Source: Natronomonas gomsonensis (GTDB lineage: Archaea > Halobacteriota > Halobacteria > Halobacteriales > Haloarculaceae). From it: a DNA stretch of 64,000 nucleotides. Position 1 is the stretch's first letter; each line of letters begins with the position of its first letter. Position numbers and translations under genes: made by a program. Shown piece after piece: positions 1 through 64,000 of the stretch. A model generated the notes under the pieces. The model was given only the letters and a program-made list of their open reading frames with translations. It had not been told where the DNA came from and searched no databases. The stretch spans positions 1,364,001 through 1,428,000 of the forward strand of contig NZ_JACAWU010000002.1 of NCBI RefSeq assembly GCF_013391635.1, written 5' to 3'.

Positions 1-59
1 GTATCCAGCGACGCCGGTGCCGGAAAACGTTGCGATTGTGGAAGCCGGCGAGGCCCGAA

Positions 60-75
60 CACAACCCCTTTTATC
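60..75 (+). promoter_or_regulatory. Probable promoter of map (TATA-like box)
   Basis: A T-rich box (TTTTAT at 69-74) lies about 23 bases before the map ATG at 97, in otherwise GC-rich DNA. This is the spacing expected for a haloarchaeal TATA box serving a leaderless or nearly leaderless transcript. A short open frame (2-100) also ends in an ATGA overlap with map, so a truncated upstream gene cannot be fully excluded. Confidence 0.45.
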
Positions 76-96
76 GAACCCGCCGAAGCGGGCGGC

Positions 97-990
97 ATGA
101 GCGTCGACCTCACCGAGGAGTCCTACGAGAAGAACCGCGAGGCCGGCGAGATTCTCGCGCAGGTCCGTGACGAGACCGCCGACCGCGTCGAGGTCGGAGC
201 CAGCCACCTCGAAATCGCCGAGTACGCCGAAGAGCGCATCCGCGAACTCGGCGGCGAACCCGCCTTCCCCGTCAACATCAGCATCGACGAGGAGGCCGCC
301 CACGCGACGCCGAAACCCGACGACGACTCGACGTTCGGCGAGGAGATGATAAACCTCGACATCGGCGTCCACATCGACGGCTGGCTCGCCGACACCGCCG
401 TGACGGTCGACCTCTCCGGGAACCCGGAACTCGCCGAGGCGCCGGCCGAGGCGCTCGACGCCGCACTCGAAATCATCGAACCCGGCATCGAGACGGGCGA
501 AATCGGCGCCGAAATCGAGTCGGTCATCGACGGCTACGGCTACAACCCCGTCGTCAACCTCTCGGGTCACGGCCTGGGCCACTGGGAACAGCACACCGAC
601 CCGAACATCCCGAACCGCGGCGTCGAACAGGGCGTCGAACTGGAGGTCGGCGACGTGGTCGCCATCGAGCCCTTCGCAACCGATGGCGGCGGGAAAGTCA
701 CCGAGGGGGCCAAAGAGGAGATTTACGCCCTCGAACGCGAAGCGTCGGTGCGCAACCGACAGGCCCGGGAAGCCCTCGAACAGATAGTCGAGGAGTTCAA
801 GACGCTGCCCTTCGCCCGCCGGTGGCTCGACACCTCCCGGGCGGAGATGGCACTGCGACGACTCCAACAGCAGAACGTCGTCCACGGCTACCCCGTCCTG
901 AAAGAACAGGACGGCTTCCTCGTCAGCCAGAAGGAACACACGATTATCGTCACCGAGGACGGCTGTGAAGTGACGACTCGTTCGCGGTAA
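97..990 (+). CDS. map: Methionine aminopeptidase, type II
   Basis: This cytosolic metalloprotease removes the initiator methionine from nascent proteins. The 297-residue length and single pita-bread domain fit archaeal type-II MetAP. Visible conserved elements are the substrate-binding His in HATPKP near residue 68, the metal-binding Asp in NLDIGVHIDGWLADTAVTVD near residues 87-106, the His of LSGHGLGHW, and the Glu of IEPFATDG. The final metal-binding Glu lies in the C-terminal EKEHTIIV-like segment, here QKEHTIIVTEDG. The start follows a good TATA-like box. Identification is from family motifs and is firm. Confidence 0.96.
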   Translation: MSVDLTEESYEKNREAGEILAQVRDETADRVEVGASHLEIAEYAEERIRELGGEPAFPVNISIDEEAAHATPKPDDDSTFGEEMINLDIGVHIDGWLADTAVTVDLSGNPELAEAPAEALDAALEIIEPGIETGEIGAEIESVIDGYGYNPVVNLSGHGLGHWEQHTDPNIPNRGVEQGVELEVGDVVAIEPFATDGGGKVTEGAKEEIYALEREASVRNRQAREALEQIVEEFKTLPFARRWLDTSRAEMALRRLQQQNVVHGYPVLKEQDGFLVSQKEHTIIVTEDGCEVTTRSR

Positions 991-1030
991 CGCGGCTTCG
1001 AAAACAGCTACCGGTTCGGCGGCGCGTTCG

Positions 1031-1228
1031 TCACGCGTTGTTCATCCGTACCGACATCTCGGTGCCACAGACGCGACACGTCGACACGCGGTAGGGTTCC
1101 CGGGAGAACTCGGCGTTCTCCTCTTTGGTGCTCTCGGTGAGGAGCTCGATGCTCACCTCGTGGGGCGTCTCGCGGCCACACTCGTCACACTCCTCGGTCA
1201 TACCGTCGTCGTCGATTCGGGTTGCCAT
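1031..1228 (-). CDS. Small zinc-ribbon protein (haloarchaeal, DUF7835-like)
   Basis: A 65-residue protein with two CxxC pairs (CDECG and CRVCG) separated by about 36 residues, the pattern of a small zinc beta-ribbon. The function is unknown; such proteins are common in haloarchaea and may bind nucleic acid or protein partners. I chose the ATG at 1228 (MATRIDDD) over the longer frame starting at 1270. A TATA-like box lies 29 bases upstream of 1228, and the extra residues (GFLCSNPGNPESR) look non-coding. The DUF assignment is from memory. Confidence 0.75.
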   Translation of the reverse strand: MATRIDDDGMTEECDECGRETPHEVSIELLTESTKEENAEFSREPYRVSTCRVCGTEMSVRMNNA

Positions 1229-1256
1229 GCGTGACTCCGGATTGCCGGGATTGGAG

Positions 1257-1265
1257 CATAAAAAC
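1257..1265 (-). promoter_or_regulatory. TATA-like box for the zinc-ribbon gene
   Basis: On the minus strand the sequence GTTTTTATG lies about 29 bases before the ATG at 1228. The position and composition fit a haloarchaeal TATA box and support the downstream start codon. Confidence 0.4.
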
Positions 1266-1403
1266 CCCATTCGGTTGGACTCCGTTCGAACCGTTCATCC
1301 CGCGATTATTGCCCCACAGCACGTTCGGCGTTCGAAATCGCTCGAGACGGTTTAGAAAACGTTCTCAACCCTTCATTCATCCTTCGGATAGTTGAACAGC
1401 CAA

Positions 1404-1421
1404 TAGTTTTATATAGTATAT
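1404..1421 (+). promoter_or_regulatory. Probable promoter of the HIT-family gene
   Basis: An AT-rich stretch (TAGTTTTATATAGTATAT) sits 50-65 bases before the ATG at 1471, inside the 242-base divergent gap between the zinc-ribbon and HIT genes. It is the best TATA candidate in the gap and implies a leader of about 25 bases. Confidence 0.4.
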
Positions 1422-1470
1422 CATTCCGTCGGATAACAGCGTTAACCACCCACCGGCCCCATCGACCGAC

Positions 1471-2010
1471 ATGGACCAGTTGTTCGCGCCGTGGCGAATC
1501 GAGTGGGTCGAGCGTGACGACGGCAACGCCGACATCGACGGCTGTCCGTTCTGCGTGCTCCCGGAGCGAGACGACGCCCGCGAGGCGTTGGTCGTCGCCG
1601 AATCCGACCGCGCGTTCGTCCTCATGAACAACTACCCGTACAACCCCGGTCACGCGATGGTCATCCCCCGCGAACACACGGGCTCGTTCGGCGACCTCGA
1701 CGACGAGACCCTCCTCGACCACGCCCGCCTGAAACAACGAACCATCCGCGCAATCGAGGAGGGACTGGGCGCCGACGGCGTCAACGCCGGGTTGAATCTC
1801 GGCGACGCGGCGGGTGGCTCCATCGACGACCACCTCCACACCCACGTCGTTCCGCGCTGGAACGGCGACACCAACTTCATGCCGGTCACCTCGGGGACGA
1901 AAGTCATCGTCGAAGCTGTCGAAGACACCTACGAGACGCTCCACGACGCGTTCCGCGAGCAGGACGGCGCGGCCGTCACCGACAGCGGATCGATCCGCAT
2001 CGAGTTTTAG
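1471..2010 (+). CDS. HIT-family nucleotide hydrolase/transferase
   Basis: A 179-residue histidine-triad protein. The triad HLHTHVVPRW has His at residues 121, 123 and 125, the middle one being the predicted nucleophile that forms a nucleotidyl-His intermediate. A CPFC pair at residues 25-28 is the usual N-terminal zinc site of the longer archaeal/bacterial HIT proteins (Ap4A phosphorylase or Fhit-like). The sequence NNYPYNPGHAMVIPREHTG is the typical HIT core strand. The substrate is probably a dinucleoside polyphosphate or an adenosine phosphoramidate; it cannot be settled from sequence. Confidence 0.92.
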   Translation: MDQLFAPWRIEWVERDDGNADIDGCPFCVLPERDDAREALVVAESDRAFVLMNNYPYNPGHAMVIPREHTGSFGDLDDETLLDHARLKQRTIRAIEEGLGADGVNAGLNLGDAAGGSIDDHLHTHVVPRWNGDTNFMPVTSGTKVIVEAVEDTYETLHDAFREQDGAAVTDSGSIRIEF

Positions 2011-2080
2011 CCCCGTCGAACCCCGGGGTTCGGCTCAGCTAACCCGACCGCTTATCAGTCCGGTTGCGGTATTCCGGGCA

Positions 2081-3025
2081 ATGAGCGACACGGCGGTCGC
2101 CGAGGCGGGGTTGGACACCGACGCCGCAAAGCGGGGCTTCACCCGCGCCAGCGTCGTCAACGTCCTCGGCAACGCCGTCAAAATCGTCGTCGAGGCCGCC
2201 GCCGGACTGACGTTCGGGTCGGTCGCGCTGGTGGCCGACGCCGCCCACTCCGTCGCCGACCTCGTCGCCAGCCTCGTCGTGTTGGTGTGGGGCCGCAGCG
2301 TCTACGCCGACCCCGACGAACGACATCCCCACGGCCACCAGCGCGTCGAACCGCTGGCCGCGCTGTTCGTCGGCAGCGTCATCGTCATCCTCGGGTTGAA
2401 CCTCCTGTACGAGTCCGCACTCGGCCTCATCGAGGGGCCAACCGTCACCTTCAGCCCGTTTTTGATTGGCGCGCTGCTGTTCGCGATGGCCGACATGTAC
2501 CTCCTGTACTGGTACACCGAGCGCGTCAACGCGAGTATCGGCTCCTCGGCGCTCGAAGCGCTCGCCGTCGACTGTCTCAACGACATTTACACCACTATCG
2601 CGGCGCTGGTCGGCGTCATCGGCGTCTTCTTCGGCTACCCCGTTCTCGACGCCGCCGCCGGGGGACTCGTCAGCCTGCTCGTCGTGTATCAGGGCGCCGA
2701 CATCGGCCGCGAGAACGTCACGTATCTCGTCGGTGCCGCCCCTTCAGAGGAGGAGTGCCGTCGCATCGTCGAGACGCTCCGCTCGCATCCCGCTGTCGAG
2801 GGCGTTCACGACACGGCGGTGTTCTACGACGGGACCGACCTCGAAGTCGAAGCCCACGTCGAGGTCGACGGCGAGTTGACGCTCGTCGAAGCCCACGACA
2901 TCGAAACCGAACTCATGGATATGCTCCGCGAGCTAGACGACGTCGGCGACGCTCACCTCCATCTCGACCCTGCGGGTATCGGGGAGTGGAAGGACGCCGA
3001 AGAAGGTCAGACCAGTTCGCCGTAA
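2081..3025 (+). CDS. Cation diffusion facilitator (CDF) family metal exporter
   Basis: A 314-residue inner-membrane antiporter of divalent cations (Zn/Mn/Fe/Co type). The N-terminal half has the expected transmembrane helices with the CDF signature ALVADAAHSVADL, a cytosolic HPHGHQR loop, and the second metal-site helix ALEALAVDCLNDIYT. The last roughly 90 residues form the soluble ferredoxin-like CDF dimerisation domain with a His-rich end (AHLHLDP). The start at 2081 gives MSDTAVAEAG; upstream in-frame codons overlap the HIT gene and look spurious. The 3' end overlaps the convergent methylthiotransferase gene by 19 bp. Confidence 0.93.
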   Translation: MSDTAVAEAGLDTDAAKRGFTRASVVNVLGNAVKIVVEAAAGLTFGSVALVADAAHSVADLVASLVVLVWGRSVYADPDERHPHGHQRVEPLAALFVGSVIVILGLNLLYESALGLIEGPTVTFSPFLIGALLFAMADMYLLYWYTERVNASIGSSALEALAVDCLNDIYTTIAALVGVIGVFFGYPVLDAAAGGLVSLLVVYQGADIGRENVTYLVGAAPSEEECRRIVETLRSHPAVEGVHDTAVFYDGTDLEVEAHVEVDGELTLVEAHDIETELMDMLRELDDVGDAHLHLDPAGIGEWKDAEEGQTSSP

Positions 3026-4251
3026 CAGTACACCGTCTCGTTTTGGGTAATCTCGACCTCGATGAAGTCGCCGACCTCGATGCCCTTCGCCTCGGCGTCG
3101 GTGACGATGACCTGCCGGTAGGCCTCGTCGCGGCACTTCACCGAATCGCCGGTGCCCTCCTCGACGACCAGCGCCTCGTGGGTCTCGCCGACCATCGACT
3201 CGTAGGCCTCCCGGCAGACATCCATCTTCAGGTCAGTCATCGCCTTCGACCGTTCCTTCTTCACGGTCCCGCCGAGGCCCTTCATGTCGGCGGCGTCGGT
3301 GCCGGGCCGTTTCGAGAAGCGCGTGATGTTGATTTTCTCGGGGCGAACGTCGTCGAGCAGTTTCATCGACTTGCGGTGGTCGTCGTCGTCCTCGGTGGGA
3401 AAGCCGACGATGAAGTCCGTCGAGAGCGTCCAGTGGTCCAGACGGTCGTCGAAGGCGGCGACGACCTCGCGGAACTTCTCGACGCGGTGTTGCCGGCGCA
3501 TGTCCTCGAGTACGTCGTCGCTGCCCGACTGGACCGGCGCGTGGATGAAGTTGTACAGTTTCTCGTTTTCGGCGAACACGTCGGCGAGTTCGTCGTGAAT
3601 GCCGTGAATCCCGCCGGGGTTGGCCATCCCGAGTCGGACGCGGAAGTCGCCCTCGATATCGCAGATGCGGTCGAGTAGTTCCGGGAGCTTCCGGTCGCCC
3701 TTGTCCCAGCCGTAGACGCCGGTGTCCTGTCCGGTGATGCGAATCTCCTTGGCGCCGGCGTGGACCAGCGCCCGGGCCTTCTCGACGTTCTCCGAGACCG
3801 GGGGCGAGTCGACTCGACCCGTCGCGAACTTCGTGATGCAGTACGAACAGTTCGACATACAGCCGCGGGCGATTGGGAGGATGCCGACGACGCCGTCCAG
3901 AATCGGTTCGGCGTCGGGGGTCGTCGTCGGACACTCGCCGTTGGTCACCGCAGTCGGCACGTCCTCCCAGTGGAGCACCTGCACGTCGAGGTCGTCGAAC
4001 TCCTCACCCTGTGCGAGCGCCATACAGCCGGTGACGATGAGGTCAGAGGTCTCGGCTTCGAGTTCCTCCGCGCGCCGTAGCATGTTGCGTTCAGTCTTCT
4101 CGACGACGGTACAGGTGTTGAGGATGGCCACGTCCGCCTCCTCGGGGCCGTCGACGCGGTAGTGACCCGCATCGCGGAGCTTGCGCTCGATCTGTCGGCT
4201 CTCACCCCGGTTGGACGTACAGCCGTACGTCTCGATGTGGTACGTGGCCAT
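3007..4251 (-). CDS. tRNA (N6-threonylcarbamoyladenosine-37) methylthiotransferase
   Basis: A radical-SAM enzyme that adds a methylthio group to t6A37 of ANN-decoding tRNAs (archaeal e-MtaB/CDKAL1 class), 414 residues. The order is an N-terminal UPF0004 domain with three cluster Cys (ETYGCTSNRGES, LNTCTVVEKT, VTGCMALAQG), a radical-SAM core with CxxxCxxC in ARGCMSNCSYCITK, and a C-terminal TRAM domain ending near FIEVEITQNE. I chose the ATG at 4251 (MATYHIETYGC), which matches the usual start just before the first cluster Cys; the upstream extension is Arg-rich noise. It overlaps the convergent CDF gene by 19 bp. Confidence 0.93.
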   Translation of the reverse strand: MATYHIETYGCTSNRGESRQIERKLRDAGHYRVDGPEEADVAILNTCTVVEKTERNMLRRAEELEAETSDLIVTGCMALAQGEEFDDLDVQVLHWEDVPTAVTNGECPTTTPDAEPILDGVVGILPIARGCMSNCSYCITKFATGRVDSPPVSENVEKARALVHAGAKEIRITGQDTGVYGWDKGDRKLPELLDRICDIEGDFRVRLGMANPGGIHGIHDELADVFAENEKLYNFIHAPVQSGSDDVLEDMRRQHRVEKFREVVAAFDDRLDHWTLSTDFIVGFPTEDDDDHRKSMKLLDDVRPEKINITRFSKRPGTDAADMKGLGGTVKKERSKAMTDLKMDVCREAYESMVGETHEALVVEEGTGDSVKCRDEAYRQVIVTDAEAKGIEVGDFIEVEITQNETVYCYGELV

Positions 4252-4367
4252 CGGCTTGCCCCTCGATTGTAGGTGGGCGGGCAAAAGGGCGACGTTTCGG
4301 CCGACCCGGGCATCCTCGGTAGCACACCACCGAAAAACACTTGCCGGAGGTTCGAAATTCGTGGAAC

Positions 4368-5522
4368 ATGCCCTCCAGACGACGCGTTCTCTGCGGTCTC
4401 GGGAGCGTTGCCGCGGTCGGACTCGCCGGCTGTACCGACGCCGGTCCCGCGAGCAACGCGACCCCCGGTACCGACGCCGACACCGAGTGGCCCCAACCCG
4501 GCGGCACCGACCGCTTCGACTGTTATCGTGCCGACGCCGTCGCGCCGCGCGAAGCACCTGAAGAACGGTGGGCGGTCGAAACGGTCTGGCCGGCCGGGCG
4601 CCCCATCGTCGCCGACGGACGAGTGGTACTTCCGTCCCAGGGCGGCCTTATCGGCTACGACCTCAGCGGCGAGGAGCGCTGGCGACTCGGATTCAAAGAC
4701 GAGGAACTCGCCATCGAGACGGCCCCCATCATCGTCGACGGCGTCGGCTACGCTGGTGGGATGGATGAACTCGTGGCCTTCGACGTCGAAACAGGGGAGA
4801 CGAACTGGCAGGTCGACATCGGTGCCTCGCCGACGACGGCGCCAGTCGTCGACTACGACCGGGAGCGACTCGCCGTCGGTACCGACGGCGGACTCGTCGG
4901 CGTCGACCTCGATGGCGAACGACTGTGGGGCCGCGAAACGTTCACCCCCGTCTCCGCGCTCGCCTCGTGGGGCGACCAGCTCTGTGCGGGAACGACCGGA
5001 GGCGAACTGCTCGTCTACTTCGACCTTCAGGACCCCGAGGGGATGTGGCGGAGACAGCTGGACGGGCGAGTGATGCAGGTCAGCCTGCTCGACGGCGACG
5101 GCCTCGTCGTCTCCGTGTTCGGCGGCCCGACGAGTCGGCGCGACGGCGACAGTGCTGGCGCCCCACGCTGGTCCCACCAGACCGGCTCCCACGGCTTCGT
5201 CGTCGCCGGCAACACCTACGCCGTCGGCGGCGGTCTCGCGGCGATTCACACCCGAACCGGCGAACGGCAGTGGTCGGTCGACGACCGCCTGCGAGCGCCG
5301 CCGGCCGGCGCCGGCGACACCGTCTACTCAGGCGGCGAGGGGTTCATCGCCGCCTACGCGATGGACGGCGGGACGGGCGTCGACGACTACCGAATCGGGA
5401 CCGAGCGCTGGCGACACGAGGTCGACGGTATCGTCGTCACGGGGCTGGCCGTCGCAGATGGCGCGGTTTTCGGCGCCGCCCAGAACGACGATGGAGAGGC
5501 GACACTGTACGCCCTCGAGTAA
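4368..5522 (+). CDS. PQQ-like beta-propeller lipoprotein
   Basis: A 384-residue secreted protein. The N-terminus SRRRVLCGLGSVAAVGLAGC combines a twin-arginine-like start, a hydrophobic core and a lipobox (LAGC), so it is probably a Tat-exported lipoprotein. The mature part has repeated WxV/DxxTGExxW-type blades (AFDVETGETNWQVD, AIHTRTGERQWSVD, YALE), as in PQQ-binding-like propellers. No PQQ ligand set is evident, so a scaffold or sensor role is as likely as a dehydrogenase. The start at 4368 puts the double Arg at residues 4-5; a start at 4341 is possible but less Tat-like. Confidence 0.85.
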   Translation: MPSRRRVLCGLGSVAAVGLAGCTDAGPASNATPGTDADTEWPQPGGTDRFDCYRADAVAPREAPEERWAVETVWPAGRPIVADGRVVLPSQGGLIGYDLSGEERWRLGFKDEELAIETAPIIVDGVGYAGGMDELVAFDVETGETNWQVDIGASPTTAPVVDYDRERLAVGTDGGLVGVDLDGERLWGRETFTPVSALASWGDQLCAGTTGGELLVYFDLQDPEGMWRRQLDGRVMQVSLLDGDGLVVSVFGGPTSRRDGDSAGAPRWSHQTGSHGFVVAGNTYAVGGGLAAIHTRTGERQWSVDDRLRAPPAGAGDTVYSGGEGFIAAYAMDGGTGVDDYRIGTERWRHEVDGIVVTGLAVADGAVFGAAQNDDGEATLYALE

Positions 5523-6167
5523 TCAGAACGCCTCGGGGTCGAACCCCTCGACCAACGCGACACCCGAGGAGGCACCGATGCGCTCGGCGCCGGCCTCGAG
5601 CATCGCGACGGCGTCCTCGAAAGAGCCGATGCCGCCGCTTGCTTTCACCGGGAGGTACTCGGCCATCACGCGTACGTCCTCGACGGTCGCGCCACCCTCG
5701 GAAAACCCGGTAGCGGTCTTGACGAACGCCGCATCGGCCTCGGCGGCGAGTTCACATGCCGTCCGGAGTTCGTCCCCCTCGAGGAGCGGTGCCTCGACGA
5801 TGACCTTCACCGGGAGGGGGACGGCGGCGACGACGCAGGCGAGTTCCTCGGCGACCGCCTCGGTGTCGCCGCTTCGGAGACGGCCGACGTTGAGCACCAC
5901 ATCGATTTCGTCGGCACCGTCCTGCCACGCCCGTTCTGCTTCGAACTCCTTGGTGTCGGGTGCTTCCTGTCCGTGGGGGAAGCCACACACCGAGACGAGG
6001 GTCACGTCGGGTGCGTATTCGGCGGCTTCGGCGACGTAACACGGCGGGATACACGCGTTCATCCCGTGGGCGGCAGCGGCGTCGAGCACCGCGTTCACCT
6101 CGTCCCACGTCGTCTCCGGCCCGAGGACGGTGTGGTCGATGCGTGCGGCGAACTCGGCGCGGTTCAT
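5523..6167 (-). CDS. deoC: Deoxyribose-phosphate aldolase
   Basis: A class-I aldolase cleaving 2-deoxyribose-5-phosphate to glyceraldehyde-3-phosphate and acetaldehyde, 214 residues. Key elements are the N-terminal [13 protein letters not shown], the Asp/Lys strand [16 protein letters not shown], and the Schiff-base Lys in [16 protein letters not shown], followed by [13 protein letters not shown]. The start at 6167 ([11 protein letters not shown]) fits family N-termini; a start at 6176 adds only three residues. It ends directly at the stop of the convergent lipoprotein gene with no spacer, and is divergent from the ribose-1,5-bisphosphate isomerase gene. Both act in nucleoside pentose salvage. 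Confidence 0.94.
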
Positions 6168-6272
6168 ACCGAACACCTCGCGACCGAGCGGGATAAATCG
6201 ACCCCTCGCTCCGTCCGAGGGCGACAGCGAATCGGGCGCGAGTCTTTTGCCGCTGCCGTGGTAACGTCAACC

Positions 6273-7232
6273 ATGACCGAACCGCCGTCGCTACATCCGG
6301 AGGTCCACGAGACGGCCGACCGCATCGCCGAGATGGAGGTTCGCGGTGCCGCCACCATCGCCGACGCGGCCGCCGCGGCCCTCGGCACGCAGGCCGCCGA
6401 CAGCGACGCCGAGTCGGCGGCGGTGTTCCGGGCGGAACTCCGGGCGGCCGCTCGGGAACTCCACGAAACCCGGCCGACCGCCGTTAGCCTCCCGAACGCC
6501 CTCCGATACGTCCTCTCGGGGATGGAGGGCGACAACGTCGAGGAGTTGCGGCGCTCCGTCGAGCGAACCGTCGCCCGCTTCCGGTCGGACCTCGACGAGG
6601 CACAGGACCGCCTGGGCCGTATCGGGGCGGGACGGCTCTCCGACGGCGACGTGGTGATGACTCACTGTCACTCGACGGACGCGATGGCCTGCATCGAGGC
6701 CGCCGTCGAGGACGGCACGGAACTGGAGGCCATCGTCAAGGAGACGCGCCCGCGCAATCAGGGCCACATCACTGCCCGACAGCTCCGGGAGTTGGGCGTG
6801 CCGGTGACGCTCGTCGTCGACAACGCCGCCCACCGGTTTCTCGACGACGCCGACCACTTACTCGTCGGTGCCGACAGCATCGCCGCCGACGGCAGCGTCG
6901 TCAACAAAATCGGCACCGCCGGCCTCGCCGTCTCCGCCCGCGACCGTGGCGTCGAGGTGATGGTCGCCGCCCAGTCTATCAAACTCCACCCCAAGACCCT
7001 GACCGGCGCGGCGGTCGAAATCGAACAGCGCGACGATTCGGAGGTCATCGACGAGAAAACCCGCGCGGACATCGGCGACATCGAGGTGGCGAACCCCGCC
7101 TTCGACGTGACGCCGCCGAGACACGTCGACGCCATCGTCACCGAGCGCGGCCAGTTCCCACCGGAGAGCGTCGTCGTGTTGATGCGGGAACTGTTCGGCG
7201 AGAGCGTCGACGAACCCTGGCAGGAGCCGTAA
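6273..7232 (+). CDS. Ribose-1,5-bisphosphate isomerase (eIF-2B alpha-like family)
   Basis: A 319-residue member of the eIF2B/MtnA family. In archaeal nucleoside catabolism it converts ribose-1,5-bisphosphate to ribulose-1,5-bisphosphate after AMP phosphorylase. The conserved motifs are visible: VMTHCHSTDAM with the catalytic Cys, and DNAAHRFLDDADHLLVGADSI with the catalytic Asp, followed by NKIGTAGLAV. Length and C-terminus (DVTPPRHVDAIVTERG) match R15P isomerases rather than methylthioribose-1-phosphate isomerases. The divergent deoC gene supports a pentose-salvage role, though a generic initiation-factor-like annotation is the main alternative. Confidence 0.86.
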   Translation: MTEPPSLHPEVHETADRIAEMEVRGAATIADAAAAALGTQAADSDAESAAVFRAELRAAARELHETRPTAVSLPNALRYVLSGMEGDNVEELRRSVERTVARFRSDLDEAQDRLGRIGAGRLSDGDVVMTHCHSTDAMACIEAAVEDGTELEAIVKETRPRNQGHITARQLRELGVPVTLVVDNAAHRFLDDADHLLVGADSIAADGSVVNKIGTAGLAVSARDRGVEVMVAAQSIKLHPKTLTGAAVEIEQRDDSEVIDEKTRADIGDIEVANPAFDVTPPRHVDAIVTERGQFPPESVVVLMRELFGESVDEPWQEP

Positions 7233-7262
7233 ATTCGGCCAGCGAGAACGGGCCGTACGGAC

Positions 7263-7703
7263 TCAGTCGTCCTCAGGTTCGCGAACGACCGTGACCGGGA
7301 CCGGCGAGCGGCGGACGACCGCCTCCGCGACGCTCCCGAGAATCAACCGGGAGACAGCACCGCGGCCGTGACTCCCCATCACGACCTGGTCGATTGGGTT
7401 GTTCCCGATGTACCCGACGATGACGTGACGAGGGCGGCCGTACTCCCAGTGAGTGTCGATGTCGGCGGCGTGGTCGGCCGCGACCTCTCGCGCCCCCGCT
7501 AACACTTCGTCGGCGATTTCTGCCGCTCGGTCCTGCCAGCTATCGGCCGATTGCCCTTCCGTACCTGCCGCCGTGTGGTCGGCGAAGGGTTCGACGACGT
7601 GCAAGACGGTAATCGAGGCGTCGGGGAATTCCCGGAGCGCAAACGAGAGAGCAGCATCCGCCGGGGCCCCACCGTCGTGGGGAACGAGTATCTGATTCGG
7701 CAT
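7263..7703 (-). CDS. Universal stress protein, UspA family
   Basis: A 146-residue single-domain UspA protein of the ATP-binding type. It has the first-strand ILVPHDGG and the C-terminal nucleotide-binding motif GxxGxxxxxxxxxG(S) in [20 protein letters not shown], ending in the usual PVPVTVVRE strand. Haloarchaea carry many such proteins. The specific stress or partner is not indicated here; the next minus-strand gene upstream is the isoaspartyl peptidase, with a 47-base gap. Confidence 0.93.
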
Positions 7704-7750
7704 ACTGCGAAGTCGGTGCTTTCACGCATATAATTTTGCGAGGGGAACCG

Positions 7751-8641
7751 TCAGAACGACCCCGCAATCGCCGTCTGCATCGCCTCGCTGTTGTACGCCT
7801 CCCCGAAATCGCCGTCGGGCGTGAGGACGATGAGCCCCGCCGACCCCGCTGCGAGGTCGCCGAACTCCGCGAGGGCGGCGTCGGCGGCCGCCTGAGCGTC
7901 CAGGCCGTCTTCGAGGAACTGGCTGGCGCGCCGCGAGAGGTTCAGGCGAGCGATGTCCTCGCCGGTACCCGTCGCGGAGACGCCGCCGGCGTCGGTGCAG
8001 TAGAAGCCGCTGCCGACCTGCGGCACGTCGCCGACTCGACCGGCCAACGCGAGCCAGCGACCGCCCGTCGAGGTGGCGGCGGCGACCGCCTCGCCGTCGG
8101 TCGCCACCGCGCCGACCGTGTCGTGGTCGGCGGGGGTTTCGCTCCGACCTTCGGGGTCGCCGCCGAACCGTTCGGCGACCCACTCGGCGTGTTCGCGGGC
8201 GTCGCCGGCGGGGCGCTCGTCGAGGTCCTCCCACTGCTCGCGAGTCCGTTCCGACCAGAGGTTGGCGTCGGTCTCGACGCCGAAGGCATCCGCGAGGTCG
8301 ACGGCGTGGACGCCCGAGACGAGGACGTGTGGCGTCTCCTCTTTGACGAGGCGGGCGACCTCGACTGCGGCTTCGACGCCGGGCATCCCGCAGGCCGCCC
8401 CCGTCTCGCGGTCGTCGGTCATCAGGCCGGCGTCGGTGCGGATGTAGCCGTCGGACTGGACCGCCGACCCGACGCCGGCGTTGAACCGTGGGTCACTTTC
8501 GAGGACGCGAACCGCGGCGACGACCGCATCGGTCGGGTCGTCGGCCGCCGTGCCGGTTTCGGCGGCGTCGTCGAGGACTTCCTGTCGCGGTGTCGGCTCG
8601 TCGGCCGGACTGCCGGCCCCGCCGTGGACGATGACGCGCAT
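7751..8641 (-). CDS. Isoaspartyl peptidase / plant-type L-asparaginase
   Basis: An Ntn-hydrolase of family T2, 296 residues, which should self-cleave to expose a catalytic Thr. The N-terminal VHGGAGS, the AGVGSAVQSDG loop, and the cleavage site DTVGAVATDG (Thr near residue 175) are all present. So are the substrate-binding ATSTGGRWLALAGRVGDVP and SATGTGEDIARL. It hydrolyses beta-aspartyl dipeptides and possibly asparagine. The gene lies alone on the minus strand, 155 bases from the divergent icd gene. Confidence 0.93.
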   Translation of the reverse strand: MRVIVHGGAGSPADEPTPRQEVLDDAAETGTAADDPTDAVVAAVRVLESDPRFNAGVGSAVQSDGYIRTDAGLMTDDRETGAACGMPGVEAAVEVARLVKEETPHVLVSGVHAVDLADAFGVETDANLWSERTREQWEDLDERPAGDAREHAEWVAERFGGDPEGRSETPADHDTVGAVATDGEAVAAATSTGGRWLALAGRVGDVPQVGSGFYCTDAGGVSATGTGEDIARLNLSRRASQFLEDGLDAQAAADAALAEFGDLAAGSAGLIVLTPDGDFGEAYNSEAMQTAIAGSF

Positions 8642-8795
8642 ACGTTCGCTCCGGCCGCCGCCGTGTTACGGTTTGCGGCTTGGCGGAAGGAAAGTCGAAT
8701 GCTCGGAAACCGCTCGGGAGTTCTCCCCGGTCGTTCATGCAAAATTCGCCGCGAGAGCGGTACGCCTTTCAGGGGGCCGGTAGAAGCACGAGCAT

Positions 8796-10052
8796 ATGGG
8801 ATACGATAAAGTCGAGGTGCCCAAGCAGGGCGAGCAAATCGAGGTAACGGGTGACGACGAACTCGTCGTACCGGACGACCCCATCATCCCCATCATCCAC
8901 GGCGACGGTATCGGCGTCGACGTCGGCCCGGCGGCACAGGACGTGCTGCAGGCCGCCGCCAACGCGACCGGCCGGGAAATCAACTGGATGCGCGTCTACG
9001 CCGGCGAGTCCGCACGGGAGCGATACGACGAGAACCTCCCCGACGACACCATCGAGGCGCTCAAGGAGTTCAAAGTCTCTATCAAGGGTCCGCTGACGAC
9101 GCCCGTCGGCGCCGGCTTCCGCAGCCTCAACGTCGCCCTCCGGAAGCGACTCGACCTCTACACCAACATCCGTCCGACCTACCACCTCGACGGTGTCCCA
9201 TCACCGGTCAAGCGGCCCGAGCAGATGGACATGGTTTCGTTCCGGGAGAACACCGAAGACGTCTACGCCGGCATCGAGTGGGAGGCCGGCACCGACGACG
9301 TCCAGAAAGTCAAGGAGTTCGTCGAAGACGAGATGGGCTTCGATTCGACCATCCACGACGGCCCGGTCGGCATCGGCATCAAGCCCATCACCGAGTTCGG
9401 GACGAAGCGACTCGTCCGCAAGGCCATCGACTACGCCCTCGAGAACGACCGCGATTCGGTCACGCTCGTCCACAAGGGCAACATCATGAAGTTCACCGAG
9501 GGCGCCTTCCGCGACTGGGGCTACGAAGTCGCCGAAGAGGAGTACGGCGAAGAGGTCATCACCGAGGACACCCTCTGGGAGGAGCGCGACGGCGAACCGC
9601 CGGAGGACGCCGTCGTCGTCAACGACCGCATCGCCGACAACATGCTCCAGCAGATTCTCACACGCACCGACCAGTACGACGTACTGGCGCTGCCGAACCT
9701 CAACGGCGACTACCTCTCGGACGCCTGTGGCGCCCAAATCGGCGGCCTCGGCATCGCGCCGGGCGCCAACGTCGGCGACGGCCGCGTGCTGGCCGAACCC
9801 GTCCACGGCTCGGCACCGAAGTACGCCGGCCAGGACAAGGTCAACCCCACAGCGATGATTCTCTCCGGCCGCATCATGCTGGAGTTCATGGGCTGGGACG
9901 ACGCCGCCGACCTCGTTCGTGACGCCGTCGAGCAGACCATCGTCGACCGGAAGGTCACCTACGACATCGAGCGCCAAATCGAGGGCGGCGAGAAACTCGC
10001 CACCAGCGAGTACGCAAACGCCGTCATCGACAACCTCGAAGACCTGGCGTAA
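8796..10052 (+). CDS. icd: Isocitrate dehydrogenase (NADP-type)
   Basis: The TCA-cycle oxidative decarboxylase of isocitrate, 418 residues, cytosolic homodimer. The phosphate/isocitrate-binding segment SLNVALRKRLDLYTNIRP, the catalytic Tyr and Lys region (RENTEDVYAGIEW; VHKGNIMKFTEG), and the metal-binding NLNGDYLSDACGAQIGGLG are clear. The N-terminal extension (YDKVEVPKQGEQIEV) is typical of haloarchaeal and bacterial NADP enzymes. The stop is one base from the stop of the convergent lipoprotein gene. Confidence 0.97.
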   Translation: MGYDKVEVPKQGEQIEVTGDDELVVPDDPIIPIIHGDGIGVDVGPAAQDVLQAAANATGREINWMRVYAGESARERYDENLPDDTIEALKEFKVSIKGPLTTPVGAGFRSLNVALRKRLDLYTNIRPTYHLDGVPSPVKRPEQMDMVSFRENTEDVYAGIEWEAGTDDVQKVKEFVEDEMGFDSTIHDGPVGIGIKPITEFGTKRLVRKAIDYALENDRDSVTLVHKGNIMKFTEGAFRDWGYEVAEEEYGEEVITEDTLWEERDGEPPEDAVVVNDRIADNMLQQILTRTDQYDVLALPNLNGDYLSDACGAQIGGLGIAPGANVGDGRVLAEPVHGSAPKYAGQDKVNPTAMILSGRIMLEFMGWDDAADLVRDAVEQTIVDRKVTYDIERQIEGGEKLATSEYANAVIDNLEDLA

Positions 10053-10053
10053 C

Positions 10054-10875
10054 TCAATCTACCTCTTCTTTCGCCGTCTCGACCCACGCCGGAGGAGCCG
10101 GCGGTTCGTCCAGTCGCTCGTAGTCGACGGTCGCCTCGATGTCGACCGGCTGACCCGAAATCGACGCCGCAACCGAGAGGTCGTAGCCGTCGACGTACAG
10201 CGGATTGGACCGCACAGTCGCCTCGAAGCGCCCGCTGTACAGCGTCGTGATGACGCGAATCCGTGCGGGCGTTACGTCCCACCCGGATCGGAGGTCGGTG
10301 CCGACCGCGGACGCGCCGTCGGTCGTCTCCGAGATGGCCACCGACGCGAACGAGCCGAACAGTCTGCGGATGCGAAAGCGGTCGGTCGTGCCGTCGGCCG
10401 GCGAGTCGAAGGCCCGGCTCTCGGAGACGAAGTACTCCGGATTGCGCCGCCCGTAGCGGTTGTGCGTCGTTCCGTCGTCCCACGTCTCGAAGTACGGTTC
10501 GGCGGGTTGGGTCGGATACCGCTCTGTGTCCTCGGTGTCGAAGACGAAGTGATACGCCTCGGCGTCGGCGGCCGACCGTACGCTGACCCGGAGCGTCCGA
10601 ATGGGCGTGCCGTCCTCGGTGACGACCACCTCGCGGGTGAAGGCGTGCGGGCCGGCCAGCAGGCTGTCGCGGTGGCTGCGAGCCAACTCGGGGGCGTCCT
10701 CGACGCCGAGTGCCGTGAGGTCCGGCGGCGGCCTGCGTTGCGGCGTCGGGCGGTCGGTCGGCACGGGAACGGCCGTCGGCGTTCCCACGGGTTCGGCGTT
10801 CGAGTTGCTGGTGTTACAGCCCGCCAAGAGCGGTGCCGAAACCGCCGCGAGGAACCGACGCCGGCCGACCGGCAT
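10054..10875 (-). CDS. Predicted Tat lipoprotein of unknown function
   Basis: A 273-residue protein beginning MPVGRRRFLAAVSAPLLAGC: twin arginines, a hydrophobic stretch and a lipobox Cys at residue 20, so it is probably membrane-anchored outside the cell. A Pro/Thr-rich linker follows, then a beta-rich domain without a recognised catalytic motif. I chose the ATG at 10875; a GTG at 10881 would overlap the stop of the upstream cupin gene. The two genes are probably cotranscribed. No family could be named. Confidence 0.8.
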   Translation of the reverse strand: MPVGRRRFLAAVSAPLLAGCNTSNSNAEPVGTPTAVPVPTDRPTPQRRPPPDLTALGVEDAPELARSHRDSLLAGPHAFTREVVVTEDGTPIRTLRVSVRSAADAEAYHFVFDTEDTERYPTQPAEPYFETWDDGTTHNRYGRRNPEYFVSESRAFDSPADGTTDRFRIRRLFGSFASVAISETTDGASAVGTDLRSGWDVTPARIRVITTLYSGRFEATVRSNPLYVDGYDLSVAASISGQPVDIEATVDYERLDEPPAPPAWVETAKEEVD

Positions 10876-10877
10876 CG

Positions 10878-11216
10878 TCACTCCGCCCAGTCGGGGTTCG
10901 GCCGCGGCGGCGCGAAGATGTCGACACCGCGAACCACCGCGTCACCACGGTTTTCGGCCGCGTGGGGTTCCTCACCCGGAATGGTGAACGAGTCGCCGGG
11001 GCCGACGACGGTCTCGCCGTCCGGACCGACGAACGTCAACTCACCCTCGTAGACGAAGCCGGTCTGTTCGTGGTGGTGGCTGTGTTCGGGGACGGTCGCG
11101 CCCGGTTCGATTTCGAACGCCTGAATGCTCGTCTCCTCGCCCGTCGCCAGTTGCGTGAGGTGGACGGCCTCGACCGCCTCCACCGAATCCCGCTCGGAGA
11201 GTCCGACGCGTTGCAT
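10878..11216 (-). CDS. Small cupin-domain protein
   Basis: A 112-residue single-domain cupin. Cupin motif 1 is visible as PEHSHHHEQTGFVYEGEL, with three His and a Glu for metal binding, and motif 2 as PGDSFTIPGEEPHAAEN with the fourth His. The substrate is unknown; small cupins include dioxygenases, isomerases and sugar- or metal-binding proteins. The start at 11216 (MQRVGLSE) is preferred; an in-frame ATG/GTG exists at 11225 and 11264. It sits directly before the Tat lipoprotein gene, with 2 bases between them. Confidence 0.88.
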   Translation of the reverse strand: MQRVGLSERDSVEAVEAVHLTQLATGEETSIQAFEIEPGATVPEHSHHHEQTGFVYEGELTFVGPDGETVVGPGDSFTIPGEEPHAAENRGDAVVRGVDIFAPPRPNPDWAE

Positions 11217-11324
11217 ACACACCATTGGGCGCCGGGCGTTGATACGTTTCCGGGTGCCCAGCACGGCTCTCCGGAAGGAAAGCGATGCATCGAACTTTTA
11301 GCCCGAGGCGCGGAACCGTCAGAT

Positions 11325-11831
11325 ATGTACTCCGTCGTCGGGTGCAAGGAGTGTCTCGCCCTCTGGGTCGTCGAGGACCGCCCCGAGACGACGCAGTGTC
11401 CCCGCTGTCGGAAACGCCACCAGTTCGGGAAGCTGAAGCAGTTCGCCGAAACCGACACCTCCGAGGCGGCCGCCCGCGTCCGGAGTTCGATGCTCGCCGA
11501 CCGCGCCGACGACGGCGAGTTCCTCGACCCGGAGGAAATCGACATCGACGGCGTCGGCGTCGACGACGAGGAGTATCTCACCGCCTCGGGACTGGACGCC
11601 GACGAGGTGGCGGCGGCCGGCGACCGCGCCGAAGGCGGCACGGAGCGCTCGCGGAGTCGGAAGCAAATCGTCCTCGACGCGCTCTCGGAGTTAGAGGAGC
11701 CGACCACCGAGGCAGTCGTCGAGTACGCCACCGCCGAAGGCGTGCCCGAGTCCTACGTCGAGACGGCGCTCGAGCGCCTCCAGCGTGCCGGCGAAGTGAC
11801 CGAGACGGGCGGCGTCTATCGCCGGCTGTAG
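11325..11831 (+). CDS. Zinc-ribbon plus winged-helix protein (DUF5817-like)
   Basis: A 168-residue protein conserved in haloarchaea. The N-terminus MYSVVGCKECLALWVVEDR and CPRCRKRH form a CxxC...CxxC zinc ribbon. After an acidic linker (about residues 70-105) comes a winged-helix segment at about 110-168 (KQIVLDALSELEEPTTEAVV ... LERLQRAGEVTETGGVYRRL). This architecture suggests nucleic-acid binding, perhaps a replication- or recombination-associated factor. No function is established to my knowledge. The DUF number is from memory. Confidence 0.78.
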   Translation: MYSVVGCKECLALWVVEDRPETTQCPRCRKRHQFGKLKQFAETDTSEAAARVRSSMLADRADDGEFLDPEEIDIDGVGVDDEEYLTASGLDADEVAAAGDRAEGGTERSRSRKQIVLDALSELEEPTTEAVVEYATAEGVPESYVETALERLQRAGEVTETGGVYRRL

Positions 11832-11848
11832 TCCCAGCGCCACGCGCC

Positions 11849-13057
11849 TTATCGGCCCAGCTCCTCGTGAGCGCTGGCGAGGTGGTCCGACGCCAGCGCC
11901 CCCAGAAGCGACAACTCGCCGGCGAGTGCGGCGGTCGTGATGAGTTCCGCCAGCGCGTCGGCGTTGGCTCCAGCGGGGTCCCCGCCGCCGCGGACGCCGA
12001 CGATATCGAGCGCCTCCGACTGGGTCGGCAGTTTCGTCCCGCCGCCGACGGTTCCGACCTCCAAGGAGGCGATGGTCAGCGAGGCGTAGAGGTCGCCATC
12101 ACGCACGTCGGCGGTCGTAATCGCGTTACTGCCCTCGACGACCTGTGCGATGTCCTGGCCGGTCGCGAGGAAGGCCGCGGCGACGGTGTTCGCGGCGTGG
12201 GCGTTGAAGCCGAGCGAGCCGGCCTTCGCCGACCCGACGAGGTTCTTGCGGGTGTTGGCCTCGGCGATGGCCTCCGGCGTCGTCTTGAAGTAGCTCTCGA
12301 CGGTCTCTCGCGGGATTTCCACGTCGGCGGCGACCGTCCGACCACGTCCCTCGACGCTGTTGACGGCGGCCGGTTTCTTATCGGAACAGAGGTTTCCGGA
12401 GAGGGCGACGAGTTCGGCGGGGGTCTCCACCGTGACCACGTCGCAGGCGGCCTCGGTGGCGATGGTAGCCATGTTCATCCCCATCGCGTCCTTGGTGTCG
12501 TAGGCGAATCGGAGGAAGACGTTGTCGCCGACGACGTAGGGCGTCACGTCGCGCAACTCGCCGTGGCTGGTGGTCGACTCGGCAGCCTCGGCGAGTGTCT
12601 CGATATTGCCTCGGACCCACGAGGCGACTTCGCTGGCCTCCCCCACGTCGTTGACGCGGAAGACCGGGGCACGGGTCATCGCGTTCTTCAGCACCCGAGC
12701 GGTCGCGCCGTCGGCCGCCCGGATGGCCGCACAGCCACGGTTGACCGAGGCGACGAGGGCGCCCTCAGTCGTCGCAAGCGGGAGGTACTTCGAGCCCTCG
12801 ATTGCCCCGCCGTCGATGCGGACGGGGCCGACGATACCCATCGGCACCTGTGCGGCGCCGAGCATGTTCTCGATGTTCGGGCCGGCGTCGGCGGCGTCGA
12901 AGGTGTAGGCGCCGATGGCGTCGAGGTCGGCCTCGGTCTCGGCGGTGAGGAGCAGTCGACGCGCCTCGGCCGCAGCGTCGGCGTCGGCGTGCTGTTCGAG
13001 TTCGTGTAAGCGTAACTCGCCGTCCTGTACGCCTTCGACGAGTTCCTCTGTGTCCAT
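11849..13057 (-). CDS. hmgA: HMG-CoA reductase (class I, NADPH)
   Basis: The committing enzyme of the mevalonate pathway, reducing 3-hydroxy-3-methylglutaryl-CoA to mevalonate for archaeal isoprenoid lipids; 402 residues and soluble (no transmembrane domain). The catalytic set is present: Glu in KYLPLATTEGALVASVNRG, Lys in SDKKPAAVNSVEG, Asp in DTKDAMGMNM, and His in NAHAANTVAA. The gene supplies the isoprenoid pool also used by the cis-prenyltransferase pair at 30-31.6 kb. Confidence 0.96.
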   Translation of the reverse strand: MDTEELVEGVQDGELRLHELEQHADADAAAEARRLLLTAETEADLDAIGAYTFDAADAGPNIENMLGAAQVPMGIVGPVRIDGGAIEGSKYLPLATTEGALVASVNRGCAAIRAADGATARVLKNAMTRAPVFRVNDVGEASEVASWVRGNIETLAEAAESTTSHGELRDVTPYVVGDNVFLRFAYDTKDAMGMNMATIATEAACDVVTVETPAELVALSGNLCSDKKPAAVNSVEGRGRTVAADVEIPRETVESYFKTTPEAIAEANTRKNLVGSAKAGSLGFNAHAANTVAAAFLATGQDIAQVVEGSNAITTADVRDGDLYASLTIASLEVGTVGGGTKLPTQSEALDIVGVRGGGDPAGANADALAELITTAALAGELSLLGALASDHLASAHEELGR

Positions 13058-13108
13058 ATCGTCGAGTTGCGGGCGGGCGACTAAGGGTTTCCGTCCGGCC
13101 GCGGACGG

Positions 13109-14242
13109 TCAGGCGTCGCCCCGCTGTATCGCCGCGTGGTGGTCGCGGAACTCCTCGATTGCGCCGTCGTCGAGGGTGACGCCGTGGCCGGGAGTGTCGC
13201 GCAACTCGATGACGCCGTCGACCGGGGCGAGTGGGTCTTCGACCACGTCGTCGAAGACGGTCACGTCCATGTCGCGATAGAAGTACTCGACCCAGTGGCC
13301 GTTCTCGATAGCGCCGACGAGCGGCGCATGGAGATTCCAGTTGTAGTGCGGCGCGATAGGTACGTCGTAGGCGGCGGCGTGATGAGCGATTTTCAGCCAC
13401 TCGGTGATGCCGCCACACACCGTCACGTCCGGTTGGAGGATGCTCGCCGCGCCGGTGTCGTGCAACCGAGCGAAGTTGTACCGATTACCTTCGAGTTCTC
13501 CGGTGGCGACCGCGAAGTCGATGGCGCCGTTGAGTTCCGCCATCGTCTCGACTTGGTCTATCATCACCGGTTCCTCGATGAAGTAGGGGTCGTACGGTTC
13601 GAAGGCCCGACAGGCTCTGACGGCCTCGACGGTGGAGTCCCACTTGCCGTTGGCATCGAGCAGTAGCGTCGTCTCCGAGCCGATTTCATCCCGGACCGCC
13701 TCGATTCGGTCGACCTCTTCGGTGAGAGAGCGGCGGCCGACTTTCATCTTCACCACGTCGTGGCCCTCATCGAGGTAGCGTCGCATCTCCCCGCGGAGGC
13801 TCTCGTGGCCCTTCTCGTCGCGGTAGTAGCCGCCGCTGGCGTAGGCAGGAACGCTGTCGGCGTATCCGCCGAGAAGTTTGTGCAGGGGCTCGCCGGCGGC
13901 CTTGCCCTTGATGTCCCAGAGGGCGATGTCGACCGTCGAGATGCCCCGCAGGAGGATGCCCGCACGGCCGATTTGGACGTTACCGTCGTACATCGTCCGC
14001 CACAGCGCCTCGGTGTCTCGGGGGTCCTCGCCGATGAGGTTGGGTTTCAGAAGCGACTCGACGGCTTCGGCGATGAGACCTGCGCCCTCGTAACCCAACG
14101 AGTAGCCGACGCCTTCGTGTCCCTCGTCGGTTCGGACGTACGTTATCGCGTGGTCGCGGTAGGTGATGGTGCGATTCGAGAAGGAGACGGGTGTCTCCAG
14201 CGGAATGGCTATCGGGAACGACTCGACGTCGGTAATCTGCAT
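13109..14242 (-). CDS. Enolase-superfamily enzyme (mandelate racemase/muconate lactonizing type)
   Basis: A 377-residue acid-sugar dehydratase or racemase of the mandelate-racemase subgroup. The capping domain is at residues 1-120, followed by a barrel with a KxK-like VVKMKVGRRSL and metal ligands in LLLDANGKWD, YFIEEPVM and VATGELEG. A catalytic His lies in VPIAPHYNWNLH, and the motif resembles D-galactonate, xylonate or rhamnonate dehydratases. The substrate cannot be assigned. I used the ATG at 14242 (MQITDVESFPI), the typical start; the track-length form adds six residues. No sugar operon surrounds it. Confidence 0.87.
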   Translation of the reverse strand: MQITDVESFPIAIPLETPVSFSNRTITYRDHAITYVRTDEGHEGVGYSLGYEGAGLIAEAVESLLKPNLIGEDPRDTEALWRTMYDGNVQIGRAGILLRGISTVDIALWDIKGKAAGEPLHKLLGGYADSVPAYASGGYYRDEKGHESLRGEMRRYLDEGHDVVKMKVGRRSLTEEVDRIEAVRDEIGSETTLLLDANGKWDSTVEAVRACRAFEPYDPYFIEEPVMIDQVETMAELNGAIDFAVATGELEGNRYNFARLHDTGAASILQPDVTVCGGITEWLKIAHHAAAYDVPIAPHYNWNLHAPLVGAIENGHWVEYFYRDMDVTVFDDVVEDPLAPVDGVIELRDTPGHGVTLDDGAIEEFRDHHAAIQRGDA

Positions 14243-14414
14243 GCTCAGACCATGCCGCACGATGCCAAGTAGTTTGGCTACACGCCAGCAAGAGCGGTCA
14301 ATTCAGCCGAATTTCAGGTTCGCTGTCCGGACTGCGGCGTGGACTGTTCGAACTCCTCTACCCTCGGCTCGTCGGACCCGGTTCCCGAAAAATCTCGATA
14401 GTCTCGAACGGTCG

Positions 14415-14948
14415 CTACTCCGGAAGCAGGACGCCGTCGATGACGTGTACGACGCCGTTGGATGCCTCGATGTCCGTGTCGACGATGTCGGCCTGGTCGC
14501 CGTTCAGGTCGGTCCCATCGACGTCGACGGTGCCGCCGTTGAGCATTCTGATTCTCGGCGCGTTGACGACCGACTGGGAGTATCGACGACCGTTGGTGAC
14601 GTGGTACAGGAGGATGTCCGCCAAGTTCTCCAGTTCGAGTAAGTCCTCCAGTTCGACGCCGAGTGCTCCGGCGAGGTCTTCGAACGCCTGGTCGGTCGGT
14701 GCGAACACCGTCAGCTGTTTGTTGCCGCTCAGCGCGTCGACGAGTCCAGCCTCCTCGACGGCAGCGACCAAAACGGTGAAATCCTCGGATTCGACAGCGA
14801 TGTCGACTATCGTGTCGTCGCCGCTGGCTCCTGTACGCCGTCCCTTGGCACTCTCCGGACGGCCTCTGGCACTCACCGTGCCGACGCCGACCGCCAGCGC
14901 TGTGCTCCCGCCAATCGTCTTCAGTACTGCCCGCCGCGTTTGGTTCAT
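14415..14948 (-). CDS. Secreted fasciclin (FAS1) domain protein
   Basis: A 177-residue protein with a Tat signal (NQTRRAVLKTIGGSTALAVG) and one FAS1 domain. The domain shows the H1 region LTVFAPTDQAFEDL, the YHV motif in ILLYHVTNGRRYS, and the H2 region VDTDIEASNGVVHVIDGVLLP. FAS1 proteins mediate cell-surface adhesion. The ATG at 14948 was chosen because it places the twin Arg near residue 4. An AT-rich promoter region (about 14985-15022) lies upstream. Confidence 0.9.
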   Translation of the reverse strand: MNQTRRAVLKTIGGSTALAVGVGTVSARGRPESAKGRRTGASGDDTIVDIAVESEDFTVLVAAVEEAGLVDALSGNKQLTVFAPTDQAFEDLAGALGVELEDLLELENLADILLYHVTNGRRYSQSVVNAPRIRMLNGGTVDVDGTDLNGDQADIVDTDIEASNGVVHVIDGVLLPE

Positions 14949-14984
14949 GTGTTCAAACCTCACGAATCAGTACGCGATACTTCC

Positions 14985-15024
14985 CCAAGATATTAATACC
15001 AAACTAGTATGAAGTATATAACCT
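14985..15024 (-). promoter_or_regulatory. AT-rich promoter region of the fasciclin gene
   Basis: The 156-base gap between the fasciclin gene and the amidohydrolase gene contains two TATA-like boxes on the minus strand (TATTAATATC near 14990 and GTTATATAC near 15015). Which one is used cannot be told from sequence. Confidence 0.35.
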
Positions 15025-15104
15025 AACCCCCGTTCGATGGGGCGACGAACTAGTCGAGGCGCTTCCACAGGGAGTTTCAAGACGCTGGGTTCCGCCTTTT
15101 CGGT

Positions 15105-16604
15105 ATGACACAGGCGGCGGACCGCATCTTCACGAACGCCGAGATACACACGCTGGCCGACCCCGACGAGACGTACGAGGCCGTCGCCGTCCGAGACGGC
15201 CGAATCGTCCGCGTCGACTCCGCCTACGAAATCGGGTTTCTGGAGGGCGTCGACACCGAGGTCATAGACTGCGACGGTGGTGTCCTGCTGCCGGGATTCA
15301 TCGACGCCCACACCCACATGGAAATCGTCGGGCGGCGACTCGTCCACGCCGACCTCGCGACCGACGACCGGACGGCAGCACTCGACCGTCTTCGGGAAGC
15401 GCCGGACGAAGAGTGGATTCTTGGCTACGGCTACGACGAATCGTCGTGGGACGACGACCGCTATCTCACCCGCGAGGAGTTAGACGAGGTGTCGAGTGAC
15501 CGGCCGGTCGTCGCCTTCCGAGAAGACCTCCACACTGCCTCGGTCAACTCCGTCGTCCTCGACAGATACGCGGAGTCCTTACCCGAATCGGGCGTCCAAC
15601 GGGACGACGGCGACCCGACCGGCGTCGTCACCGAGGACGCCGCCGAGTTCCTGCGGATGGAGACCGCACCCGGACGCGCCGAGACGAAACGGCTCGTCGA
15701 GGCCGCACGCGACCGAGCCCACCGACTCGGCGTGACGGGCGTCCACGACATGGTCCGACACTCCGATGCGCCGGCGGCCTATCGAGCGTTGGCACGCGAC
15801 GGCGACCTCGGTTTGCGGGTGCGACTGTACTACTGGGCGGACCACCTCGATGCGGTCGAAGAGACGGGGCTTGTGACGAACCACGGCGGCCCCTACGTCT
15901 CCGTCGGCGGTATCAAGACCTACACTGACGGCTCTCTCGGCGCGGGAACGGCGAAGCTCTCGGAACCCTACGCCGACCGCGAGGGGACCGGCGAGTGGGT
16001 CGTCGACCCCGAGGAGTTGGCCGACATCGCCGAACGCGCCGACGAACTCGGGATGCAGTTGGCGGTCCACGCCATCGGCGACGAGGCAATCGAAATCACC
16101 CTCGAGACCCTCCCTGAGGACCCTGAAATGCGGCACCGCATCGAACATGCCGAGTTGCTACCGGCCGACCTCGAGGGCTTCGACGCCGTCGCCTCGATGC
16201 AACCGAACTTCCTGCGGTGGGCGCGGGCGGGTGGGCTCTACGAGCGCCGTCTCGGCGCCGACCGAACCGCCGAATCGAACCGCTTTGCGGACGTACTCGA
16301 CGCGGACGTACCGCTGGCATTCGGCAGCGACTGCATGCCGCTGGACCCGCTTTTCGGCGTCCAGCATGCGGTGACGGCCCCAGAGGAAGGCCAGCGGCTC
16401 TCGGTCACCGAGGCGTTAGAGGCCTACACCTCCGGAGCGGCCTACGCGGGCCACGACGAGGACCGCTTCGGCACCGTCGAAGTCGGCAAGCGGGCGGACT
16501 TAGTCGTCCTCGAGGAATCTCCGTGGGCGGTCGACGTCGACGCAATCGCCGATATCCCCGTCTCGATGACGGTCGTCGACGGCCAGGTCGTCTACCGGGC
16601 CTGA
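15105..16604 (+). CDS. Metal-dependent amidohydrolase, YtcJ/LAF3 type
   Basis: A 499-residue amidohydrolase-superfamily enzyme of the group also called N-substituted formamide deformylase-like. The N-terminal metal site GFIDAHTHMEIVGRRL, a carboxylated-Lys candidate in SVGGIKTYTDGSLGAG, the barrel His residues in QLAVHAIGDEAIE and MRHRIEHAELLP, and a late Asp in LAFGSDCMPLDPL are visible. It probably hydrolyses an exocyclic amide or formyl group, with the substrate unknown. The stop is six bases from the convergent ZIP transporter stop. Confidence 0.9.
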   Translation: MTQAADRIFTNAEIHTLADPDETYEAVAVRDGRIVRVDSAYEIGFLEGVDTEVIDCDGGVLLPGFIDAHTHMEIVGRRLVHADLATDDRTAALDRLREAPDEEWILGYGYDESSWDDDRYLTREELDEVSSDRPVVAFREDLHTASVNSVVLDRYAESLPESGVQRDDGDPTGVVTEDAAEFLRMETAPGRAETKRLVEAARDRAHRLGVTGVHDMVRHSDAPAAYRALARDGDLGLRVRLYYWADHLDAVEETGLVTNHGGPYVSVGGIKTYTDGSLGAGTAKLSEPYADREGTGEWVVDPEELADIAERADELGMQLAVHAIGDEAIEITLETLPEDPEMRHRIEHAELLPADLEGFDAVASMQPNFLRWARAGGLYERRLGADRTAESNRFADVLDADVPLAFGSDCMPLDPLFGVQHAVTAPEEGQRLSVTEALEAYTSGAAYAGHDEDRFGTVEVGKRADLVVLEESPWAVDVDAIADIPVSMTVVDGQVVYRA

Positions 16605-16610
16605 CTCGAC

Positions 16611-17486
16611 TCAGGCCAACACCACGTCGAGTGTCAGCATGACGATGATACCGGCCATCGTTCCGAGCGTGGCGACGCGTTCGTTGCCGTGGGTGTGGGT
16701 CTCGGGAATGATTTCGTCGGAGATGACGAACAGCATCGCGCCGGCGGCAAAGCCCATCGCGTAGGGGAGGAGAGGACTGGCAATCTGGACGGCGAAGGCG
16801 CCGAAGACGGCCAGCGGTATCTCGACGACGCCGGCCCGTAGCCCCGCGACTGCCGCGTACCATCGGCTGTCGAGGCCGGCGTTCAGCGCCGCGATGGAGA
16901 CGGCTAGCCCCTCGGGGATGTTCTGGAGGCCGATGGCAATCATCAGCGCGATGGCGCCGCCGAGGTCACCGGACCCGAACCCGACGCCGACGGCCAACCC
17001 TTCGGGCATGTTGTGCAGCGTGATGGCGAGGACGAACAGCGTCACCGAGGCGACGCGTGCGTCGACATCTGGGAGACCGTCAGTGTCTGGGTTGGCCGCG
17101 TCGGTCCGCCGCTCCCCGGTGACGAGGTAGTGGGCGTGGGGAACGAGTGCGTCGGCGCGGTCGAGAAACAGCGTTCCCGTGACGAGGCCGACGAGAACCG
17201 GAACGATACCGACCAACTCGACCCCGCCGAGAGTGACTGGGTTGTACGCCGCCTCCGACGCGAAGTCGATGCCGGGGAGGATGAGGCTCGTGAAACTCGC
17301 AGCCAGCATGACGCCGGCGGCGAACCCCAGCGCCGTATCCAGCGACCGCTCGGAGGGGTTCCGCCAGACGAAGACCAGCGCCGCACCCAGCAGGTTCAAC
17401 CCGGCAATGACGAGGCCGCCGACGAACGCCTGCATCACGGGGTTCTGACCGGCAATCGCGACGAACACCGACTCGGCCGTGGTCAT
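16611..17486 (-). CDS. ZIP-family divalent metal transporter
   Basis: A 291-residue membrane protein with about eight transmembrane helices, importing Zn, Fe or Mn. The helix-IV signature FVLAITLHNMPEGLAVGVGF and helix-V GLQNIPEGLAVS supply the metal-site HNxPEG/QNxPEG motifs. A cytosolic loop with His (VPHAHYLVTG) follows helix III, and a late HTHGNE loop is His-containing. I used the ATG at 17486. A six-base inverted repeat overlaps the promoter just upstream and may be a metal-responsive operator. Confidence 0.93.
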   Translation of the reverse strand: MTTAESVFVAIAGQNPVMQAFVGGLVIAGLNLLGAALVFVWRNPSERSLDTALGFAAGVMLAASFTSLILPGIDFASEAAYNPVTLGGVELVGIVPVLVGLVTGTLFLDRADALVPHAHYLVTGERRTDAANPDTDGLPDVDARVASVTLFVLAITLHNMPEGLAVGVGFGSGDLGGAIALMIAIGLQNIPEGLAVSIAALNAGLDSRWYAAVAGLRAGVVEIPLAVFGAFAVQIASPLLPYAMGFAAGAMLFVISDEIIPETHTHGNERVATLGTMAGIIVMLTLDVVLA

Positions 17487-17507
17487 ACGACCTACCGACA
17501 CCGGGGT

Positions 17508-17533
17508 AGATTAAAAAACCGGCATACGCCGGT
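17508..17533 (-). promoter_or_regulatory. TATA box with adjacent inverted repeat upstream of the ZIP gene
   Basis: On the minus strand a T-rich box (TTTTTTAATC) lies about 22 bases before the ATG at 17486. Immediately upstream is an inverted repeat with arms ACCGGC and GCCGGT separated by four bases (17518-17533), covering the expected BRE. This geometry would let a bound regulator block TFB. The regulator is not identified. Confidence 0.4.
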
Positions 17534-17605
17534 CTTTGATTGAATACTGCAGTTCGGAGTGCGTAGTATCGGACACTAACTCAGCCAACAGAGAATATTG
17601 AAGAC

Positions 17606-17652
17606 AAAATTTTATCAATACGCCAGTCCGTGGGCTAGAATACCCCAAGGAG
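17606..17652 (+). promoter_or_regulatory. nadA promoter and Shine-Dalgarno
   Basis: A TATA-like AAAATTTTATCAATA (17606-17620) is followed by a strong ribosome-binding site AAGGAG at 17647-17652, eight bases before the ATG at 17661. The clear Shine-Dalgarno, unusual in this largely leaderless genome, fixes the nadA start. Confidence 0.6.
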
Positions 17653-17660
17653 TACTACCC

Positions 17661-18794
17661 ATGCCCGAAATGGAAACGGTCGACCTTCAGACCGACCTCA
17701 GCCTGTTCAAGTACGACAACCTCGAACAGCTCCCGTCGCAGTACCGGGAGTTGAACGAGGACGAACGCACGGAGCGCGTCGCTGTCGCCCGGGAGGAACT
17801 GGGCGAGGACGTAATCGTCCTCGGCCACAACTACCAGCGGCGGGAAATCGTCGAGCACGCCGACTTCATCGGCGATTCCTACGAGTTGAGCAAACGGGCC
17901 GCCGACGCCGATGCGGACTACGTCGTCTTCTGTGGCGTGACGTTCATGGCCGAATCGGCCGACATCATCACCGACGACGACCAGACGGTCATCCTGCCGA
18001 GCATGGAGGCCTCCTGTCCGATGGCCGGGATGGCCGAGGCGCTGCAGGTCGACGCCGCGTGGGCCGAACTCACCGCCGCCGCACCCGACGCGGATATCGT
18101 TCCCATCACCTACATGAACAGCTACGCCGACCTGAAGGCGTTCTGTGCTGACCAGGGCGGTCTCGTCTGTACCTCCTCGAACGCCCACGACGCCTTCGAG
18201 TACGCCTTCGAGCGTGGCGACAAGGTGCTGTTCTTGCCCGACAAACACCTCGGAGAAAACACCGCCCACCGCCTCGGAATGGAAGACGCCGTCGCCGAGT
18301 GGGACCCGTGGGATCCCGAATCGAAAGACGCCAGCGAGGTGGCCGACGCCGACATCGTGCTGTGGGACGGCTACTGTCAGGTTCACGAGCGGTTCACCGA
18401 GGCCCACATCGAGGCAGTCCGAGAACAGCACGACGACGCCAACGTCATCGTCCACCCCGAGTGTCGACGGGAAGTCGTCGAGGCGGCCGACGTGGCCGGG
18501 TCGACCTCGACCATCTGTGACACCGTCGCCGAGGCCGACCCCGGCGAGACGTGGGCCATCGGCACCGAAATCCACCTCACGAATCACCTCCAGCGGTGGC
18601 ATCCCGAGGTGAACGTTGTGCCGCTGTGCGGCGACGCCTGCATGGACTGCAACGCCATGCGACAGGTCGACCCCAACTACCTGACGTGGGTACTGGAGGG
18701 TCTGGCCGAAGGCGAAGAACGCAACGTCATCGAAGTCGCACCGCGCGAGAAGGAACTCGCCGGACTGGCGTTAGAACGGATGCTAGAGATATGA
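17661..18794 (+). CDS. nadA: Quinolinate synthase A
   Basis: The [4Fe-4S] enzyme that condenses iminoaspartate with dihydroxyacetone phosphate to quinolinate in NAD synthesis, 377 residues. Conserved parts are LGHNYQRREIVEHADFIGDS, the cluster Cys in VVFCGVTFMAE and in the C-terminal CGDACMDCNAM, and PDKHLGENTAHRLG. First gene of nadA-nadB-nadC: its TGA overlaps the nadB ATG (ATGA at 18791-18794). The start is fixed by a strong Shine-Dalgarno; the longer frame to 17598 runs through the promoter. Confidence 0.96.
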   Translation: MPEMETVDLQTDLSLFKYDNLEQLPSQYRELNEDERTERVAVAREELGEDVIVLGHNYQRREIVEHADFIGDSYELSKRAADADADYVVFCGVTFMAESADIITDDDQTVILPSMEASCPMAGMAEALQVDAAWAELTAAAPDADIVPITYMNSYADLKAFCADQGGLVCTSSNAHDAFEYAFERGDKVLFLPDKHLGENTAHRLGMEDAVAEWDPWDPESKDASEVADADIVLWDGYCQVHERFTEAHIEAVREQHDDANVIVHPECRREVVEAADVAGSTSTICDTVAEADPGETWAIGTEIHLTNHLQRWHPEVNVVPLCGDACMDCNAMRQVDPNYLTWVLEGLAEGEERNVIEVAPREKELAGLALERMLEI

Positions 18795-20347
18795 CGATGC
18801 AGGAACGCACCACCGACCTGCTGGTCGTCGGCAGCGGCGTCGCGGGCTGTGCGGCCGCCCTCGCCGGCGCCCGAGCGGGCGCGGACGTGACGCTCGCGAC
18901 GAAGGCCACCCGTCCGGAGGAGTCGACCTCCTACTGGGCACAGGGCGGCGTCGCCGTCACTCGCGGCGACCCCGAGGCGTTCAGAGCCGACATCTTGGAA
19001 GCGGCCGACGGCGCGGCAGACCCCGAGGCCGTCGACGTGTTGGTCGATTCGGCCGACGAGGCCGTCGAAGACGTGTTCGTCGAGACCCTCGGCGTCGAGT
19101 TCGACGGCGACGATATCCCCGACTACGGCCGGGAGGCCGCCCACAGCGAGGCGCGCATCCTCCACGTCGACGCCTCGACGGGTAAACACGTGCTGGCACC
19201 GTTTTTGAACCACCTGGCCGACCACGACGCCGTCGAGATACTGGAGGACACCGCCGCCCTCGAATTGCTGACCCACGAGGGGCGAGTCCACGGTGCGATG
19301 CTAGAACGAGATGGCGAGTGGGCCCCCTGCTTCGCCGGCGCGACGGTGCTGGCGACGGGTGGCATCGGGGCGTGTTACGGTCGCTCGACGAACCCCGAAA
19401 CGGCGACCGGCGACGGCATCGCGATGGCGGCGCTGGCCGGCGCGGACCTCGAGGACATGGAGTACGTCCAGTTCCATCCCACCGCGTTCGCGGGTGAGGC
19501 GCCACGCGCCTCGAAGCGAAGCGGCGAAGCCGCAGAGCGGGGCGAGGCTGACGGAGACGGACAGGGAACCTTCCTCCTCAGCGAGGCGGTCCGTGGCGAG
19601 GGCGCCCTCCTTCGGAATAGAGACGACGAGCGGTTCATGCCGGAGTACCACGCCGACGCCGAGCTTGCTCCCCGTGACGTGGTCGCACGCGCCGTCGAAG
19701 CGGAACGCGACCGTACCGGCGAGGTGTATCTGGATGTGGGCCCGCTCGATTTCGAAGCCGAGTTCCCGGACCTCACCGCCGAATGCGAGAAGCGGGGCGT
19801 CGACCCCACGGAGGGGATTCCGGTCGCTCCCGCCGAGCACTTCCTCTGTGGCGGCATCGACGTCGACACCGAGGGCCGGGCGTCGCTGGACCGACTGTTC
19901 GCCGTCGGCGAATGTGCCCGGACGGGCGTCCACGGCGCGAACCGACTGGCTTCGACCAGCCTGCTGGAAGCCCTCGTCTGGGGACTCCGGGCGGGTGAGG
20001 CCGCCGGCGGTTTCGAGGCCGAGAAAATCGAGACGCCGGAGTTGCTCGACCGCGACCCCACCTTACCCGAGGGGTTCGCCGAAGAGAAGTCGGTCCGTCT
20101 CCGACGCGTGATGGACGAGTACGTCGGCATCGAGCGCACTCCCGAGGATTTGGGTCGAGCGCAGGCCGTCCTCCGGCGGCTGAAGGGCGAGGTCGACGCC
20201 TACACCCGCACCCGGACGAGTCGGTCGCTGTACGAACTCCGCGGCACCTGCGTCACCGCCCTGCTTGTGGCACGCGCTGCCGCCGAACAGGAGGAATCGC
20301 GCGGCTGTCACCACCTCGTCGAGGAACCGACCGCCGATGCCGATTGA
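18791..20347 (+). CDS. nadB: L-aspartate oxidase with palindromic insertion
   Basis: The FAD enzyme oxidising L-aspartate to iminoaspartate for NadA, 518 residues. The Rossmann motif VVGSGVAGCAAALAGARAG, the active-site loop STSYWAQGGVAV, and GECARTGVHGANRLASTSLL identify it within the fumarate-reductase/NadB family. Between QFHPTAFAGE and FLLSEAVRGEGALL lie about 20 extra charged residues (near residues 236-257). They are encoded by a nested palindrome at 19508-19549, so this looks like an in-frame insertion in a surface loop. The stop overlaps nadC by 11 bp. Confidence 0.95.
   Translation: MTMQERTTDLLVVGSGVAGCAAALAGARAGADVTLATKATRPEESTSYWAQGGVAVTRGDPEAFRADILEAADGAADPEAVDVLVDSADEAVEDVFVETLGVEFDGDDIPDYGREAAHSEARILHVDASTGKHVLAPFLNHLADHDAVEILEDTAALELLTHEGRVHGAMLERDGEWAPCFAGATVLATGGIGACYGRSTNPETATGDGIAMAALAGADLEDMEYVQFHPTAFAGEAPRASKRSGEAAERGEADGDGQGTFLLSEAVRGEGALLRNRDDERFMPEYHADAELAPRDVVARAVEAERDRTGEVYLDVGPLDFEAEFPDLTAECEKRGVDPTEGIPVAPAEHFLCGGIDVDTEGRASLDRLFAVGECARTGVHGANRLASTSLLEALVWGLRAGEAAGGFEAEKIETPELLDRDPTLPEGFAEEKSVRLRRVMDEYVGIERTPEDLGRAQAVLRRLKGEVDAYTRTRTSRSLYELRGTCVTALLVARAAAEQEESRGCHHLVEEPTADAD
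19508..19549 (+). repeat. Nested palindromic insertion inside nadB
   Basis: The outer arms GCCTCG (19508-19513) and CGAGGC surround an inner hairpin GCGGC-GAA-GCCGC (about 19531-19543). The segment encodes charged residues (RASKRSGEAAERGEA) between two conserved NadB blocks without breaking the frame. The core GAAGCGAAGCG resembles the loop sequence GAGCGAAGCGAG seen in the repeat family at 63.6 kb. Confidence 0.5.
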
Positions 20348-21146
20348 GCGCTCACAGGTCGAACGCTGGCTCCGGGAGGACCTCGGCCACCACGACGTGA
20401 CGAACGACGTTCCCGGCGAGACGACCGGACGACTCGTCGCCAAAGAGCGCGGCGTCGTCGCCGGCCTCGACGCCGCCGAAGCCGTCTTCGAGTACCTCGG
20501 CGTTACCGTCGAGAGTCGGGAACCCGACGGTACGGCCATCGAAGCCGGTGAGACCGTTCTCCGCGTTTCGGGGGCTGCTGCCGACATCCTTCGCGGCGAG
20601 CGCGTCGCGGTCAACGTCGCCGGCCACGCCTCGGGTATCGCCACCCGAGCCCGGCAGGCGGTCGACGCCGCCCGTCAGGTCAGCGACGAGGTTCGCATCG
20701 CCGGCACCCGAAAGACCACACCCGGCCTTCGGGGAATCGAGAAACGCGCCATCGCCGCGGGTGGCGGCGACACCCACCGACTGGACCTCTCGCATATGGT
20801 GATGGTAAAGGACAACCACGTCGCCGAGTTGGGGATGGAACGAGCCATCGAGCGGTTCCGAGAACAGGTGTCGTTCGCGACGAAAATCGAGGTCGAAGTC
20901 GAGGAACCGTCGACTGCCGTCGACGCCGTCGATGCGGGCGCCGACATCGTCCTGCTGGACAACATGACCCCGGACGAAATCGAGCGGGCGGTCGAATCGG
21001 TCGATGGCCGGGCGCTGACCGAAGCAAGCGGCGGCATCACCGTCGAGGACGTGGCCGACTACGCGGCGACCGGCGTCGACGTGATTTCGATGGGGTCGCT
21101 GACGCACTCGGCGTCGGCGCTGGATTTCTCCTTTCGGACCGGCTGA
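20337..21146 (+). CDS. nadC: Nicotinate-nucleotide pyrophosphorylase (quinolinate phosphoribosyltransferase)
   Basis: The third enzyme of de novo NAD synthesis: quinolinate plus PRPP gives nicotinate mononucleotide, CO2 and PPi. It has 269 residues. The N-terminal Glu-rich domain precedes the barrel with AGTRKTTPGLRGIEKRAIAAGG, the MVMVKDNHV Lys, the EVEVEE strand and LLDNMTPDEI. It overlaps nadB by 11 bp, completing the nadABC operon. Its stop abuts the stop of the convergent regulator gene with no spacer. Confidence 0.96.
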   Translation: MPIERSQVERWLREDLGHHDVTNDVPGETTGRLVAKERGVVAGLDAAEAVFEYLGVTVESREPDGTAIEAGETVLRVSGAAADILRGERVAVNVAGHASGIATRARQAVDAARQVSDEVRIAGTRKTTPGLRGIEKRAIAAGGGDTHRLDLSHMVMVKDNHVAELGMERAIERFREQVSFATKIEVEVEEPSTAVDAVDAGADIVLLDNMTPDEIERAVESVDGRALTEASGGITVEDVADYAATGVDVISMGSLTHSASALDFSFRTG

Positions 21147-22043
21147 TTACAACTCCGACTGGTCGGCGTGCGACCTGACCCATAGCTCCCCGATGCGGGA
21201 CAGTCGCGTCCGGTAGGACTTGCCGTGTTCTTCCTGTTCGATGTACCCCTTCCCGCCGGGACCGAGGCGGTCGACGTTGTAGATGACCTTCGAGCGGAAC
21301 GAATCGGTGTACTCCTCGCCCAATTCCCGGGCGAGCGTCTGAGCGAGTTCCGAGACGGACTCGAAGACGCCGTGTTCACCGAGCGTGAAGAGAATGAGTT
21401 CCTCGAAGGGCTTGACGTTCGAGAAGGAGGCGACCGGCAACTCGATGATGTGGCTGTCGCCGAACTGCTTGGCGCCGATGGTGGTGCCGCGTTCGTCGAA
21501 CTCCTCCAGTAAGTCGTCGGCGAGGTCGAGGTGTCGTTCGATGCGTTCGTCGTCGACTTCGTCGCCGAGGAGGTCCTCCAGCAGGTCCCGCTGGGCACGG
21601 AGTTCCTCGGCGAGTTCGGTCTCGAGGTACTTCTCCGGGACGGTGTAGTAGGTGTGGATGCGGTCGCGGTCGCCCTCGCGTTCGACCATGATGGAGTGAG
21701 CGGCGGTCGCGAAGGCAAACGAGACCGTGCGAGGCATCGCCGAGACGTTGACCCACACCTCGCCGCCGGCGTCGAGTTCCGTGTTGATGAGGTCGTAGGC
21801 CTGCTCGAAGGCGGCGTCGTAGTCGTAGACGTCCTCAACGACGAACCGTTCGGTTTCGGCGCCGAGAAGGTTCGTGAAGTCCTTTTCGAGTTTCTTCGCG
21901 AGGTTCCGAGAGTACTCGACGTTGGCCTCGCTGCCGACCGCCCCCTCGAGCAGGACGACGCGGTCCACGTCGAGTTGGTCCCGCACCAGCGGGGCGATGA
22001 GCCGGTCGTAATCGAAGCCGACCGGAACGATGTGGGTTTGCAT
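21147..22043 (-). CDS. HFX_2341-type transcriptional regulator (CARF-like fold plus winged helix)
   Basis: A 298-residue protein. The N-terminal roughly 150 residues (MQTHIVPVGFDYDRLIAPLV ... DRVVLLEG ... EVWVNVSAMPRTVSFA) have the alternating strand/helix layout of CARF/Rossmann-like ligand-sensing domains. The segment VNVSAMPRT corresponds to the glycine/serine-rich ligand loop. The C-terminal part (from about residue 205; FEELILFTLGEHGVFESVSE) is a winged-helix region. I recall this as the HFX_2341/DUF6293 family. The ligand and targets are unknown. It is convergent with nadC, so coregulation with NAD synthesis is not implied by position. Confidence 0.72.
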   Translation of the reverse strand: MQTHIVPVGFDYDRLIAPLVRDQLDVDRVVLLEGAVGSEANVEYSRNLAKKLEKDFTNLLGAETERFVVEDVYDYDAAFEQAYDLINTELDAGGEVWVNVSAMPRTVSFAFATAAHSIMVEREGDRDRIHTYYTVPEKYLETELAEELRAQRDLLEDLLGDEVDDERIERHLDLADDLLEEFDERGTTIGAKQFGDSHIIELPVASFSNVKPFEELILFTLGEHGVFESVSELAQTLARELGEEYTDSFRSKVIYNVDRLGPGGKGYIEQEEHGKSYRTRLSRIGELWVRSHADQSEL

Positions 22044-22179
22044 ACTCCCGAATCAGCGCGGGACGGTTATCAATCCCGGCAGGTCGTCACGGTGAATGGC
22101 TCTCGATTCGACGGCTCACCGGACACGTTCCGGGAAGTATCATAACGGTGGCCAACGAGGGGGCCAACGAGGCCGACGC

Positions 22180-22809
22180 ATGAGTGACACTGACGAGCAG
22201 GGGAACCGCCGATACGACGCGGTTCGTCTCGAGTACCAGAACCTCCGGTCGGAAGTCGAGGAGTCGATTCGCAATCAGGTCCGCATCCTCGGCTACGGTG
22301 GGACGGCGCTGTCGCTGCTGCTCGGCGTCGGCATCGTCCAAGCATCCCGGATGCTCTTGGTGTCGCTCCCGTTTCTGGCGTTCTTTTTCGCCGTGCTGTG
22401 GAACATCGAACAGACCCGGATGATGCGGGCCGGCGACTACATCTCGACTATCGAGAAGCGACTGAACGAAGACCAGTTCGAAGAGCCAGTGATGCTGTGG
22501 GAGACGTGGCTCCGGTTCAGGGCCTCGAATCAACCGGAAGGCGACATCTATCAGCGACATTATCAGGCACAGTACGTCGTCATCGGGATTTTCATGCTAG
22601 TAATCCTCGGCGGGATGGTCGGCCTATGGATTGGGCGTCCCGAGAACGTGCCAGTCAGCCTCGCTGCCGTCTTGACCGTCGTGTACGCGGGGTTCCTGCT
22701 GACGACGCTGTACTTCCTTCAGGCAGTCGTCCGGCACGAGAGCGTCGAACACAGCTTCGATCGCTTCCACCGCATCGAGACCGAGGCCTTTCAGGACGAT
22801 TCGGAATAA
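22180..22809 (+). CDS. Four-helix membrane protein of unknown function
   Basis: A 209-residue protein with an N-terminal soluble helix (YDAVRLEYQNLRSEVEESIR). Two adjacent transmembrane segments follow (about 45-65 and 70-90), then a conserved-looking WNIEQTRMMRAGDYISTIEK loop and a WETWLRF segment, then two more membrane helices (about 132-155 and 160-185). The layout matches a widespread hypothetical family in bacteria and archaea with a cytosolic loop around IE and WE residues, but no function is known to me. The 3' end overlaps the convergent glycosyltransferase gene by 19 bp. Confidence 0.75.
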   Translation: MSDTDEQGNRRYDAVRLEYQNLRSEVEESIRNQVRILGYGGTALSLLLGVGIVQASRMLLVSLPFLAFFFAVLWNIEQTRMMRAGDYISTIEKRLNEDQFEEPVMLWETWLRFRASNQPEGDIYQRHYQAQYVVIGIFMLVILGGMVGLWIGRPENVPVSLAAVLTVVYAGFLLTTLYFLQAVVRHESVEHSFDRFHRIETEAFQDDSE

Positions 22810-23660
22810 CTGGTCTGGCCCGGATACGCCGATTCGGATTCGTACTGTCGGAGCGTTTCGGGGGGAGACGTGAAGACGGGGTCGATGGCACCACTGTCGA
22901 CGAGGGCCTCGAAAGTCAGCTCCCGCAGGAACGACGCTTCGGGATCGAAATCGACGCCGTCGAGCGTCGAGTACTGTTCGAGGGCCGCGGCACGGCGCCG
23001 AGCGAGAGCAAAGAGCAGCGCGTCGGTCCCGCGACGGTGAATCGGCCGATGATGGCGAAGCGACGCCGCGAGCACGTCGGCCGGAACACCGAGTCTGAGC
23101 GCGTCGCGGTAGTTCCGGTACCGTCGGCGGAGTCGGTATCGGAGCGACGACCACTCGAAGTTCGCGTGGTGTTTGATTGTCGTCACCGGGAGAACGTACA
23201 GAGTCGCCCGCTCGTCGACGCGCATCCAGAGGTCCTTGTCCTCGTGGACCTGCAGGTCACGCCAGCCGCCCGCGTCTTCGATTACGTCCCGATAGCCGAT
23301 GAGACAGCCGTTGACGAGGAGGATTCCAGGGCCCCGGTCGTCGGTGAGACGGCGGTAGTACTCGACGAGGTCCGGCAGCGCGGCGTGGAACTCCGTGTCG
23401 AGGTCCGCCTGTGCGACGACCACGTCCGAATCGGCGTGTTCGAACGCGATTTGCCGCCCTCGTCCCCGCGAGACACCGTCCCGATACACCAGTTCGATGT
23501 CCCGCTGGGCGTCGAAGCGCTCGAGTTCACTGAAGGAGTCGTCCTCCGACCCGGCGTCGACGACGTAGATTCCGTCCTCCGCCGAGAGCTGTCGACGAAG
23601 ACTCTCGATGGCGACGGAAACCGTCTCGTTCTGTTCGTAGTGGGTCACCAGAACGTCCAT
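22791..23660 (-). CDS. Family-2 glycosyltransferase
   Basis: A 289-residue inverting glycosyltransferase of the GT-A fold. It has the N-terminal VLVTHYEQNETVSVAIESLR, the VVDAGSEDDS nucleotide-binding strand, a DxD-type AQADLDTEFH and the acceptor/catalytic HEDKDLWMRV. The C-terminal third is Arg-rich and basic (RYRLRRRYRNYRDALR) and may contact the membrane surface. It probably adds a sugar to an N-glycan or surface glycolipid. The start at 23660 (MDVLVTHYEQ) is the typical beginning just before the first strand. Confidence 0.86.
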   Translation of the reverse strand: MDVLVTHYEQNETVSVAIESLRRQLSAEDGIYVVDAGSEDDSFSELERFDAQRDIELVYRDGVSRGRGRQIAFEHADSDVVVAQADLDTEFHAALPDLVEYYRRLTDDRGPGILLVNGCLIGYRDVIEDAGGWRDLQVHEDKDLWMRVDERATLYVLPVTTIKHHANFEWSSLRYRLRRRYRNYRDALRLGVPADVLAASLRHHRPIHRRGTDALLFALARRRAAALEQYSTLDGVDFDPEASFLRELTFEALVDSGAIDPVFTSPPETLRQYESESAYPGQTSYSESS

Positions 23661-23780
23661 TCGGGTTCGGATACCGCTCGGTATCACATAAGCGTACGTC
23701 GTAGACCCACGACCTGACGGGCCCGTGAGACATGCACGGATTTATTCTGTCTCCCTCTGTAGATATGGTGGGTGATACCG

Positions 23781-24374
23781 ATGGGCAAAGACATCCTGAT
23801 GATAGTCGGTGACTTCGGCGAGGACTACGAGATTATGGTACCGTTCCAGGCGCTGCAGATGGTGGGCCACGAGGTCCACGCCGTCTGTCCCGACAAGGAA
23901 GCGGGCGAGACGATCAAGACCGCCATCCACGATTTCCGTGGCGACCAGACGTACATGGAGTCGCGAGGGCACAACTTCGAGTTGAACGCCACGATGGCCG
24001 AGATAGAGCCGAGCGACTACGACGCGCTGTGTGTTCCCGGCGGGCGGGCACCGGAGTACCTCCGGACCCACGAGGAGGTCATCGAGGCGGTCCAGCACTT
24101 CTTCGAGGCCGACAAGCCGGTCGCGACGCTGTGTCACGGCCCGCAGATTCTGGCGGCCGCCGGCGTACTGGACGGCTACGAGATGACCTCCTACCCTGCG
24201 GTTCGAGCGGAGTGTGAGGCCGCCGGTTGTTCGTGGGTCGACGGCGTCGTCACCGACCGCAACCTCGTCACGGGGCAGGCGTGGCCCGACCACGCCGAGT
24301 GGCTGGCCGGCTTCATGGAACTGCTGGGCGACGAAGTGAGCCACGGCGAGGCGGTCGCGGCCGCCGACGACTAA
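23781..24374 (+). CDS. DJ-1/PfpI-family protein
   Basis: A 197-residue class-I glutamine-amidotransferase-like protein of the PfpI/YhbO group. The elbow ATLCHGPQILAAAG carries the nucleophile Cys followed by His. The N-terminal Glu in GDFGEDYEIMVPFQAL, which supports that Cys, is present, as is DALCVPGGRAPEYLR. Members act as proteases, chaperones or protein/nucleotide deglycases; the exact activity is open. The ATG at 23781, preceded by GGTGATA, is preferred over the in-frame GTG at 23772. Confidence 0.92.
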   Translation: MGKDILMIVGDFGEDYEIMVPFQALQMVGHEVHAVCPDKEAGETIKTAIHDFRGDQTYMESRGHNFELNATMAEIEPSDYDALCVPGGRAPEYLRTHEEVIEAVQHFFEADKPVATLCHGPQILAAAGVLDGYEMTSYPAVRAECEAAGCSWVDGVVTDRNLVTGQAWPDHAEWLAGFMELLGDEVSHGEAVAAADD

Positions 24375-24391
24375 TCGACGCTTTCCCTTTT

Positions 24392-25924
24392 TCAATCGGC
24401 GCTCAGGCCCTCGAAGTACAGGTCTGTGTCCTCGTCGGGCGACTGGGCGGTGACGGTGGAGACGGCCACCGTGACGAGCAGTCCGAGAACCATACAGTAG
24501 ATGGAGACCCCCCAGCCGAAGTAGGTGTCCGTAAAGAGCGTCACGGGGCCGAGCGGCACTTCCGGAAGGAAGTTGAACGCGACGTAGACGACCTGCGGGA
24601 CGAGGATGCCCGCGACGATGCCGCCCCGTGTCGTGCGCCGCCAGTACAGCGCCAGGATGACGGGCAGCGCCAGTTGGGCGAACCCGCCGAAGGCGAGATC
24701 GCCGATGGTGACGAGAATCGACCCGACCGAGTCGGCGCCGAAGGCACCGGCCTCGGCCCAGATGCTCGCCGCGAGTGCGGCGATAGCGAAGACGGCCACG
24801 CCGACGCGGGCCAGGAGGTCCTCGCGGCGCTCCGACAGCGAGGCGTCGACGACCGGCCGATAGATGTCGCGGGTGAAGTACGACGACCCCGACAGCAGCA
24901 TCGAGTCCGACGACGACATCATCGCGGCGATGGCGCCGGCGATGACCAGCGCCGCGAACCACGCCGGCGTGTACTCGCCGAGGATGACCGGCAGGATGCT
25001 CTCGCCGGCGCCGATGTCCGCTTCGAGGCCGAGGCCCGTCGCCCACGTCCCGAGCAGGAACGCGGGGACGAACAGCAATAAGACGAGGACGGGCCACAGC
25101 GCGAAGGAGCGTTTGAGGACGGTCTCGGAGGACGCTGCGAAGAACCGCTGGTTCACCTGCGGGAACATGGCGACGCCGAAGGCGATGGAGATGGCGAAGG
25201 TGAGCATGTTCGCGGGCGTGTAGAAGTCACTTCCCAGCGCGAAGAACTCCGGCCGAGTGGCTTCGAGGCCGGCGTTGATGGTGGTGAGGCCGCCGTCGAC
25301 GGCCAAGAGCACCCACAGCGCCGCCGCCCACACCATCACCAGCATGAACGCACCCTGTAAGGTGTCAGTCCAGGCGATACCGCGCATCCCCGCCAACACG
25401 ACGTACAGTATCATGAACGCGGTGATGAGCGTCGCGCCGGCCCAGAAGGGGAAGGCGCCGCCGGTGAGCGCCGACAGCGCCCCGCCGGCGCCGATTTGCT
25501 GGAGCATGACGTAGGGGAACAGCCAGAACAGTGAGACGACGGCGACGAGGGCCCGAACGCCGGTGGACCCGAAGCGGTCGCCGAGCATCTCCCCCAGCGT
25601 CACGTAGCCGTGTCGCTGGCCGAGGAGCCACTGCTTGTAGCCGACGACGTACCACAGCACCGCGAAGATGATACCGTCCATCAGGCCCATGACGAGAATC
25701 CACTCGGGGCCGAAGGCGTACGACGTGTCGGGTCCGCCAAAGAAGGTAAAGGCCGACAAGAGCGTCGCGAACACGGTAAACAACAACACGACGGTGCCGA
25801 AGGTGCGACTGGCGAGATAGAAGTCCTCGGCGGTACGCTCCGTGAGGCGGTAGGCGAGCAGGCCGACGCCCAACGCGATGAACAGGTAGGCGACGATGAT
25901 GCCGAGTTGCAGCGTCGCAGTCAT
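24392..25924 (-). CDS. Sodium:solute symporter (SSS family)
   Basis: A 510-residue integral membrane transporter with about 13 helices in the LeuT-like SSS layout. Family elements are the first helix LQLGIIVAYLFIALGVGLLA, FFGGPDTSYAFGP, the AGMRGIAWTDTLQGAFM signature and AAMMSSSDSMLLSGSSYFTRDIYR (the SSS sodium-site helix 8). The substrate is unknown; similar proteins carry organic acids, proline or pantothenate. It overlaps the upstream DUF3311 gene by ATGA, a pairing common for these symporters. Confidence 0.93.
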   Translation of the reverse strand: MTATLQLGIIVAYLFIALGVGLLAYRLTERTAEDFYLASRTFGTVVLLFTVFATLLSAFTFFGGPDTSYAFGPEWILVMGLMDGIIFAVLWYVVGYKQWLLGQRHGYVTLGEMLGDRFGSTGVRALVAVVSLFWLFPYVMLQQIGAGGALSALTGGAFPFWAGATLITAFMILYVVLAGMRGIAWTDTLQGAFMLVMVWAAALWVLLAVDGGLTTINAGLEATRPEFFALGSDFYTPANMLTFAISIAFGVAMFPQVNQRFFAASSETVLKRSFALWPVLVLLLFVPAFLLGTWATGLGLEADIGAGESILPVILGEYTPAWFAALVIAGAIAAMMSSSDSMLLSGSSYFTRDIYRPVVDASLSERREDLLARVGVAVFAIAALAASIWAEAGAFGADSVGSILVTIGDLAFGGFAQLALPVILALYWRRTTRGGIVAGILVPQVVYVAFNFLPEVPLGPVTLFTDTYFGWGVSIYCMVLGLLVTVAVSTVTAQSPDEDTDLYFEGLSAD

Positions 25925-26157
25925 GCGCGGTCACCCGTCGTAGTGCCGTCGGTATCGGTGATACCGATACCCCACGCGCGGTTCGCGAACGTCCAGAAGG
26001 CTACCGACGCCAGCACCATCCAGCCGATATGCCACCACAGCCACACCGGCAATCCGAGCGCCATGCGACTGTCGCCCCACAGGAACCACGGGATGGCGAA
26101 CGTAACCAGCAGCGCAAATACGACCGCCCAACCGTATTTCTCCGCTGTCGAGACCAT
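25921..26157 (-). CDS. DUF3311-type small membrane partner of the symporter
   Basis: A 78-residue protein with two transmembrane helices (VVFALLVTFAIPWFLW and LPVWLWWHIGWMVLASVAFW). It matches small DUF3311-like proteins encoded directly upstream of SSS symporters and probably acts as an accessory subunit. The start at 26157 is supported by a GGAGTG Shine-Dalgarno just upstream on the minus strand. The stop and the symporter ATG overlap (ATGA). Confidence 0.82.
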   Translation of the reverse strand: MVSTAEKYGWAVVFALLVTFAIPWFLWGDSRMALGLPVWLWWHIGWMVLASVAFWTFANRAWGIGITDTDGTTTGDRA

Positions 26158-26261
26158 TGGTTGACACTCCTTACCGACCCGCACGCCTAAATGTTGCTAA
26201 TCGTTCGACAATGGCCAGTATCGAAGAAGAATCCTCTTCATCAGCCGGAGGCCGACGGCAA

Positions 26262-26651
26262 TCAGTACACGCGCGTCCCGTTCGGCACGTCGCGTTCGGG
26301 TTGGAGGTGGACGACGCTCCCGTCGCCGTCGTCGGACTCCGTCCGACTCTCCGCGGGACCGTGTCCCGCGCTGTCGACGCCGGTGACGAGACACTGACTC
26401 TCGAAGCCCGCGATGTTCACCGTCCCGAGGTTGACGACGGCGACGACCTGTTGACCGAGGAGGTCATCCGGGTCATAGAGGTCGGTGAGCCCGGCCGCCG
26501 ACTGTCGCGTCTCGGAGCCGAAGTCGACTTCGAGTTTGTACACGTCCTTTCGGGCCTCGGGGAACGGTTCGACGCTCGTTATTTCGCCGATGCGCATCTC
26601 CACGTCCTCGAGGAACGCCGTCGGGTCGATGTCGGGTTCGTCGATACCCAT
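26262..26651 (-). CDS. CsaA/EMAP-type tRNA-binding domain protein
   Basis: A 129-residue OB-fold protein of the tRNA_bind family, as in CsaA and the C-terminus of MetRS. Diagnostic segments are EDVEMRIGEITSVEPFPEAR, YKLEVDFGSETRQSAAGL and VVAVVNLGTVNIAGFESQCL. The C-terminus (SVVHLQPERDVPNGTRVY) is typical. It probably binds tRNA or acts as a chaperone. A TATA-like box (GTTTATGTA, about 26672-26680) lies 21 bases before the start. Confidence 0.9.
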   Translation of the reverse strand: MGIDEPDIDPTAFLEDVEMRIGEITSVEPFPEARKDVYKLEVDFGSETRQSAAGLTDLYDPDDLLGQQVVAVVNLGTVNIAGFESQCLVTGVDSAGHGPAESRTESDDGDGSVVHLQPERDVPNGTRVY

Positions 26652-26718
26652 ACGCCGCCGTCGTCGTGGACGTACATAAACGGTCCCGGAGGCTAGCCAA
26701 AGCCCGAGTCCGTCCGCA

Positions 26719-26752
26719 GGTTTATATACGCGTGTCGGCGTAATTTATATAC
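26719..26752 (+). promoter_or_regulatory. Tandem TATA boxes upstream of dnaG
   Basis: Two nearly identical boxes, TTTATATAC at 26721-26729 and TTTATATAC at 26744-26752, lie 23 bases apart, 60-92 bases upstream of the dnaG ATG at 26813. They suggest two transcription starts, one just before and one just after the hairpin at 26753-26770. Confidence 0.55.
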
Positions 26753-26770
26753 CCATGAGTTCGCTCATGG
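26753..26770 (+). promoter_or_regulatory. Perfect hairpin with TTCG tetraloop in the dnaG leader
   Basis: A seven-base stem CCATGAG/CTCATGG encloses a TTCG loop, a very stable RNA tetraloop type. It directly follows the second TATA box and lies 43 bases before dnaG. It may be an operator palindrome or a leader-RNA hairpin that is present only in transcripts from the upstream promoter. Confidence 0.5.
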
Positions 26771-26812
26771 ATTCACCATCACCATCCACGCCCGGCGACG
26801 GGCAGTTCATCA

Positions 26813-28162
26813 ATGCAGGACACAGCCAAATATCTCGTTCACGCGGACATCACCGCCGACGGAGTGGTCGAGCGCTCCGACGTCGTGGGGGCGGTCTTCG
26901 GGCAGACCGAAGGCTTGCTTGGCGACGAACTCGACCTCCGGGAGTTACAGGACTCCTCGAAAGTCGGCCGCATCGACGTCGAAATAGACTCCCAGAACGG
27001 CCAGTCGTTCGGCCGCATCACCATCGCGACCAGCCTCGACCAGGTCGAGACGGCCATCCTCGGGGCGGCGCTGGAGACTATCGACCGCGTCGGCCCGTGT
27101 CGCTCGACCATCGAGGTCAGAAAAATCGAGGACGTCCGCGCCGCCAAGCGCCGGGAAGTGGTCGAGCGCGCGAAGGCGCTGTTCGGCGAGGCGTTCGACG
27201 ATACGGTCCGCTCCAGCCGTGACCTCGTCGAGGAGGTCCGAGAGGCCGTCCGCGTCGAGGACATCACCGAATACGAGGGCCTCCCGGCCGGCCCCCGCGT
27301 CGCCGACTCCGACGCCATCGTCGTCGTCGAGGGACGGGCCGACGTGCTCACGCTGCTCCGGTACGGCATCAAGAACGCCATCGCCGTCGAGGGGACGAAC
27401 GTCCCCGACGCAGTCGCCGAATTGACCGAATCGAAGACCGTCACCGTCTTCCTCGACGGCGACCGCGGCGGCGAACTCATCAGGAAGGAACTGTCGCAGG
27501 TCGGCGACATCGACTACGTTGCCTTCGCGCCGGAGGGCAAGTGCGTAGAGGACCTCGCGCGCCACGAAGTGATGGCCGCGCTTCGGGAGAAAGTCCCCCA
27601 CGAACAAGCCATCGAGGCTGCCGAAGCGGAGAGTCCCCCCGAGACACCGGGCGTCGAGTCGTCATCCTCAATCGAGCCGTCCGGTCCGACGAACAACGGA
27701 ACCGCCGCGGTCGACGCGTCGGCCGAAGCCTCCGCCGAGGAGCCGACGGCCGACACCGATGCGACGGCCGACACCGATGCGACGGCCGACATCGAGACGA
27801 CCGAACCCGAAGAATCCGAAGCGACGGCGACTGAAAGCGACGACGACAGCGACCCCGGAACGCTTCGCGGGCACGTCCGTGAAATCATCGGCGACGAGAG
27901 CGGCCGCGCCAGACTGCTGGATGCCGACTTTCGAGCGGTCGAGGAGTGCCCCGCGGCGGACGCCTTCGACTGTCTGGTCGACGCCGAGACGGTGCCCACC
28001 GCCGTCGTCGTCGACGGTGAACTGGACCAGCGGCTTCTCGACGTGGCCGCCCAGCGGGGCGTCGACCAGGTGGTCGCCGCCTCGACCGGCGAGTTCGTCA
28101 AACAGCCGACGAGCGTCCGGGTCAGAACCGCCGACGCGTTACTCGCCGCGAACGAGGCGTAG
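26813..28162 (+). CDS. dnaG: Archaeal DnaG primase / exosome component
   Basis: A 449-residue archaeal DnaG. A Toprim domain lies centrally, with the catalytic Glu in [17 protein letters not shown] and DxD in [12 protein letters not shown]. The N-terminal archaeal DnaG domain ([20 protein letters not shown]) is intact. In archaea this protein is also a stable poly(A)-binding subunit of the RNA exosome. Between the Toprim and the conserved C-terminus (from about residue 350, [18 protein letters not shown]) lies a long acidic linker with an 18-base tandem repeat. The 3' end overlaps the convergent GNAT gene by 24 bp. Confidence 0.95.
27745..27790 (+). repeat. 18-bp tandem repeat in the dnaG acidic linker
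   Basis: The unit GACGGCCGACACCGATGC occurs twice exactly (27745-27762 and 27763-27780) and a third time partially. It encodes the repeated TADTDA peptide. The array lies in the low-complexity acidic linker, where length variation would be tolerated. Confidence 0.7.
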
Positions 28163-28546
28163 TGCGTCCGTGCCGTCGGCGTAAAACGACGGCAATCGCT
28201 CTCTGACCGCGAACCCGATGGCGCGATAGAAGCGTTCGGCCCCCTCGTTTTCCGCCGGCGTCGTGACGACCGTTCGGTCGGCGCCCGACACCTCCGCGAT
28301 CGCATCGACCAGCGCTCGACCATATCCGTGTCGACGGAAATCGGCGGCGACGACCAACTCCGAGAGCGTCGTCTCCTCGCCGGGAAGTGCGATAGCGTAG
28401 CCGACGACGCTCCCCTCGTGGACGGCGACCCGGCCGACGAACGGGCCGTCGATGGCGGCGTCGATTAACTGTGAGTCGGCGTAGGAGAGATTCGACTGCA
28501 ACGACCGGACAGCCGATTCGTCGGCCGGGACTATCGGCCGAATCAC
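28139..28546 (-). CDS. GNAT-family acetyltransferase
   Basis: A 135-residue acetyl-CoA-dependent N-acetyltransferase. The core shows [25 protein letters not shown] with the acetyl-CoA pyrophosphate loop (RRHGYG), followed by [20 protein letters not shown], the usual motif-B helix. The start is a GTG at 28546 that overlaps the TGA of the upstream DUF92 gene (GTGA), so the two are probably translated in tandem. The N-terminal extension upstream is antisense-like Arg-rich noise. The substrate is unknown. Confidence 0.88.
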
Positions 28547-29874
28547 AGGACCACGAGCCCCGCTGCCCCGGCGACCAGCCCCGCCGACAGCGTCGCCAGC
28601 AGATTGACGCTCTGGTTGTCGAGGCGACCGCCTTCGAGCGTCGCCCCGAGGATGCTGTCGACGGTCATGCCGACGAACCCGGCGGCGAGAATCGTCGCAG
28701 TACCGGGAACGCCGAGGCCGAAGAACAGCGCGCCGAGGCCGGCGATACAGCCGGAGCCGACGAGGCCGGCGACGACGCCCTGCCACGTGACGCCACCGTC
28801 GGTGCCCGCCTCAACGCGTTCGAACGTCGTGATAAGTCGCGGGTTGTCGAAGAGGCCGCCGAACTCACTGGAGAGGGTGTCGGCCAGCGCCGCGGCCACC
28901 GCGCCGGCGAAGGCAAACCGGAATACGGAGGCGTCCATGTTGACGTGGAGCGCGCCAGCGTAGGCGGCGACGGCGACCAACGCGACCGCCGAGTTCGCGA
29001 GGACGTTCCCGCTGTCGCGGGCGCCCTCGTTCTCCTGGGCGATGCCGCGTTCGAGTTTCTCGTCGTAGCGGTACTTCGAGGCGAGGCCGCCGACGCCGAA
29101 GAACGTCATGAGGAGGACGAACCAGCCGTAGCCCCCGAGGACGACGGCGAACAGCGCGAGCAACACCCCGGTGAGCATGCCGGTAATCGAGGCGGTTCCG
29201 AGTCCGTAGGCGAGGCCGCCGAGCAGGACGGTGAGTCCGAGCCCGACGGCGATTTGCGTCGACGACGTCGTCGCCTCCAGACCCAGTTCGAGCAGGAACC
29301 AGATGACGAGTCCCGTCGAGAGCAACACGAGCGAGTCGTCGCGAATGTGTAGCGCCGACCGGATGAGCGCCGCCAACAGCGCGCCGCTAGCCGCGAAGAA
29401 CGTCGCCAACGGGAGCGACGGCGTCGCGGCGCCGAGGGTACCGGCGAGGAAAATCGACCCGATGGCTCCGGCCATCCCCGAGACGACGAACGCCGAGACG
29501 AGGACGAACGGGTTCAGCAGACGGGTCGCGACGAGCATCTGTCCGAGGTTGCCAGTCGTGAGGACGAACACCGACGCGACGAACGCCGCCGTCGGCAACT
29601 CGAAACCGACGAGCAACACGGCGAGACCGGCGACCGCAAGGGCGAAGGAGGCGAGGCCGTACAGCCGGCCCTCCTTGCGGTCGCTGTCGCGGGCGAACAG
29701 TTCGAACAGCGGGCCTCGTGTCGATACCAGCGCCACGGCGGCGACGAACGCGAAGGGGGCGACGGTCGTGATGGCGGCGAGCCGACTGCTGGTGGCGCCG
29801 TCTAACACCGGAGCGATAAGCGACAGCGCTCCGACGAGGAAGTAGCCGCCGGCCCGACGTACGTCGCCAGTCAC
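28543..29874 (-). CDS. DUF92 family polytopic membrane protein
   Basis: A 443-residue protein with about 11-13 hydrophobic helices. The C-terminal part carries the DUF92 (TIGR00297/VTE6-like) signature: ALADTLSSEFGGLF near residue 340, then VEAGTDGGVTWQGVVAG and GFVGMTVDSILGATLEG. Plant VTE6 and FolK relatives are phytyl-phosphate or isoprenoid-phosphate kinases, so a role in isoprenoid phosphate metabolism is a reasonable inference. It also neighbours the cis-prenyltransferase genes. The N-terminal half is an additional membrane region. Confidence 0.85.
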   Translation of the reverse strand: MTGDVRRAGGYFLVGALSLIAPVLDGATSSRLAAITTVAPFAFVAAVALVSTRGPLFELFARDSDRKEGRLYGLASFALAVAGLAVLLVGFELPTAAFVASVFVLTTGNLGQMLVATRLLNPFVLVSAFVVSGMAGAIGSIFLAGTLGAATPSLPLATFFAASGALLAALIRSALHIRDDSLVLLSTGLVIWFLLELGLEATTSSTQIAVGLGLTVLLGGLAYGLGTASITGMLTGVLLALFAVVLGGYGWFVLLMTFFGVGGLASKYRYDEKLERGIAQENEGARDSGNVLANSAVALVAVAAYAGALHVNMDASVFRFAFAGAVAAALADTLSSEFGGLFDNPRLITTFERVEAGTDGGVTWQGVVAGLVGSGCIAGLGALFFGLGVPGTATILAAGFVGMTVDSILGATLEGGRLDNQSVNLLATLSAGLVAGAAGLVVL

Positions 29875-29956
29875 GCCCCGAGATTCCGCCGTCGCCCACT
29901 TAACCTTCCCGAAGGTGGACCGACACGTTCAGGCGCCTCGGCGAGAACACGCGGAC

Positions 29957-30565
29957 GTGGGACTGTACGACCGGTATCTCGCGACGCGAATCCGTCTCAG
30001 CGACGCGGCCGTTCCCGAGCGGGTCGCACTCGTCATCACCGAACACGACCTGCTCGAACGGGGCGCCTACGACACCCTCTCGGCGTTTCTGGAGTGGGCC
30101 TTCGAGACCGGCGTCGAGGAGGTGCTCATCTACGTGAGCGTCCTCGACAAGGCTGCCGTCCCGACGCTTCGGAACGCGCTCTCGGAGTTGGAGAGTCCGA
30201 GGACGGTCGCCGTCCGTGGCCCCGACGCCGACGACGCCGCCGACGCGCCCGTGCAAGTGTCCATCGGCCTCGGCGGCCGCGAGGAGTTCGCCGCCGCCGT
30301 CCGAAACATCGCCGAAGACGCCGCTGCCGGCGAGTTGGACCCCGAGGACATCGACGAGGCCGAAATCGAGCGCCATCTCGTCTTCCGGACGCCGCCGGAC
30401 CTCGTCATCAAGACCGGCGCCGAACGGCTCTCGGATTTCCTCATCTGGCAGTCCGTCTACTCCGAGTTGCACTTCACCGACGTGAACTGGCGTGACTTCC
30501 GGCGGCGGGACTTCCTGCGTGCTGTTCGGGAGTATCAGGAGCGGCAGAGACGATTTGGACGATGA
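29957..30565 (+). CDS. Degenerate cis-prenyltransferase homologue (NgBR-like subunit)
   Basis: A 202-residue member of the undecaprenyl-diphosphate-synthase family that lacks the catalytic DGNRR motif (the aligned segment is ALVITEHDLLERG) and the TFSTENF motif. The C-terminal half is well kept: DLVIKTGAERLSDFLIWQ, ELHFTDVNWRDF, and a terminal QRRFGR that forms an RxG motif. This is the pattern of the non-catalytic NgBR/Nus1 subunit. The start is the GTG at 29957 (VGLYDRYLATRI); an upstream GTG at 29915 adds unlikely residues. It faces the canonical uppS gene, tail to tail. Confidence 0.85.
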   Translation: MGLYDRYLATRIRLSDAAVPERVALVITEHDLLERGAYDTLSAFLEWAFETGVEEVLIYVSVLDKAAVPTLRNALSELESPRTVAVRGPDADDAADAPVQVSIGLGGREEFAAAVRNIAEDAAAGELDPEDIDEAEIERHLVFRTPPDLVIKTGAERLSDFLIWQSVYSELHFTDVNWRDFRRRDFLRAVREYQERQRRFGR

Positions 30566-30640
30566 AGGCAGCGAGTCTTCCAACCCTCGCGGCGCGAGCG
30601 AAGCGAGTGACGCGACGGGCCGAGCGGTGAGCGCGGCGGA
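30566..30640. repeat. GC-rich palindromic intergenic segment
   Basis: The gap between the two convergent cis-prenyltransferase genes contains short inverted repeats around GCGCGAGCGAAGCGAG (30588-30603) and GGCCGAGCGGTGAGC. The CGAGCGAAGCGAG core is the same as the loops in the repeat copy at 63.6 kb, so it may be a minimal relative of that family or a shared terminator-like palindrome. Confidence 0.4.
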
Positions 30641-30658
30641 CCGCCCGAAACACGTCGT

Positions 30659-31579
30659 TCACTCGACCGATGGGTCGGCCTCGCCGGCCTCCTCGATGTC
30701 GTCGAGTTCGCCATCGGGCAGCGAATCGCGGAACCGACCGATGACGCGGCGGGCCTCCTGGAGTTCTACGTCACCGACGGCGCGCAACAGCGCGGCCGCA
30801 CGCTGGGCGCGCGTCCGGCGCCACGACTCCTGTCTCGACTCGTAGGTCCGGACCGCACGCAGGAGGTCCACGCGGGAGAACTCCGGCCAGTATGGCGTAC
30901 AGAAGTAGACGGCCGCCTCGTTGCCGTTGGCGTGCCACGGCAGGAAGTTCGAGGTGCGCTCGTCGCCGCCGGTGCGGATGATGAGGTCGACCGCACGGGT
31001 GGGACGGGCGGTCATCCGGCGCTCGATTTCTTCGACGCAGACCGACTCGGGATCCAACTCGCCGGCGGCGGCTTCGCGAGCGATGTCGCGGGCCACCCCG
31101 AGCAGTTCCGCGCGGCCGCCGTAGGCCAAGGCGACGTTCAGGTACAGTTCGTCGTACTGTTCGGTCCGGGATTCGGCGTAGTCGACGGCCTCACGGACGC
31201 GCGGCGGGAGCCGCTCGACCTCGCCGATGGCGCGGATGCGGACCTCGCGGTCGTGGACCTCCTCGCGGTCGGCGAACGTTCGGAGTTTCTCGGTGATGAG
31301 GTCGAACAGCGCCTCGCGTTCCTCCGGCGGGCGCTCGAAGTTCTCCGTCGAGAACGTGTACAGCGTCAACTCCTCGACGCCGAGGTCCGCACACCACCGC
31401 AGCACGGACTCGGTTGTGTCGGCGCCCGCTCTGTGACCTTCGGTCTTCGCTTCGCCCTGCTTTTCGGCGTACCGACGGTTGCCGTCCTGAATGACCGCGA
31501 CGTGGGACGGGGCACCGGACACTTCTCGCTCCAAGACGCGCTCGTAGGCGGCTTCCAGGAGCCGACGGGGACCTCTCAT
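30659..31579 (-). CDS. uppS: Cis-polyprenyl diphosphate synthase (catalytic subunit)
   Basis: A 306-residue enzyme that extends allylic diphosphates with isopentenyl units in cis to make the dolichol-type glycan carrier. The catalytic HVAVIQDGNRRYAEKQG (Asp near residue 32), TLYTFSTENFERPPEE and DLIIRTGGDERTSNFLPW motifs are intact. The usual terminal RxG (RRFGG in bacterial UppS) is missing: the region reads YESRQESWRRTR, followed by about 40 extra residues. That gap is matched by the RxG in the neighbouring degenerate homologue. I chose the ATG at 31579 (MRGPRRLLEAAYERVL). Confidence 0.93.
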   Translation of the reverse strand: MRGPRRLLEAAYERVLEREVSGAPSHVAVIQDGNRRYAEKQGEAKTEGHRAGADTTESVLRWCADLGVEELTLYTFSTENFERPPEEREALFDLITEKLRTFADREEVHDREVRIRAIGEVERLPPRVREAVDYAESRTEQYDELYLNVALAYGGRAELLGVARDIAREAAAGELDPESVCVEEIERRMTARPTRAVDLIIRTGGDERTSNFLPWHANGNEAAVYFCTPYWPEFSRVDLLRAVRTYESRQESWRRTRAQRAAALLRAVGDVELQEARRVIGRFRDSLPDGELDDIEEAGEADPSVE

Positions 31580-31770
31580 CTGTCTGAGTCGAAGGCACCC
31601 AGGCAAATGAGTGTTGTTGGTCCGGCCGGCGCGCGCCGGCCGGCACAGACGACTCCGAGTGTCGGCACCCGGCAATAAACGGCCCGCCACAGACCGAACG
31701 ACCGAATTTACGGGCAGTTCAGGGCAAATCACCACCAAAAACAGTCGATTCACAATCATGTAGCCGCAGC

Positions 31771-31780
31771 CTTTTTATGC
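31771..31780 (+). promoter_or_regulatory. TATA-like box for the cold-shock gene
   Basis: CTTTTTATGC lies about 25 bases before the ATG at 31805, which would give a leaderless or nearly leaderless transcript. No cold-shock box-like long leader is present. Confidence 0.45.
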
Positions 31781-31804
31781 ACCCACGTCATCCCGTCAGT
31801 TGCA

Positions 31805-31999
31805 ATGGCGACTGGTACGGTTGACTTCTTCAACGACACTGGCGGCTACGGATTCATCGAAACTGACGACGCGGACGAAGACGTGTTCTTCCACATGGAG
31901 GACGTCGGCGGTCCTGACCTCGAGGAGGGGCAGGAAGTCGAGTTCGACATCGAGGAGGCCGAGAAGGGCCCGCGCGCGAAGAATCTGACCCGTCTGTAA
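31805..31999 (+). CDS. cspA: Cold-shock domain protein
   Basis: A 64-residue OB-fold RNA/DNA-binding protein. RNP1-like TGGYGFIETDD and RNP2-like DVFFHMEDV are present, with the family start ATGTVDFFND. The usual Lys/Phe surface is adapted to high salt by many Asp and Glu residues. It acts as an RNA chaperone in the cytoplasm. It stands alone between uppS (divergent) and the next hypothetical gene. Confidence 0.95.
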   Translation: MATGTVDFFNDTGGYGFIETDDADEDVFFHMEDVGGPDLEEGQEVEFDIEEAEKGPRAKNLTRL

Positions 32000-32094
32000 G
32001 ACGGCACACAGGCACAGCGTTTACGACTTCGGTGCGGTGCGGGCTTCGGCGCGGACCGTGACCTGTATTACCCTCGATAGCCTCTGCTTTCTCA

Positions 32095-32499
32095 ATGGCA
32101 GACGCTATCGACGACGACCTTTATCAGCGGACGAAGGCGCTGCTCGAACCCGGAGACATCCAACTGAACGGCGTCATCGTCCGGACCGAGTTGACCGGCG
32201 AGGAGGAGCCGACGCTCCATCAGGCCACCCTCGACATCGGCGACATCATCGCCGAAGCCGCCGGCATCGACCCAACGGACACCTTCGTCTACTCCGGCAA
32301 CGACGACGACCGCTTCGGCGTCAACCAACATCAGGGACTGACCCTCGAGGACGAGGAGTTCGTCTGGGAGTGCCAACAGCTCGTCCGCGACGGCACCTAC
32401 GACGTGGTGTTCTACTACGAGGCCGACGCCGACCAGACGGCCATCGTCGAGGGCGTCGAGGAACTCGGCTTCGATGCCACCGGCGTCGAGGGCGAGTAG
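32095..32499 (+). CDS. Conserved haloarchaeal protein (DUF5778-like)
   Basis: A 134-residue, very acidic soluble protein starting MADAIDDDLYQRTKALLEPG. It appears to be an alpha/beta protein with no Cys motif beyond single residues and no membrane segment. I recognise the pattern (GDIQLNGVIVRTEL ... VVFYYEADADQTAI) as a haloarchaea-specific family that I recall as DUF5778, from memory only. No function can be assigned. The gene has its own 95-base upstream gap after cspA. Confidence 0.72.
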   Translation: MADAIDDDLYQRTKALLEPGDIQLNGVIVRTELTGEEEPTLHQATLDIGDIIAEAAGIDPTDTFVYSGNDDDRFGVNQHQGLTLEDEEFVWECQQLVRDGTYDVVFYYEADADQTAIVEGVEELGFDATGVEGE

Positions 32500-32571
32500 G
32501 CGAGCGTCGGAAAACCGGCGAAGGAATGCGCCGAACACGGGTCTCAAGCGTCCGGCCGCCCAAGGACGTGT

Positions 32572-33492
32572 ATGAGCCAGCCGGCACTCCGACGGGACGG
32601 ACGGGACGAGTGGACCGACGAACGTGGCTGGAGCCACCGAATCGCGGACGTCAGCAGCGTCGACCTCCACTACGTCACCGTGGGCGACCCCGAGGCCCCA
32701 GCGGTCGTCTTACTTCACGGGTTTCCGGAGTGCTGGTGGGCGTGGCGGCGACACGTCGAGCGCCTCGCCGAGTCGTTCCACGTCGTCGTTCCCGACCTGC
32801 GCGGCTACAATCGCTCGGAGAAGCCCCACGAAGTCCGACAGTACCGACTCGAAGCAGTAACCGAGGACGTGGCGGGACTGATACGGACGACCGGCCACGA
32901 GACGGCCCACGTCGTCGGCCACGACTGGGGCGGCGTCGTCGCCTTCGGGACCGCCCTCCAGCGACCCGAGGTCCTCGACCGACTGGTCGTCCTCAACGCA
33001 CCCTATCCCGGGGCCTTCGAGGGGCAGTTCACGCTCAGGCAGGCGCTTCGGTCGTGGTACGCCGGCTTCTTCCAGTTACCCGCGATTCCCGAGCGGTTGC
33101 TTTCGGCCAACGACTTCGCGTTGCTCGAACGACTGTTCCGTGAGGACCCGGTCGTTCCGGACGCCTACACAGAGGAGGATATCGCGACGTACCGGAGGGC
33201 GTGGCGCCGGGAGGGTGCGATTCGGGCGATGCTCGATTACTACCGGGCGTTCGGCCGGGAGAACGTCCAGCGACTGTGGCGAAACCGGTGGGATGCCGGC
33301 CGACGCGTCGGCGCCGAGACGCTACTGCTGTGGGGCGAACGCGACCGCGCACTCGGCGGGCACATCCCCAACGTCATCCAGCGAGAACTCGACGACGTGA
33401 CGGTCGAACACTATCCGGAGGCGAGTCACTGGCTCCACGCCGAGTACCCCGAGCGGACGGGCGCCGACATCGAGGCGTTCATTTCCCGATGA
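32572..33492 (+). CDS. Alpha/beta hydrolase, epoxide-hydrolase-like
   Basis: A 306-residue alpha/beta hydrolase. The oxyanion motif LLHGFPECWWAWRRH and the nucleophile elbow VVGHDWGGVVAF have Asp, not Ser, as nucleophile, which is the pattern of epoxide hydrolases and haloalkane dehalogenases. The acid is in LLWGERDRAL and the His in PEASHWLHAEYPE. The HGFPE signature favours an epoxide hydrolase. The natural substrate is unknown. The 3' end overlaps a convergent hypothetical gene by 14 bp. Confidence 0.9.
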   Translation: MSQPALRRDGRDEWTDERGWSHRIADVSSVDLHYVTVGDPEAPAVVLLHGFPECWWAWRRHVERLAESFHVVVPDLRGYNRSEKPHEVRQYRLEAVTEDVAGLIRTTGHETAHVVGHDWGGVVAFGTALQRPEVLDRLVVLNAPYPGAFEGQFTLRQALRSWYAGFFQLPAIPERLLSANDFALLERLFREDPVVPDAYTEEDIATYRRAWRREGAIRAMLDYYRAFGRENVQRLWRNRWDAGRRVGAETLLLWGERDRALGGHIPNVIQRELDDVTVEHYPEASHWLHAEYPERTGADIEAFISR

Positions 33493-33835
33493 CGACGGCC
33501 TCCCGCACCTCCAGTGCTGTCTCGAACTCTTGACGGCGGTCGAGGTCGTCACCGAGTCGTTTCAGGTGTTCGGCGTGAGCGCGGCGAATCGCCTTCCACT
33601 CGCGGTCGGTGAGGTCCAACGCCTCGCCCACATCCGCCCAGTGGCCCTCGCTTGTGAGGAAGACAGCCGTCGATTCGTCCTCGTGGACGCATTCGTAGCG
33701 TCGGCCGTAGTCGGGGAGTCGAGCCCCGAGGTGCGTTTGGGCGCGGTCGACGAGGTCTGGGAGCGCTTCACCGGAGACGGAGGCTTTCGCGGCCGCGACG
33801 ACGAGGGCGTTGCCCTGTAGCGGACCGCCCGCCAT
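33479..33835 (-). CDS. Hypothetical protein, last gene of the SAMP3-like operon
   Basis: A 118-residue soluble protein (MAGGPLQGNALVVAAAKASV ... YECVHEDESTAVFLTSEGHW ... KAIRRAHAEHLKRLG). I do not recognise the family. The start codon touches the TAG of the preceding gene (0-base spacing), so it is almost certainly translated from the same mRNA as the SAMP3-like gene two positions upstream. Its job may relate to ubiquitin-like modification or molybdopterin synthesis, but that rests only on position. Confidence 0.72.
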   Translation of the reverse strand: MAGGPLQGNALVVAAAKASVSGEALPDLVDRAQTHLGARLPDYGRRYECVHEDESTAVFLTSEGHWADVGEALDLTDREWKAIRRAHAEHLKRLGDDLDRRQEFETALEVREAVVIGK

Positions 33836-34096
33836 CTATCCACCCGCACGAATCGCCTTGCGGGCGAAGTCCTCGATGAGCGGTTCCAGCGTCTCGTCGT
33901 CACCTTCGAAGTCGACGGTCACTTCGGTCAGCGTTATCGATCCGACGACGTCGACTTTCTCCTCGGAGAGGTCGGCGTGCCAGCCGTCGCCCTCGATGCG
34001 GTCACCGCTCTCGTCGGTTCGGGCGCCCCCGAGGTTCTCCAGATAGTTCGCGGCCAACCGCTTCGAGATGCCGCGGAACTGCCGTGTCTCCTGCAT
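33836..34096 (-). CDS. Small protein ending in Ala-Gly-Gly, next to SAMP3-like gene
   Basis: An 86-residue protein with a basic/aromatic start (MQETRQFRGISKRLAANYLE), a beta-rich middle (DVVGSITLTEVTVDFEGDD) and a helical end (IEDFARKAIRAGG). It is reminiscent, from memory, of the C-terminal domain of Thermus MoaD-related proteins (DUF1952 type). The last three residues AGG match those of the SAMP3-like protein encoded just upstream. ATG at 34096 directly follows the TAG of that gene and TAG directly precedes the next ATG, which indicates tight translational coupling. Confidence 0.78.
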   Translation of the reverse strand: MQETRQFRGISKRLAANYLENLGGARTDESGDRIEGDGWHADLSEEKVDVVGSITLTEVTVDFEGDDETLEPLIEDFARKAIRAGG

Positions 34097-34378
34097 CTAT
34101 CCACCCGCCACTGGCGGAAAGACGCTCAGCCGGTCGCCGTCGTCCAATTCCGTCTCGGTGCCGTCGATGTGAACCACCTCGCGGCCGTTCTTCAGGATGC
34201 TCAACTGTGGCTGGATGTCGCCGTCGTCGTCGAGGATTTCGCCGACGAGTTCCGGCCACTCCGATTCGATTGCCGCGAGCACGTCGCCGACCGTGGCGTC
34301 GTCGTCGTACTCCCGTTCGACGACTTTCTGACCAACCGCCTTCCGGAACGTCGCGAAGAACCGCAACTCGATGTTCAT
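34097..34378 (-). CDS. SAMP3-like ubiquitin-like protein / MoaD family
   Basis: A 93-residue beta-grasp protein ending VFPPVAGG, the free C-terminal diglycine used for adenylation by an E1-like UbaA and for isopeptide or thiocarboxylate chemistry. Length and gene context resemble Haloferax SAMP3, which modifies MoaE. It therefore could act in protein sampylation and in molybdopterin synthase. Start: ATG at 34378 (MNIELRFFATF) gives the normal beta-1 strand. An ATG at 34405 would overlap the preceding stop (ATGA) and is a real alternative. Confidence 0.88.
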   Translation of the reverse strand: MNIELRFFATFRKAVGQKVVEREYDDDATVGDVLAAIESEWPELVGEILDDDGDIQPQLSILKNGREVVHIDGTETELDDGDRLSVFPPVAGG

Positions 34379-34401
34379 GCCTCGCCGTTGGTCCGTCTCA
34401 C

Positions 34402-34788
34402 TCATAAATCAGAGAGTCGGATGCCGTCTTCGACGAGGCGAGCGTTGCGTTCGCGGTCGAGTTGTGCCGCCAGCCACTCGTATTCGTACAGTTGGGCGAC
34501 GAGGTCCGCATACAGGTTCCGCCACGCGATGGCGAAGATAGGCGACTGTCCCCACGCCCGGAGTTCGGGGACGAACTCGTCGAAGCGCTCGCGGCGGGCG
34601 TCGAAGTGTTCGATGAGGTCGAGCGCGCGACTCGCGGCTTCGGCGTCGTCGTCGGCTTCCTCGATGGCGCCGTTGAGGCGCTGTTCGTACCCCTCGACGG
34701 CTCGTTGCATGTCCTGTGCGGCAGCCTGTCCGTCCTCCGGAAGCGAGTCGAGAAGTGGCTGTGGGACGCCGAGCGAAATCTCGTCCAT
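34402..34788 (-). CDS. Helical hypothetical protein, first gene of the SAMP3-like operon
   Basis: A 128-residue, largely helical soluble protein (MDEISLGVPQPLLDSLPEDG ... FDEFVPELRAWGQSPIFAIA ... LAAQLDRERNARLVEDGIRL). No family recognised. The TGA at 34402 overlaps the alternative ATG (34405) of the SAMP3-like gene, so it is the likely first cistron of a four-gene operon. The start at 34788 was chosen because the upstream frame is Ser/Arg-rich and antisense to the next gene. Confidence 0.75.
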   Translation of the reverse strand: MDEISLGVPQPLLDSLPEDGQAAAQDMQRAVEGYEQRLNGAIEEADDDAEAASRALDLIEHFDARRERFDEFVPELRAWGQSPIFAIAWRNLYADLVAQLYEYEWLAAQLDRERNARLVEDGIRLSDL

Positions 34789-34843
34789 ACGGCGTGGTGG
34801 TGCCACGACAGTAAAAAGGTGGCCGGCGCCTGCGTCGGGCGAA

Positions 34844-35275
34844 CTATTCCGACCGACCCGTCTCGAAGGTGAGTGCGTACCCGCCGAGGGCGAGCATGCC
34901 GAATAGGGCCGCATCCAGTACCGCGTACCCGCCGAGAAGCCCGACTTCGGCGAGAGGGCCCCCGCGACCGGCCACAGTCGCCTCGGTTCCGAAACTGACG
35001 ACGAGGAGTCCGACGGCGACGCCGACCAGCGCCGACAGCGACGCGACGGCAAGGACGACCGTCGGCTTCTCGCGGGGACTCACCGTACCGTACGCGTATC
35101 CGACGGCGGCGAGTCCGACGATGGCGAGCGTCATCCAGAGCGGCCGAGCGAGCAACGACAGGACGGTCAAGTCGACGACCTCACGAAGCGACTGGAAGGC
35201 GACGAGACTCCGCAACGGGACGACGAGTGCCGATACGACTGCGACCGGAACTGCGAGGAGGGCAGGGCGGTCCAT
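34844..35275 (-). CDS. Small four-helix membrane protein
   Basis: A 143-residue membrane protein. Hydrophobic segments lie at about residues 5-22 (LLAVPVAVVSALVVPL), 45-62 (MTLAIVGLAAVGYAYG), 72-93 (VVLAVASLSALVGVAVGLLV) and 108-133 (LLGGYAVLDAALFGMLALGG). There are no catalytic motifs and no recognised family. It lies between arcS and the SAMP3-like operon on the same strand with short gaps (32 and 55 bases). Confidence 0.72.
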   Translation of the reverse strand: MDRPALLAVPVAVVSALVVPLRSLVAFQSLREVVDLTVLSLLARPLWMTLAIVGLAAVGYAYGTVSPREKPTVVLAVASLSALVGVAVGLLVVSFGTEATVAGRGGPLAEVGLLGGYAVLDAALFGMLALGGYALTFETGRSE

Positions 35276-35307
35276 ACCACCATTCCCGACACCCGCCGAA
35301 AAGAAAC

Positions 35308-37062
35308 CTATGGCTCTTCGCAGTGACGTACGTCGACGGCGACGCCGCGTGTGCCTTCGACCATCGCCGTACCGTGAGAGGCCGCCCGCCCGATACCGAA
35401 GGCCTTCGGCCCCTCGAAGACGACTTCGTCGCCCGGCCGAATCGAGTCGTCGGCGTCGACGACGCCTGGCGCGAGGACGCTTCCGCTGGGAACGAAGGCG
35501 TCGATTTCGACCCGCTTGGTCGGTGCGTCGCTGTCGAGCCACGCCCGGGCGCCGGCCAGCGTCAACGAGAGCGTACCGTACTGGGCGACCTGCGTCGCCA
35601 GCAGTTCGCCCTCGGTGTCGACGACCCGGAGTTTCGGGTAGTAGCTCTCGGTTTCGACCTCGGGGCCGAACACCTCGTCGCCGGCGCCGTCGCCGAACTG
35701 GAAGTCCGCGATGGCTCGCACCGTCGCCGCCTCGCGTTCGCTCTTGTAGTAGCTGTCCTCGCCCTCCAGCGCCGCGGCGAGGTTGTCGAGGGAGGCGTCG
35801 GTCGTCGGGTGGTCCTCGACGGTGTACTCGAAGTCGATGTCCAGCGAATCGGCGACCCGCTCACAGATTTCGCGGTACCCCTCGCCGGGGACGTGGGCGA
35901 TGTGGCGGTCGTAGTCGGCGCGTTCGAGGTACCGCTCTAAGACGGCGGCGACGAACTCGATTTCCGTCTCCGTCCAGTTGCCCGTCACCACGCTGTCGTA
36001 GTGTTGGGCTGGGTAGGTCGTCTCCAGTTCGTTCGGGACGACGCCGATGGGAGAGGTCATCGAGACGACGTGACCGCGGTACTTGATGGCCTCGGAGAAC
36101 TGCTTGTGGCTCTGGGAGTCGCTGTAGGGTTTCCGGGCCGAACAGGGGACGAGCACGAGCGGCGCGTCGAGACGCCTGCGGTAGCGACTCGTCACGCGGT
36201 CGGCGAAGCGCTGAATCTCGACGCGGCGGAGGGCGTCGTCGGTCGCCGCGAGCAACTCGTTGCGCCGGAATACGGGCGTCCGTGCTTCGAGGTAGCCGTA
36301 CTGCTGGTCGAGGCGGCGGAACGTCGCCGTCAGCCACGCCTCGTGGCGGGCCTGTCCCTCGACGTAATCGCGCAATCGGCCCTCCGAAATCCGGTGGCGG
36401 ACGCGGGCGAGTTCCGCACGCAGGGCGTTGGCGTTGTGGTCGGCGCAGTCGGCCCGGGTGAACTCCGAGACGGGCTTTCGGCAGGCCTCACACGGACACG
36501 GCAACTCATCGAGGTCCTCGAGGAACGCCTCGCCGTCTGTCGAGAGGTAGAACCCCTCCAGACCGCGCGCTCTCGCGCGCTTCTCATCTAACAGGTCGAT
36601 ACCCGAATAGACGAGGACGGCGGCGTTGGCCGGCGTCGCGACGCCGGACAGATACAGTGCGGTGTCGTCGGGGACGGCCTGCCGAACCGACAGCACTGCC
36701 TCGACGAACGCCTCTGCGTGGCCGGCGTACCCGGGGCTGCCGGCGAGGACGTAGGCGTCGGCCCCGTGGTCGACGGCCGTCTCCGGCGAAACGACGGCGG
36801 CGCTGGGGTAGTCGACATCGGGATATTCCCCCGAGAAGGCTTCGGCGACCGGCGGTTCGGTGCCCGGCGGCAGCGCCCGATGGGGAAGAATCGTCAACCG
36901 CGCGTCGTCACCGTCGGGCAACTCGCGAGCCTCGTGCCAGCGACTGCCCGAATCGTCGACGAACTCGTCGACGAGAGCCGGCGTCGAGACGGCGTCCGCG
37001 AGGCGCAACTCGCCGCGGCGGGCGGCGGCATCGCGCTCGTGAACTTCGAAGTAGTCGGTCAT
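35308..37062 (-). CDS. arcS: Archaeosine synthase ArcS (TgtA2)
   Basis: A 584-residue enzyme that acts on preQ0 inserted at tRNA position 15 to make archaeosine; ArcS transfers Lys to preQ0-tRNA. The layout is an N-terminal TGT-like domain that has lost catalytic residues (a remnant CPCEAC zinc motif near residue 192), then the ArcS-specific PCSARKPYSDSQSHKQF near residue 307, and a C-terminal PUA domain (GSVLAPGVVDADDSIRPGDE). It is located 40 bases downstream of tgtA on the same strand, so the two archaeosine steps are cotranscribed. Confidence 0.93.
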   Translation of the reverse strand: MTDYFEVHERDAAARRGELRLADAVSTPALVDEFVDDSGSRWHEARELPDGDDARLTILPHRALPPGTEPPVAEAFSGEYPDVDYPSAAVVSPETAVDHGADAYVLAGSPGYAGHAEAFVEAVLSVRQAVPDDTALYLSGVATPANAAVLVYSGIDLLDEKRARARGLEGFYLSTDGEAFLEDLDELPCPCEACRKPVSEFTRADCADHNANALRAELARVRHRISEGRLRDYVEGQARHEAWLTATFRRLDQQYGYLEARTPVFRRNELLAATDDALRRVEIQRFADRVTSRYRRRLDAPLVLVPCSARKPYSDSQSHKQFSEAIKYRGHVVSMTSPIGVVPNELETTYPAQHYDSVVTGNWTETEIEFVAAVLERYLERADYDRHIAHVPGEGYREICERVADSLDIDFEYTVEDHPTTDASLDNLAAALEGEDSYYKSEREAATVRAIADFQFGDGAGDEVFGPEVETESYYPKLRVVDTEGELLATQVAQYGTLSLTLAGARAWLDSDAPTKRVEIDAFVPSGSVLAPGVVDADDSIRPGDEVVFEGPKAFGIGRAASHGTAMVEGTRGVAVDVRHCEEP

Positions 37063-37102
37063 AGACGCCCTTCGTCGGCCGGTGGGTAACCCTCCTTCGG
37101 TC

Positions 37103-38611
37103 TCACTCCGCCTCGTTGTCCATCCATGCCGGTATCGTGCTGTCGTCGCCCAACTGGACGGTTCCGACCGACTCCGGCAGCGCCGCGAGTGCCGTCTCGG
37201 GCCACTCCCAGTGACCGACCCAGAACTCCGTATCGGGATTGGCCGCGGCGAGTCGCCGGACTCCCTCGGCGGCGGCCTCGTAGGCCGCGGGGTCGAGGCG
37301 CTCGGGGATCTCGGCGGTCAGCGGGTAGCTGTCCGACAGCGCCGGCGGATACGGGCCGAACGGGGCCTGCAGCCGCCACGTCGTATCGAAGCGGCTGTTG
37401 TCGTCGCCCTCCGACAGCAGGACGCGGTCGCCGTCGACGGCGAGCCGCGACAGTCGGTCGTGGTGCCGCCGGACCTCCGGGCGGCGGGCCGAGTCCGCCG
37501 AGAGATGGAAGAACGTCCCCTTCGAGACGCGGTCGTGGGCTTCCAGTTGGTCGGCGCCGTCCAGCAGCGCCCGGTAGCCGTCGACCATCGCCGGATGCCC
37601 GCGGGCGCGGCGTTCGACGAGTTCCAAGAGATTGCCGTCCCGAATCGCCTGTTTGACGGTCCGCAACTCACGGTAACTGACGTGGAGGTTGTGCCGGGCG
37701 AGCAGTTCCTCGCGGCGGTCGGCGTCGGTCGCCCGGAGGCTCTCGGGAGTGTGTTCGGCACACACCGGACACGCACACGGGAGGTAATCGAGGTCCTCGA
37801 GGTGTTCGGTTCCGGAGACGGTGAGATAGCGGTCGTCGCGGGCATACAGCGCGTAGGCGGCGGAATCGAAGAGGTCACACCCTGCCGCGACGGCGAGGGC
37901 GAACATCATCGGGTGGCCGGCGCCGAAGAGATGGACGGGCGCGTCGACCCCGAGGCCGCGTTTCGCGGCGAGGACGACCTCGACCATCTCGGCGTACCGA
38001 TAACTGTTCATCAGCGGCACGACCGCACCGACGGGGAACACGTCGAGGTCGGTGCCCGCGGCGTGGGCGCCGGCGGCCTCCCGCAGGTCGGGGTACGTCG
38101 ACCCCTGGACCGGCGCGTTGACGAGCATCTCGCCGACGTCGACCGCTTCGGCGGCTTCCAGTCGCTGCTGTGTCGTTTCGAGGTCGGCTTCGGCCTGCTC
38201 GCGGCCGACATCGGGGGGCGTCGGGATGTCTATCGGCGTGCCGATGTCCGAGCCGATGTCGTGTTGGAACCGGAGTATCTCCTCGTTCGTCACCGAGATT
38301 TCACCGTACTCCGACAGTTGGAACGACCCCGAGTCGGTCATGATGGCACCCGAGAACTCCAGTAAGTCGTGGAGCCCCTCGTCGAGGGCGCGCTCGCGGA
38401 ACTGCTCGGATTTGAAAAAAATGTATCCGTTCGTGATGAGGACGTCCGCACCGAACTCGGCTTCGAGTACCGCGGGTTCGATGGTTCGGATGTGGGGGTT
38501 GATGACCGGAAGGAGAGCGGGCGTCTCGACGGTGACGCCGGCCCGCGGGACCGAGAGCTCGCCGATGCGGCCGGCGCCGTCTCCGTCCCGGAGTTCGAAA
38601 GAGTCGCGCAT
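37103..38611 (-). CDS. tgtA: tRNA-guanine(15) transglycosylase (archaeosine)
   Basis: A 502-residue enzyme exchanging guanine-15 in the D-loop of tRNA for preQ0. Catalytic Asp residues lie in [15 protein letters not shown] and the nucleophile region [20 protein letters not shown]; the zinc site is CACPVC with a following His. It is shorter than the roughly 580-residue ArcTGT of hyperthermophiles because the PUA domain is absent; a PUA is carried by ArcS downstream. The start at 38611 ([11 protein letters not shown]) is the family start. It is divergent from the SAMP1-like gene (108-base gap). Confidence 0.95.
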
Positions 38612-38719
38612 TACACCGCCGTTGCCGAGCGACGGCACTAAGGGTTGCGTTCGGTCGACACGCCACACGAGTCGTCCGCGGGCGACACCGCTAAGGGAGA
38701 GCCACGCCGACCCACGTCC

Positions 38720-39025
38720 ATGGAATGGCGACTGTTCGCTAACCTCGCCGAGGCCGCCGGCACGAAACGTGTCACGGTCGAGGCAGGCCCCGGCGACACG
38801 TTCGGCGACGCCTTCGAGCAACTGCTGGAGGCACATCCCGGACTCCGAGACGAGGTGCTCGACGAAGAGGGTGAGATTCGCGACCACATCCGCGTCCTCC
38901 GCAACGACCGCAACCCCTTCGTGAACGACGAGGGCCACGAGACGGTGCTGGAAGCGGGCGACGAACTCGCGTTGTTCCCGCCGGTTAGCGGCGGCGACGG
39001 TGGCGTCGCTCAAAGACCCGTTTGA
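38720..39025 (+). CDS. SAMP1-like ubiquitin-like protein with C-terminal extension
   Basis: A 101-residue MoaD/SAMP beta-grasp protein: [31 protein letters not shown], and the end-strand [10 protein letters not shown]. The Haloferax SAMP1 ends at VSGG. Here the diglycine (residues 91-92) is followed by nine more residues, DGGVAQRPV. Without removal of that tail it could not be activated by an E1-like enzyme. Either a protease exposes the diglycine or the tail is a recent read-through extension. The start at 38720 is the usual MEW start. Confidence 0.88.
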
Positions 39026-39067
39026 GCCTCCACAAGGAACTCCCCCGTCGGCCCCGTAGCGTCGCGT

Positions 39068-40216
39068 ATGGCCCCCGACAGACGAACGACCCTCCGACTC
39101 GCCGGCGCCGGCCTCGTCGGCGCGCTCGCCGGTTGTCTCGACGGACTCGGCGACGGAAACGGAAATGGAAACGGAACCCCGGACGGAACGCCGGACGACA
39201 CCCCCGATGGAACACCCACGGAACCGTCGGTGACCGACACCGAGACCCAGCAGTACCGCATCGAGGAATCGGCACCCGAGTGGTACGACGAGTCGACGAC
39301 GGGCCACGTCGTCGTCATCGACAGCGAAAAGCGACAAGATGCAGTGGTCCGGCTTCACGAAGCCCCCGAGGCGCGCCGACAGGCGCTCCGGGAATTCCTC
39401 GACGGCGTCGACTACGAGGAGAGCGTCGTGTTGCTCGTCGCCACCGTCGGCCCGAACACCTGTTACACGGAACTCGACGCCGGCGGTTTCGCCGTCGAGG
39501 AGGATACGCTCGTCGGCGAGGCCTCGGCCGTCGACACCAGCGGCGACGACGAAGCCTGTGGAGAGGCGGTGACGTTCCCGTCGGCGCTCGTTCGCATCAC
39601 CTTCGACGGAGTGCCGGTCACCGAGACGGCCCTCGACATCACCGACGGGTGGGGCGAGACGAAAACGGTCACCGCGAGCGCCGACGACTCCCTGTCGCCG
39701 GACCCAGCGGACCTGCCGGGGTACGTTCGCCCCGATGGTGAAGCCGACCCCATCGCGCCGCTGTCGTGTGACGACGACGCCTTCGAGCGACATCCGCAGT
39801 GGGCCGACGAAGACGACGTGCAGTACGGCGAGTTCGAGACCGACGGCGAGACGACGTTCGCGCTTCGAGTCGCGGAGACGAGTTACGAGCGCGGCGACAC
39901 CGTCGAGATGACGCTCACGAACGTCACCGACCGAGAGGCCTCGACCGGCAACGACCGGAAGTTCAATCTCCAAGTGTACACCGAGGACGGCTGGCAGGAC
40001 GTCCGCGGCGGCTCGGAGAGCTCGTTCGGCTACACCGACGAGGCAATCGGCCACGCCCCCGGTGAAGGCTTCGAGTGGTCTATCGAGTTGACCGAGGAGG
40101 CCGTCGGCGGCGACCGCTTCGAGGTGTGTCCCGACCTGCCGGCCGGCCGCTATCGGTTCGCGTACTTCGGCGTCATCGGCGACGGCGCGGTGGCGGTCGC
40201 CTTCGACGTGGCCTGA
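39068..40216 (+). CDS. Predicted Tat lipoprotein with Ig-like C-terminal domain
   Basis: A 382-residue exported protein. The N-terminus [22 protein letters not shown] is a Tat-type lipoprotein signal; a low-complexity [15 protein letters not shown] linker follows. Two beta-rich parts can be seen, residues about 50-215 and 245-380. The second ([20 protein letters not shown] ... [19 protein letters not shown]) has the look of an immunoglobulin-like or inhibitor-like sandwich. Cys pairs ([14 protein letters not shown]) may form a disulfide. The function is unknown. Confidence 0.83.
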
Positions 40217-40223
40217 GCAGCCG

Positions 40224-41255
40224 TCACTGCGGCGTAGCGCCCGTCCCGCGTTCGACCGCACCGAGGTCGAATCGGCCTCCGGAGACGGGAACGCCCTCGT
40301 AGAGGTCCGACTCCAGCAACAGCGACCCATCGAGGTCGGCGTAATCGAGCAACGGCAGCAGGTGTGTCGCCCCCGCGATGGCGGCGTTCGTCTCGAGCAT
40401 ACAGCCACACATCACCTCCAGTCCGTGTGCGCGGGCGGTGTGAATCGCCTCGACGGCGGGCGTGATGCCGCCCGTCTTCATCAGTTTCAGGTTGACGATG
40501 TCACAGCGGTCGGCCACGTCGGCCACGTCGACGGCGGTGAGACAGGACTCGTCGGCGGCGATAGGGAGCGGCGAGCGCTCGGAGACGTATCGGAGGCCCT
40601 CGCGGTTCTCCGCGGGAACTGGCTGTTCGACGAACTCGACGTCGTAGTCGGCCAGCGCCTCGCAGTTGCGGACCGCCTCGGTCGGCGTCCACGCCTCGTT
40701 GGCGTCGACCCGGAGGGTCACGTCGGGTGCGACAGCGCGAATCGCCTCGATGATGCGCTGGTCGCGGTCGGTGCCGAGTTTCACCTTCAGAACAGGGTAG
40801 CCCGACTCGACGGCCGCGCGGGCGCGGCGCTTCATCGCGTCGGTGTCGTCGATGCCGACGGTGAAGGAAGTGGGTGGACGCTCGGTTTCGGCCGACGCGC
40901 CGAGCAGGCGGTACACCGGCTGGTCGAGCAGTTTCCCCGCGAGGTCCCACAGCGCGACGTCGACGGCGGCGCGGGCGGCCGGGTTGTCGCGGGCGACCGA
41001 CAGCATCCGATCGTGAATCTCGCGGCGAGCGAACGGGTCGCCGACCGCCTCGATTGCGTCGAGATACTCCGGCAACAGCGCCTCGACGGTGGCGGTGGTC
41101 TCGCCGTAGTGTCGCGAGGGGGCGGCCGCGCCGTATCCGACTTCGTCGCCGTGCTCGACCGTGACGACGACGTTTTCGGTCGTCTCGGTCGTCCCGCGGG
41201 AGATTGTGAAGGGCACGTCGAGCCGCAACTCGACGGTCTCGAAATCGGTCTTCAT
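40224..41255 (-). CDS. N-acetyl-D-glutamate racemase DgcA-like / dipeptide epimerase (enolase superfamily)
   Basis: A 343-residue enolase-superfamily enzyme of the Ala-Glu epimerase group. The barrel has the KxK motif [11 protein letters not shown], metal ligands Asp in [10 protein letters not shown], Glu in EFVEQPVP and Asp in IAADESCL, and the second acid-base Lys in [10 protein letters not shown]. The gene's ATG overlaps the stop of the DUF1611 gene (ATGA at 41252-41255). That gene pair matches bacterial dgcN-dgcA, where DgcA racemises N-acetyl-D-glutamate; plain dipeptide epimerase is the alternative. Confidence 0.82.
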
Positions 41256-42262
41256 AGCTGTTCGATGATTTTCGCGGCGTCGTCTCGGACCGGGTCGGCC
41301 GCCGGGACGCCGATGGAGTCCTCGTACTCGTCGATGGCCGCCTCGGCCTCCTCGGGCGACATACCGTAGGTGTTCAACGCGCCGCCGAGGAGTTCCGTCG
41401 GCGCGACGCCTTCGGCGAGGTCTTCGTACAGGGTCGCCACTTCGCCGGGGTCGGGAATCGGGAACGACTCGTAGCCGTGGATGGCCTCCCGGCCCGCGAC
41501 GTGACACAACACGAGGTGGTCGGGCATCGCGCCGTGGAGGATGCCGCAGGTGACCGCCGAGTAGGCGGGGTGGATAATCGAGCCCTGACCCTCGACGAAG
41601 AGGTAGTCGTAGTCGTCGGCGGCCTCGACCAGCATGCGCTCGACGGCGCCGTTGGTGAAGTCGCTGATGGTGCGGTCGATGGGAATGCCCCATCCGGCAA
41701 TCATGATGCCCGTCTGGCCAGTCGGGACGAACCCGGCGTCGAGTCCGGCCTCGCGGGCGGCCTCAACGAGTTCGAGCGTCGTCGTCATCTTCCCGGTCGA
41801 GCAGTCGGTGCCGACCGTCAGGACGATTTCGCAGTCGAGGTCGCGGGCGACGCCTTCGGCGACGGTGAGGTCCTCGGGTGGGTTGCGCACGTCGCGTAAC
41901 TCGACGCCGTATTCGTCGGCGAGTCGGGCGAACTCCTCGTCGTCTTCGAGGAAGTAGTGCAGGCCCGCGATTACGTCGGCGCCGCGTTCGATAGCGCCGC
42001 GGACGTCCGGACGCCAGGACTCGTCGAAACCGCCGCCGATGGGCGCGATGCCGACGACCAGGGCGTCGAACTCCGGGGCGTCGTCGACGCCTTCGACGAC
42101 CGGGGCCTCGGAATCCACATCGGGGAGGTGGTCGGAGACGGTCGTTCCGACCGAATCGCGGTCCAGCACCGCGACGACGTCGTCGTCGCCGTATCTGAGG
42201 ATGCCGACTGCCGTTTTCGCGCGGTCCGGGAACTGCTCGTGGGCGAGAATCGCGATGCGCAT
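41252..42262 (-). CDS. D-glutamate N-acetyltransferase DgcN-like (DUF1611, P-loop)
   Basis: A 336-residue DUF1611-family protein: an N-terminal Rossmann-like domain (MRIAILAHEQFPDRAKTAVG, with VGIAPIGGG) and a C-terminal P-loop domain (TVGTDCSTGKMTTTLELVEA). The fold also shows FVEGQGSIIHPAYSAVTCGI, typical of this family. Marine bacterial DgcN acetylates D-glutamate, and DgcA then racemises the product for L-glutamate recovery. The overlap with the dgcA-like gene makes the same pathway likely here. No direct D-glutamate source gene is seen nearby. Confidence 0.83.
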   Translation of the reverse strand: MRIAILAHEQFPDRAKTAVGILRYGDDDVVAVLDRDSVGTTVSDHLPDVDSEAPVVEGVDDAPEFDALVVGIAPIGGGFDESWRPDVRGAIERGADVIAGLHYFLEDDEEFARLADEYGVELRDVRNPPEDLTVAEGVARDLDCEIVLTVGTDCSTGKMTTTLELVEAAREAGLDAGFVPTGQTGIMIAGWGIPIDRTISDFTNGAVERMLVEAADDYDYLFVEGQGSIIHPAYSAVTCGILHGAMPDHLVLCHVAGREAIHGYESFPIPDPGEVATLYEDLAEGVAPTELLGGALNTYGMSPEEAEAAIDEYEDSIGVPAADPVRDDAAKIIEQL

Positions 42263-42315
42263 ACGCCGATAAGACACCACCCGCGAGTATAAACGCATCA
42301 GTCCGCGTCGAGCGT

Positions 42316-43194
42316 TTATAAGCCGTACACCGGGACGGTCCAGAAGTCCTCGAAGGCGTCTTCGAGGGCCGCCCGCGGTTTGCCGGTGGCGTCGACGGCG
42401 GCGGTCACGTCGGCGTCGAACTCGGAGACGAGACGGCGGTCGCCGACGACGTACAGTCGCTCGGCGTCGATGGCCGCCAGGGCGTCTTCGCACTTCTCGA
42501 CGTGGTCGGCGATTTGCTCGTCTCGGAGGCGCTCGAAGCGGGCCTGCGAGAACCCGCCTTTCGAGTGGTCGCTCTTCACGTCGCTCTCGAAGCCCTCGTA
42601 GCCGACCCGCTCGTCGCCCTCGTAGACGCCGACGGCGAAGACGTCCGAGCGGACCAACGCGAGTGCGAACCGGCCGGTCGGCGCTATCCACTCGCGGTCG
42701 ATTCGCGGAGTGGCGTTCCACTCGACGAACGGGTCGGGAGCGACCGGGGGCCGGATGGCGACTGCCAAGAGACCGGCGTCGTCGGCACAGACGAGACACG
42801 GCTCGGCCCGCGAGACGAGCGGAGTGCGGTCACCGAGGAGTTCGCGAACGTCGTCGGGCACCTCGTCGTCGACGAACGCCGTCAGGACGGTCTCCTCGGA
42901 CCCCTCGAAGGACGTGAGTCGGCCGTATATCTCGTCGAGACGGCCACCCTGGACGGTCTCTCGGTGTCGAAATCCGATATCGGCCGTCTCGTGTTCGGCG
43001 TCGACTTTGCCCTTCAGGTCGGCGATGCGGTCTTCGAGGCGGTTGACCCGCTCTTCGGCCTCCTGTCTGGCGCTGGCGGCGTCGGCACGGCGGTCGCTCT
43101 CGGCGTCGAGTTGCGCCTGCAGCCGGTCGCACTCGTCTTCCAGTTCCGCGATGCGTTCCTTGAGTGCGGTCCGGCCGAGGAGGTCGTCGAGCAT
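42316..43194 (-). CDS. Vms1/Ankzf1-type peptidyl-tRNA hydrolase (VLRF1 domain)
   Basis: A 292-residue protein. Residues 1-70 form a coiled coil (LKERIAELEDECDRLQAQLD and on). A middle domain contains FALALVRSDVFAVGVYEGDE, and a GGQ-like release loop SDHSKGGFSQARFERLRDEQ lies near residue 210. That motif marks the eRF1-like VLRF1 domain, which in Vms1/ANKZF1 cleaves stalled peptidyl-tRNA during ribosome quality control. No ankyrin or zinc-finger parts are present. Rqc2/NEMF homologues should be sought elsewhere in the genome. Confidence 0.82.
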   Translation of the reverse strand: MLDDLLGRTALKERIAELEDECDRLQAQLDAESDRRADAASARQEAEERVNRLEDRIADLKGKVDAEHETADIGFRHRETVQGGRLDEIYGRLTSFEGSEETVLTAFVDDEVPDDVRELLGDRTPLVSRAEPCLVCADDAGLLAVAIRPPVAPDPFVEWNATPRIDREWIAPTGRFALALVRSDVFAVGVYEGDERVGYEGFESDVKSDHSKGGFSQARFERLRDEQIADHVEKCEDALAAIDAERLYVVGDRRLVSEFDADVTAAVDATGKPRAALEDAFEDFWTVPVYGL

Positions 43195-43218
43195 CGCCGG
43201 ACCGAGGTGGGCGGGCGT

Positions 43219-43581
43219 CTAAAAGCCCGCGGCCCTGTCGGTGTAGTCCGCGGCGTCGCCGTCGATACCGAGCAGTTGGGCTGCGCGGTCGGCTTTCGCC
43301 AACAGCACCTCGCTGAGCGTCGGCGGATTGTCGACGCCCGTCGCCGACAACACCGACTCCGGGAGCGCGACGGTCCGACCGGGGACGCCCTCGGCGCCGT
43401 GGACCGGAACGTGTGCCGAGCCGATTTTCATCACCAACGGACCGGAATAATCCGCCGTTTCGGTGTATAATCGGTCGTTAACCCGCTCGTGGTGTTCGTG
43501 ATGCATTACTGCGCAGTCGCCGTCGTGCGGCTCGACGTAGAGCCGCCCGAGGTAGTAGCCGCTTGAGAACGGTTCAAACAT
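43219..43581 (-). CDS. Conserved haloarchaeal protein (DUF5802-like)
   Basis: A 120-residue soluble protein, MFEPFSSGYYLGRLYVEPHD, with a His-rich segment MHHEHHERVND at about residues 26-36. A second part (HVPVHGAEGVPGRTVALPES) follows. From memory it resembles a haloarchaea-specific family, DUF5802; no biochemical role is known to me. It precedes the Vms1-like gene on the same strand with a 24-base gap, so cotranscription is likely. Confidence 0.74.
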   Translation of the reverse strand: MFEPFSSGYYLGRLYVEPHDGDCAVMHHEHHERVNDRLYTETADYSGPLVMKIGSAHVPVHGAEGVPGRTVALPESVLSATGVDNPPTLSEVLLAKADRAAQLLGIDGDAADYTDRAAGF

Positions 43582-43814
43582 GCCGCTACGTGCATGTTAG
43601 ATAATCACACACATAAGCTTTATCCGGGACGGAAGCGGTATCGGACCCCGAAACCTGACGAGGCAGCCAGTCGGAACGCCGGTGTTTGAGAGCGAATTCG
43701 AAGCTCCTAACGATAGTATAAACGCTATTGGACCGTTTGAGGCCGTAGCTTCGATCGCTGAACGATGAGAACGGAGGGGGGGTTTTTACGAGTCAGGTGC
43801 CCCAGAGAACAGTG

Positions 43815-44603
43815 ATGAAACGAACTGCTGTCGGTATTGGCGTCTTGGTGGCACTCGCCGTCCTCCTCACGGCTGGGATGGGCGGCGTCGCGGCAGGGGC
43901 CCAACCGACGAACGAGACGGCTGAACGCGGGAACGCCTCCTTCGGCGCGTCCGTCTCGTCGTTCATGCAGGCCAGCAGCGCTGAGGCCGAAGGCGAGGTC
44001 GACGACGGCATGTTCGAGGCGTCGTTGAACCGGGCCGAGACCAAAGAAGAGCGGCGCGAGCTCATCGAACAGCGGCAAGCGCAACTCGAACAACGACAAC
44101 AGCGGCTGGCGAACCGCCGAGCGGCCATCTCTGAGGAGGACTCGGAGGTTCGTAACCGCGCGATAGCCGCACACGTCACGACCGGTGCGAGCGGACTCGA
44201 ACAGTCCGCCAACGAGACCGCATCGGTCGCCGCGGAGGCCGGCGTCGACACGACGCGACTCGACGCGCTTCGAAACGAGGCCCGCAACCTCAGCGGTGGG
44301 GAGGTCGCCGAGTTGGCGCGCGGCCTCGCCGGACCGATGTTCGACGGCGAGCGCGGCCCACCGGGGGACACCGGTAATGCCGACGGCGATTCGAACACCT
44401 CCGTCGACGTTCCCGGTGCCTCGAACGGTGGCGGTCCGCCCGTCGATACGGACAGCGACGACTCGATATCCGACGCCGGCGGCGACGGCCCTCCCGGTTC
44501 CAGTGGTAGTTCTGCGCCCGGAGACAGTGAGGAGAACGGCGACGGTGGTGCCGACGCAGATGCGACACCCGAAGGCTCCGAAACGAGCCGTAGCGACGGC
44601 TGA
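43815..44603 (+). CDS. Secreted Glu/Gln-rich coiled-coil protein
   Basis: A 262-residue protein with an N-terminal signal or anchor helix (residues 5-32, VGIGVLVALAVLLTAGMGGV), then a helical segment rich in Glu, Gln and Arg (KEERRELIEQRQAQLEQRQQ, near residues 80-110) that looks like a coiled coil. The end is a Gly/Asp/Ser/Pro-rich disordered tail of about 90 residues. It is probably exposed outside the cell. The next gene, an HTH regulator 77 bases downstream, may belong to the same unit. Function unknown. Confidence 0.78.
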   Translation: MKRTAVGIGVLVALAVLLTAGMGGVAAGAQPTNETAERGNASFGASVSSFMQASSAEAEGEVDDGMFEASLNRAETKEERRELIEQRQAQLEQRQQRLANRRAAISEEDSEVRNRAIAAHVTTGASGLEQSANETASVAAEAGVDTTRLDALRNEARNLSGGEVAELARGLAGPMFDGERGPPGDTGNADGDSNTSVDVPGASNGGGPPVDTDSDDSISDAGGDGPPGSSGSSAPGDSEENGDGGADADATPEGSETSRSDG

Positions 44604-44680
44604 GACGGCGGCAGCCGACTCGAAACCCCCTCGCCGGCGGGGCGGCACCCTTTTTCGTCCGCGGACCGAACTCCAACGTA

Positions 44681-45361
44681 ATGGACTCGGCGGCGCTGTT
44701 GGACCTGCTGGGAAACGAGAACCGTAGACGCATCCTGCGGCTCCTCGCCCGAAAGCCCTGCTACGTCACCGAAATCAGCGAGTATCTCGGCGTGAGCCCG
44801 AAGGCAGTCATCGACCACCTCAGGAAACTGGAGGAGGCGGGCCTCGTCGAGTCGACCGTCGACGATGGTCGCCGGAAGTACTTCTCTATCGCGCGGAACC
44901 TCCGACTGGAGGTCAACGTCTCGCCGTACGACTTCGGAACGAAGAGCGCCTACTCGGCGTCGCCGAACTTCGACATCACCTCCTGGCGGTACGTCTCACT
45001 CGACGTGGAGTGCTGTCGACCCGGCGACGAAAACGGTGACCCCGACGCCGCCGACCCCGAACTCGCCGGCCTCACCGAGGAGTTACAGGAACTCGAACGG
45101 CTGGAGAACGAACTGTCGATGGCCCAGCGGTGGGTGCAAGGCCGGCTGACGGAGACGCTCGACAGAATCAGTTCCCACTTCGAGGGGCTCGACGGGCGGT
45201 TCTACGCGGATTTGCTTCGGGCGCTCGCCGACGGCCCCGCAACGGCCGAGCGGTTGAGTCGCCGCGTCGAGGCACCACCCGACGTCGTCACCGACGCGCT
45301 GGAGGGGTTGTCGGCACACGGCGTCGTCGAACGCGACGGCGAGACGTGGCGGCTGGTCTAG
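44681..45361 (+). CDS. ArsR-like winged-helix transcriptional regulator
   Basis: A 226-residue regulator. The N-terminal winged helix (LLDLLGNENRRRILRLLARK, VTEISEYLGVSPKAVIDHLR, EEAGLVESTVDDGRRKYFSI) is of the ArsR type. A middle coiled coil (TEELQELERLENELSMAQRW) probably dimerises it. A second, degenerate winged helix may follow at residues 180-226 (DLLRALADGPATAERLSRRV). No metal or ligand motif is evident. The preceding gene encodes a secreted protein and may be its target. Its stop abuts the convergent membrane-protein gene with no spacer. Confidence 0.86.
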   Translation: MDSAALLDLLGNENRRRILRLLARKPCYVTEISEYLGVSPKAVIDHLRKLEEAGLVESTVDDGRRKYFSIARNLRLEVNVSPYDFGTKSAYSASPNFDITSWRYVSLDVECCRPGDENGDPDAADPELAGLTEELQELERLENELSMAQRWVQGRLTETLDRISSHFEGLDGRFYADLLRALADGPATAERLSRRVEAPPDVVTDALEGLSAHGVVERDGETWRLV

Positions 45362-45868
45362 TTAGATTTCTCTGGTCAGTCCAGCCCGCAGGTCCCGACC
45401 GAAGTACGTTCCGACAACGGCGACAGCCGCGCCGACGCCGCCGCCAAGAAGCGCGAGCGAGACGCCGAACCCACCGAGGAAGGCGACGACAGCGGCGTCG
45501 AGAAACGCACTGGCGCCGACGGTGATACCGCCAGCGACGGCGGCCTCGGCGTAGCGCCGGTCCGAAGCAACCAGTCCGAAGGCGAACGTCGCGAGGAAGA
45601 CACCGAGCAGCCCCGACCCCGGCAGCGGAAGGAAGGTGCCAGCGGTGAACAGCCCCGCGACCGACAACAGGAGAATGGCGAGGAACGCACGCGGCGAGAA
45701 CAGCCGTTCGGTGCGGGCGGCCAACCGTCCCCGAAGTCCCGCCGACTCGCCGGTCTCGCTAGGGGCGGTCGCCTCGCCGGCCACGTCCGCACCGACATCG
45801 AACTCGGAGGTGTCGACGGTGTCGGCCTCGTCGGACCGGTCCCGGGTCCGTGTTCGGTCGCGGCTCAT
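45362..45868 (-). CDS. Membrane protein with acidic cytosolic tail
   Basis: A 168-residue protein: an acidic, Arg/Asp/Glu-rich N-terminal segment of about 60 residues, then three or four hydrophobic helices (FLAILLLSVAGLFTAGTFLP, GVFLATFAFGLVAS, AAVVAFLGGFGVSLALLGGG, VGAAVAVVGTYFG). It is reminiscent of the DUF456-type glycine-rich membrane proteins, but that is a weak resemblance. The start at 45868 is the ATG of MSRDRTRTRDR. Function unknown. Confidence 0.72.
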   Translation of the reverse strand: MSRDRTRTRDRSDEADTVDTSEFDVGADVAGEATAPSETGESAGLRGRLAARTERLFSPRAFLAILLLSVAGLFTAGTFLPLPGSGLLGVFLATFAFGLVASDRRYAEAAVAGGITVGASAFLDAAVVAFLGGFGVSLALLGGGVGAAVAVVGTYFGRDLRAGLTREI

Positions 45869-45956
45869 GGGTTCCCGTTTCGCCGCCAACGGTATCGGTC
45901 TTTCCTAGCCACCCCGAAGGGAGGCTTTCAAGTCCGCCCGCACGGTAGCCGGACGT

Positions 45957-47201
45957 ATGAACCCCGGGGACCGCGTCCGCGTCGACCGCGGCACAGCGAC
46001 TTACGAGGGCGTCCTCATGCCCTCGACGACCGCCGACCACCTCGTCGTCAAACTCGACGGCGGCTACAACGTCGGCGTCGACCGCGCCGACGCGAACGTC
46101 GACGTACTGGAGACGGACAGCTACGATGTCGAGAGCGCCCAAGACGGCGACTCCGAATCGGAGATTACCTTCGAGGAGGACCTGCCCACCATCGCGCTCA
46201 TCTCGACGGGCGGCACCATCGCCTCGACGGTCGACTACCGGACTGGCGCCGTCACCGCCCAGTTCGACGCCGAAGACGTCCTGCGTGCCGTGCCGGAACT
46301 GGCCGGTCGGGCGAACTATCGGGGCCGCGTCGTCGCGAACATCCTCTCGGAGAACATGACGCCCGACGTGTGGACCGACCTCGCCGAGGCCGTCCACGAG
46401 GAAATCGACAACGGCGCCGACGGCGTCGTCGTCATGCACGGCACCGACACGATGCAGTACACCGCCGCGGCGCTGTCGTTCACGCTCGATACGCCGGTTC
46501 CCGTCGTCTTCACCGGCAGTCAGCGCTCGGCGGACCGACCCTCTTCCGACAACGTGATGAACGCCGTCTGTGCCGTCGAGGCGGCGAAAGCCGACCACTC
46601 CGAGGTGCTCGTCTGCATGCACGAAAACGAGTCCGACGACACCTGCGCGCTCCACCGCGGGACGCGCGTCCGGAAGAACCACACCTCACGTCGGGACGCC
46701 TTCGAGACGGTCGGCGCGGAACCCCTCGGCGAGGTCGAGTGGGAGAGCGGCGAGGTGTCGTTCCGCCGGCCGGTCGCCGACCGCGACGCCGTCGAGTTGG
46801 ACATCGACGCCGACCTCGCGACCGACGTGGAGCTCGTGAAGTTCGTTCCCGGGCGCTCGCCGGAGACGCTCGACCTCGCTGCCGACGCCGCTGGACTCGT
46901 CCTCGAGGGGACGGGACTGGGCCACGTCAACACCGAGTGGATAGAGCGAATCGAGGCGTTGGTCGACGACGGCACGACCGTCGTGATGACGAGTCAGTGT
47001 CTGGAGGGGCGGGTCTGTGACCGCGTCTACGACACGGGTCGTGACCTCTTGGAGGCAGGCGTCGTCGAGGCCGGCGACACCCTGCCGGCGACGGCGTACG
47101 TCAAACTGATGTGGGCGCTTTCGAACGTCGAGAGCGTCGAGGAGACGATGCGCCGACCCATCGCCGGGGAACTGCAGGAGCGGTCGGTTCCGTGGACGTG
47201 A
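45957..47201 (+). CDS. gatD: Glutamyl-tRNA(Gln) amidotransferase subunit D
   Basis: The archaeal-specific asparaginase-like subunit that supplies ammonia from Gln or Asn to GatE for Gln-tRNA(Gln) synthesis; 414 residues. The N-terminal small beta-barrel domain (residues about 1-70) precedes the asparaginase fold with catalytic Thr in ALISTGGTIASTVD, Thr-Asp in VVMHGTDTMQYTAAAL, and the Lys of HRGTRVRKNHTS. GatE is not in this window. A GNAT gene follows after a four-base gap and is probably cotranscribed. Confidence 0.95.
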   Translation: MNPGDRVRVDRGTATYEGVLMPSTTADHLVVKLDGGYNVGVDRADANVDVLETDSYDVESAQDGDSESEITFEEDLPTIALISTGGTIASTVDYRTGAVTAQFDAEDVLRAVPELAGRANYRGRVVANILSENMTPDVWTDLAEAVHEEIDNGADGVVVMHGTDTMQYTAAALSFTLDTPVPVVFTGSQRSADRPSSDNVMNAVCAVEAAKADHSEVLVCMHENESDDTCALHRGTRVRKNHTSRRDAFETVGAEPLGEVEWESGEVSFRRPVADRDAVELDIDADLATDVELVKFVPGRSPETLDLAADAAGLVLEGTGLGHVNTEWIERIEALVDDGTTVVMTSQCLEGRVCDRVYDTGRDLLEAGVVEAGDTLPATAYVKLMWALSNVESVEETMRRPIAGELQERSVPWT

Positions 47202-47205
47202 CGCG

Positions 47206-48111
47206 ATGAGCGACCGACCCGAGGTGACGGTCCGGCAGGCGAGACACGACGACCGCGAGGCGGTCGTCGAATTCACCCAGGATACCTGGCCGGAGTTGGG
47301 CGGCGACTACATCCCTCGCGTCTTCGAGGAGTGGGTCGAAAGCGACGGGGAGACACAGCGGACGGTCGTCGCCGTCGTCGACGGCGACCCCGTCGGCATC
47401 TGTCAGGGCGTGATTCTCTCCGACCACGAGGCTTGGGCACAGGGAATGCGCGTCGCCCCCGACTACCGCGGCGAGGGCATCAGTCCCACGCTGACCGAGG
47501 CCGTCTTCGAGTGGGCCGCAGACCGGGGGGCGACCGTCTGTCGGAACATGGTGTTCTCCTGGAACGCCGCCGGCCTCGGCCAGTCGCGGTCGATGGGGTT
47601 CGAACCGCTGGCGGAGTTCCGCTGGGTCGAACCCAGCCCCGACGAGGCGGCTGCCTCCACACTCGACGTACTAACCGACCCCACGGCTGCGTGGAGCGCC
47701 TTCCACGCCAGCGACGCCTACCGCGAACTGTCGGGTCTCGGGCTCGACCTCGAGGAGTCGTGGGCGCTCGCGGAACTGACGCCCGACCGACTGGCCGACG
47801 CCGAAACGACACTGACCGTCGCGGATGACGACGGTGTTCGAGGAATGACCTACCGGACCCGGACCTTCCAGCGAGAGGAAGACGGTGAGGAACAGCAGTG
47901 GGCCGAGTACGGCGTCGGGTCGTGGAGCGACCACGAGGCGCTACAGTCGCTGGCCGCCGCGGTTGCCCGCGACGCCGCCGAGGCCGGCGCCGAGAAGGCC
48001 CGCATGCTCGTTCCCGAAACCCCCCAGCACGTCTCCGATGCCGCCTATGCCCGCCAGTCAATCTCCGAGGAGCCGGATTTCGTCCTCGAACGCGACCTGA
48101 CTCGGTACTGA
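47206..48111 (+). CDS. GNAT-family acetyltransferase
   Basis: A 301-residue protein with a GNAT domain at about residues 5-145. The acetyl-CoA motif is QGMRVAPDYRGEGISPTLTE and the following helix FSWNAAGLGQSRSMGFEPL. The C-terminal half (TYRTRTFQREEDGEEQQWAE and on) may be a second, degenerate GNAT domain, giving the double-domain layout seen in some mycothiol-synthase-like proteins. It is four bases after gatD. The substrate is unknown. Confidence 0.87.
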   Translation: MSDRPEVTVRQARHDDREAVVEFTQDTWPELGGDYIPRVFEEWVESDGETQRTVVAVVDGDPVGICQGVILSDHEAWAQGMRVAPDYRGEGISPTLTEAVFEWAADRGATVCRNMVFSWNAAGLGQSRSMGFEPLAEFRWVEPSPDEAAASTLDVLTDPTAAWSAFHASDAYRELSGLGLDLEESWALAELTPDRLADAETTLTVADDDGVRGMTYRTRTFQREEDGEEQQWAEYGVGSWSDHEALQSLAAAVARDAAEAGAEKARMLVPETPQHVSDAAYARQSISEEPDFVLERDLTRY

Positions 48112-48165
48112 CCGACGGCCCCGCGACCGACACGCCGATTACCGTCCGCTTCGAGGACTCGGAGG

Positions 48166-48594
48166 ATGGAACACTTCCGGAAACTCGAACGGATGTACCA
48201 CGCCGCGCCGTGTAACGACGAGACCGACCCGACACTCCACATCGAAGACGAGGGCGTCGCCGAACTCCGCATCGAGGTGGGCGAGGAGTACCACCACGCC
48301 GCCGGCGGCGTCCACGGCTCGTATTACTTCAAGGCGCTCGACGACGCGACGTTCTTCGCGGCGAACTCGCTGGTCGAGGACGTGTTCGTGTTGACGACTG
48401 ATTTTCACCTGCAGTTGACCCGTCCCGTCTCCACCGGCGAACTCGTCGCGCGGGCGGAGGTCGTCAACGACCACCCCAAGCAACTCATCGCCGACGGCGT
48501 CCTCGAAGACGGTGAGGGGAACCAACTCGCCCGCGGAACCGGCACCTTCGCCAAGAGCGGCGTCGAGTTGGACGCCGAGGTCGGCTACGAGTAA
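48166..48594 (+). CDS. Hotdog-fold thioesterase, PaaI-like
   Basis: A 142-residue single hotdog-domain acyl-CoA thioesterase. The PaaI-type active-site region is AAGGVHGSYYFKALDDATFF with a Gly-His-Gly and a downstream Asp, and the family strand FVLTTDFHLQLTRPVSTGEL is clear. The next gene on the strand encodes an acyl-CoA synthetase (88-base gap), which fits a role in acyl-CoA turnover. The physiological acyl group is unknown. Confidence 0.89.
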   Translation: MEHFRKLERMYHAAPCNDETDPTLHIEDEGVAELRIEVGEEYHHAAGGVHGSYYFKALDDATFFAANSLVEDVFVLTTDFHLQLTRPVSTGELVARAEVVNDHPKQLIADGVLEDGEGNQLARGTGTFAKSGVELDAEVGYE

Positions 48595-48682
48595 CCGACG
48601 GCCAGTTCCGCCGCCGGCTAAAAGACGCCTCCGTCCACAGGGCGAAGGTTTTTGATAACACGTCACAAGCACGATTCCATCG

Positions 48683-50338
48683 ATGAAGTACTTCCAGCAG
48701 GAGCCGCTCAGACACGTCGGCGACGTTCCGGCGATGGGGGCCGAACGCTACGGCGAGAAACTCGCTTTCGAGTACCGCGGCGAAGAGTACAGCTACGCCG
48801 ATCTGGAGGCGCGGTCGAATCGGGTGGCCAACGCCCTCGCTGATGCGGGCATCGAACCCGGCGACCGGGTGGCGCTGTATCTGGAGAACTCCCTGCAGTT
48901 CCCCGAGACGTTCTTCGGGGTCATCAAAACTGGCGCAGTGGCCGTGCCGCTGAACCACCGGATGGACACCGGCCGGCTGAAATACATCCTCGGGGATGCC
49001 GACGCAGCGGCGCTTGTCACCTCGCCGGTGTTCCCCAGCGTCGGCACGGAGCTGGCCGAGGAAGTGCCGCTGGCGTTCATCCCCGGCGGTGCGGAGGGGC
49101 TCGAGGACTACGACGAGCACGTCGATGCGGCCTCGACAGAGTTCGACCGCCCCGACCGGGACTTCGAGGACGTGGCCGTGCAGTGTTACACCTCGGGAAC
49201 CACCGGCGACCCTAAGGGCGTGTTGACCACCCACGAGAACCTCCTGTCGACGGTGCAGTCCTACACCTCCCGCAGTGGCTCTGACCCCGAGGAGGACGTG
49301 GCGCTGTGCTTCCTCCCGCTGTTTCACATGTACGGCCTCAGCGTCGTGATGCTCACCGGCCTCTACAACGGCGCGACGGTCGTCCTCCGGACGATGCCCG
49401 TGGCCTCGGAGTTGCTGTCGGCCATCACCGAGTTCGAAGTGACCCAGTTCGCGGGTATCCCCGCCGTCTACATCGAGATGCTCGCCGAAATGGAGGCCAA
49501 TCCCGACAAATACGACGTTTCGAGCCTCGAAACGCTCGGGAGCGGCGCCGCACCGCTGGCTGACGACACCCGCCGGCGCATCGAGGACGCTTTCGACACG
49601 CCGCTGACCGAAGGGTGGGGCATGACCGAGACATCCCCGGCCGGTACCACTTCCTCGACGTACGGCGTCCACAAGGGTGCGGGCTGTATCGGCCAGCCAC
49701 TACCCAACGTCGAGTTGAAACTGGTCGACCCGATTACCCGAGACCTCCGGGTGCCGGCCGAGGCGCTCGACCCCACGTCGGCGACGACGCTCGAAGACCA
49801 CGGCATCGACCCCGGCGACGAAGAGCAAGTCACCGGCGAACTCGCCATCCGCGGCCCGCAGGTGTTCGAGGGCTACCACGGCCTCCCCGAGAAGACGGAG
49901 GCCGTCTTCGACGGGGAGGGGTGGTTCTACACCGACGACATCGCCCGCGTCGACGAGGACCGCTTCCTGTGGATGGTCGACCGCGCCGACGACATGCTCA
50001 TCGTCGGCGGCGAGAACGTCTACCCCGCCGAAGTCGAGGACGCGCTGTTCGAACACCCGGACGTACAGGCCGCCGCCGTCGTCGCCGCCGACCACGAGGT
50101 GAAAGGAGAGGCACCGGTCGCCTACGTCGTCTTAGAACCCGGCGTCGAGGATCCACCCACCGAACGCGAAATCCGGGAGTTCGCACTCGACCACGTCGCC
50201 ACGTACGCACACCCCCGGCGGGTGTTCTTCGTCGACGAACTCCCCCGCAGTGGGACGCGGAAGGTCCAGCGGTACAAACTGGAGGAGGACGCCGCCGAGC
50301 GACTGGGCGGGCCGCTGTCGAGTAGTGAGGAATTGTAA
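48683..50338 (+). CDS. Class-I adenylate-forming acyl-CoA synthetase
   Basis: A 551-residue enzyme that activates a fatty or carboxylic acid to the acyl-AMP and then to acyl-CoA. The A3 motif YTSGTTGDPKGVLTTHEN, the A5 motif TEGWGMTETSPAG, the A7/A8 motif GWFYTDDIARVDEDRFLWMV with DRADDMLIVGGENVYPAEVE, and the A10 Lys in RSGTRKVQRYKL are present. The substrate is probably a medium- or long-chain acid. A thioesterase is encoded just upstream; thrS follows. Confidence 0.95.
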   Translation: MKYFQQEPLRHVGDVPAMGAERYGEKLAFEYRGEEYSYADLEARSNRVANALADAGIEPGDRVALYLENSLQFPETFFGVIKTGAVAVPLNHRMDTGRLKYILGDADAAALVTSPVFPSVGTELAEEVPLAFIPGGAEGLEDYDEHVDAASTEFDRPDRDFEDVAVQCYTSGTTGDPKGVLTTHENLLSTVQSYTSRSGSDPEEDVALCFLPLFHMYGLSVVMLTGLYNGATVVLRTMPVASELLSAITEFEVTQFAGIPAVYIEMLAEMEANPDKYDVSSLETLGSGAAPLADDTRRRIEDAFDTPLTEGWGMTETSPAGTTSSTYGVHKGAGCIGQPLPNVELKLVDPITRDLRVPAEALDPTSATTLEDHGIDPGDEEQVTGELAIRGPQVFEGYHGLPEKTEAVFDGEGWFYTDDIARVDEDRFLWMVDRADDMLIVGGENVYPAEVEDALFEHPDVQAAAVVAADHEVKGEAPVAYVVLEPGVEDPPTEREIREFALDHVATYAHPRRVFFVDELPRSGTRKVQRYKLEEDAAERLGGPLSSSEEL

Positions 50339-50416
50339 CCAACCCGATGTATGGCACTCTGTAACACTCGCCACCGTCTCTAAACACTTATCCGCCCGCC
50401 TTGGTTTTGCGTAGGC

Positions 50417-52341
<1,925 letters not shown>

Positions 52342-52345
<4 letters not shown>

Positions 52346-52716
52346 CCGACTACGAGCACGAACTCGTCGTCGGGAGCCTCGACACCGGCAAACGACACGT
52401 CGACGACGCGGTGTTCTCGACGTACGTCCGCCGGGTTCGGGAGTCGTTCCTCCGGGAGACGGTGCCGACCTTCGAGGAGTACTACCGTCCGGTGGTCCGA
52501 ATGGAGGTCGAGTACCACGCCGAACTGTTCGCGGGCGACCGCGTGGTCGGCACCGTCGAGGTCCTCGACGTGGGAACGACGAGCATCACGACCGAAATCA
52601 CGCTGGCGACCGACGAAGAGACGGTCGCGACGGCGAAGACGATTCAGGTCATCGTCGACCCAGAAACCGACGAACCGACGCCGGTCCCCGAGGAGTGGCG
52701 GGCCAATCTGACGTAG
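52342..52716 (+). CDS. Hotdog-fold (4HBT-like) thioesterase, coupled to thrS
   Basis: A 124-residue acyl-CoA thioesterase-like protein. The N-terminal region [20 protein letters not shown] resembles the 4HBT active-site loop (HVDNAVYLRYLE in relatives), and [20 protein letters not shown] forms the central hotdog strands. The ATG overlaps the thrS stop (ATGA), so it is translationally coupled. The link with ThrRS is positional only. The stop abuts the convergent PspA gene with no spacer. Confidence 0.85.
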
Positions 52717-53526
52717 CTACTCCTCGTCGTCGTCTTTCAGTTCGTCCAGTTCGGCTTCGATTTCGGGGTCGGTGGCCTCGGTTTCGACTTCGGACTCGGC
52801 GTCGACAGACGCCTCCTCCTCGACGCTTCCCTTGCCGGCTTCGGTTTTCAGCGTCTCCAGTTCGGCTTCGACTTCGCCGTCGCGTTGCATCTCTTCGAGT
52901 TCGCGGTCGATGCTGTCTTTATCCGAAAGCGCGTCCTCGAAGGCGCCGCTCTCCTGGAGTTCGTCCATCGCGGCGGCGCGAGCCTCCATGTCCTCGGTCT
53001 TCTCGCGGGCGCGCTCGATGGAGCGGCCGACGTTCTCCATCTCGTCGCCGGCGCCGGTCATCGCCTCGCTGACGCGGGTGCTGGCCTCGGCGGCCTCGTA
53101 GCGGGCCTTCATCGTCTCCTTCTCGGTGCGGAACTGCTCGATGCGGCTCTGGAGTTCGTTCTTCTTTTCGACGAGATTGTCCTGTGTGTTCTGGAGGTCC
53201 GCGATTTGTGTCTCCAACTCCTCGATTTGGGACATCTTCTGTTTCTTCTTCTCCAGTGCGCGCCGTGCGAGGTCGTCGCGGTCCTGCTCGACGGCCTGTC
53301 TGGCCTGTTCGTTGTGCTTCTCGACGTTCTCCTCGAGGCGGCGCTTCTGAATCTCGAGGCGCTTCTTCTGTGTCGTCAAATCGGCGATACCCTTCTTTAC
53401 GTCCTGCAGTTCGTCCCGGAGGCGCTCGTAGGAGTAGTCGAGCGTCTCGGAGGGGTCTTCCGCGCGGTTCAGGACGGCGTTGAGTTTCGAGCGGATGACG
53501 TACGACGCCCGAGAGAGGATGCCCAT
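52717..53526 (-). CDS. PspA/Vipp1/IM30 family membrane-stress protein
   Basis: A 269-residue ESCRT-III-like membrane-remodelling protein. The start MGILSRASYVIRSKLNAVLN is the amphipathic helix 0 plus helix 1 of the PspA family; residues about 25-150 are an extended coiled coil (KRLEIQKRRLEENVEKHNEQ and on). The acidic C-terminal tail (residues about 210-269) is a haloarchaeal addition. The start at 53526 was chosen from the family N-terminus; the longer upstream frame is antisense to other genes. It probably maintains membrane integrity. Confidence 0.92.
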   Translation of the reverse strand: MGILSRASYVIRSKLNAVLNRAEDPSETLDYSYERLRDELQDVKKGIADLTTQKKRLEIQKRRLEENVEKHNEQARQAVEQDRDDLARRALEKKKQKMSQIEELETQIADLQNTQDNLVEKKNELQSRIEQFRTEKETMKARYEAAEASTRVSEAMTGAGDEMENVGRSIERAREKTEDMEARAAAMDELQESGAFEDALSDKDSIDRELEEMQRDGEVEAELETLKTEAGKGSVEEEASVDAESEVETEATDPEIEAELDELKDDDEE

Positions 53527-53613
53527 GTGTCGAGGTGATGGGTTCCGAACCCTTAAAACGCTCTCCGAGCGGCGGGGTACAGCCTCAAGGCCCCACCGCT
53601 CGAAGGGCCCTCC

Positions 53614-54213
53614 ATGAGCGAATCGGTCGTGATTCCGTCGGACCGCGACGTTCGGGGTAGCCTCGATGCCCCCGACAGCGACGCCTGTGTGGTCGCCTGC
53701 CCGCCACACCCCCAGATGGGCGGGAACCGAAATGACCCCCGCCTGCAGGCGGTGAGCGACGCCCTCGACTGCGCCTGCCTCCGCTTCGACTACGGCGAGT
53801 GGGACGAGGGGCCCGGGGAGTTGGCAGACACCCGCGACGCCTACGCGTGGGCCAGACAGCGGTACGACGCCGTCGGGTTGTTCGGCTACAGTTTCGGCGG
53901 CTGTCTCGCCGTGGTCGCCGCCGCCCGAGAGAGCGGGACAGGAACGGCGCCGTTCGCGGTGGCGGCACTCGCTCCGGCCGACCGCATCACTGACGACATC
54001 GACGCCGTGGCCGCAATCGACGACATCGACTGTCCGATAGCGGTCGTCTACGGCGAGCGCGACACGACGGTCGACGCAGCGGCCGTCGCCGGAGCCGTCG
54101 AGAAACGGGGCGGCACGGTCGAAGTCATGAGCGCCGACCACCACTTCGTCGGGCAGGCAGCGAAGGTCGGAAACCGGGTCGGCGAGTTCTTCCGCGAGGT
54201 GCGGATGGCTTAA
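53614..54213 (+). CDS. Alpha/beta hydrolase, dienelactone-hydrolase-like
   Basis: A 199-residue small alpha/beta hydrolase. The nucleophile elbow is VGLFGYSFGGCLAVV (Ser), the Asp is in VVYGERDTTVDA, and the His is in SADHHFVGQAA. The opening PPHPQMGGNRNDPRLQAVSD with HPxxGG resembles YfcE/dienelactone-hydrolase-type and serine aminopeptidase relatives (the oxyanion loop). The substrate is unknown, probably an ester or lactone. It is divergent from the PspA gene. Confidence 0.87.
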   Translation: MSESVVIPSDRDVRGSLDAPDSDACVVACPPHPQMGGNRNDPRLQAVSDALDCACLRFDYGEWDEGPGELADTRDAYAWARQRYDAVGLFGYSFGGCLAVVAAARESGTGTAPFAVAALAPADRITDDIDAVAAIDDIDCPIAVVYGERDTTVDAAAVAGAVEKRGGTVEVMSADHHFVGQAAKVGNRVGEFFREVRMA

Positions 54214-54267
54214 AGGTCCGGCAGACGCTGGCACGAAACGTTTACGTATAGGTCCGTTTTCGCAGGT

Positions 54268-54897
54268 ATGCACGACCCGAACTGGGGCGCCACTCGACCA
54301 CGCGGGGGGAGTCTCGAGGAGGTGTGGGGGTCGTCGACGTTCGAACCCGTCGACCTCGGCGCGAAACCGATCGAGGAGTACGTCGACGCGATGGCGGCGA
54401 CCCGACGCCACGGCGACGCTCGCTACTGCTGTGTCGAAATCCCCGACTCGCCGGAAATCGACTGGTTCGCCTCCCGGAACTGCCTCGCCGACGCGGAGTT
54501 CTTCGGTCGGCTTCTCGGCTCGGAAACCATCGCCGATGAACTCGGCCTCGACGTGACGGAGGACCCCGACGTGTCGATGACCGTCGAGACGGCGCTGTCG
54601 ATGGACGGGACCCTCGCCGAACAGCTCGTCCACGGCGGCACCGTCTCCTACGGCGATACGCTCGACCAGCAGTACGGAACGTTCGCGAAAGCCAAGCGAC
54701 TCGCCGAGGAGTTCCGCGATTCCGTCGTCGAGGACCGCTACGAGGAGGTGACCGTCCACCGGACGCGAGAAGCGTGGTGTGAGTGGTTCGGCGAGCCACA
54801 CTGGAACGTCACGATGGTCGTCGTCGACCGGCGCTACCGGCTGGCGTGGGTGCTCGTCGCCACCGACGAGGGGCCGCTGGAGCAACTCGAAGACTGA
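54268..54897 (+). CDS. Hypothetical soluble protein
   Basis: A 209-residue, acidic alpha/beta protein (MHDPNWGATRPRGGSLEEVW; YCCVEIPDSPEIDWFASRNC; VTVHRTREAWCEWFGEPHWN). It has several Trp and Cys residues (CC near 56-57, C near 72 and 179) but no recognisable metal motif or catalytic signature. I do not know the family. It precedes the interrupted membrane-protein gene, 37 bases away on the same strand. Confidence 0.74.
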   Translation: MHDPNWGATRPRGGSLEEVWGSSTFEPVDLGAKPIEEYVDAMAATRRHGDARYCCVEIPDSPEIDWFASRNCLADAEFFGRLLGSETIADELGLDVTEDPDVSMTVETALSMDGTLAEQLVHGGTVSYGDTLDQQYGTFAKAKRLAEEFRDSVVEDRYEEVTVHRTREAWCEWFGEPHWNVTMVVVDRRYRLAWVLVATDEGPLEQLED

Positions 54898-54934
54898 CCC
54901 GAATGCTTTCTTTCGACACTGCCGACTTGTAGGT

Positions 54935-55360
54935 GTGACCCCCACGACGAACCGAGGGACCGAGGAACTCGTCGTCGGGAGCTAGGCCGTCGTCGCTATC
55001 CTCTGTGGAGTCGTCTTCGCCGGCGTCCAACTGACGAGCGGGCCCTACATCGGCGGGGCGTTCCTCGTCATCGGTGCGTTCTGGCTATGTATCCTCGCTG
55101 CCGTCGCGGCAGCTGTCGTCGTCCTCCTCGAGAACGTCGACCGGCGACGCCGAAATGAATCGGTCGACCCGTGGGCCAGCGTCTTCGCGGCGCTGATGCT
55201 CGTGGCACTCACCGCCGCCGTGTTTCTCGCCTTCGCCGCGAACCGACTACAGGTGGCAATGGTGGTCGGTGTGGTGGGACTCGTCGTCGCACCGCTTGGG
55301 TTGTTGGTCGTGGTGTTCGAAACCCGTCTGAATAATCTCCGGAATAGATTCGAGGACTAA
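54935..55360 (+). pseudogene. Small membrane-protein gene interrupted by an in-frame TAG
   Basis: From the GTG at 54935 one frame stays open to a TAA at 55358-55360 except for a single TAG at 54983-54985. The product would be 141 codons: a 16-residue start (VTPTTNRGTEELVVGS), the TAG, then three or four hydrophobic helices (VVAILCGVVFAGVQL, GAFLVIGAFWLCILAAVAAA, VFAALMLVALTAAVFLAFAA, VVGVVGLVVAPLGLLVVVFE). No start codon follows the TAG until ATG far downstream, so the gene is probably broken; TGG or CAG are one step away. A recoded stop is the less likely alternative. Confidence 0.68.
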
Positions 55361-55370
55361 TGGTTCGCTA

Positions 55371-55518
55371 GCATCCGCGAGGCGCGCGAAGCGCGACGAG
55401 CGGTTCTCCGCGCGCCTACGGCGCGCGGGACCAAGGGCCGACCAACGGGAGGCCCGCAGTGTCTTTTTCATCGACGTTTTTGCCGCCCGCTCGCCCCGCG
55501 AGCGGGCGTGCAAAAAGG
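55371..55518 (+). repeat. Structured repeat, copy A
   Basis: A 148-bp element sharing its backbone with copies at 62031-62170 (inverted) and 63618-63779. From 5' to 3': GCATCCGCGAG, hairpin 1 (CGCGC-GAA-GCGCG, 55383-55395), hairpin 2 (CCGCGCGCC/GGCGCGCGG, 55408-55428), a conserved linker with GGGCC/GGCCC pairing, the T-rich GTGTCTTTTTCAT, and hairpin 3 (CGCCCGCTCG/CGAGCGGGCG, 55484-55508), enclosed by TTTTTGC and GCAAAAA. It lies between the interrupted gene and pyrG. Confidence 0.85.
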
Positions 55519-55560
55519 TCGGTCCGAAACGGTTTTGTCTGACGCTCGCGGACCGTCGGT

Positions 55561-57207
55561 ATGCCGACGGAACTTACTGAGTACGACCCCACATTGGGGA
55601 ACAAATTCATCTTCGTCACCGGCGGCGTGATGTCAGGATTGGGGAAAGGCATCACTGCGGCGAGCACCGGGCGCTTGCTCGCCAACGCCGGCTTCGACGT
55701 GACGGCCGTGAAAATCGACCCGTATCTCAACGTCGACGCGGGGACGATGAACCCCTACCAGCACGGCGAGGTGTACGTCCTGAAAGACGGCGGCGAAGTC
55801 GACCTCGACTTGGGGAACTACGAGCGGTTCCTCGACATCGACATGACGTTCGACCACAACGTCACGACGGGGAAGACCTACCGTCACGTCATCGAGAAGG
55901 AACGCGCGGGCGACTATCTCGGGAACACCGTCCAGATTATCCCGCACATCACTGACGACATCAAGCGGCGCATTCGCGAGGCCGCCGAGGGCCACGACAT
56001 CTGTCTCATCGAGGTCGGCGGCACCGTCGGCGACATCGAAGGGATGCCGTATCTCGAGGCGCTCCGACAGTTCGCCCACGAGGAGGACGAAGAGGACATT
56101 CTCTTTACGCACGTCACCTTGGTCCCCTACTCGAAGAACGGCGAACAGAAGACCAAACCGACTCAGCACTCCGTCAAGGAACTTCGCTCTATCGGGCTCC
56201 AGCCCGACATCTTGGTCGGCCGCTGTGAGGACAAACTGGACCCCGAGACGAAGGAGAAAATCGCCCTGTTCTGTGACGTTCCCACCGACGCTGTCTTCTC
56301 GAATCCCGACGTCGCGGACATCTATCACGTCCCCTTGATGGTCGAAGACGAGGGACTCGACGAGTACGTCATGGAGCGGTTGGGACTGGCCGAAGAGGCG
56401 ATTCCGAAGGCCGACCGCGACAACGGCTGGCGCGAAATCGTCACCACCGACCCCACCGACGAAATCGACATCGCGCTGGTCGGGAAGTACGGTCTGGAGG
56501 ACGCCTACATGTCCATCCACGAATCGCTGAAACACGCCGGCTTCGAGACCGAAACCGACGTGAACGTCCTGTGGGTCGACGCCGACGAGATGGACGACGA
56601 ACACGCCGACCGCCTCGAACGCGCCGACGGCATCATCGTTCCCGGCGGCTTCGGGGCACGCGGCACCGAGGGCAAGATGGAGGCAGTCCGCTACGCCCGT
56701 GAGAACGACGTGCCGTTCCTCGGACTGTGTCTGGGCTTCCAGATGGCTGTCATCGAGTACGCCCGTAACGTCTGCGGGTTGGAGGATGCGGATTCGACGG
56801 AGATGGTTGAGGATACACCCCACCCCGTCATCGACATCCTCCCCGAGCAGTACGAGGTCGAGGACATGGGCGGGACGATGCGACTCGGCGCCCACGAGAC
56901 CGATATTTCCGAGGGAACACTGGCCCACGAGGTGTACGGATCCGACTCCTGTACGGAGCGCCACCGCCACCGGTACGAGGTCAACCCCGAGTACATCGAG
57001 GAACTCGAATCGGCGGGGATGCGGTTCTCCGGCCGAGCGAACAACCGCATGGAGATACTGGAGTTGCCCGACCACACCTACTTCCTCGGGACGCAGTTCC
57101 ACCCCGAGTTCCGGTCGCGACCCACCCGCGCGTCGCCGCCGTTCGTCGGGTTGGTCGAGACGATACTCGAAGCCGACGAGGCGGACACCGAGGAGGTGAC
57201 GGCCTGA
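55561..57207 (+). CDS. pyrG: CTP synthase
   Basis: Converts UTP, ATP and glutamine to CTP; 548 residues. The N-terminal synthetase domain has the P-loop-like [20 protein letters not shown] and the CTP-binding [20 protein letters not shown]; the C-terminal class-I amidotransferase has [12 protein letters not shown], the nucleophile Cys in [16 protein letters not shown], and the His-Glu in [18 protein letters not shown]. Start at 55561 ([13 protein letters not shown]). The TGA overlaps the guaAb ATG (TGATG), so the CTP and GMP synthesis genes are coupled. Confidence 0.97.
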
Positions 57208-58124
57208 TGGTCGACACCGAGGCATTCATCGACGAGAAGATAGCCGAAATCGACGACTCGGTCGGCGACGCCAACGCCGTCATCGCGCTGTCGGGTGGCG
57301 TCGACTCCTCGACGGCCGCGGCGTTGGCCTATGAGGCGCTCGGCGACCGCCTCACGCCCGTCTACGTCGACACCGGGTTGATGCGGAAAGGCGAAACCGA
57401 GGGCGTTCGGGAGACCTTCGAGTACATGGAGAGCCTGCGAATCGTCGACGCCCGCGACCGGTTCCTCGATGCCCTGTCGGGTATCACCGACCCCGAGGAG
57501 AAGCGCCACGCTATCGGCGAGCAGTTCATCCGGGAGTTCGAGACGGTCGCCCGTGAGGTCGACGCCGACTACCTCGTCCAGGGAACCATCTACCCCGACC
57601 GTATCGAGTCGGAGGGCACCATCAAGTCCCACCACAACGTCGGTGGACTCCCCGACGTGGTGGACTTCGAGGGCATCGTCGAACCGATGCGGGACCTCTA
57701 CAAGGACGAGGTCCGGGAAGTCGCCCGCGCGCTGGACCTCGAGGAAGTCGTCTCCGAGCGGATGCCGTTCCCCGGCCCCGGCCTCGCCATCCGCGTCCTC
57801 GGCGAAGTGACCGAGGAGAAACTCGAAGTCGCCCGCGAATCGAACTACATCATCGAGGAGGAACTCGAAGAGTACGACCCCTGGCAGGCGCTCGCGGCGG
57901 TGCTCGGAAAGGCCACCGGGGTGAAAGGCGACAACCGCGTCCACGGCTGGGTCGTCTCGGTTCGGTCGGTCGAATCGAGAGACGGCATGACCGCCCGCGC
58001 ACAGGAAATCGACTGGGAGACGCTCCAGCGCATCCAGTCGCGCATCACTGGCACCCTCAACAACGTCTCTCGCGTCGTCTACGACGTGACGCACAAACCC
58101 CCGGCGACCATCGAATATGAGTAA
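57207..58124 (+). CDS. guaA: GMP synthase, ATP-pyrophosphatase subunit (GuaAb)
   Basis: A 305-residue PP-loop subunit that amidates XMP to GMP. In archaea the amidotransferase (GuaAa) is separate; it is not in this window. The PP-loop [20 protein letters not shown], the [20 protein letters not shown] segment, [16 protein letters not shown] and the C-terminal dimerisation region ([20 protein letters not shown]) are present. It overlaps pyrG by one base and the next gene by eight. Confidence 0.96.
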
Positions 58125-58437
58125 GGTCGTCATCGCGGGGGCCGACCCCGACGAACTCGGCGCGGCGCTTTCCGAACGCGGCGCGGACGTGAGCTACGCG
58201 GAGGGAACCGCCAACCGGCCGGCCCTCGAAGAGGCCGGCATCGTCGACGCCGACACGCTCGTCGTCACCGACGCCGGGTTGGCGACCTCGATTGCGGTCG
58301 CGAAGGACCTCAATCCCGACCTCCGGGTCGTCGTCTACACGCGGGATTCGGTGCCGGAGTTCGTGAAGGGGCAGGCCGGCCACATCGTCGACCCGGAGTT
58401 ACTCGACGCCGACACCGTCGCCGAAGAGATTATCTAA
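58117..58437 (+). CDS. Small Rossmann-like protein (DUF7126-type), coupled to guaAb
   Basis: A 106-residue single Rossmann-like domain: [20 protein letters not shown], then [20 protein letters not shown] and [20 protein letters not shown]. It resembles the first half of a TrkA-N (RCK) domain without its glycine-rich Gx GxxG motif, so nucleotide binding is uncertain. Overlap with guaAb by 8 bp indicates translation coupling. I recall related haloarchaeal proteins next to GMP synthase; no role is known. Confidence 0.8.
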
Positions 58438-59109
58438 TCACTCCGCGGCGAGTTCGTGGAGTCGGACGCCACCGCCCTTCAGGAACGGCGTTCCGTGACC
58501 CATCGCCGCGACCTCGAAGGCAGGTACGCGGTCGACGAACGCGTCGATACTCCGTCGAACCTCGTCGGTATCGTAGGAGAGCAGCCACGGTGAGGGCTGG
58601 AGGTCGCCGTCGCGTTCGATTACCATGTCGCCGAGGAACGCCGCCCGGTGTTCGTCGTGGAGGTAGACGGTGTGCCCGGGTGTGTGGCCGGGCGTGTGAT
58701 AGGCCGTGAAGCCACCGATTTCGTCCCCGTCGGTGGCCGGATGGACGCGGTCGGCCGGCACGTCGGGGACGAGCAGTCCCGAAACGAGTTGCGTGAGCGC
58801 CTTGTGTCCCGACAGCGACGGTCGCTCTTCGCCGGTGACCAGCGGGGCGTCCGCACGGCCGACGTAGATGGGGGCGTCAGTCGAGAGCTTCGCCGCCGAA
58901 CCGACGTGGTCGAGGTCGTAGTGCGTGATGAGGATGCGGTCGAGTGCCGACGGCGTGAATCCGGCCGTCTCGATTGCGGCCTCGATTCGCGTGGCGTCGA
59001 ACGGCGTTCCCGTATCGACGAGCGTCAGGGCCTCGTCGTCGGCGACGAGGTAGGCGTTAACGCCGGTGCAGTTTATCCACCAGACGCCATCGCGGAGTTC
59101 GGTTACCAT
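58438..59109 (-). CDS. Metallo-beta-lactamase fold hydrolase
   Basis: A 223-residue MBL-fold hydrolase of the glyoxalase-II-like group. The first metal motif is RILITHYDLDHVGSA: the common HxHxDH is here H-Y-D-L-D-H, with Asp replacing the second His. Further ligands lie in HTPGHTPGHTVYLHDE and AAFLGDMVIERDG, and a final His in AMGHGTPFLKGG. It could hydrolyse a thioester or a phosphate ester. It is convergent with the guaAb operon and its stop abuts the preceding stop. Confidence 0.9.
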   Translation of the reverse strand: MVTELRDGVWWINCTGVNAYLVADDEALTLVDTGTPFDATRIEAAIETAGFTPSALDRILITHYDLDHVGSAAKLSTDAPIYVGRADAPLVTGEERPSLSGHKALTQLVSGLLVPDVPADRVHPATDGDEIGGFTAYHTPGHTPGHTVYLHDEHRAAFLGDMVIERDGDLQPSPWLLSYDTDEVRRSIDAFVDRVPAFEVAAMGHGTPFLKGGGVRLHELAAE

Positions 59110-59139
59110 AGCCGGAGGGACGAGCGCCGAGACTAAAAA

Positions 59140-60135
59140 TCAGGGCTTCGGTGCGGCCTTCTGGAGTGCCGTCTCGGCGATGTTGCCGCCGTAGTCGGCA
59201 CTTCGGGACAGCGAGTCGACGATGAGTCCGAGTAACTGCGCCTGCTGAGGTTCGAGTTCGCGGATGCGGTCGTCGACCCGTCGGGCGAGTTCGTCGATTT
59301 CGGTGATCCGCTGTCGGGCGTCGTTGGCGAGTCGCGTCGCGCGGTCAGAGTCCTCCTCCAGCAGGGCGTCCATCGCCATCTCGATGATTTCGGTCGCCTC
59401 GGTGTGCAGCGCCTCGATGGCTTCGGCGGCGTCGTCTGGTGGTGCGCCGAGCGTCCCGGCGTGGGTTGCTATCTTGGCCGCGTGGTCACCGACGCGTTCG
59501 AGTTGGCGGGCGCTGGAGTGGTAGTCGAAACACGTCTCGCGGTCGAGGCCGATGTCGGCGGCCGCCGAGGGGTCACGAAGCACCGACCGAAACACACGGG
59601 AGACCATCGACCACAGCCGGTCGACGTCGTCGTCGCGTTGGACCACGTCAGCCGCGAGGTCGTCGTCGTCCTCCAGTAGCGCGGTGACGGCGTCGCCGAG
59701 CATCGTCGTCGAGACGAGCCGCATCCGCGTGATGGCATTGTGCATCGACAGTTCAGAAGAGTCGAGTAAGTCCTGCAGTTGGACGCGCTCTGAGGTCTCG
59801 CCGATGACCTCGAGTCCGACGAGGCCCTGTGTCGCCTCCCGAATCGTCCGGCGCTGGGCGGCGCTGACGCGGGCGGTCTCCAGAGTGATGATGTCGAAGC
59901 CACTGACGTACATCGTCACGACCGCACGCATCAACTGGTCGCCCTCCAGTCCGGTGATGTCGAGTGACCCTTCGACTTTCTCCTCGTCACGGCGCGGCGT
60001 CAACAGAAGCGAATCCTCCTCGGGATGGAACTCGACGACGCTCCCGCCGCTGACGCCGTTTTCCGTCGCCCACTCCTTCGGGAGCGAGACGGTGTATGTA
60101 GAGCCACCCGTCACCTGCACCTTTCGGGTCTCCAT
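59140..60135 (-). CDS. AbrB-PhoU phosphate-uptake regulator
   Basis: A 331-residue fusion: an N-terminal SpoVT/AbrB swapped-hairpin DNA-binding domain (VQVTGGSTYTVSLPKEWATE, residues about 3-45) followed by two PhoU-like three-helix bundles (residues about 90-331; the second includes CFDYHSSARQLERVGDHAAK). It probably represses or tunes phosphate-uptake genes according to Pst/PhoU signals. It is divergent from pstB, with which it shares the 306-base intergenic region. Confidence 0.9.
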   Translation of the reverse strand: METRKVQVTGGSTYTVSLPKEWATENGVSGGSVVEFHPEEDSLLLTPRRDEEKVEGSLDITGLEGDQLMRAVVTMYVSGFDIITLETARVSAAQRRTIREATQGLVGLEVIGETSERVQLQDLLDSSELSMHNAITRMRLVSTTMLGDAVTALLEDDDDLAADVVQRDDDVDRLWSMVSRVFRSVLRDPSAAADIGLDRETCFDYHSSARQLERVGDHAAKIATHAGTLGAPPDDAAEAIEALHTEATEIIEMAMDALLEEDSDRATRLANDARQRITEIDELARRVDDRIRELEPQQAQLLGLIVDSLSRSADYGGNIAETALQKAAPKP

Positions 60136-60441
60136 AAGCACCCCTACCAACCAGCAATATAAATTATCATCGGAATATATACTGAGTTCCGAGACGCCCA
60201 CATACCGACCTAATGGTTCCTTGATAGACGAGAGTGGGTCGAAACGTAGTCCAGAACCCCATCGAAGTACGTGGCAGAATATAGCCCTATATAGCAATCA
60301 TAGTGGAGTATTTACGGAATCGGTGGCGACGTGACGTAAGTACGGGCGGTCGAGTGTGTCGCATCCGACAGCTATCCACCGACGGACTGCCGTCGAGTGA
60401 CCCGACACGGTACTCGCCCTCAGCCGAGACGGACTTATCCA
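60136..60441. promoter_or_regulatory. Divergent regulatory region between AbrB-PhoU and pstB
   Basis: This 306-base gap holds no gene. On the minus strand AT-rich boxes (about 60156-60168 and 60172-60182) lie just upstream of the AbrB-PhoU start. On the plus strand CCTATATAGC (60286-60295) is the best TATA candidate for pstB and predicts a leader of about 120 bases, long for a haloarchaeal gene. The first half is markedly AT-richer than the flanking genes. A phosphate-responsive P-box is plausible but not provable. Confidence 0.45.
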
Positions 60442-61287
60442 ATGAGCCGGAACGAATCCACCGCCGACGCCTCGTCCGAATCGCTCGTCGAACAGGGACC
60501 GACCGCCGGCCTCGAATCGACCGACCGCGGGAACGGCCGGACCATCATCAGCGCCCGCGACATCAACGTCTGGTACGACGAAACGCAGGCGCTGAAGGAC
60601 ATCTCGATGGAGATACCCGAACAGCAGGTGACGGCACTCATCGGCCCCTCGGGGTGCGGGAAATCGACGTTCCTTCGGTGTGTCAACCGAATGAACGACC
60701 TCATCGACGCCGCCCGCGTCGAGGGGGAACTGCAACTCCGCGGCAAGAACGTCTACGACGAGGACGTCGACCCCGTCGCACTGCGCCGGAAGGTCGGCAT
60801 GGTGTTTCAGAAGCCGAACCCGTTTCCGAAGTCGATTCGGGAGAACGTCGCCTACGGCCTGAAGATTCAGGGCTACGACGGCGACATCGACGCCCGCGTC
60901 GAGGAATCGCTGAAAGCCGCGGCACTGTGGGACGAGGTGAAAGACCAACTGGACTCCTCGGGGTTGGACCTCTCCGGTGGCCAACAACAGCGGCTGTGTA
61001 TCGCCCGGGCCATCGCACCCGACCCCGAGGTCGTCCTCATGGACGAGCCGGCATCGGCGCTGGACCCTGTCGCGACCTCCAAAATCGAAGACCTCATCGA
61101 CGACCTCGCCGCCGAGTACACCGTCCTCATCGTCACCCACAACATGCAGCAAGCCGCCCGCATCTCCGATAAGACGGCCGTCTTCCTCACCGGCGGCGAG
61201 TTGGTCGAGTTCGACGACACCGAGAAAGTGTTCGAGAACCCCGACAGTGACCGCGTCGAGGACTACATCACCGGCAAGTTCGGATAA
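60442..61287 (+). CDS. pstB: Phosphate ABC transporter ATP-binding protein
   Basis: The ATPase of the high-affinity phosphate importer, 281 residues. Walker A is [20 protein letters not shown], the Q-loop [20 protein letters not shown], the signature [18 protein letters not shown], Walker [14 protein letters not shown] and the H-loop [14 protein letters not shown]. The N-terminal about 25 residues are an acidic extension. Unusually, no pstS, pstC or pstA lies beside it here; phoU follows 61 bases downstream. The permease genes must lie elsewhere or be absent. Confidence 0.96.
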
Positions 61288-61348
61288 CGGCTGACGGGCG
61301 TCGGACGCCTCCCGAAGACACAAATCCGAGACCCGAGAAGGGTCCCGT

Positions 61349-62029
61349 ATGGCACGCAAGGGATTCCAGGAGCAACTCACCGAGCTCCGAGAGAACGTCC
61401 TCTACATGAGCGAGGTCGTCCTCGAACGGCTCCGGATGGGACTCCGCGCACTCGAAGGGAAAGACGAATCGCTCGCCCGCGAGGTCATTGAGGGCGACCA
61501 CGAAATCAACGAGATGTACCTCGAACTCGAGAAGGACTGTATCGACCTCTTCGCGCTCCAACAGCCGGTCGCCGGCGACCTCCGGTTCATCGCGGCGTCG
61601 TTCAAAATCATCACCGACCTCGAACGCGTCGCCGACCTCGCGACCAATCTCGGTGACTACACCCTGCAGGCGAAGCGCGACCTCTACCCCGACGTTGACG
61701 TACAGGGCATCGGCGACGCCGTCATCGAGATGATAGACGACGCGATGACGGCCTACGCCGACGAGGACATCGACGCGTGTTTCGACATCGACGACCGCGA
61801 CGACGACATCGACGCGATGTGTGAGAACGCATCCAGTACCGTCGTCCGAGACCTCATCGAGACGGAAATCGACGCCGAATCCTCCGATCAGGAAATCGAG
61901 TCGCTGATGCAGGAGGTCTCACGACTCCTCCTCACCATCCGTGACCTCGAGCGCGTCGGCGACCACGCGGTCAACATCGCCGCGCGGACGCTATACATGG
62001 TCGACAACAGCGACGAACTCATCTATTGA
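61349..62029 (+). CDS. phoU: Phosphate transport regulator PhoU
   Basis: A 226-residue two-domain helical protein with six predicted helices. Each half has the PhoU metal-site pattern: FIAASFKIITDLERVADLAT in the first repeat and LTIRDLERVGDHAVNIAART in the second. It represses phosphate uptake when Pi is ample, through the Pst complex. It sits directly after pstB. Its stop is one base from the repeat copy B. Confidence 0.95.
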   Translation: MARKGFQEQLTELRENVLYMSEVVLERLRMGLRALEGKDESLAREVIEGDHEINEMYLELEKDCIDLFALQQPVAGDLRFIAASFKIITDLERVADLATNLGDYTLQAKRDLYPDVDVQGIGDAVIEMIDDAMTAYADEDIDACFDIDDRDDDIDAMCENASSTVVRDLIETEIDAESSDQEIESLMQEVSRLLLTIRDLERVGDHAVNIAARTLYMVDNSDELIY

Positions 62030-62030
62030 A

Positions 62031-62170
62031 AGTTTTTGCACGGCGCCCTGCGGGCGCCGGCAAAAACGTTCATGAAAAAGACACGTCGGGCCTCCCTCCG
62101 GTCGGCCCTCGGTCCCGCGCGCCTGCGGCGCGCGGAGAACCGCTCGGTCGCTCCGCTCCCTCGCGGATGC
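62031..62170 (-). repeat. Structured repeat, copy B (inverted)
   Basis: The same element as copies A and C but on the minus strand. On the plus strand it begins immediately after the phoU stop with TTTTTGCA, then the hairpin CGGCGCCC/GGGCGCCG (62041-62059), GCAAAAACGTTCATGAAAAA, the conserved linker, and the hairpin CCGCGCGCC/GGCGCGCGG (62115-62135), ending CTCGCGGATGC. The stem sequence of hairpin 3 is unlike those of A and C, yet fully paired. Confidence 0.85.
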
Positions 62171-62570
62171 TATCCAAAGGACCGAATCGGTCGATATAGG
62201 GGATTCACATTCCGGCGGGAGATTCGAACCGTCCGTACTTTGATAGGAACGCGATGCGAGATACAGAGGATGTATGCAGCAGGGCGTTTGCTTCAGAGGA
62301 GGCAAAATAGCAGTCAGCAATATACCCAGAATGTCGTGTTGTGTACAGAGGACATCCTCTCGGAGAGACCCGATGATCCCTCCGTCACCTGAGGTGGATG
62401 AGAACCTCCCGGAAATGGAACTATGGCAGGTTCTTCACGACGAACCCATCCTCACGTACTGTCCTTGATCTCTCTGTTCCCGTCCGACGACCGACCTGCC
62501 TGAGCCAAACTCACCACGGTCGCTCTGCAGTGACCCCCAGGATCCGAAGCTCCGCCCCGGACAGAGTTCG
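62171..62570. other. AT-richer intergenic segment without a convincing gene
   Basis: About 400 bases between repeat copy B and the cysteine-tailed lipoprotein gene. Base composition is clearly less GC-rich than the rest of the window. Short open frames exist (for example 62274-62468, plus strand), but they lack a promoter, codon bias and family similarity. It may be the remnant of a transferred or decayed element. Confidence 0.5.
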
Positions 62571-63248
62571 TCATTCCAGTAGGCAGCAAGTGCAGCAAGG
62601 CCCGGTGTACGGAATCACGCAAGCACAGCCCCATTGACGGCCATCGGAAAGGACGACCCAAGAACCTCTGGTATCTGGGTCCTCTTCGGTCCCGTGCGCC
62701 CAGTAGACGCCGGAAACGCCGGTCGCGGCGTCCGCCGTGAACTCTCTTGGCTCCTCCACGGCGACGGTGACTGTCCCGGTCACTGCGTCGTCCCCCACGA
62801 CGAGATCGGCCGTGGCCTCGAAGTCGCTGGGTTCCTCGCTTTCGAGCGTCGCCGCGCCCTCGGCATCGATTGCGCCGAGCATGATGGCGAGGCTTTGACC
62901 ATCGTACAGGTGAACGACGATATCGTCGTCCGCTCCGGCGCCGATGTCGTCAAGGAAGGCGATGCCGATTGCCTCCCCGTCGTCGATCCAGCCGACGTAC
63001 GAGTTCTCCGCCCGCTGTGCCTGGAGAGTCCCAACCTCCGTCTCGGCCTCCAATGTGTCGAGGTCCAGTTCCATAGCGCCATCGTCCTCCGGGATGGCCG
63101 TGTCTGTACCCGGTGTGTCAGGCTCCGGCGAGCCGTCCTCGCTCATGCAGCCGGCCAGCCCGACCGTGCCCATTCCACCCGCACACGCGTTCAGGAGGGC
63201 TCGGCGGGAGATGACGTCCAATCGAGTAGATTCGGGAGTCGGTGACAT
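62571..63248 (-). CDS. Tat lipoprotein with cysteine-rich C-terminus
   Basis: A 225-residue exported protein. The N-terminal DVISRRALLNACAGGMGTVG continues into LAGC: a twin-arginine signal with a lipobox. A Pro/Asp-rich linker (residues about 40-60) precedes a beta-rich domain. The last 18 residues hold six Cys (CACVIPY, then CCTCCLLE), which suggests metal binding, dense disulfides or processing. I chose the ATG at 63248 (MSPTPESTRLDV), since upstream codons lack a start with signal-peptide character. The family is not recognised. The AT-richer surroundings and flanking inverted repeats suggest recent acquisition. Confidence 0.8.
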   Translation of the reverse strand: MSPTPESTRLDVISRRALLNACAGGMGTVGLAGCMSEDGSPEPDTPGTDTAIPEDDGAMELDLDTLEAETEVGTLQAQRAENSYVGWIDDGEAIGIAFLDDIGAGADDDIVVHLYDGQSLAIMLGAIDAEGAATLESEEPSDFEATADLVVGDDAVTGTVTVAVEEPREFTADAATGVSGVYWAHGTEEDPDTRGSWVVLSDGRQWGCACVIPYTGPCCTCCLLE

Positions 63249-63617
63249 GGTGTAGTGTCTTTCCCCCGTAAGAGCCGAGACGGACACGACGGTGAAATAG
63301 CTACTTAGTGACTTCTCGTCACCTGTTGACGCTCCGGGTAGGCGGTGGCCGAGCTGCAGCTGCTGCAACTGCGGCGCTCGCTGCACGACGGAAGGGCTCG
63401 TAGTCGAATGTCCGGCACTCGCGGGCGCTACTGCAGTACTCCGCTTCAGCGACCACTCTCCGAATCATTCGCCAGTCGTTGGTGTTTGAACACCCTCCCT
63501 TTGCCACGCCGCTACCAATAATATCGGGACCCACAAAGCCCTCAGCGTTAACTGTACATCGCTACATAACACGCTATTCACCGAACAAACGCTGAAACAA
63601 ACAATCACTTCTCGATC
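63249..63617. other. Intergenic segment before repeat copy C
   Basis: About 370 bases. The right part (about 63510-63610) is AT-richer and would hold the promoter of the lipoprotein gene or a lost gene. A GC-rich stretch (about 63340-63400) has CTGCAG-type palindromes. A 71-codon minus-strand open frame with a GTG start (63319-63534) has Cys residues but no supporting signals. Nothing here is convincing as a gene. Confidence 0.5.
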
Positions 63618-63779
63618 GCATCCGCGAGAGGGGGTTCGATAGTACCCCCTCGAAGCGGTTCACCGCGCGAGCGAAGCGAGCGCGGGACCGAGGGCCGACC
63701 ATCGGGAGGCCCGACGTGTCTTTTTCATGAACGTTTTTGCCGGTAGACCGAGCGAAGCGAGGTCTACCGTGCAAAAAGG
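63618..63779 (+). repeat. Structured repeat, copy C
   Basis: The longest copy, 162 bp. Hairpin 1 is GAGGGGGT/ACCCCCTC (63628-63651), hairpin 2 is CCGCGC/GCGCGG with a GAGCGAAGCGA loop (63663-63685), the linker has GGGCC/GGCCC pairing, and hairpin 3 is CGGTAGACC/GGTCTACCG with a GAGCGAAGCGA loop (63741-63769). All stems differ in sequence from those of copy A except the conserved linker. It ends two bases before the stop codon of the convergent cdc48 gene. Confidence 0.85.
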
Positions 63780-63781
63780 TT

Positions 63782-64000
63782 CTATTGGAAACCGATGCGG
63801 CCGCCCTGTCGATGGCCGGTTTCGGCGCCGCCACCGCGGAACTCGTCTTCGACCTGTTCGTAGTACTCCCGAATGTCGTCGGTGATGGTCGGTCGGACCG
63901 ACTCCAGGGCCTGTCGGAAGTGTCGCATCTCGACGGCTTCGGCGTCGTCGTCCTCCCGAAGCGCCTGAATCGCCGCCTCACGGCCGATGGATTCGAGGTC
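63782..64000 (-). CDS. cdc48: C-terminal end of a Cdc48/VCP-type AAA ATPase (partial)
   Basis: On the minus strand 72 codons run from the window edge to a TAG at 63782-63784. The reading frame gives SIGREAAIQALREDDDAEAV, MRHFRQALESVRPTITDDIR and EYYEQVEDEFRGGG. This is the conserved C-terminal helical tail of archaeal Cdc48, a double-AAA unfoldase that extracts proteins from complexes and feeds the proteasome. The start is beyond the window. The extreme C-terminus (ETGHRQGGRIGFQ) is Gly/Arg-rich. Confidence 0.85.
   Translation of the reverse strand, partial: DLESIGREAAIQALREDDDAEAVEMRHFRQALESVRPTITDDIREYYEQVEDEFRGGGAETGHRQGGRIGFQ

Follow-up and report, generated by a model that had tools for sequence, protein, structure and literature searches.

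Two neighbouring genes of the haloarchaeon Natronomonas gomsonensis very probably (at a probability of about 0.9) encode the two obligate subunits of a single heteromeric cis-prenyltransferase. Both lie in the 64,000-nucleotide stretch of DNA analysed here, hereafter the window, which belongs to a genome of 3.38 Mb in two contigs. CAT (positions 30659..31579, minus strand) is a catalytic cis-prenyltransferase subunit of 306 residues that lacks a C-terminal RxG motif, and PAR (29957..30565, plus strand, GTG start) is a non-catalytic partner of 202 residues and the putative donor of that motif. The genes converge, with 93 bp separating stop codon from stop codon (30566..30658). A first-pass annotation, made from the letters of the window alone, had proposed these two genes, their lengths and their tail-to-tail layout; all are confirmed, as are the three motifs that it read in CAT and the terminal QRRFGR that it read in PAR.

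Complementary motifs in two homologous proteins

CAT matches the cis-prenyltransferase family profile PF01255 over positions 1-216 of 219 (E 5e-68, 229 bits) and also exceeds the cut-off of the uppS equivalog TIGR00055. PAR matches the same profile only over positions 115-219, which form its C-terminal half (E 2e-29, 103 bits). The curated PF01255 cut-off of 27 bits is exceeded by both proteins, placing both in the family, and they are homologous to one another, scoring 228 when aligned, whereas shuffled sequences reach 61 at most. No other PF01255 members are found in the genome. The GTG start of PAR is backed by an N-terminus, [MV]G[LI]Y(D/E)xYLA, that is conserved among its relatives.

In the window, CAT contains DGNRR at the phosphate/Mg site (residues 32-36; 31472..31486, minus strand), TFSTENF (residues 75-81; 31337..31357, minus strand) and RTGGDERTSNF (residues 202-212; 30944..30976, minus strand). 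Where RxG would stand, the protein continues into a C-terminal extension (residues 247-306; 30662..30841, minus strand), modelled as helices by AlphaFold2. The RxG of PAR (R199-F200-G201; 30551..30559, plus strand) is followed by one residue and then the stop codon. This partition was traced in an alignment, in E. coli numbering, of 40 CATs and 40 PARs from six haloarchaea and most other families of the phylum Halobacteriota, together with archaeal single-subunit enzymes, bacterial enzymes, human DHDDS and human NUS1. Residues D26, G27, N28, R30, S71, E73, N74, R77, R194, R200 and S202 are kept in 40/40 CATs, as is each letter of DGNRR, and an in-register RxG is found at the aligned C-terminus of none (0/40). 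Among the PARs, R241 and G244 are invariant (40/40 each), R242 is present in 39/40 with K in the remaining one, and exactly one residue follows RxG in 40/40. The P-loop histidine H43 is absent from all 40, D26 is left in 7/40, the S-x-E-N site is gone and the P-loop region is mostly shorter by 11-13 residues. Neither chain unites the catalytic residues with RxG, CAT being without RxG and PAR without DGN and S-x-E-N. The proposed division of labour, with catalysis in CAT and RxG in PAR, holds phylum-wide. The accompanying claim that PAR has lost the catalytic motifs stands for DGN, the P-loop histidine and S-x-E-N, but is too strong for the third motif, because the window PAR reads KTGAERLSDF, a variant of RTGG-xxR-xS. 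The R200 equivalent of this motif is kept in 17/40 PARs, and a glutamate equivalent to E213 remains in 40/40.

Several variations on these sequences were observed. Three of the 40 CATs, none of them haloarchaeal (L071, L074 and L083), have an R-x-G shifted by about one residue from the register, possibly a remnant of an ancestral tail. In 33/40 CATs, two extra residues are inserted next to the E213 position (in the window, in the HANGNEAAVYF stretch after the RTGG motif); neither PAR nor any single-subunit enzyme in the comparison has them, and they could disfavour homodimers if they are close to the dimer interface. Very divergent and shorter PARs of 164-168 residues, with the RRFG end retained, are found in family f20 (genomes G300 and G309; L120 and L126).

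AlphaFold2 models of the single chains, built on alignments of the locus proteins, agree with this assignment to one family. PAR is predicted to adopt the cis-prenyltransferase fold (pLDDT 88.1, pTM 0.85), and along the full length of the protein its model superposes on UppS chains, at a Z of about 16, and on human NgBR, where residues 1-202 align to 80-293 of 6z1n_B at a Z of 15.3, as expected of the zeta-fold of these enzymes. The CAT model (pLDDT 86.6, pTM 0.78) matches DHDDS and UppS (Foldseek E 1e-22) and ends in a long helix (236-286), a turn and a short helix (292-298). These predicted C-terminal helices recall the helix-turn-helix by which DHDDS tetramerises (PMC7573591).

The extension raises another reading, in which CAT is an active homodimer, with the extension standing in for RxG, and PAR has an accessory or stabilising role outside the active site. 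Enzymes of the MM_0014/MA1831 type, a third family member in some relatives that forms a separate long branch in the tree, likewise lack RxG and end in TLGG, yet function as homodimers of relaxed specificity (PMC8131916), and human DHDDS alone is weakly active (PMC7573591). A family search of the window's genome found no gene of the MM_0014/MA1831 type. The extension, of 50-60 residues in haloarchaeal CATs, is missing from many other CATs of the phylum that have no RxG, so it is not a general substitute for that motif. Moreover, RxG with its one terminal residue is retained by every aligned PAR, in a protein that is elsewhere only about 35% identical per column. An active CAT homodimer is accordingly considered very improbable, and a heteromer completed by the PAR tail is preferred.

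Co-occurrence and gene order across the phylum

The PF01255 family is present in 292/292 genomes of the haloarchaeal class, with exactly two members in 281, three in eight, four in two and one in a single draft. PAR itself was recovered from all 145 haloarchaeal genomes tested, representing 58/58 genera. Across the phylum, 389 of 392 genomes contain the family, nearly all with at least two members and six drafts with one. Among 47 chosen genomes of the phylum, nearly every one encodes a full-length CAT and a PAR that matches over the C-terminal half. In one draft genome (G072, 120 contigs), PAR was seen and CAT was not. The three genomes of the phylum in which no PF01255 gene was found, PAR included, all belong to family f18 (G298, G307 and G316) and are drafts that are 86-91% complete. 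Frequent absence of the partner, which the first-pass annotation had named as grounds for rejecting the pairing, was looked for and not found, since PAR was recovered from every haloarchaeal genome tested and the f18 genomes lack the two together. In the ten haloarchaeal genomes with extra copies, the extras are mostly CATs that likewise end before the RxG columns, the exception being one weaker third match in G002. The haloarchaeon G195 has two CATs and two PARs (contigs C31 and C39), a pattern that a joint duplication of the pair would produce. As judged from gene content, the CAT/PAR split is fixed near-completely across the Halobacteriota.

In 46 of the 72 haloarchaeal genomes in which the positions of both genes could be read, CAT and PAR lie within 4 kb of one another, and in 46/46 of these, spanning 27 genera, they are tail to tail. 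The convergent order also occurs in several non-haloarchaeal families of the phylum. In the remaining 26 genomes, the two genes are far apart or on different contigs, which would suit a PAR that is an independent protein (e.g. a prenyl-phosphate binding protein or a regulator) and only incidentally a neighbour of CAT; the partly kept RTGG-xxR-xS motif of PAR could be read in the same way. However, this reading sits poorly with a co-occurrence that is essentially complete, with the joint disappearance of both genes from f18 and with the unfailing convergence of adjacent pairs. It is also opposed by the orthologous pair of Methanosarcina, a demonstrated heteromer according to the account in PMC8131916. 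An independent PAR is thus scarcely credible, and the interpretation of CAT and PAR as subunits of one enzyme is retained.

A third gene shares this neighbourhood. The gene upstream of PAR, in divergent orientation, encodes a DUF92 membrane protein (arCOG02245; 28543..29874, minus strand; PF01940, E 2e-53), and a DUF92 gene adjoins PAR in this way in 26/29 haloarchaeal loci. In the window, the two genes have a common divergent start region of 82 bp. Makarova and colleagues put arCOG02245 in the cytidylyltransferase/dolichol-kinase superfamily and reported that the DUF92 family has a conserved neighbourhood with uppS (PMC5898192); in a Methanosarcina homologue, DUF92 is described as preceded on its N-terminal side by a Sec59-like dolichol kinase domain (Makarova 2015). 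The N-terminal half of the window protein (about residues 1-213) is unnamed by Pfam. The DUF92 protein likely belongs to the same lipid pathway as CAT and PAR and is a candidate for the missing late step of archaeal dolichyl phosphate synthesis. An STT3/AglB homologue is encoded elsewhere in the genome, which therefore needs dolichyl phosphate. Also nearby are a small cold-shock domain protein of 64 residues (31805-31999, plus strand), beyond the start of CAT and divergent from it, and a Toprim-domain protein with a low-complexity acidic insert (26813-28162, plus strand), probably the archaeal DnaG primase.

Relation to the Methanosarcina, human and single-subunit enzymes

Genome G550, presumably that of Methanosarcina acetivorans, contains exactly one CAT, one PAR and one TLGG-ending member of the MM_0014 type, and by elimination of the last its CAT and PAR correspond to MM_0618 and MM_1083 of Methanosarcina mazei. 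According to Emi et al. (2019, BBRC, doi 10.1016/j.bbrc.2019.09.143), as related in PMC8131916, these M. mazei proteins associate into a heteromer whose products are C45-50; on that account, the Methanosarcina enzyme invoked in the first-pass annotation is real. In the careful tree of the family, CATs form one clade (100/97) and PARs another (100/99), and the G550 proteins fall inside the respective clades. The window pair is very probably a haloarchaeal version of the Methanosarcina heteromer, as had been suggested, with orthologous subunits and with RxG absent from CAT and present in PAR. It is not a new kind of enzyme, because such a heteromer has already been shown in Methanosarcina. The Methanosarcina sequences are only about 41-42% identical to those of the window, and the two genes are far apart in G550, whereas in the window they stand tail to tail beside the DUF92 gene. 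What is added here is the near-complete fixation of the pair in the phylum, its convergent order with a kinase-like neighbour and its contrast with the single-subunit enzymes of Asgard archaea.

The human DHDDS/NgBR complex (NgBR being the product of NUS1; PDB 6z1n, 6w2l) resembles the archaeal pair in that its catalytic subunit lacks RxG and has a C-terminal helical extension. NgBR, like PAR, is a degenerate chain of the same fold with a shortened P-loop region, and its sequence closes with RxG and a single further residue; unlike PAR, it has wholly lost RTGG-xxR-xS. NgBR also carries an N-terminal membrane domain. No such domain is found in PAR, the model of which opens directly with a domain helix (3-14) in a protein of 202 residues. 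The likeness to DHDDS/NgBR asserted in the first-pass annotation thus extends to the working principle, but orthology is unsupported by the tree and by profile scores.

Single-subunit homodimers, among them E. coli UppS and the enzymes of the sampled Asgard archaea, Thermoproteota and methanogens outside the phylum, share the family and fold of the pair, with the catalytic residues of CAT and the RxG end of PAR in one gene. Other archaeal phyla were reached through a 16S pattern, and the Asgard phylum (99 genomes) from a Thorarchaeota record. The archaea sampled outside the Halobacteriota mostly have one gene that covers profile positions 1-219, RxG included. In Asgard archaea, the family is present in 96/99 genomes, nearly always as one complete gene, and a search of the 99 genomes with the PAR profile for a PAR-like second subunit returned only these same genes and a few divergent paralogues. 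Among the archaea sampled, the split therefore appears to be confined to one phylum.

The careful tree groups human DHDDS with the Asgard single-subunit enzymes (98/85; highest identity 44%). DHDDS also scores better on the archaeal single-subunit profile than on that of CAT (269.7 versus 250.6 bits), and NUS1 fits the PAR and single-subunit profiles equally (45.5 versus 44.6 bits). NUS1 was left out of the careful tree because it is too divergent to place, having an end branch of 5.67 and having been drawn to DPANN rows in an earlier tree. Orthology of PAR and NgBR on the strength of a common ITE motif was not accepted, given that NUS1 matches the PAR and single-subunit profiles equally.

Two histories can be set against these observations. 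In the first, the ancestor of the Halobacteriota gained the two-subunit enzyme in a single event and eukaryotes gained theirs separately, each time by the parting of a complete homodimer into an RxG-less catalytic chain and a degenerate chain that supplies RxG in trans, eukaryotes having obtained the single-subunit enzyme from an Asgard-like ancestor. This history is somewhat the more probable, and these sequence comparisons favour, without proving, a separate origin for each of the two heteromers, because DHDDS groups with the Asgard single-subunit enzymes and no PAR-like subunit was found in the Asgard genomes searched. In the second, the archaeal pair and DHDDS/NgBR are orthologous, one ancestral heteromer having been inherited by, or transferred to, eukaryotes. 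A clade of CAT with DHDDS is not rejected by the AU test (p 0.47). In both PAR and NUS1, ITE replaces IMDG and the P-loop region is shortened, and the PAR profile aligns NUS1 over its full length. Common descent is nonetheless rather unlikely in view of the position of DHDDS in the best tree, the profile scores of both human chains and the outcome in Asgard archaea, where 96 of 99 genomes contain the family but the search turned up no PAR-like second subunit.

Working model and implications

The C-terminal tail reaches across the dimer interface both in homodimeric enzymes and in the human complex, with the RxG arginine next to the metal and the acceptor phosphate held by backbone amides close to the RxG glycine (PMC8131916, PMC7573591); in the human structure, the tail is seen to act in trans (PMC7573591). 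In the model proposed for the window pair, the DGN, S-x-E-N and RTGG-xxR-xS motifs of CAT would bind the allylic primer and the isopentenyl diphosphate, and the growing chain would be accommodated in CAT as well. PAR would have the same fold with a degenerate, shortened active site, and its tail (R199-F200-G201-R202) would cross the dimer interface to close the active site of CAT. PAR is taken as the source of RxG because CAT lacks the tail, PAR has it and the genome holds no third family member. The simplest arrangement would be a CAT-PAR heterodimer, or a dimer of such heterodimers, in which each heterodimer has a single competent active site. The enzyme would make the polyprenyl diphosphate from which archaeal dolichyl phosphate, the lipid carrier for protein glycosylation, derives. 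Such a pair probably arose when an ancestor of the phylum duplicated a complete homodimeric enzyme and each copy then lost the other's half. A simple sister relationship of CAT and PAR, as a single duplication within the phylum would leave, is neither demonstrated by the tree nor rejected by the AU test (p 0.30).

These comparisons point to the genes behind the dolichol backbone of haloarchaea, and predict that the enzyme cannot do without PAR, which could easily pass for a redundant copy. A soluble archaeal pair would also be a simple model for the disease positions of DHDDS and NgBR. More broadly, the archaeal and eukaryotic heteromers may represent a repeated evolutionary experiment; if they are independent, the features parted alike in both, namely RxG and the shortened P-loop, would reveal which parts of a homodimeric prenyltransferase can be shared out between two chains.
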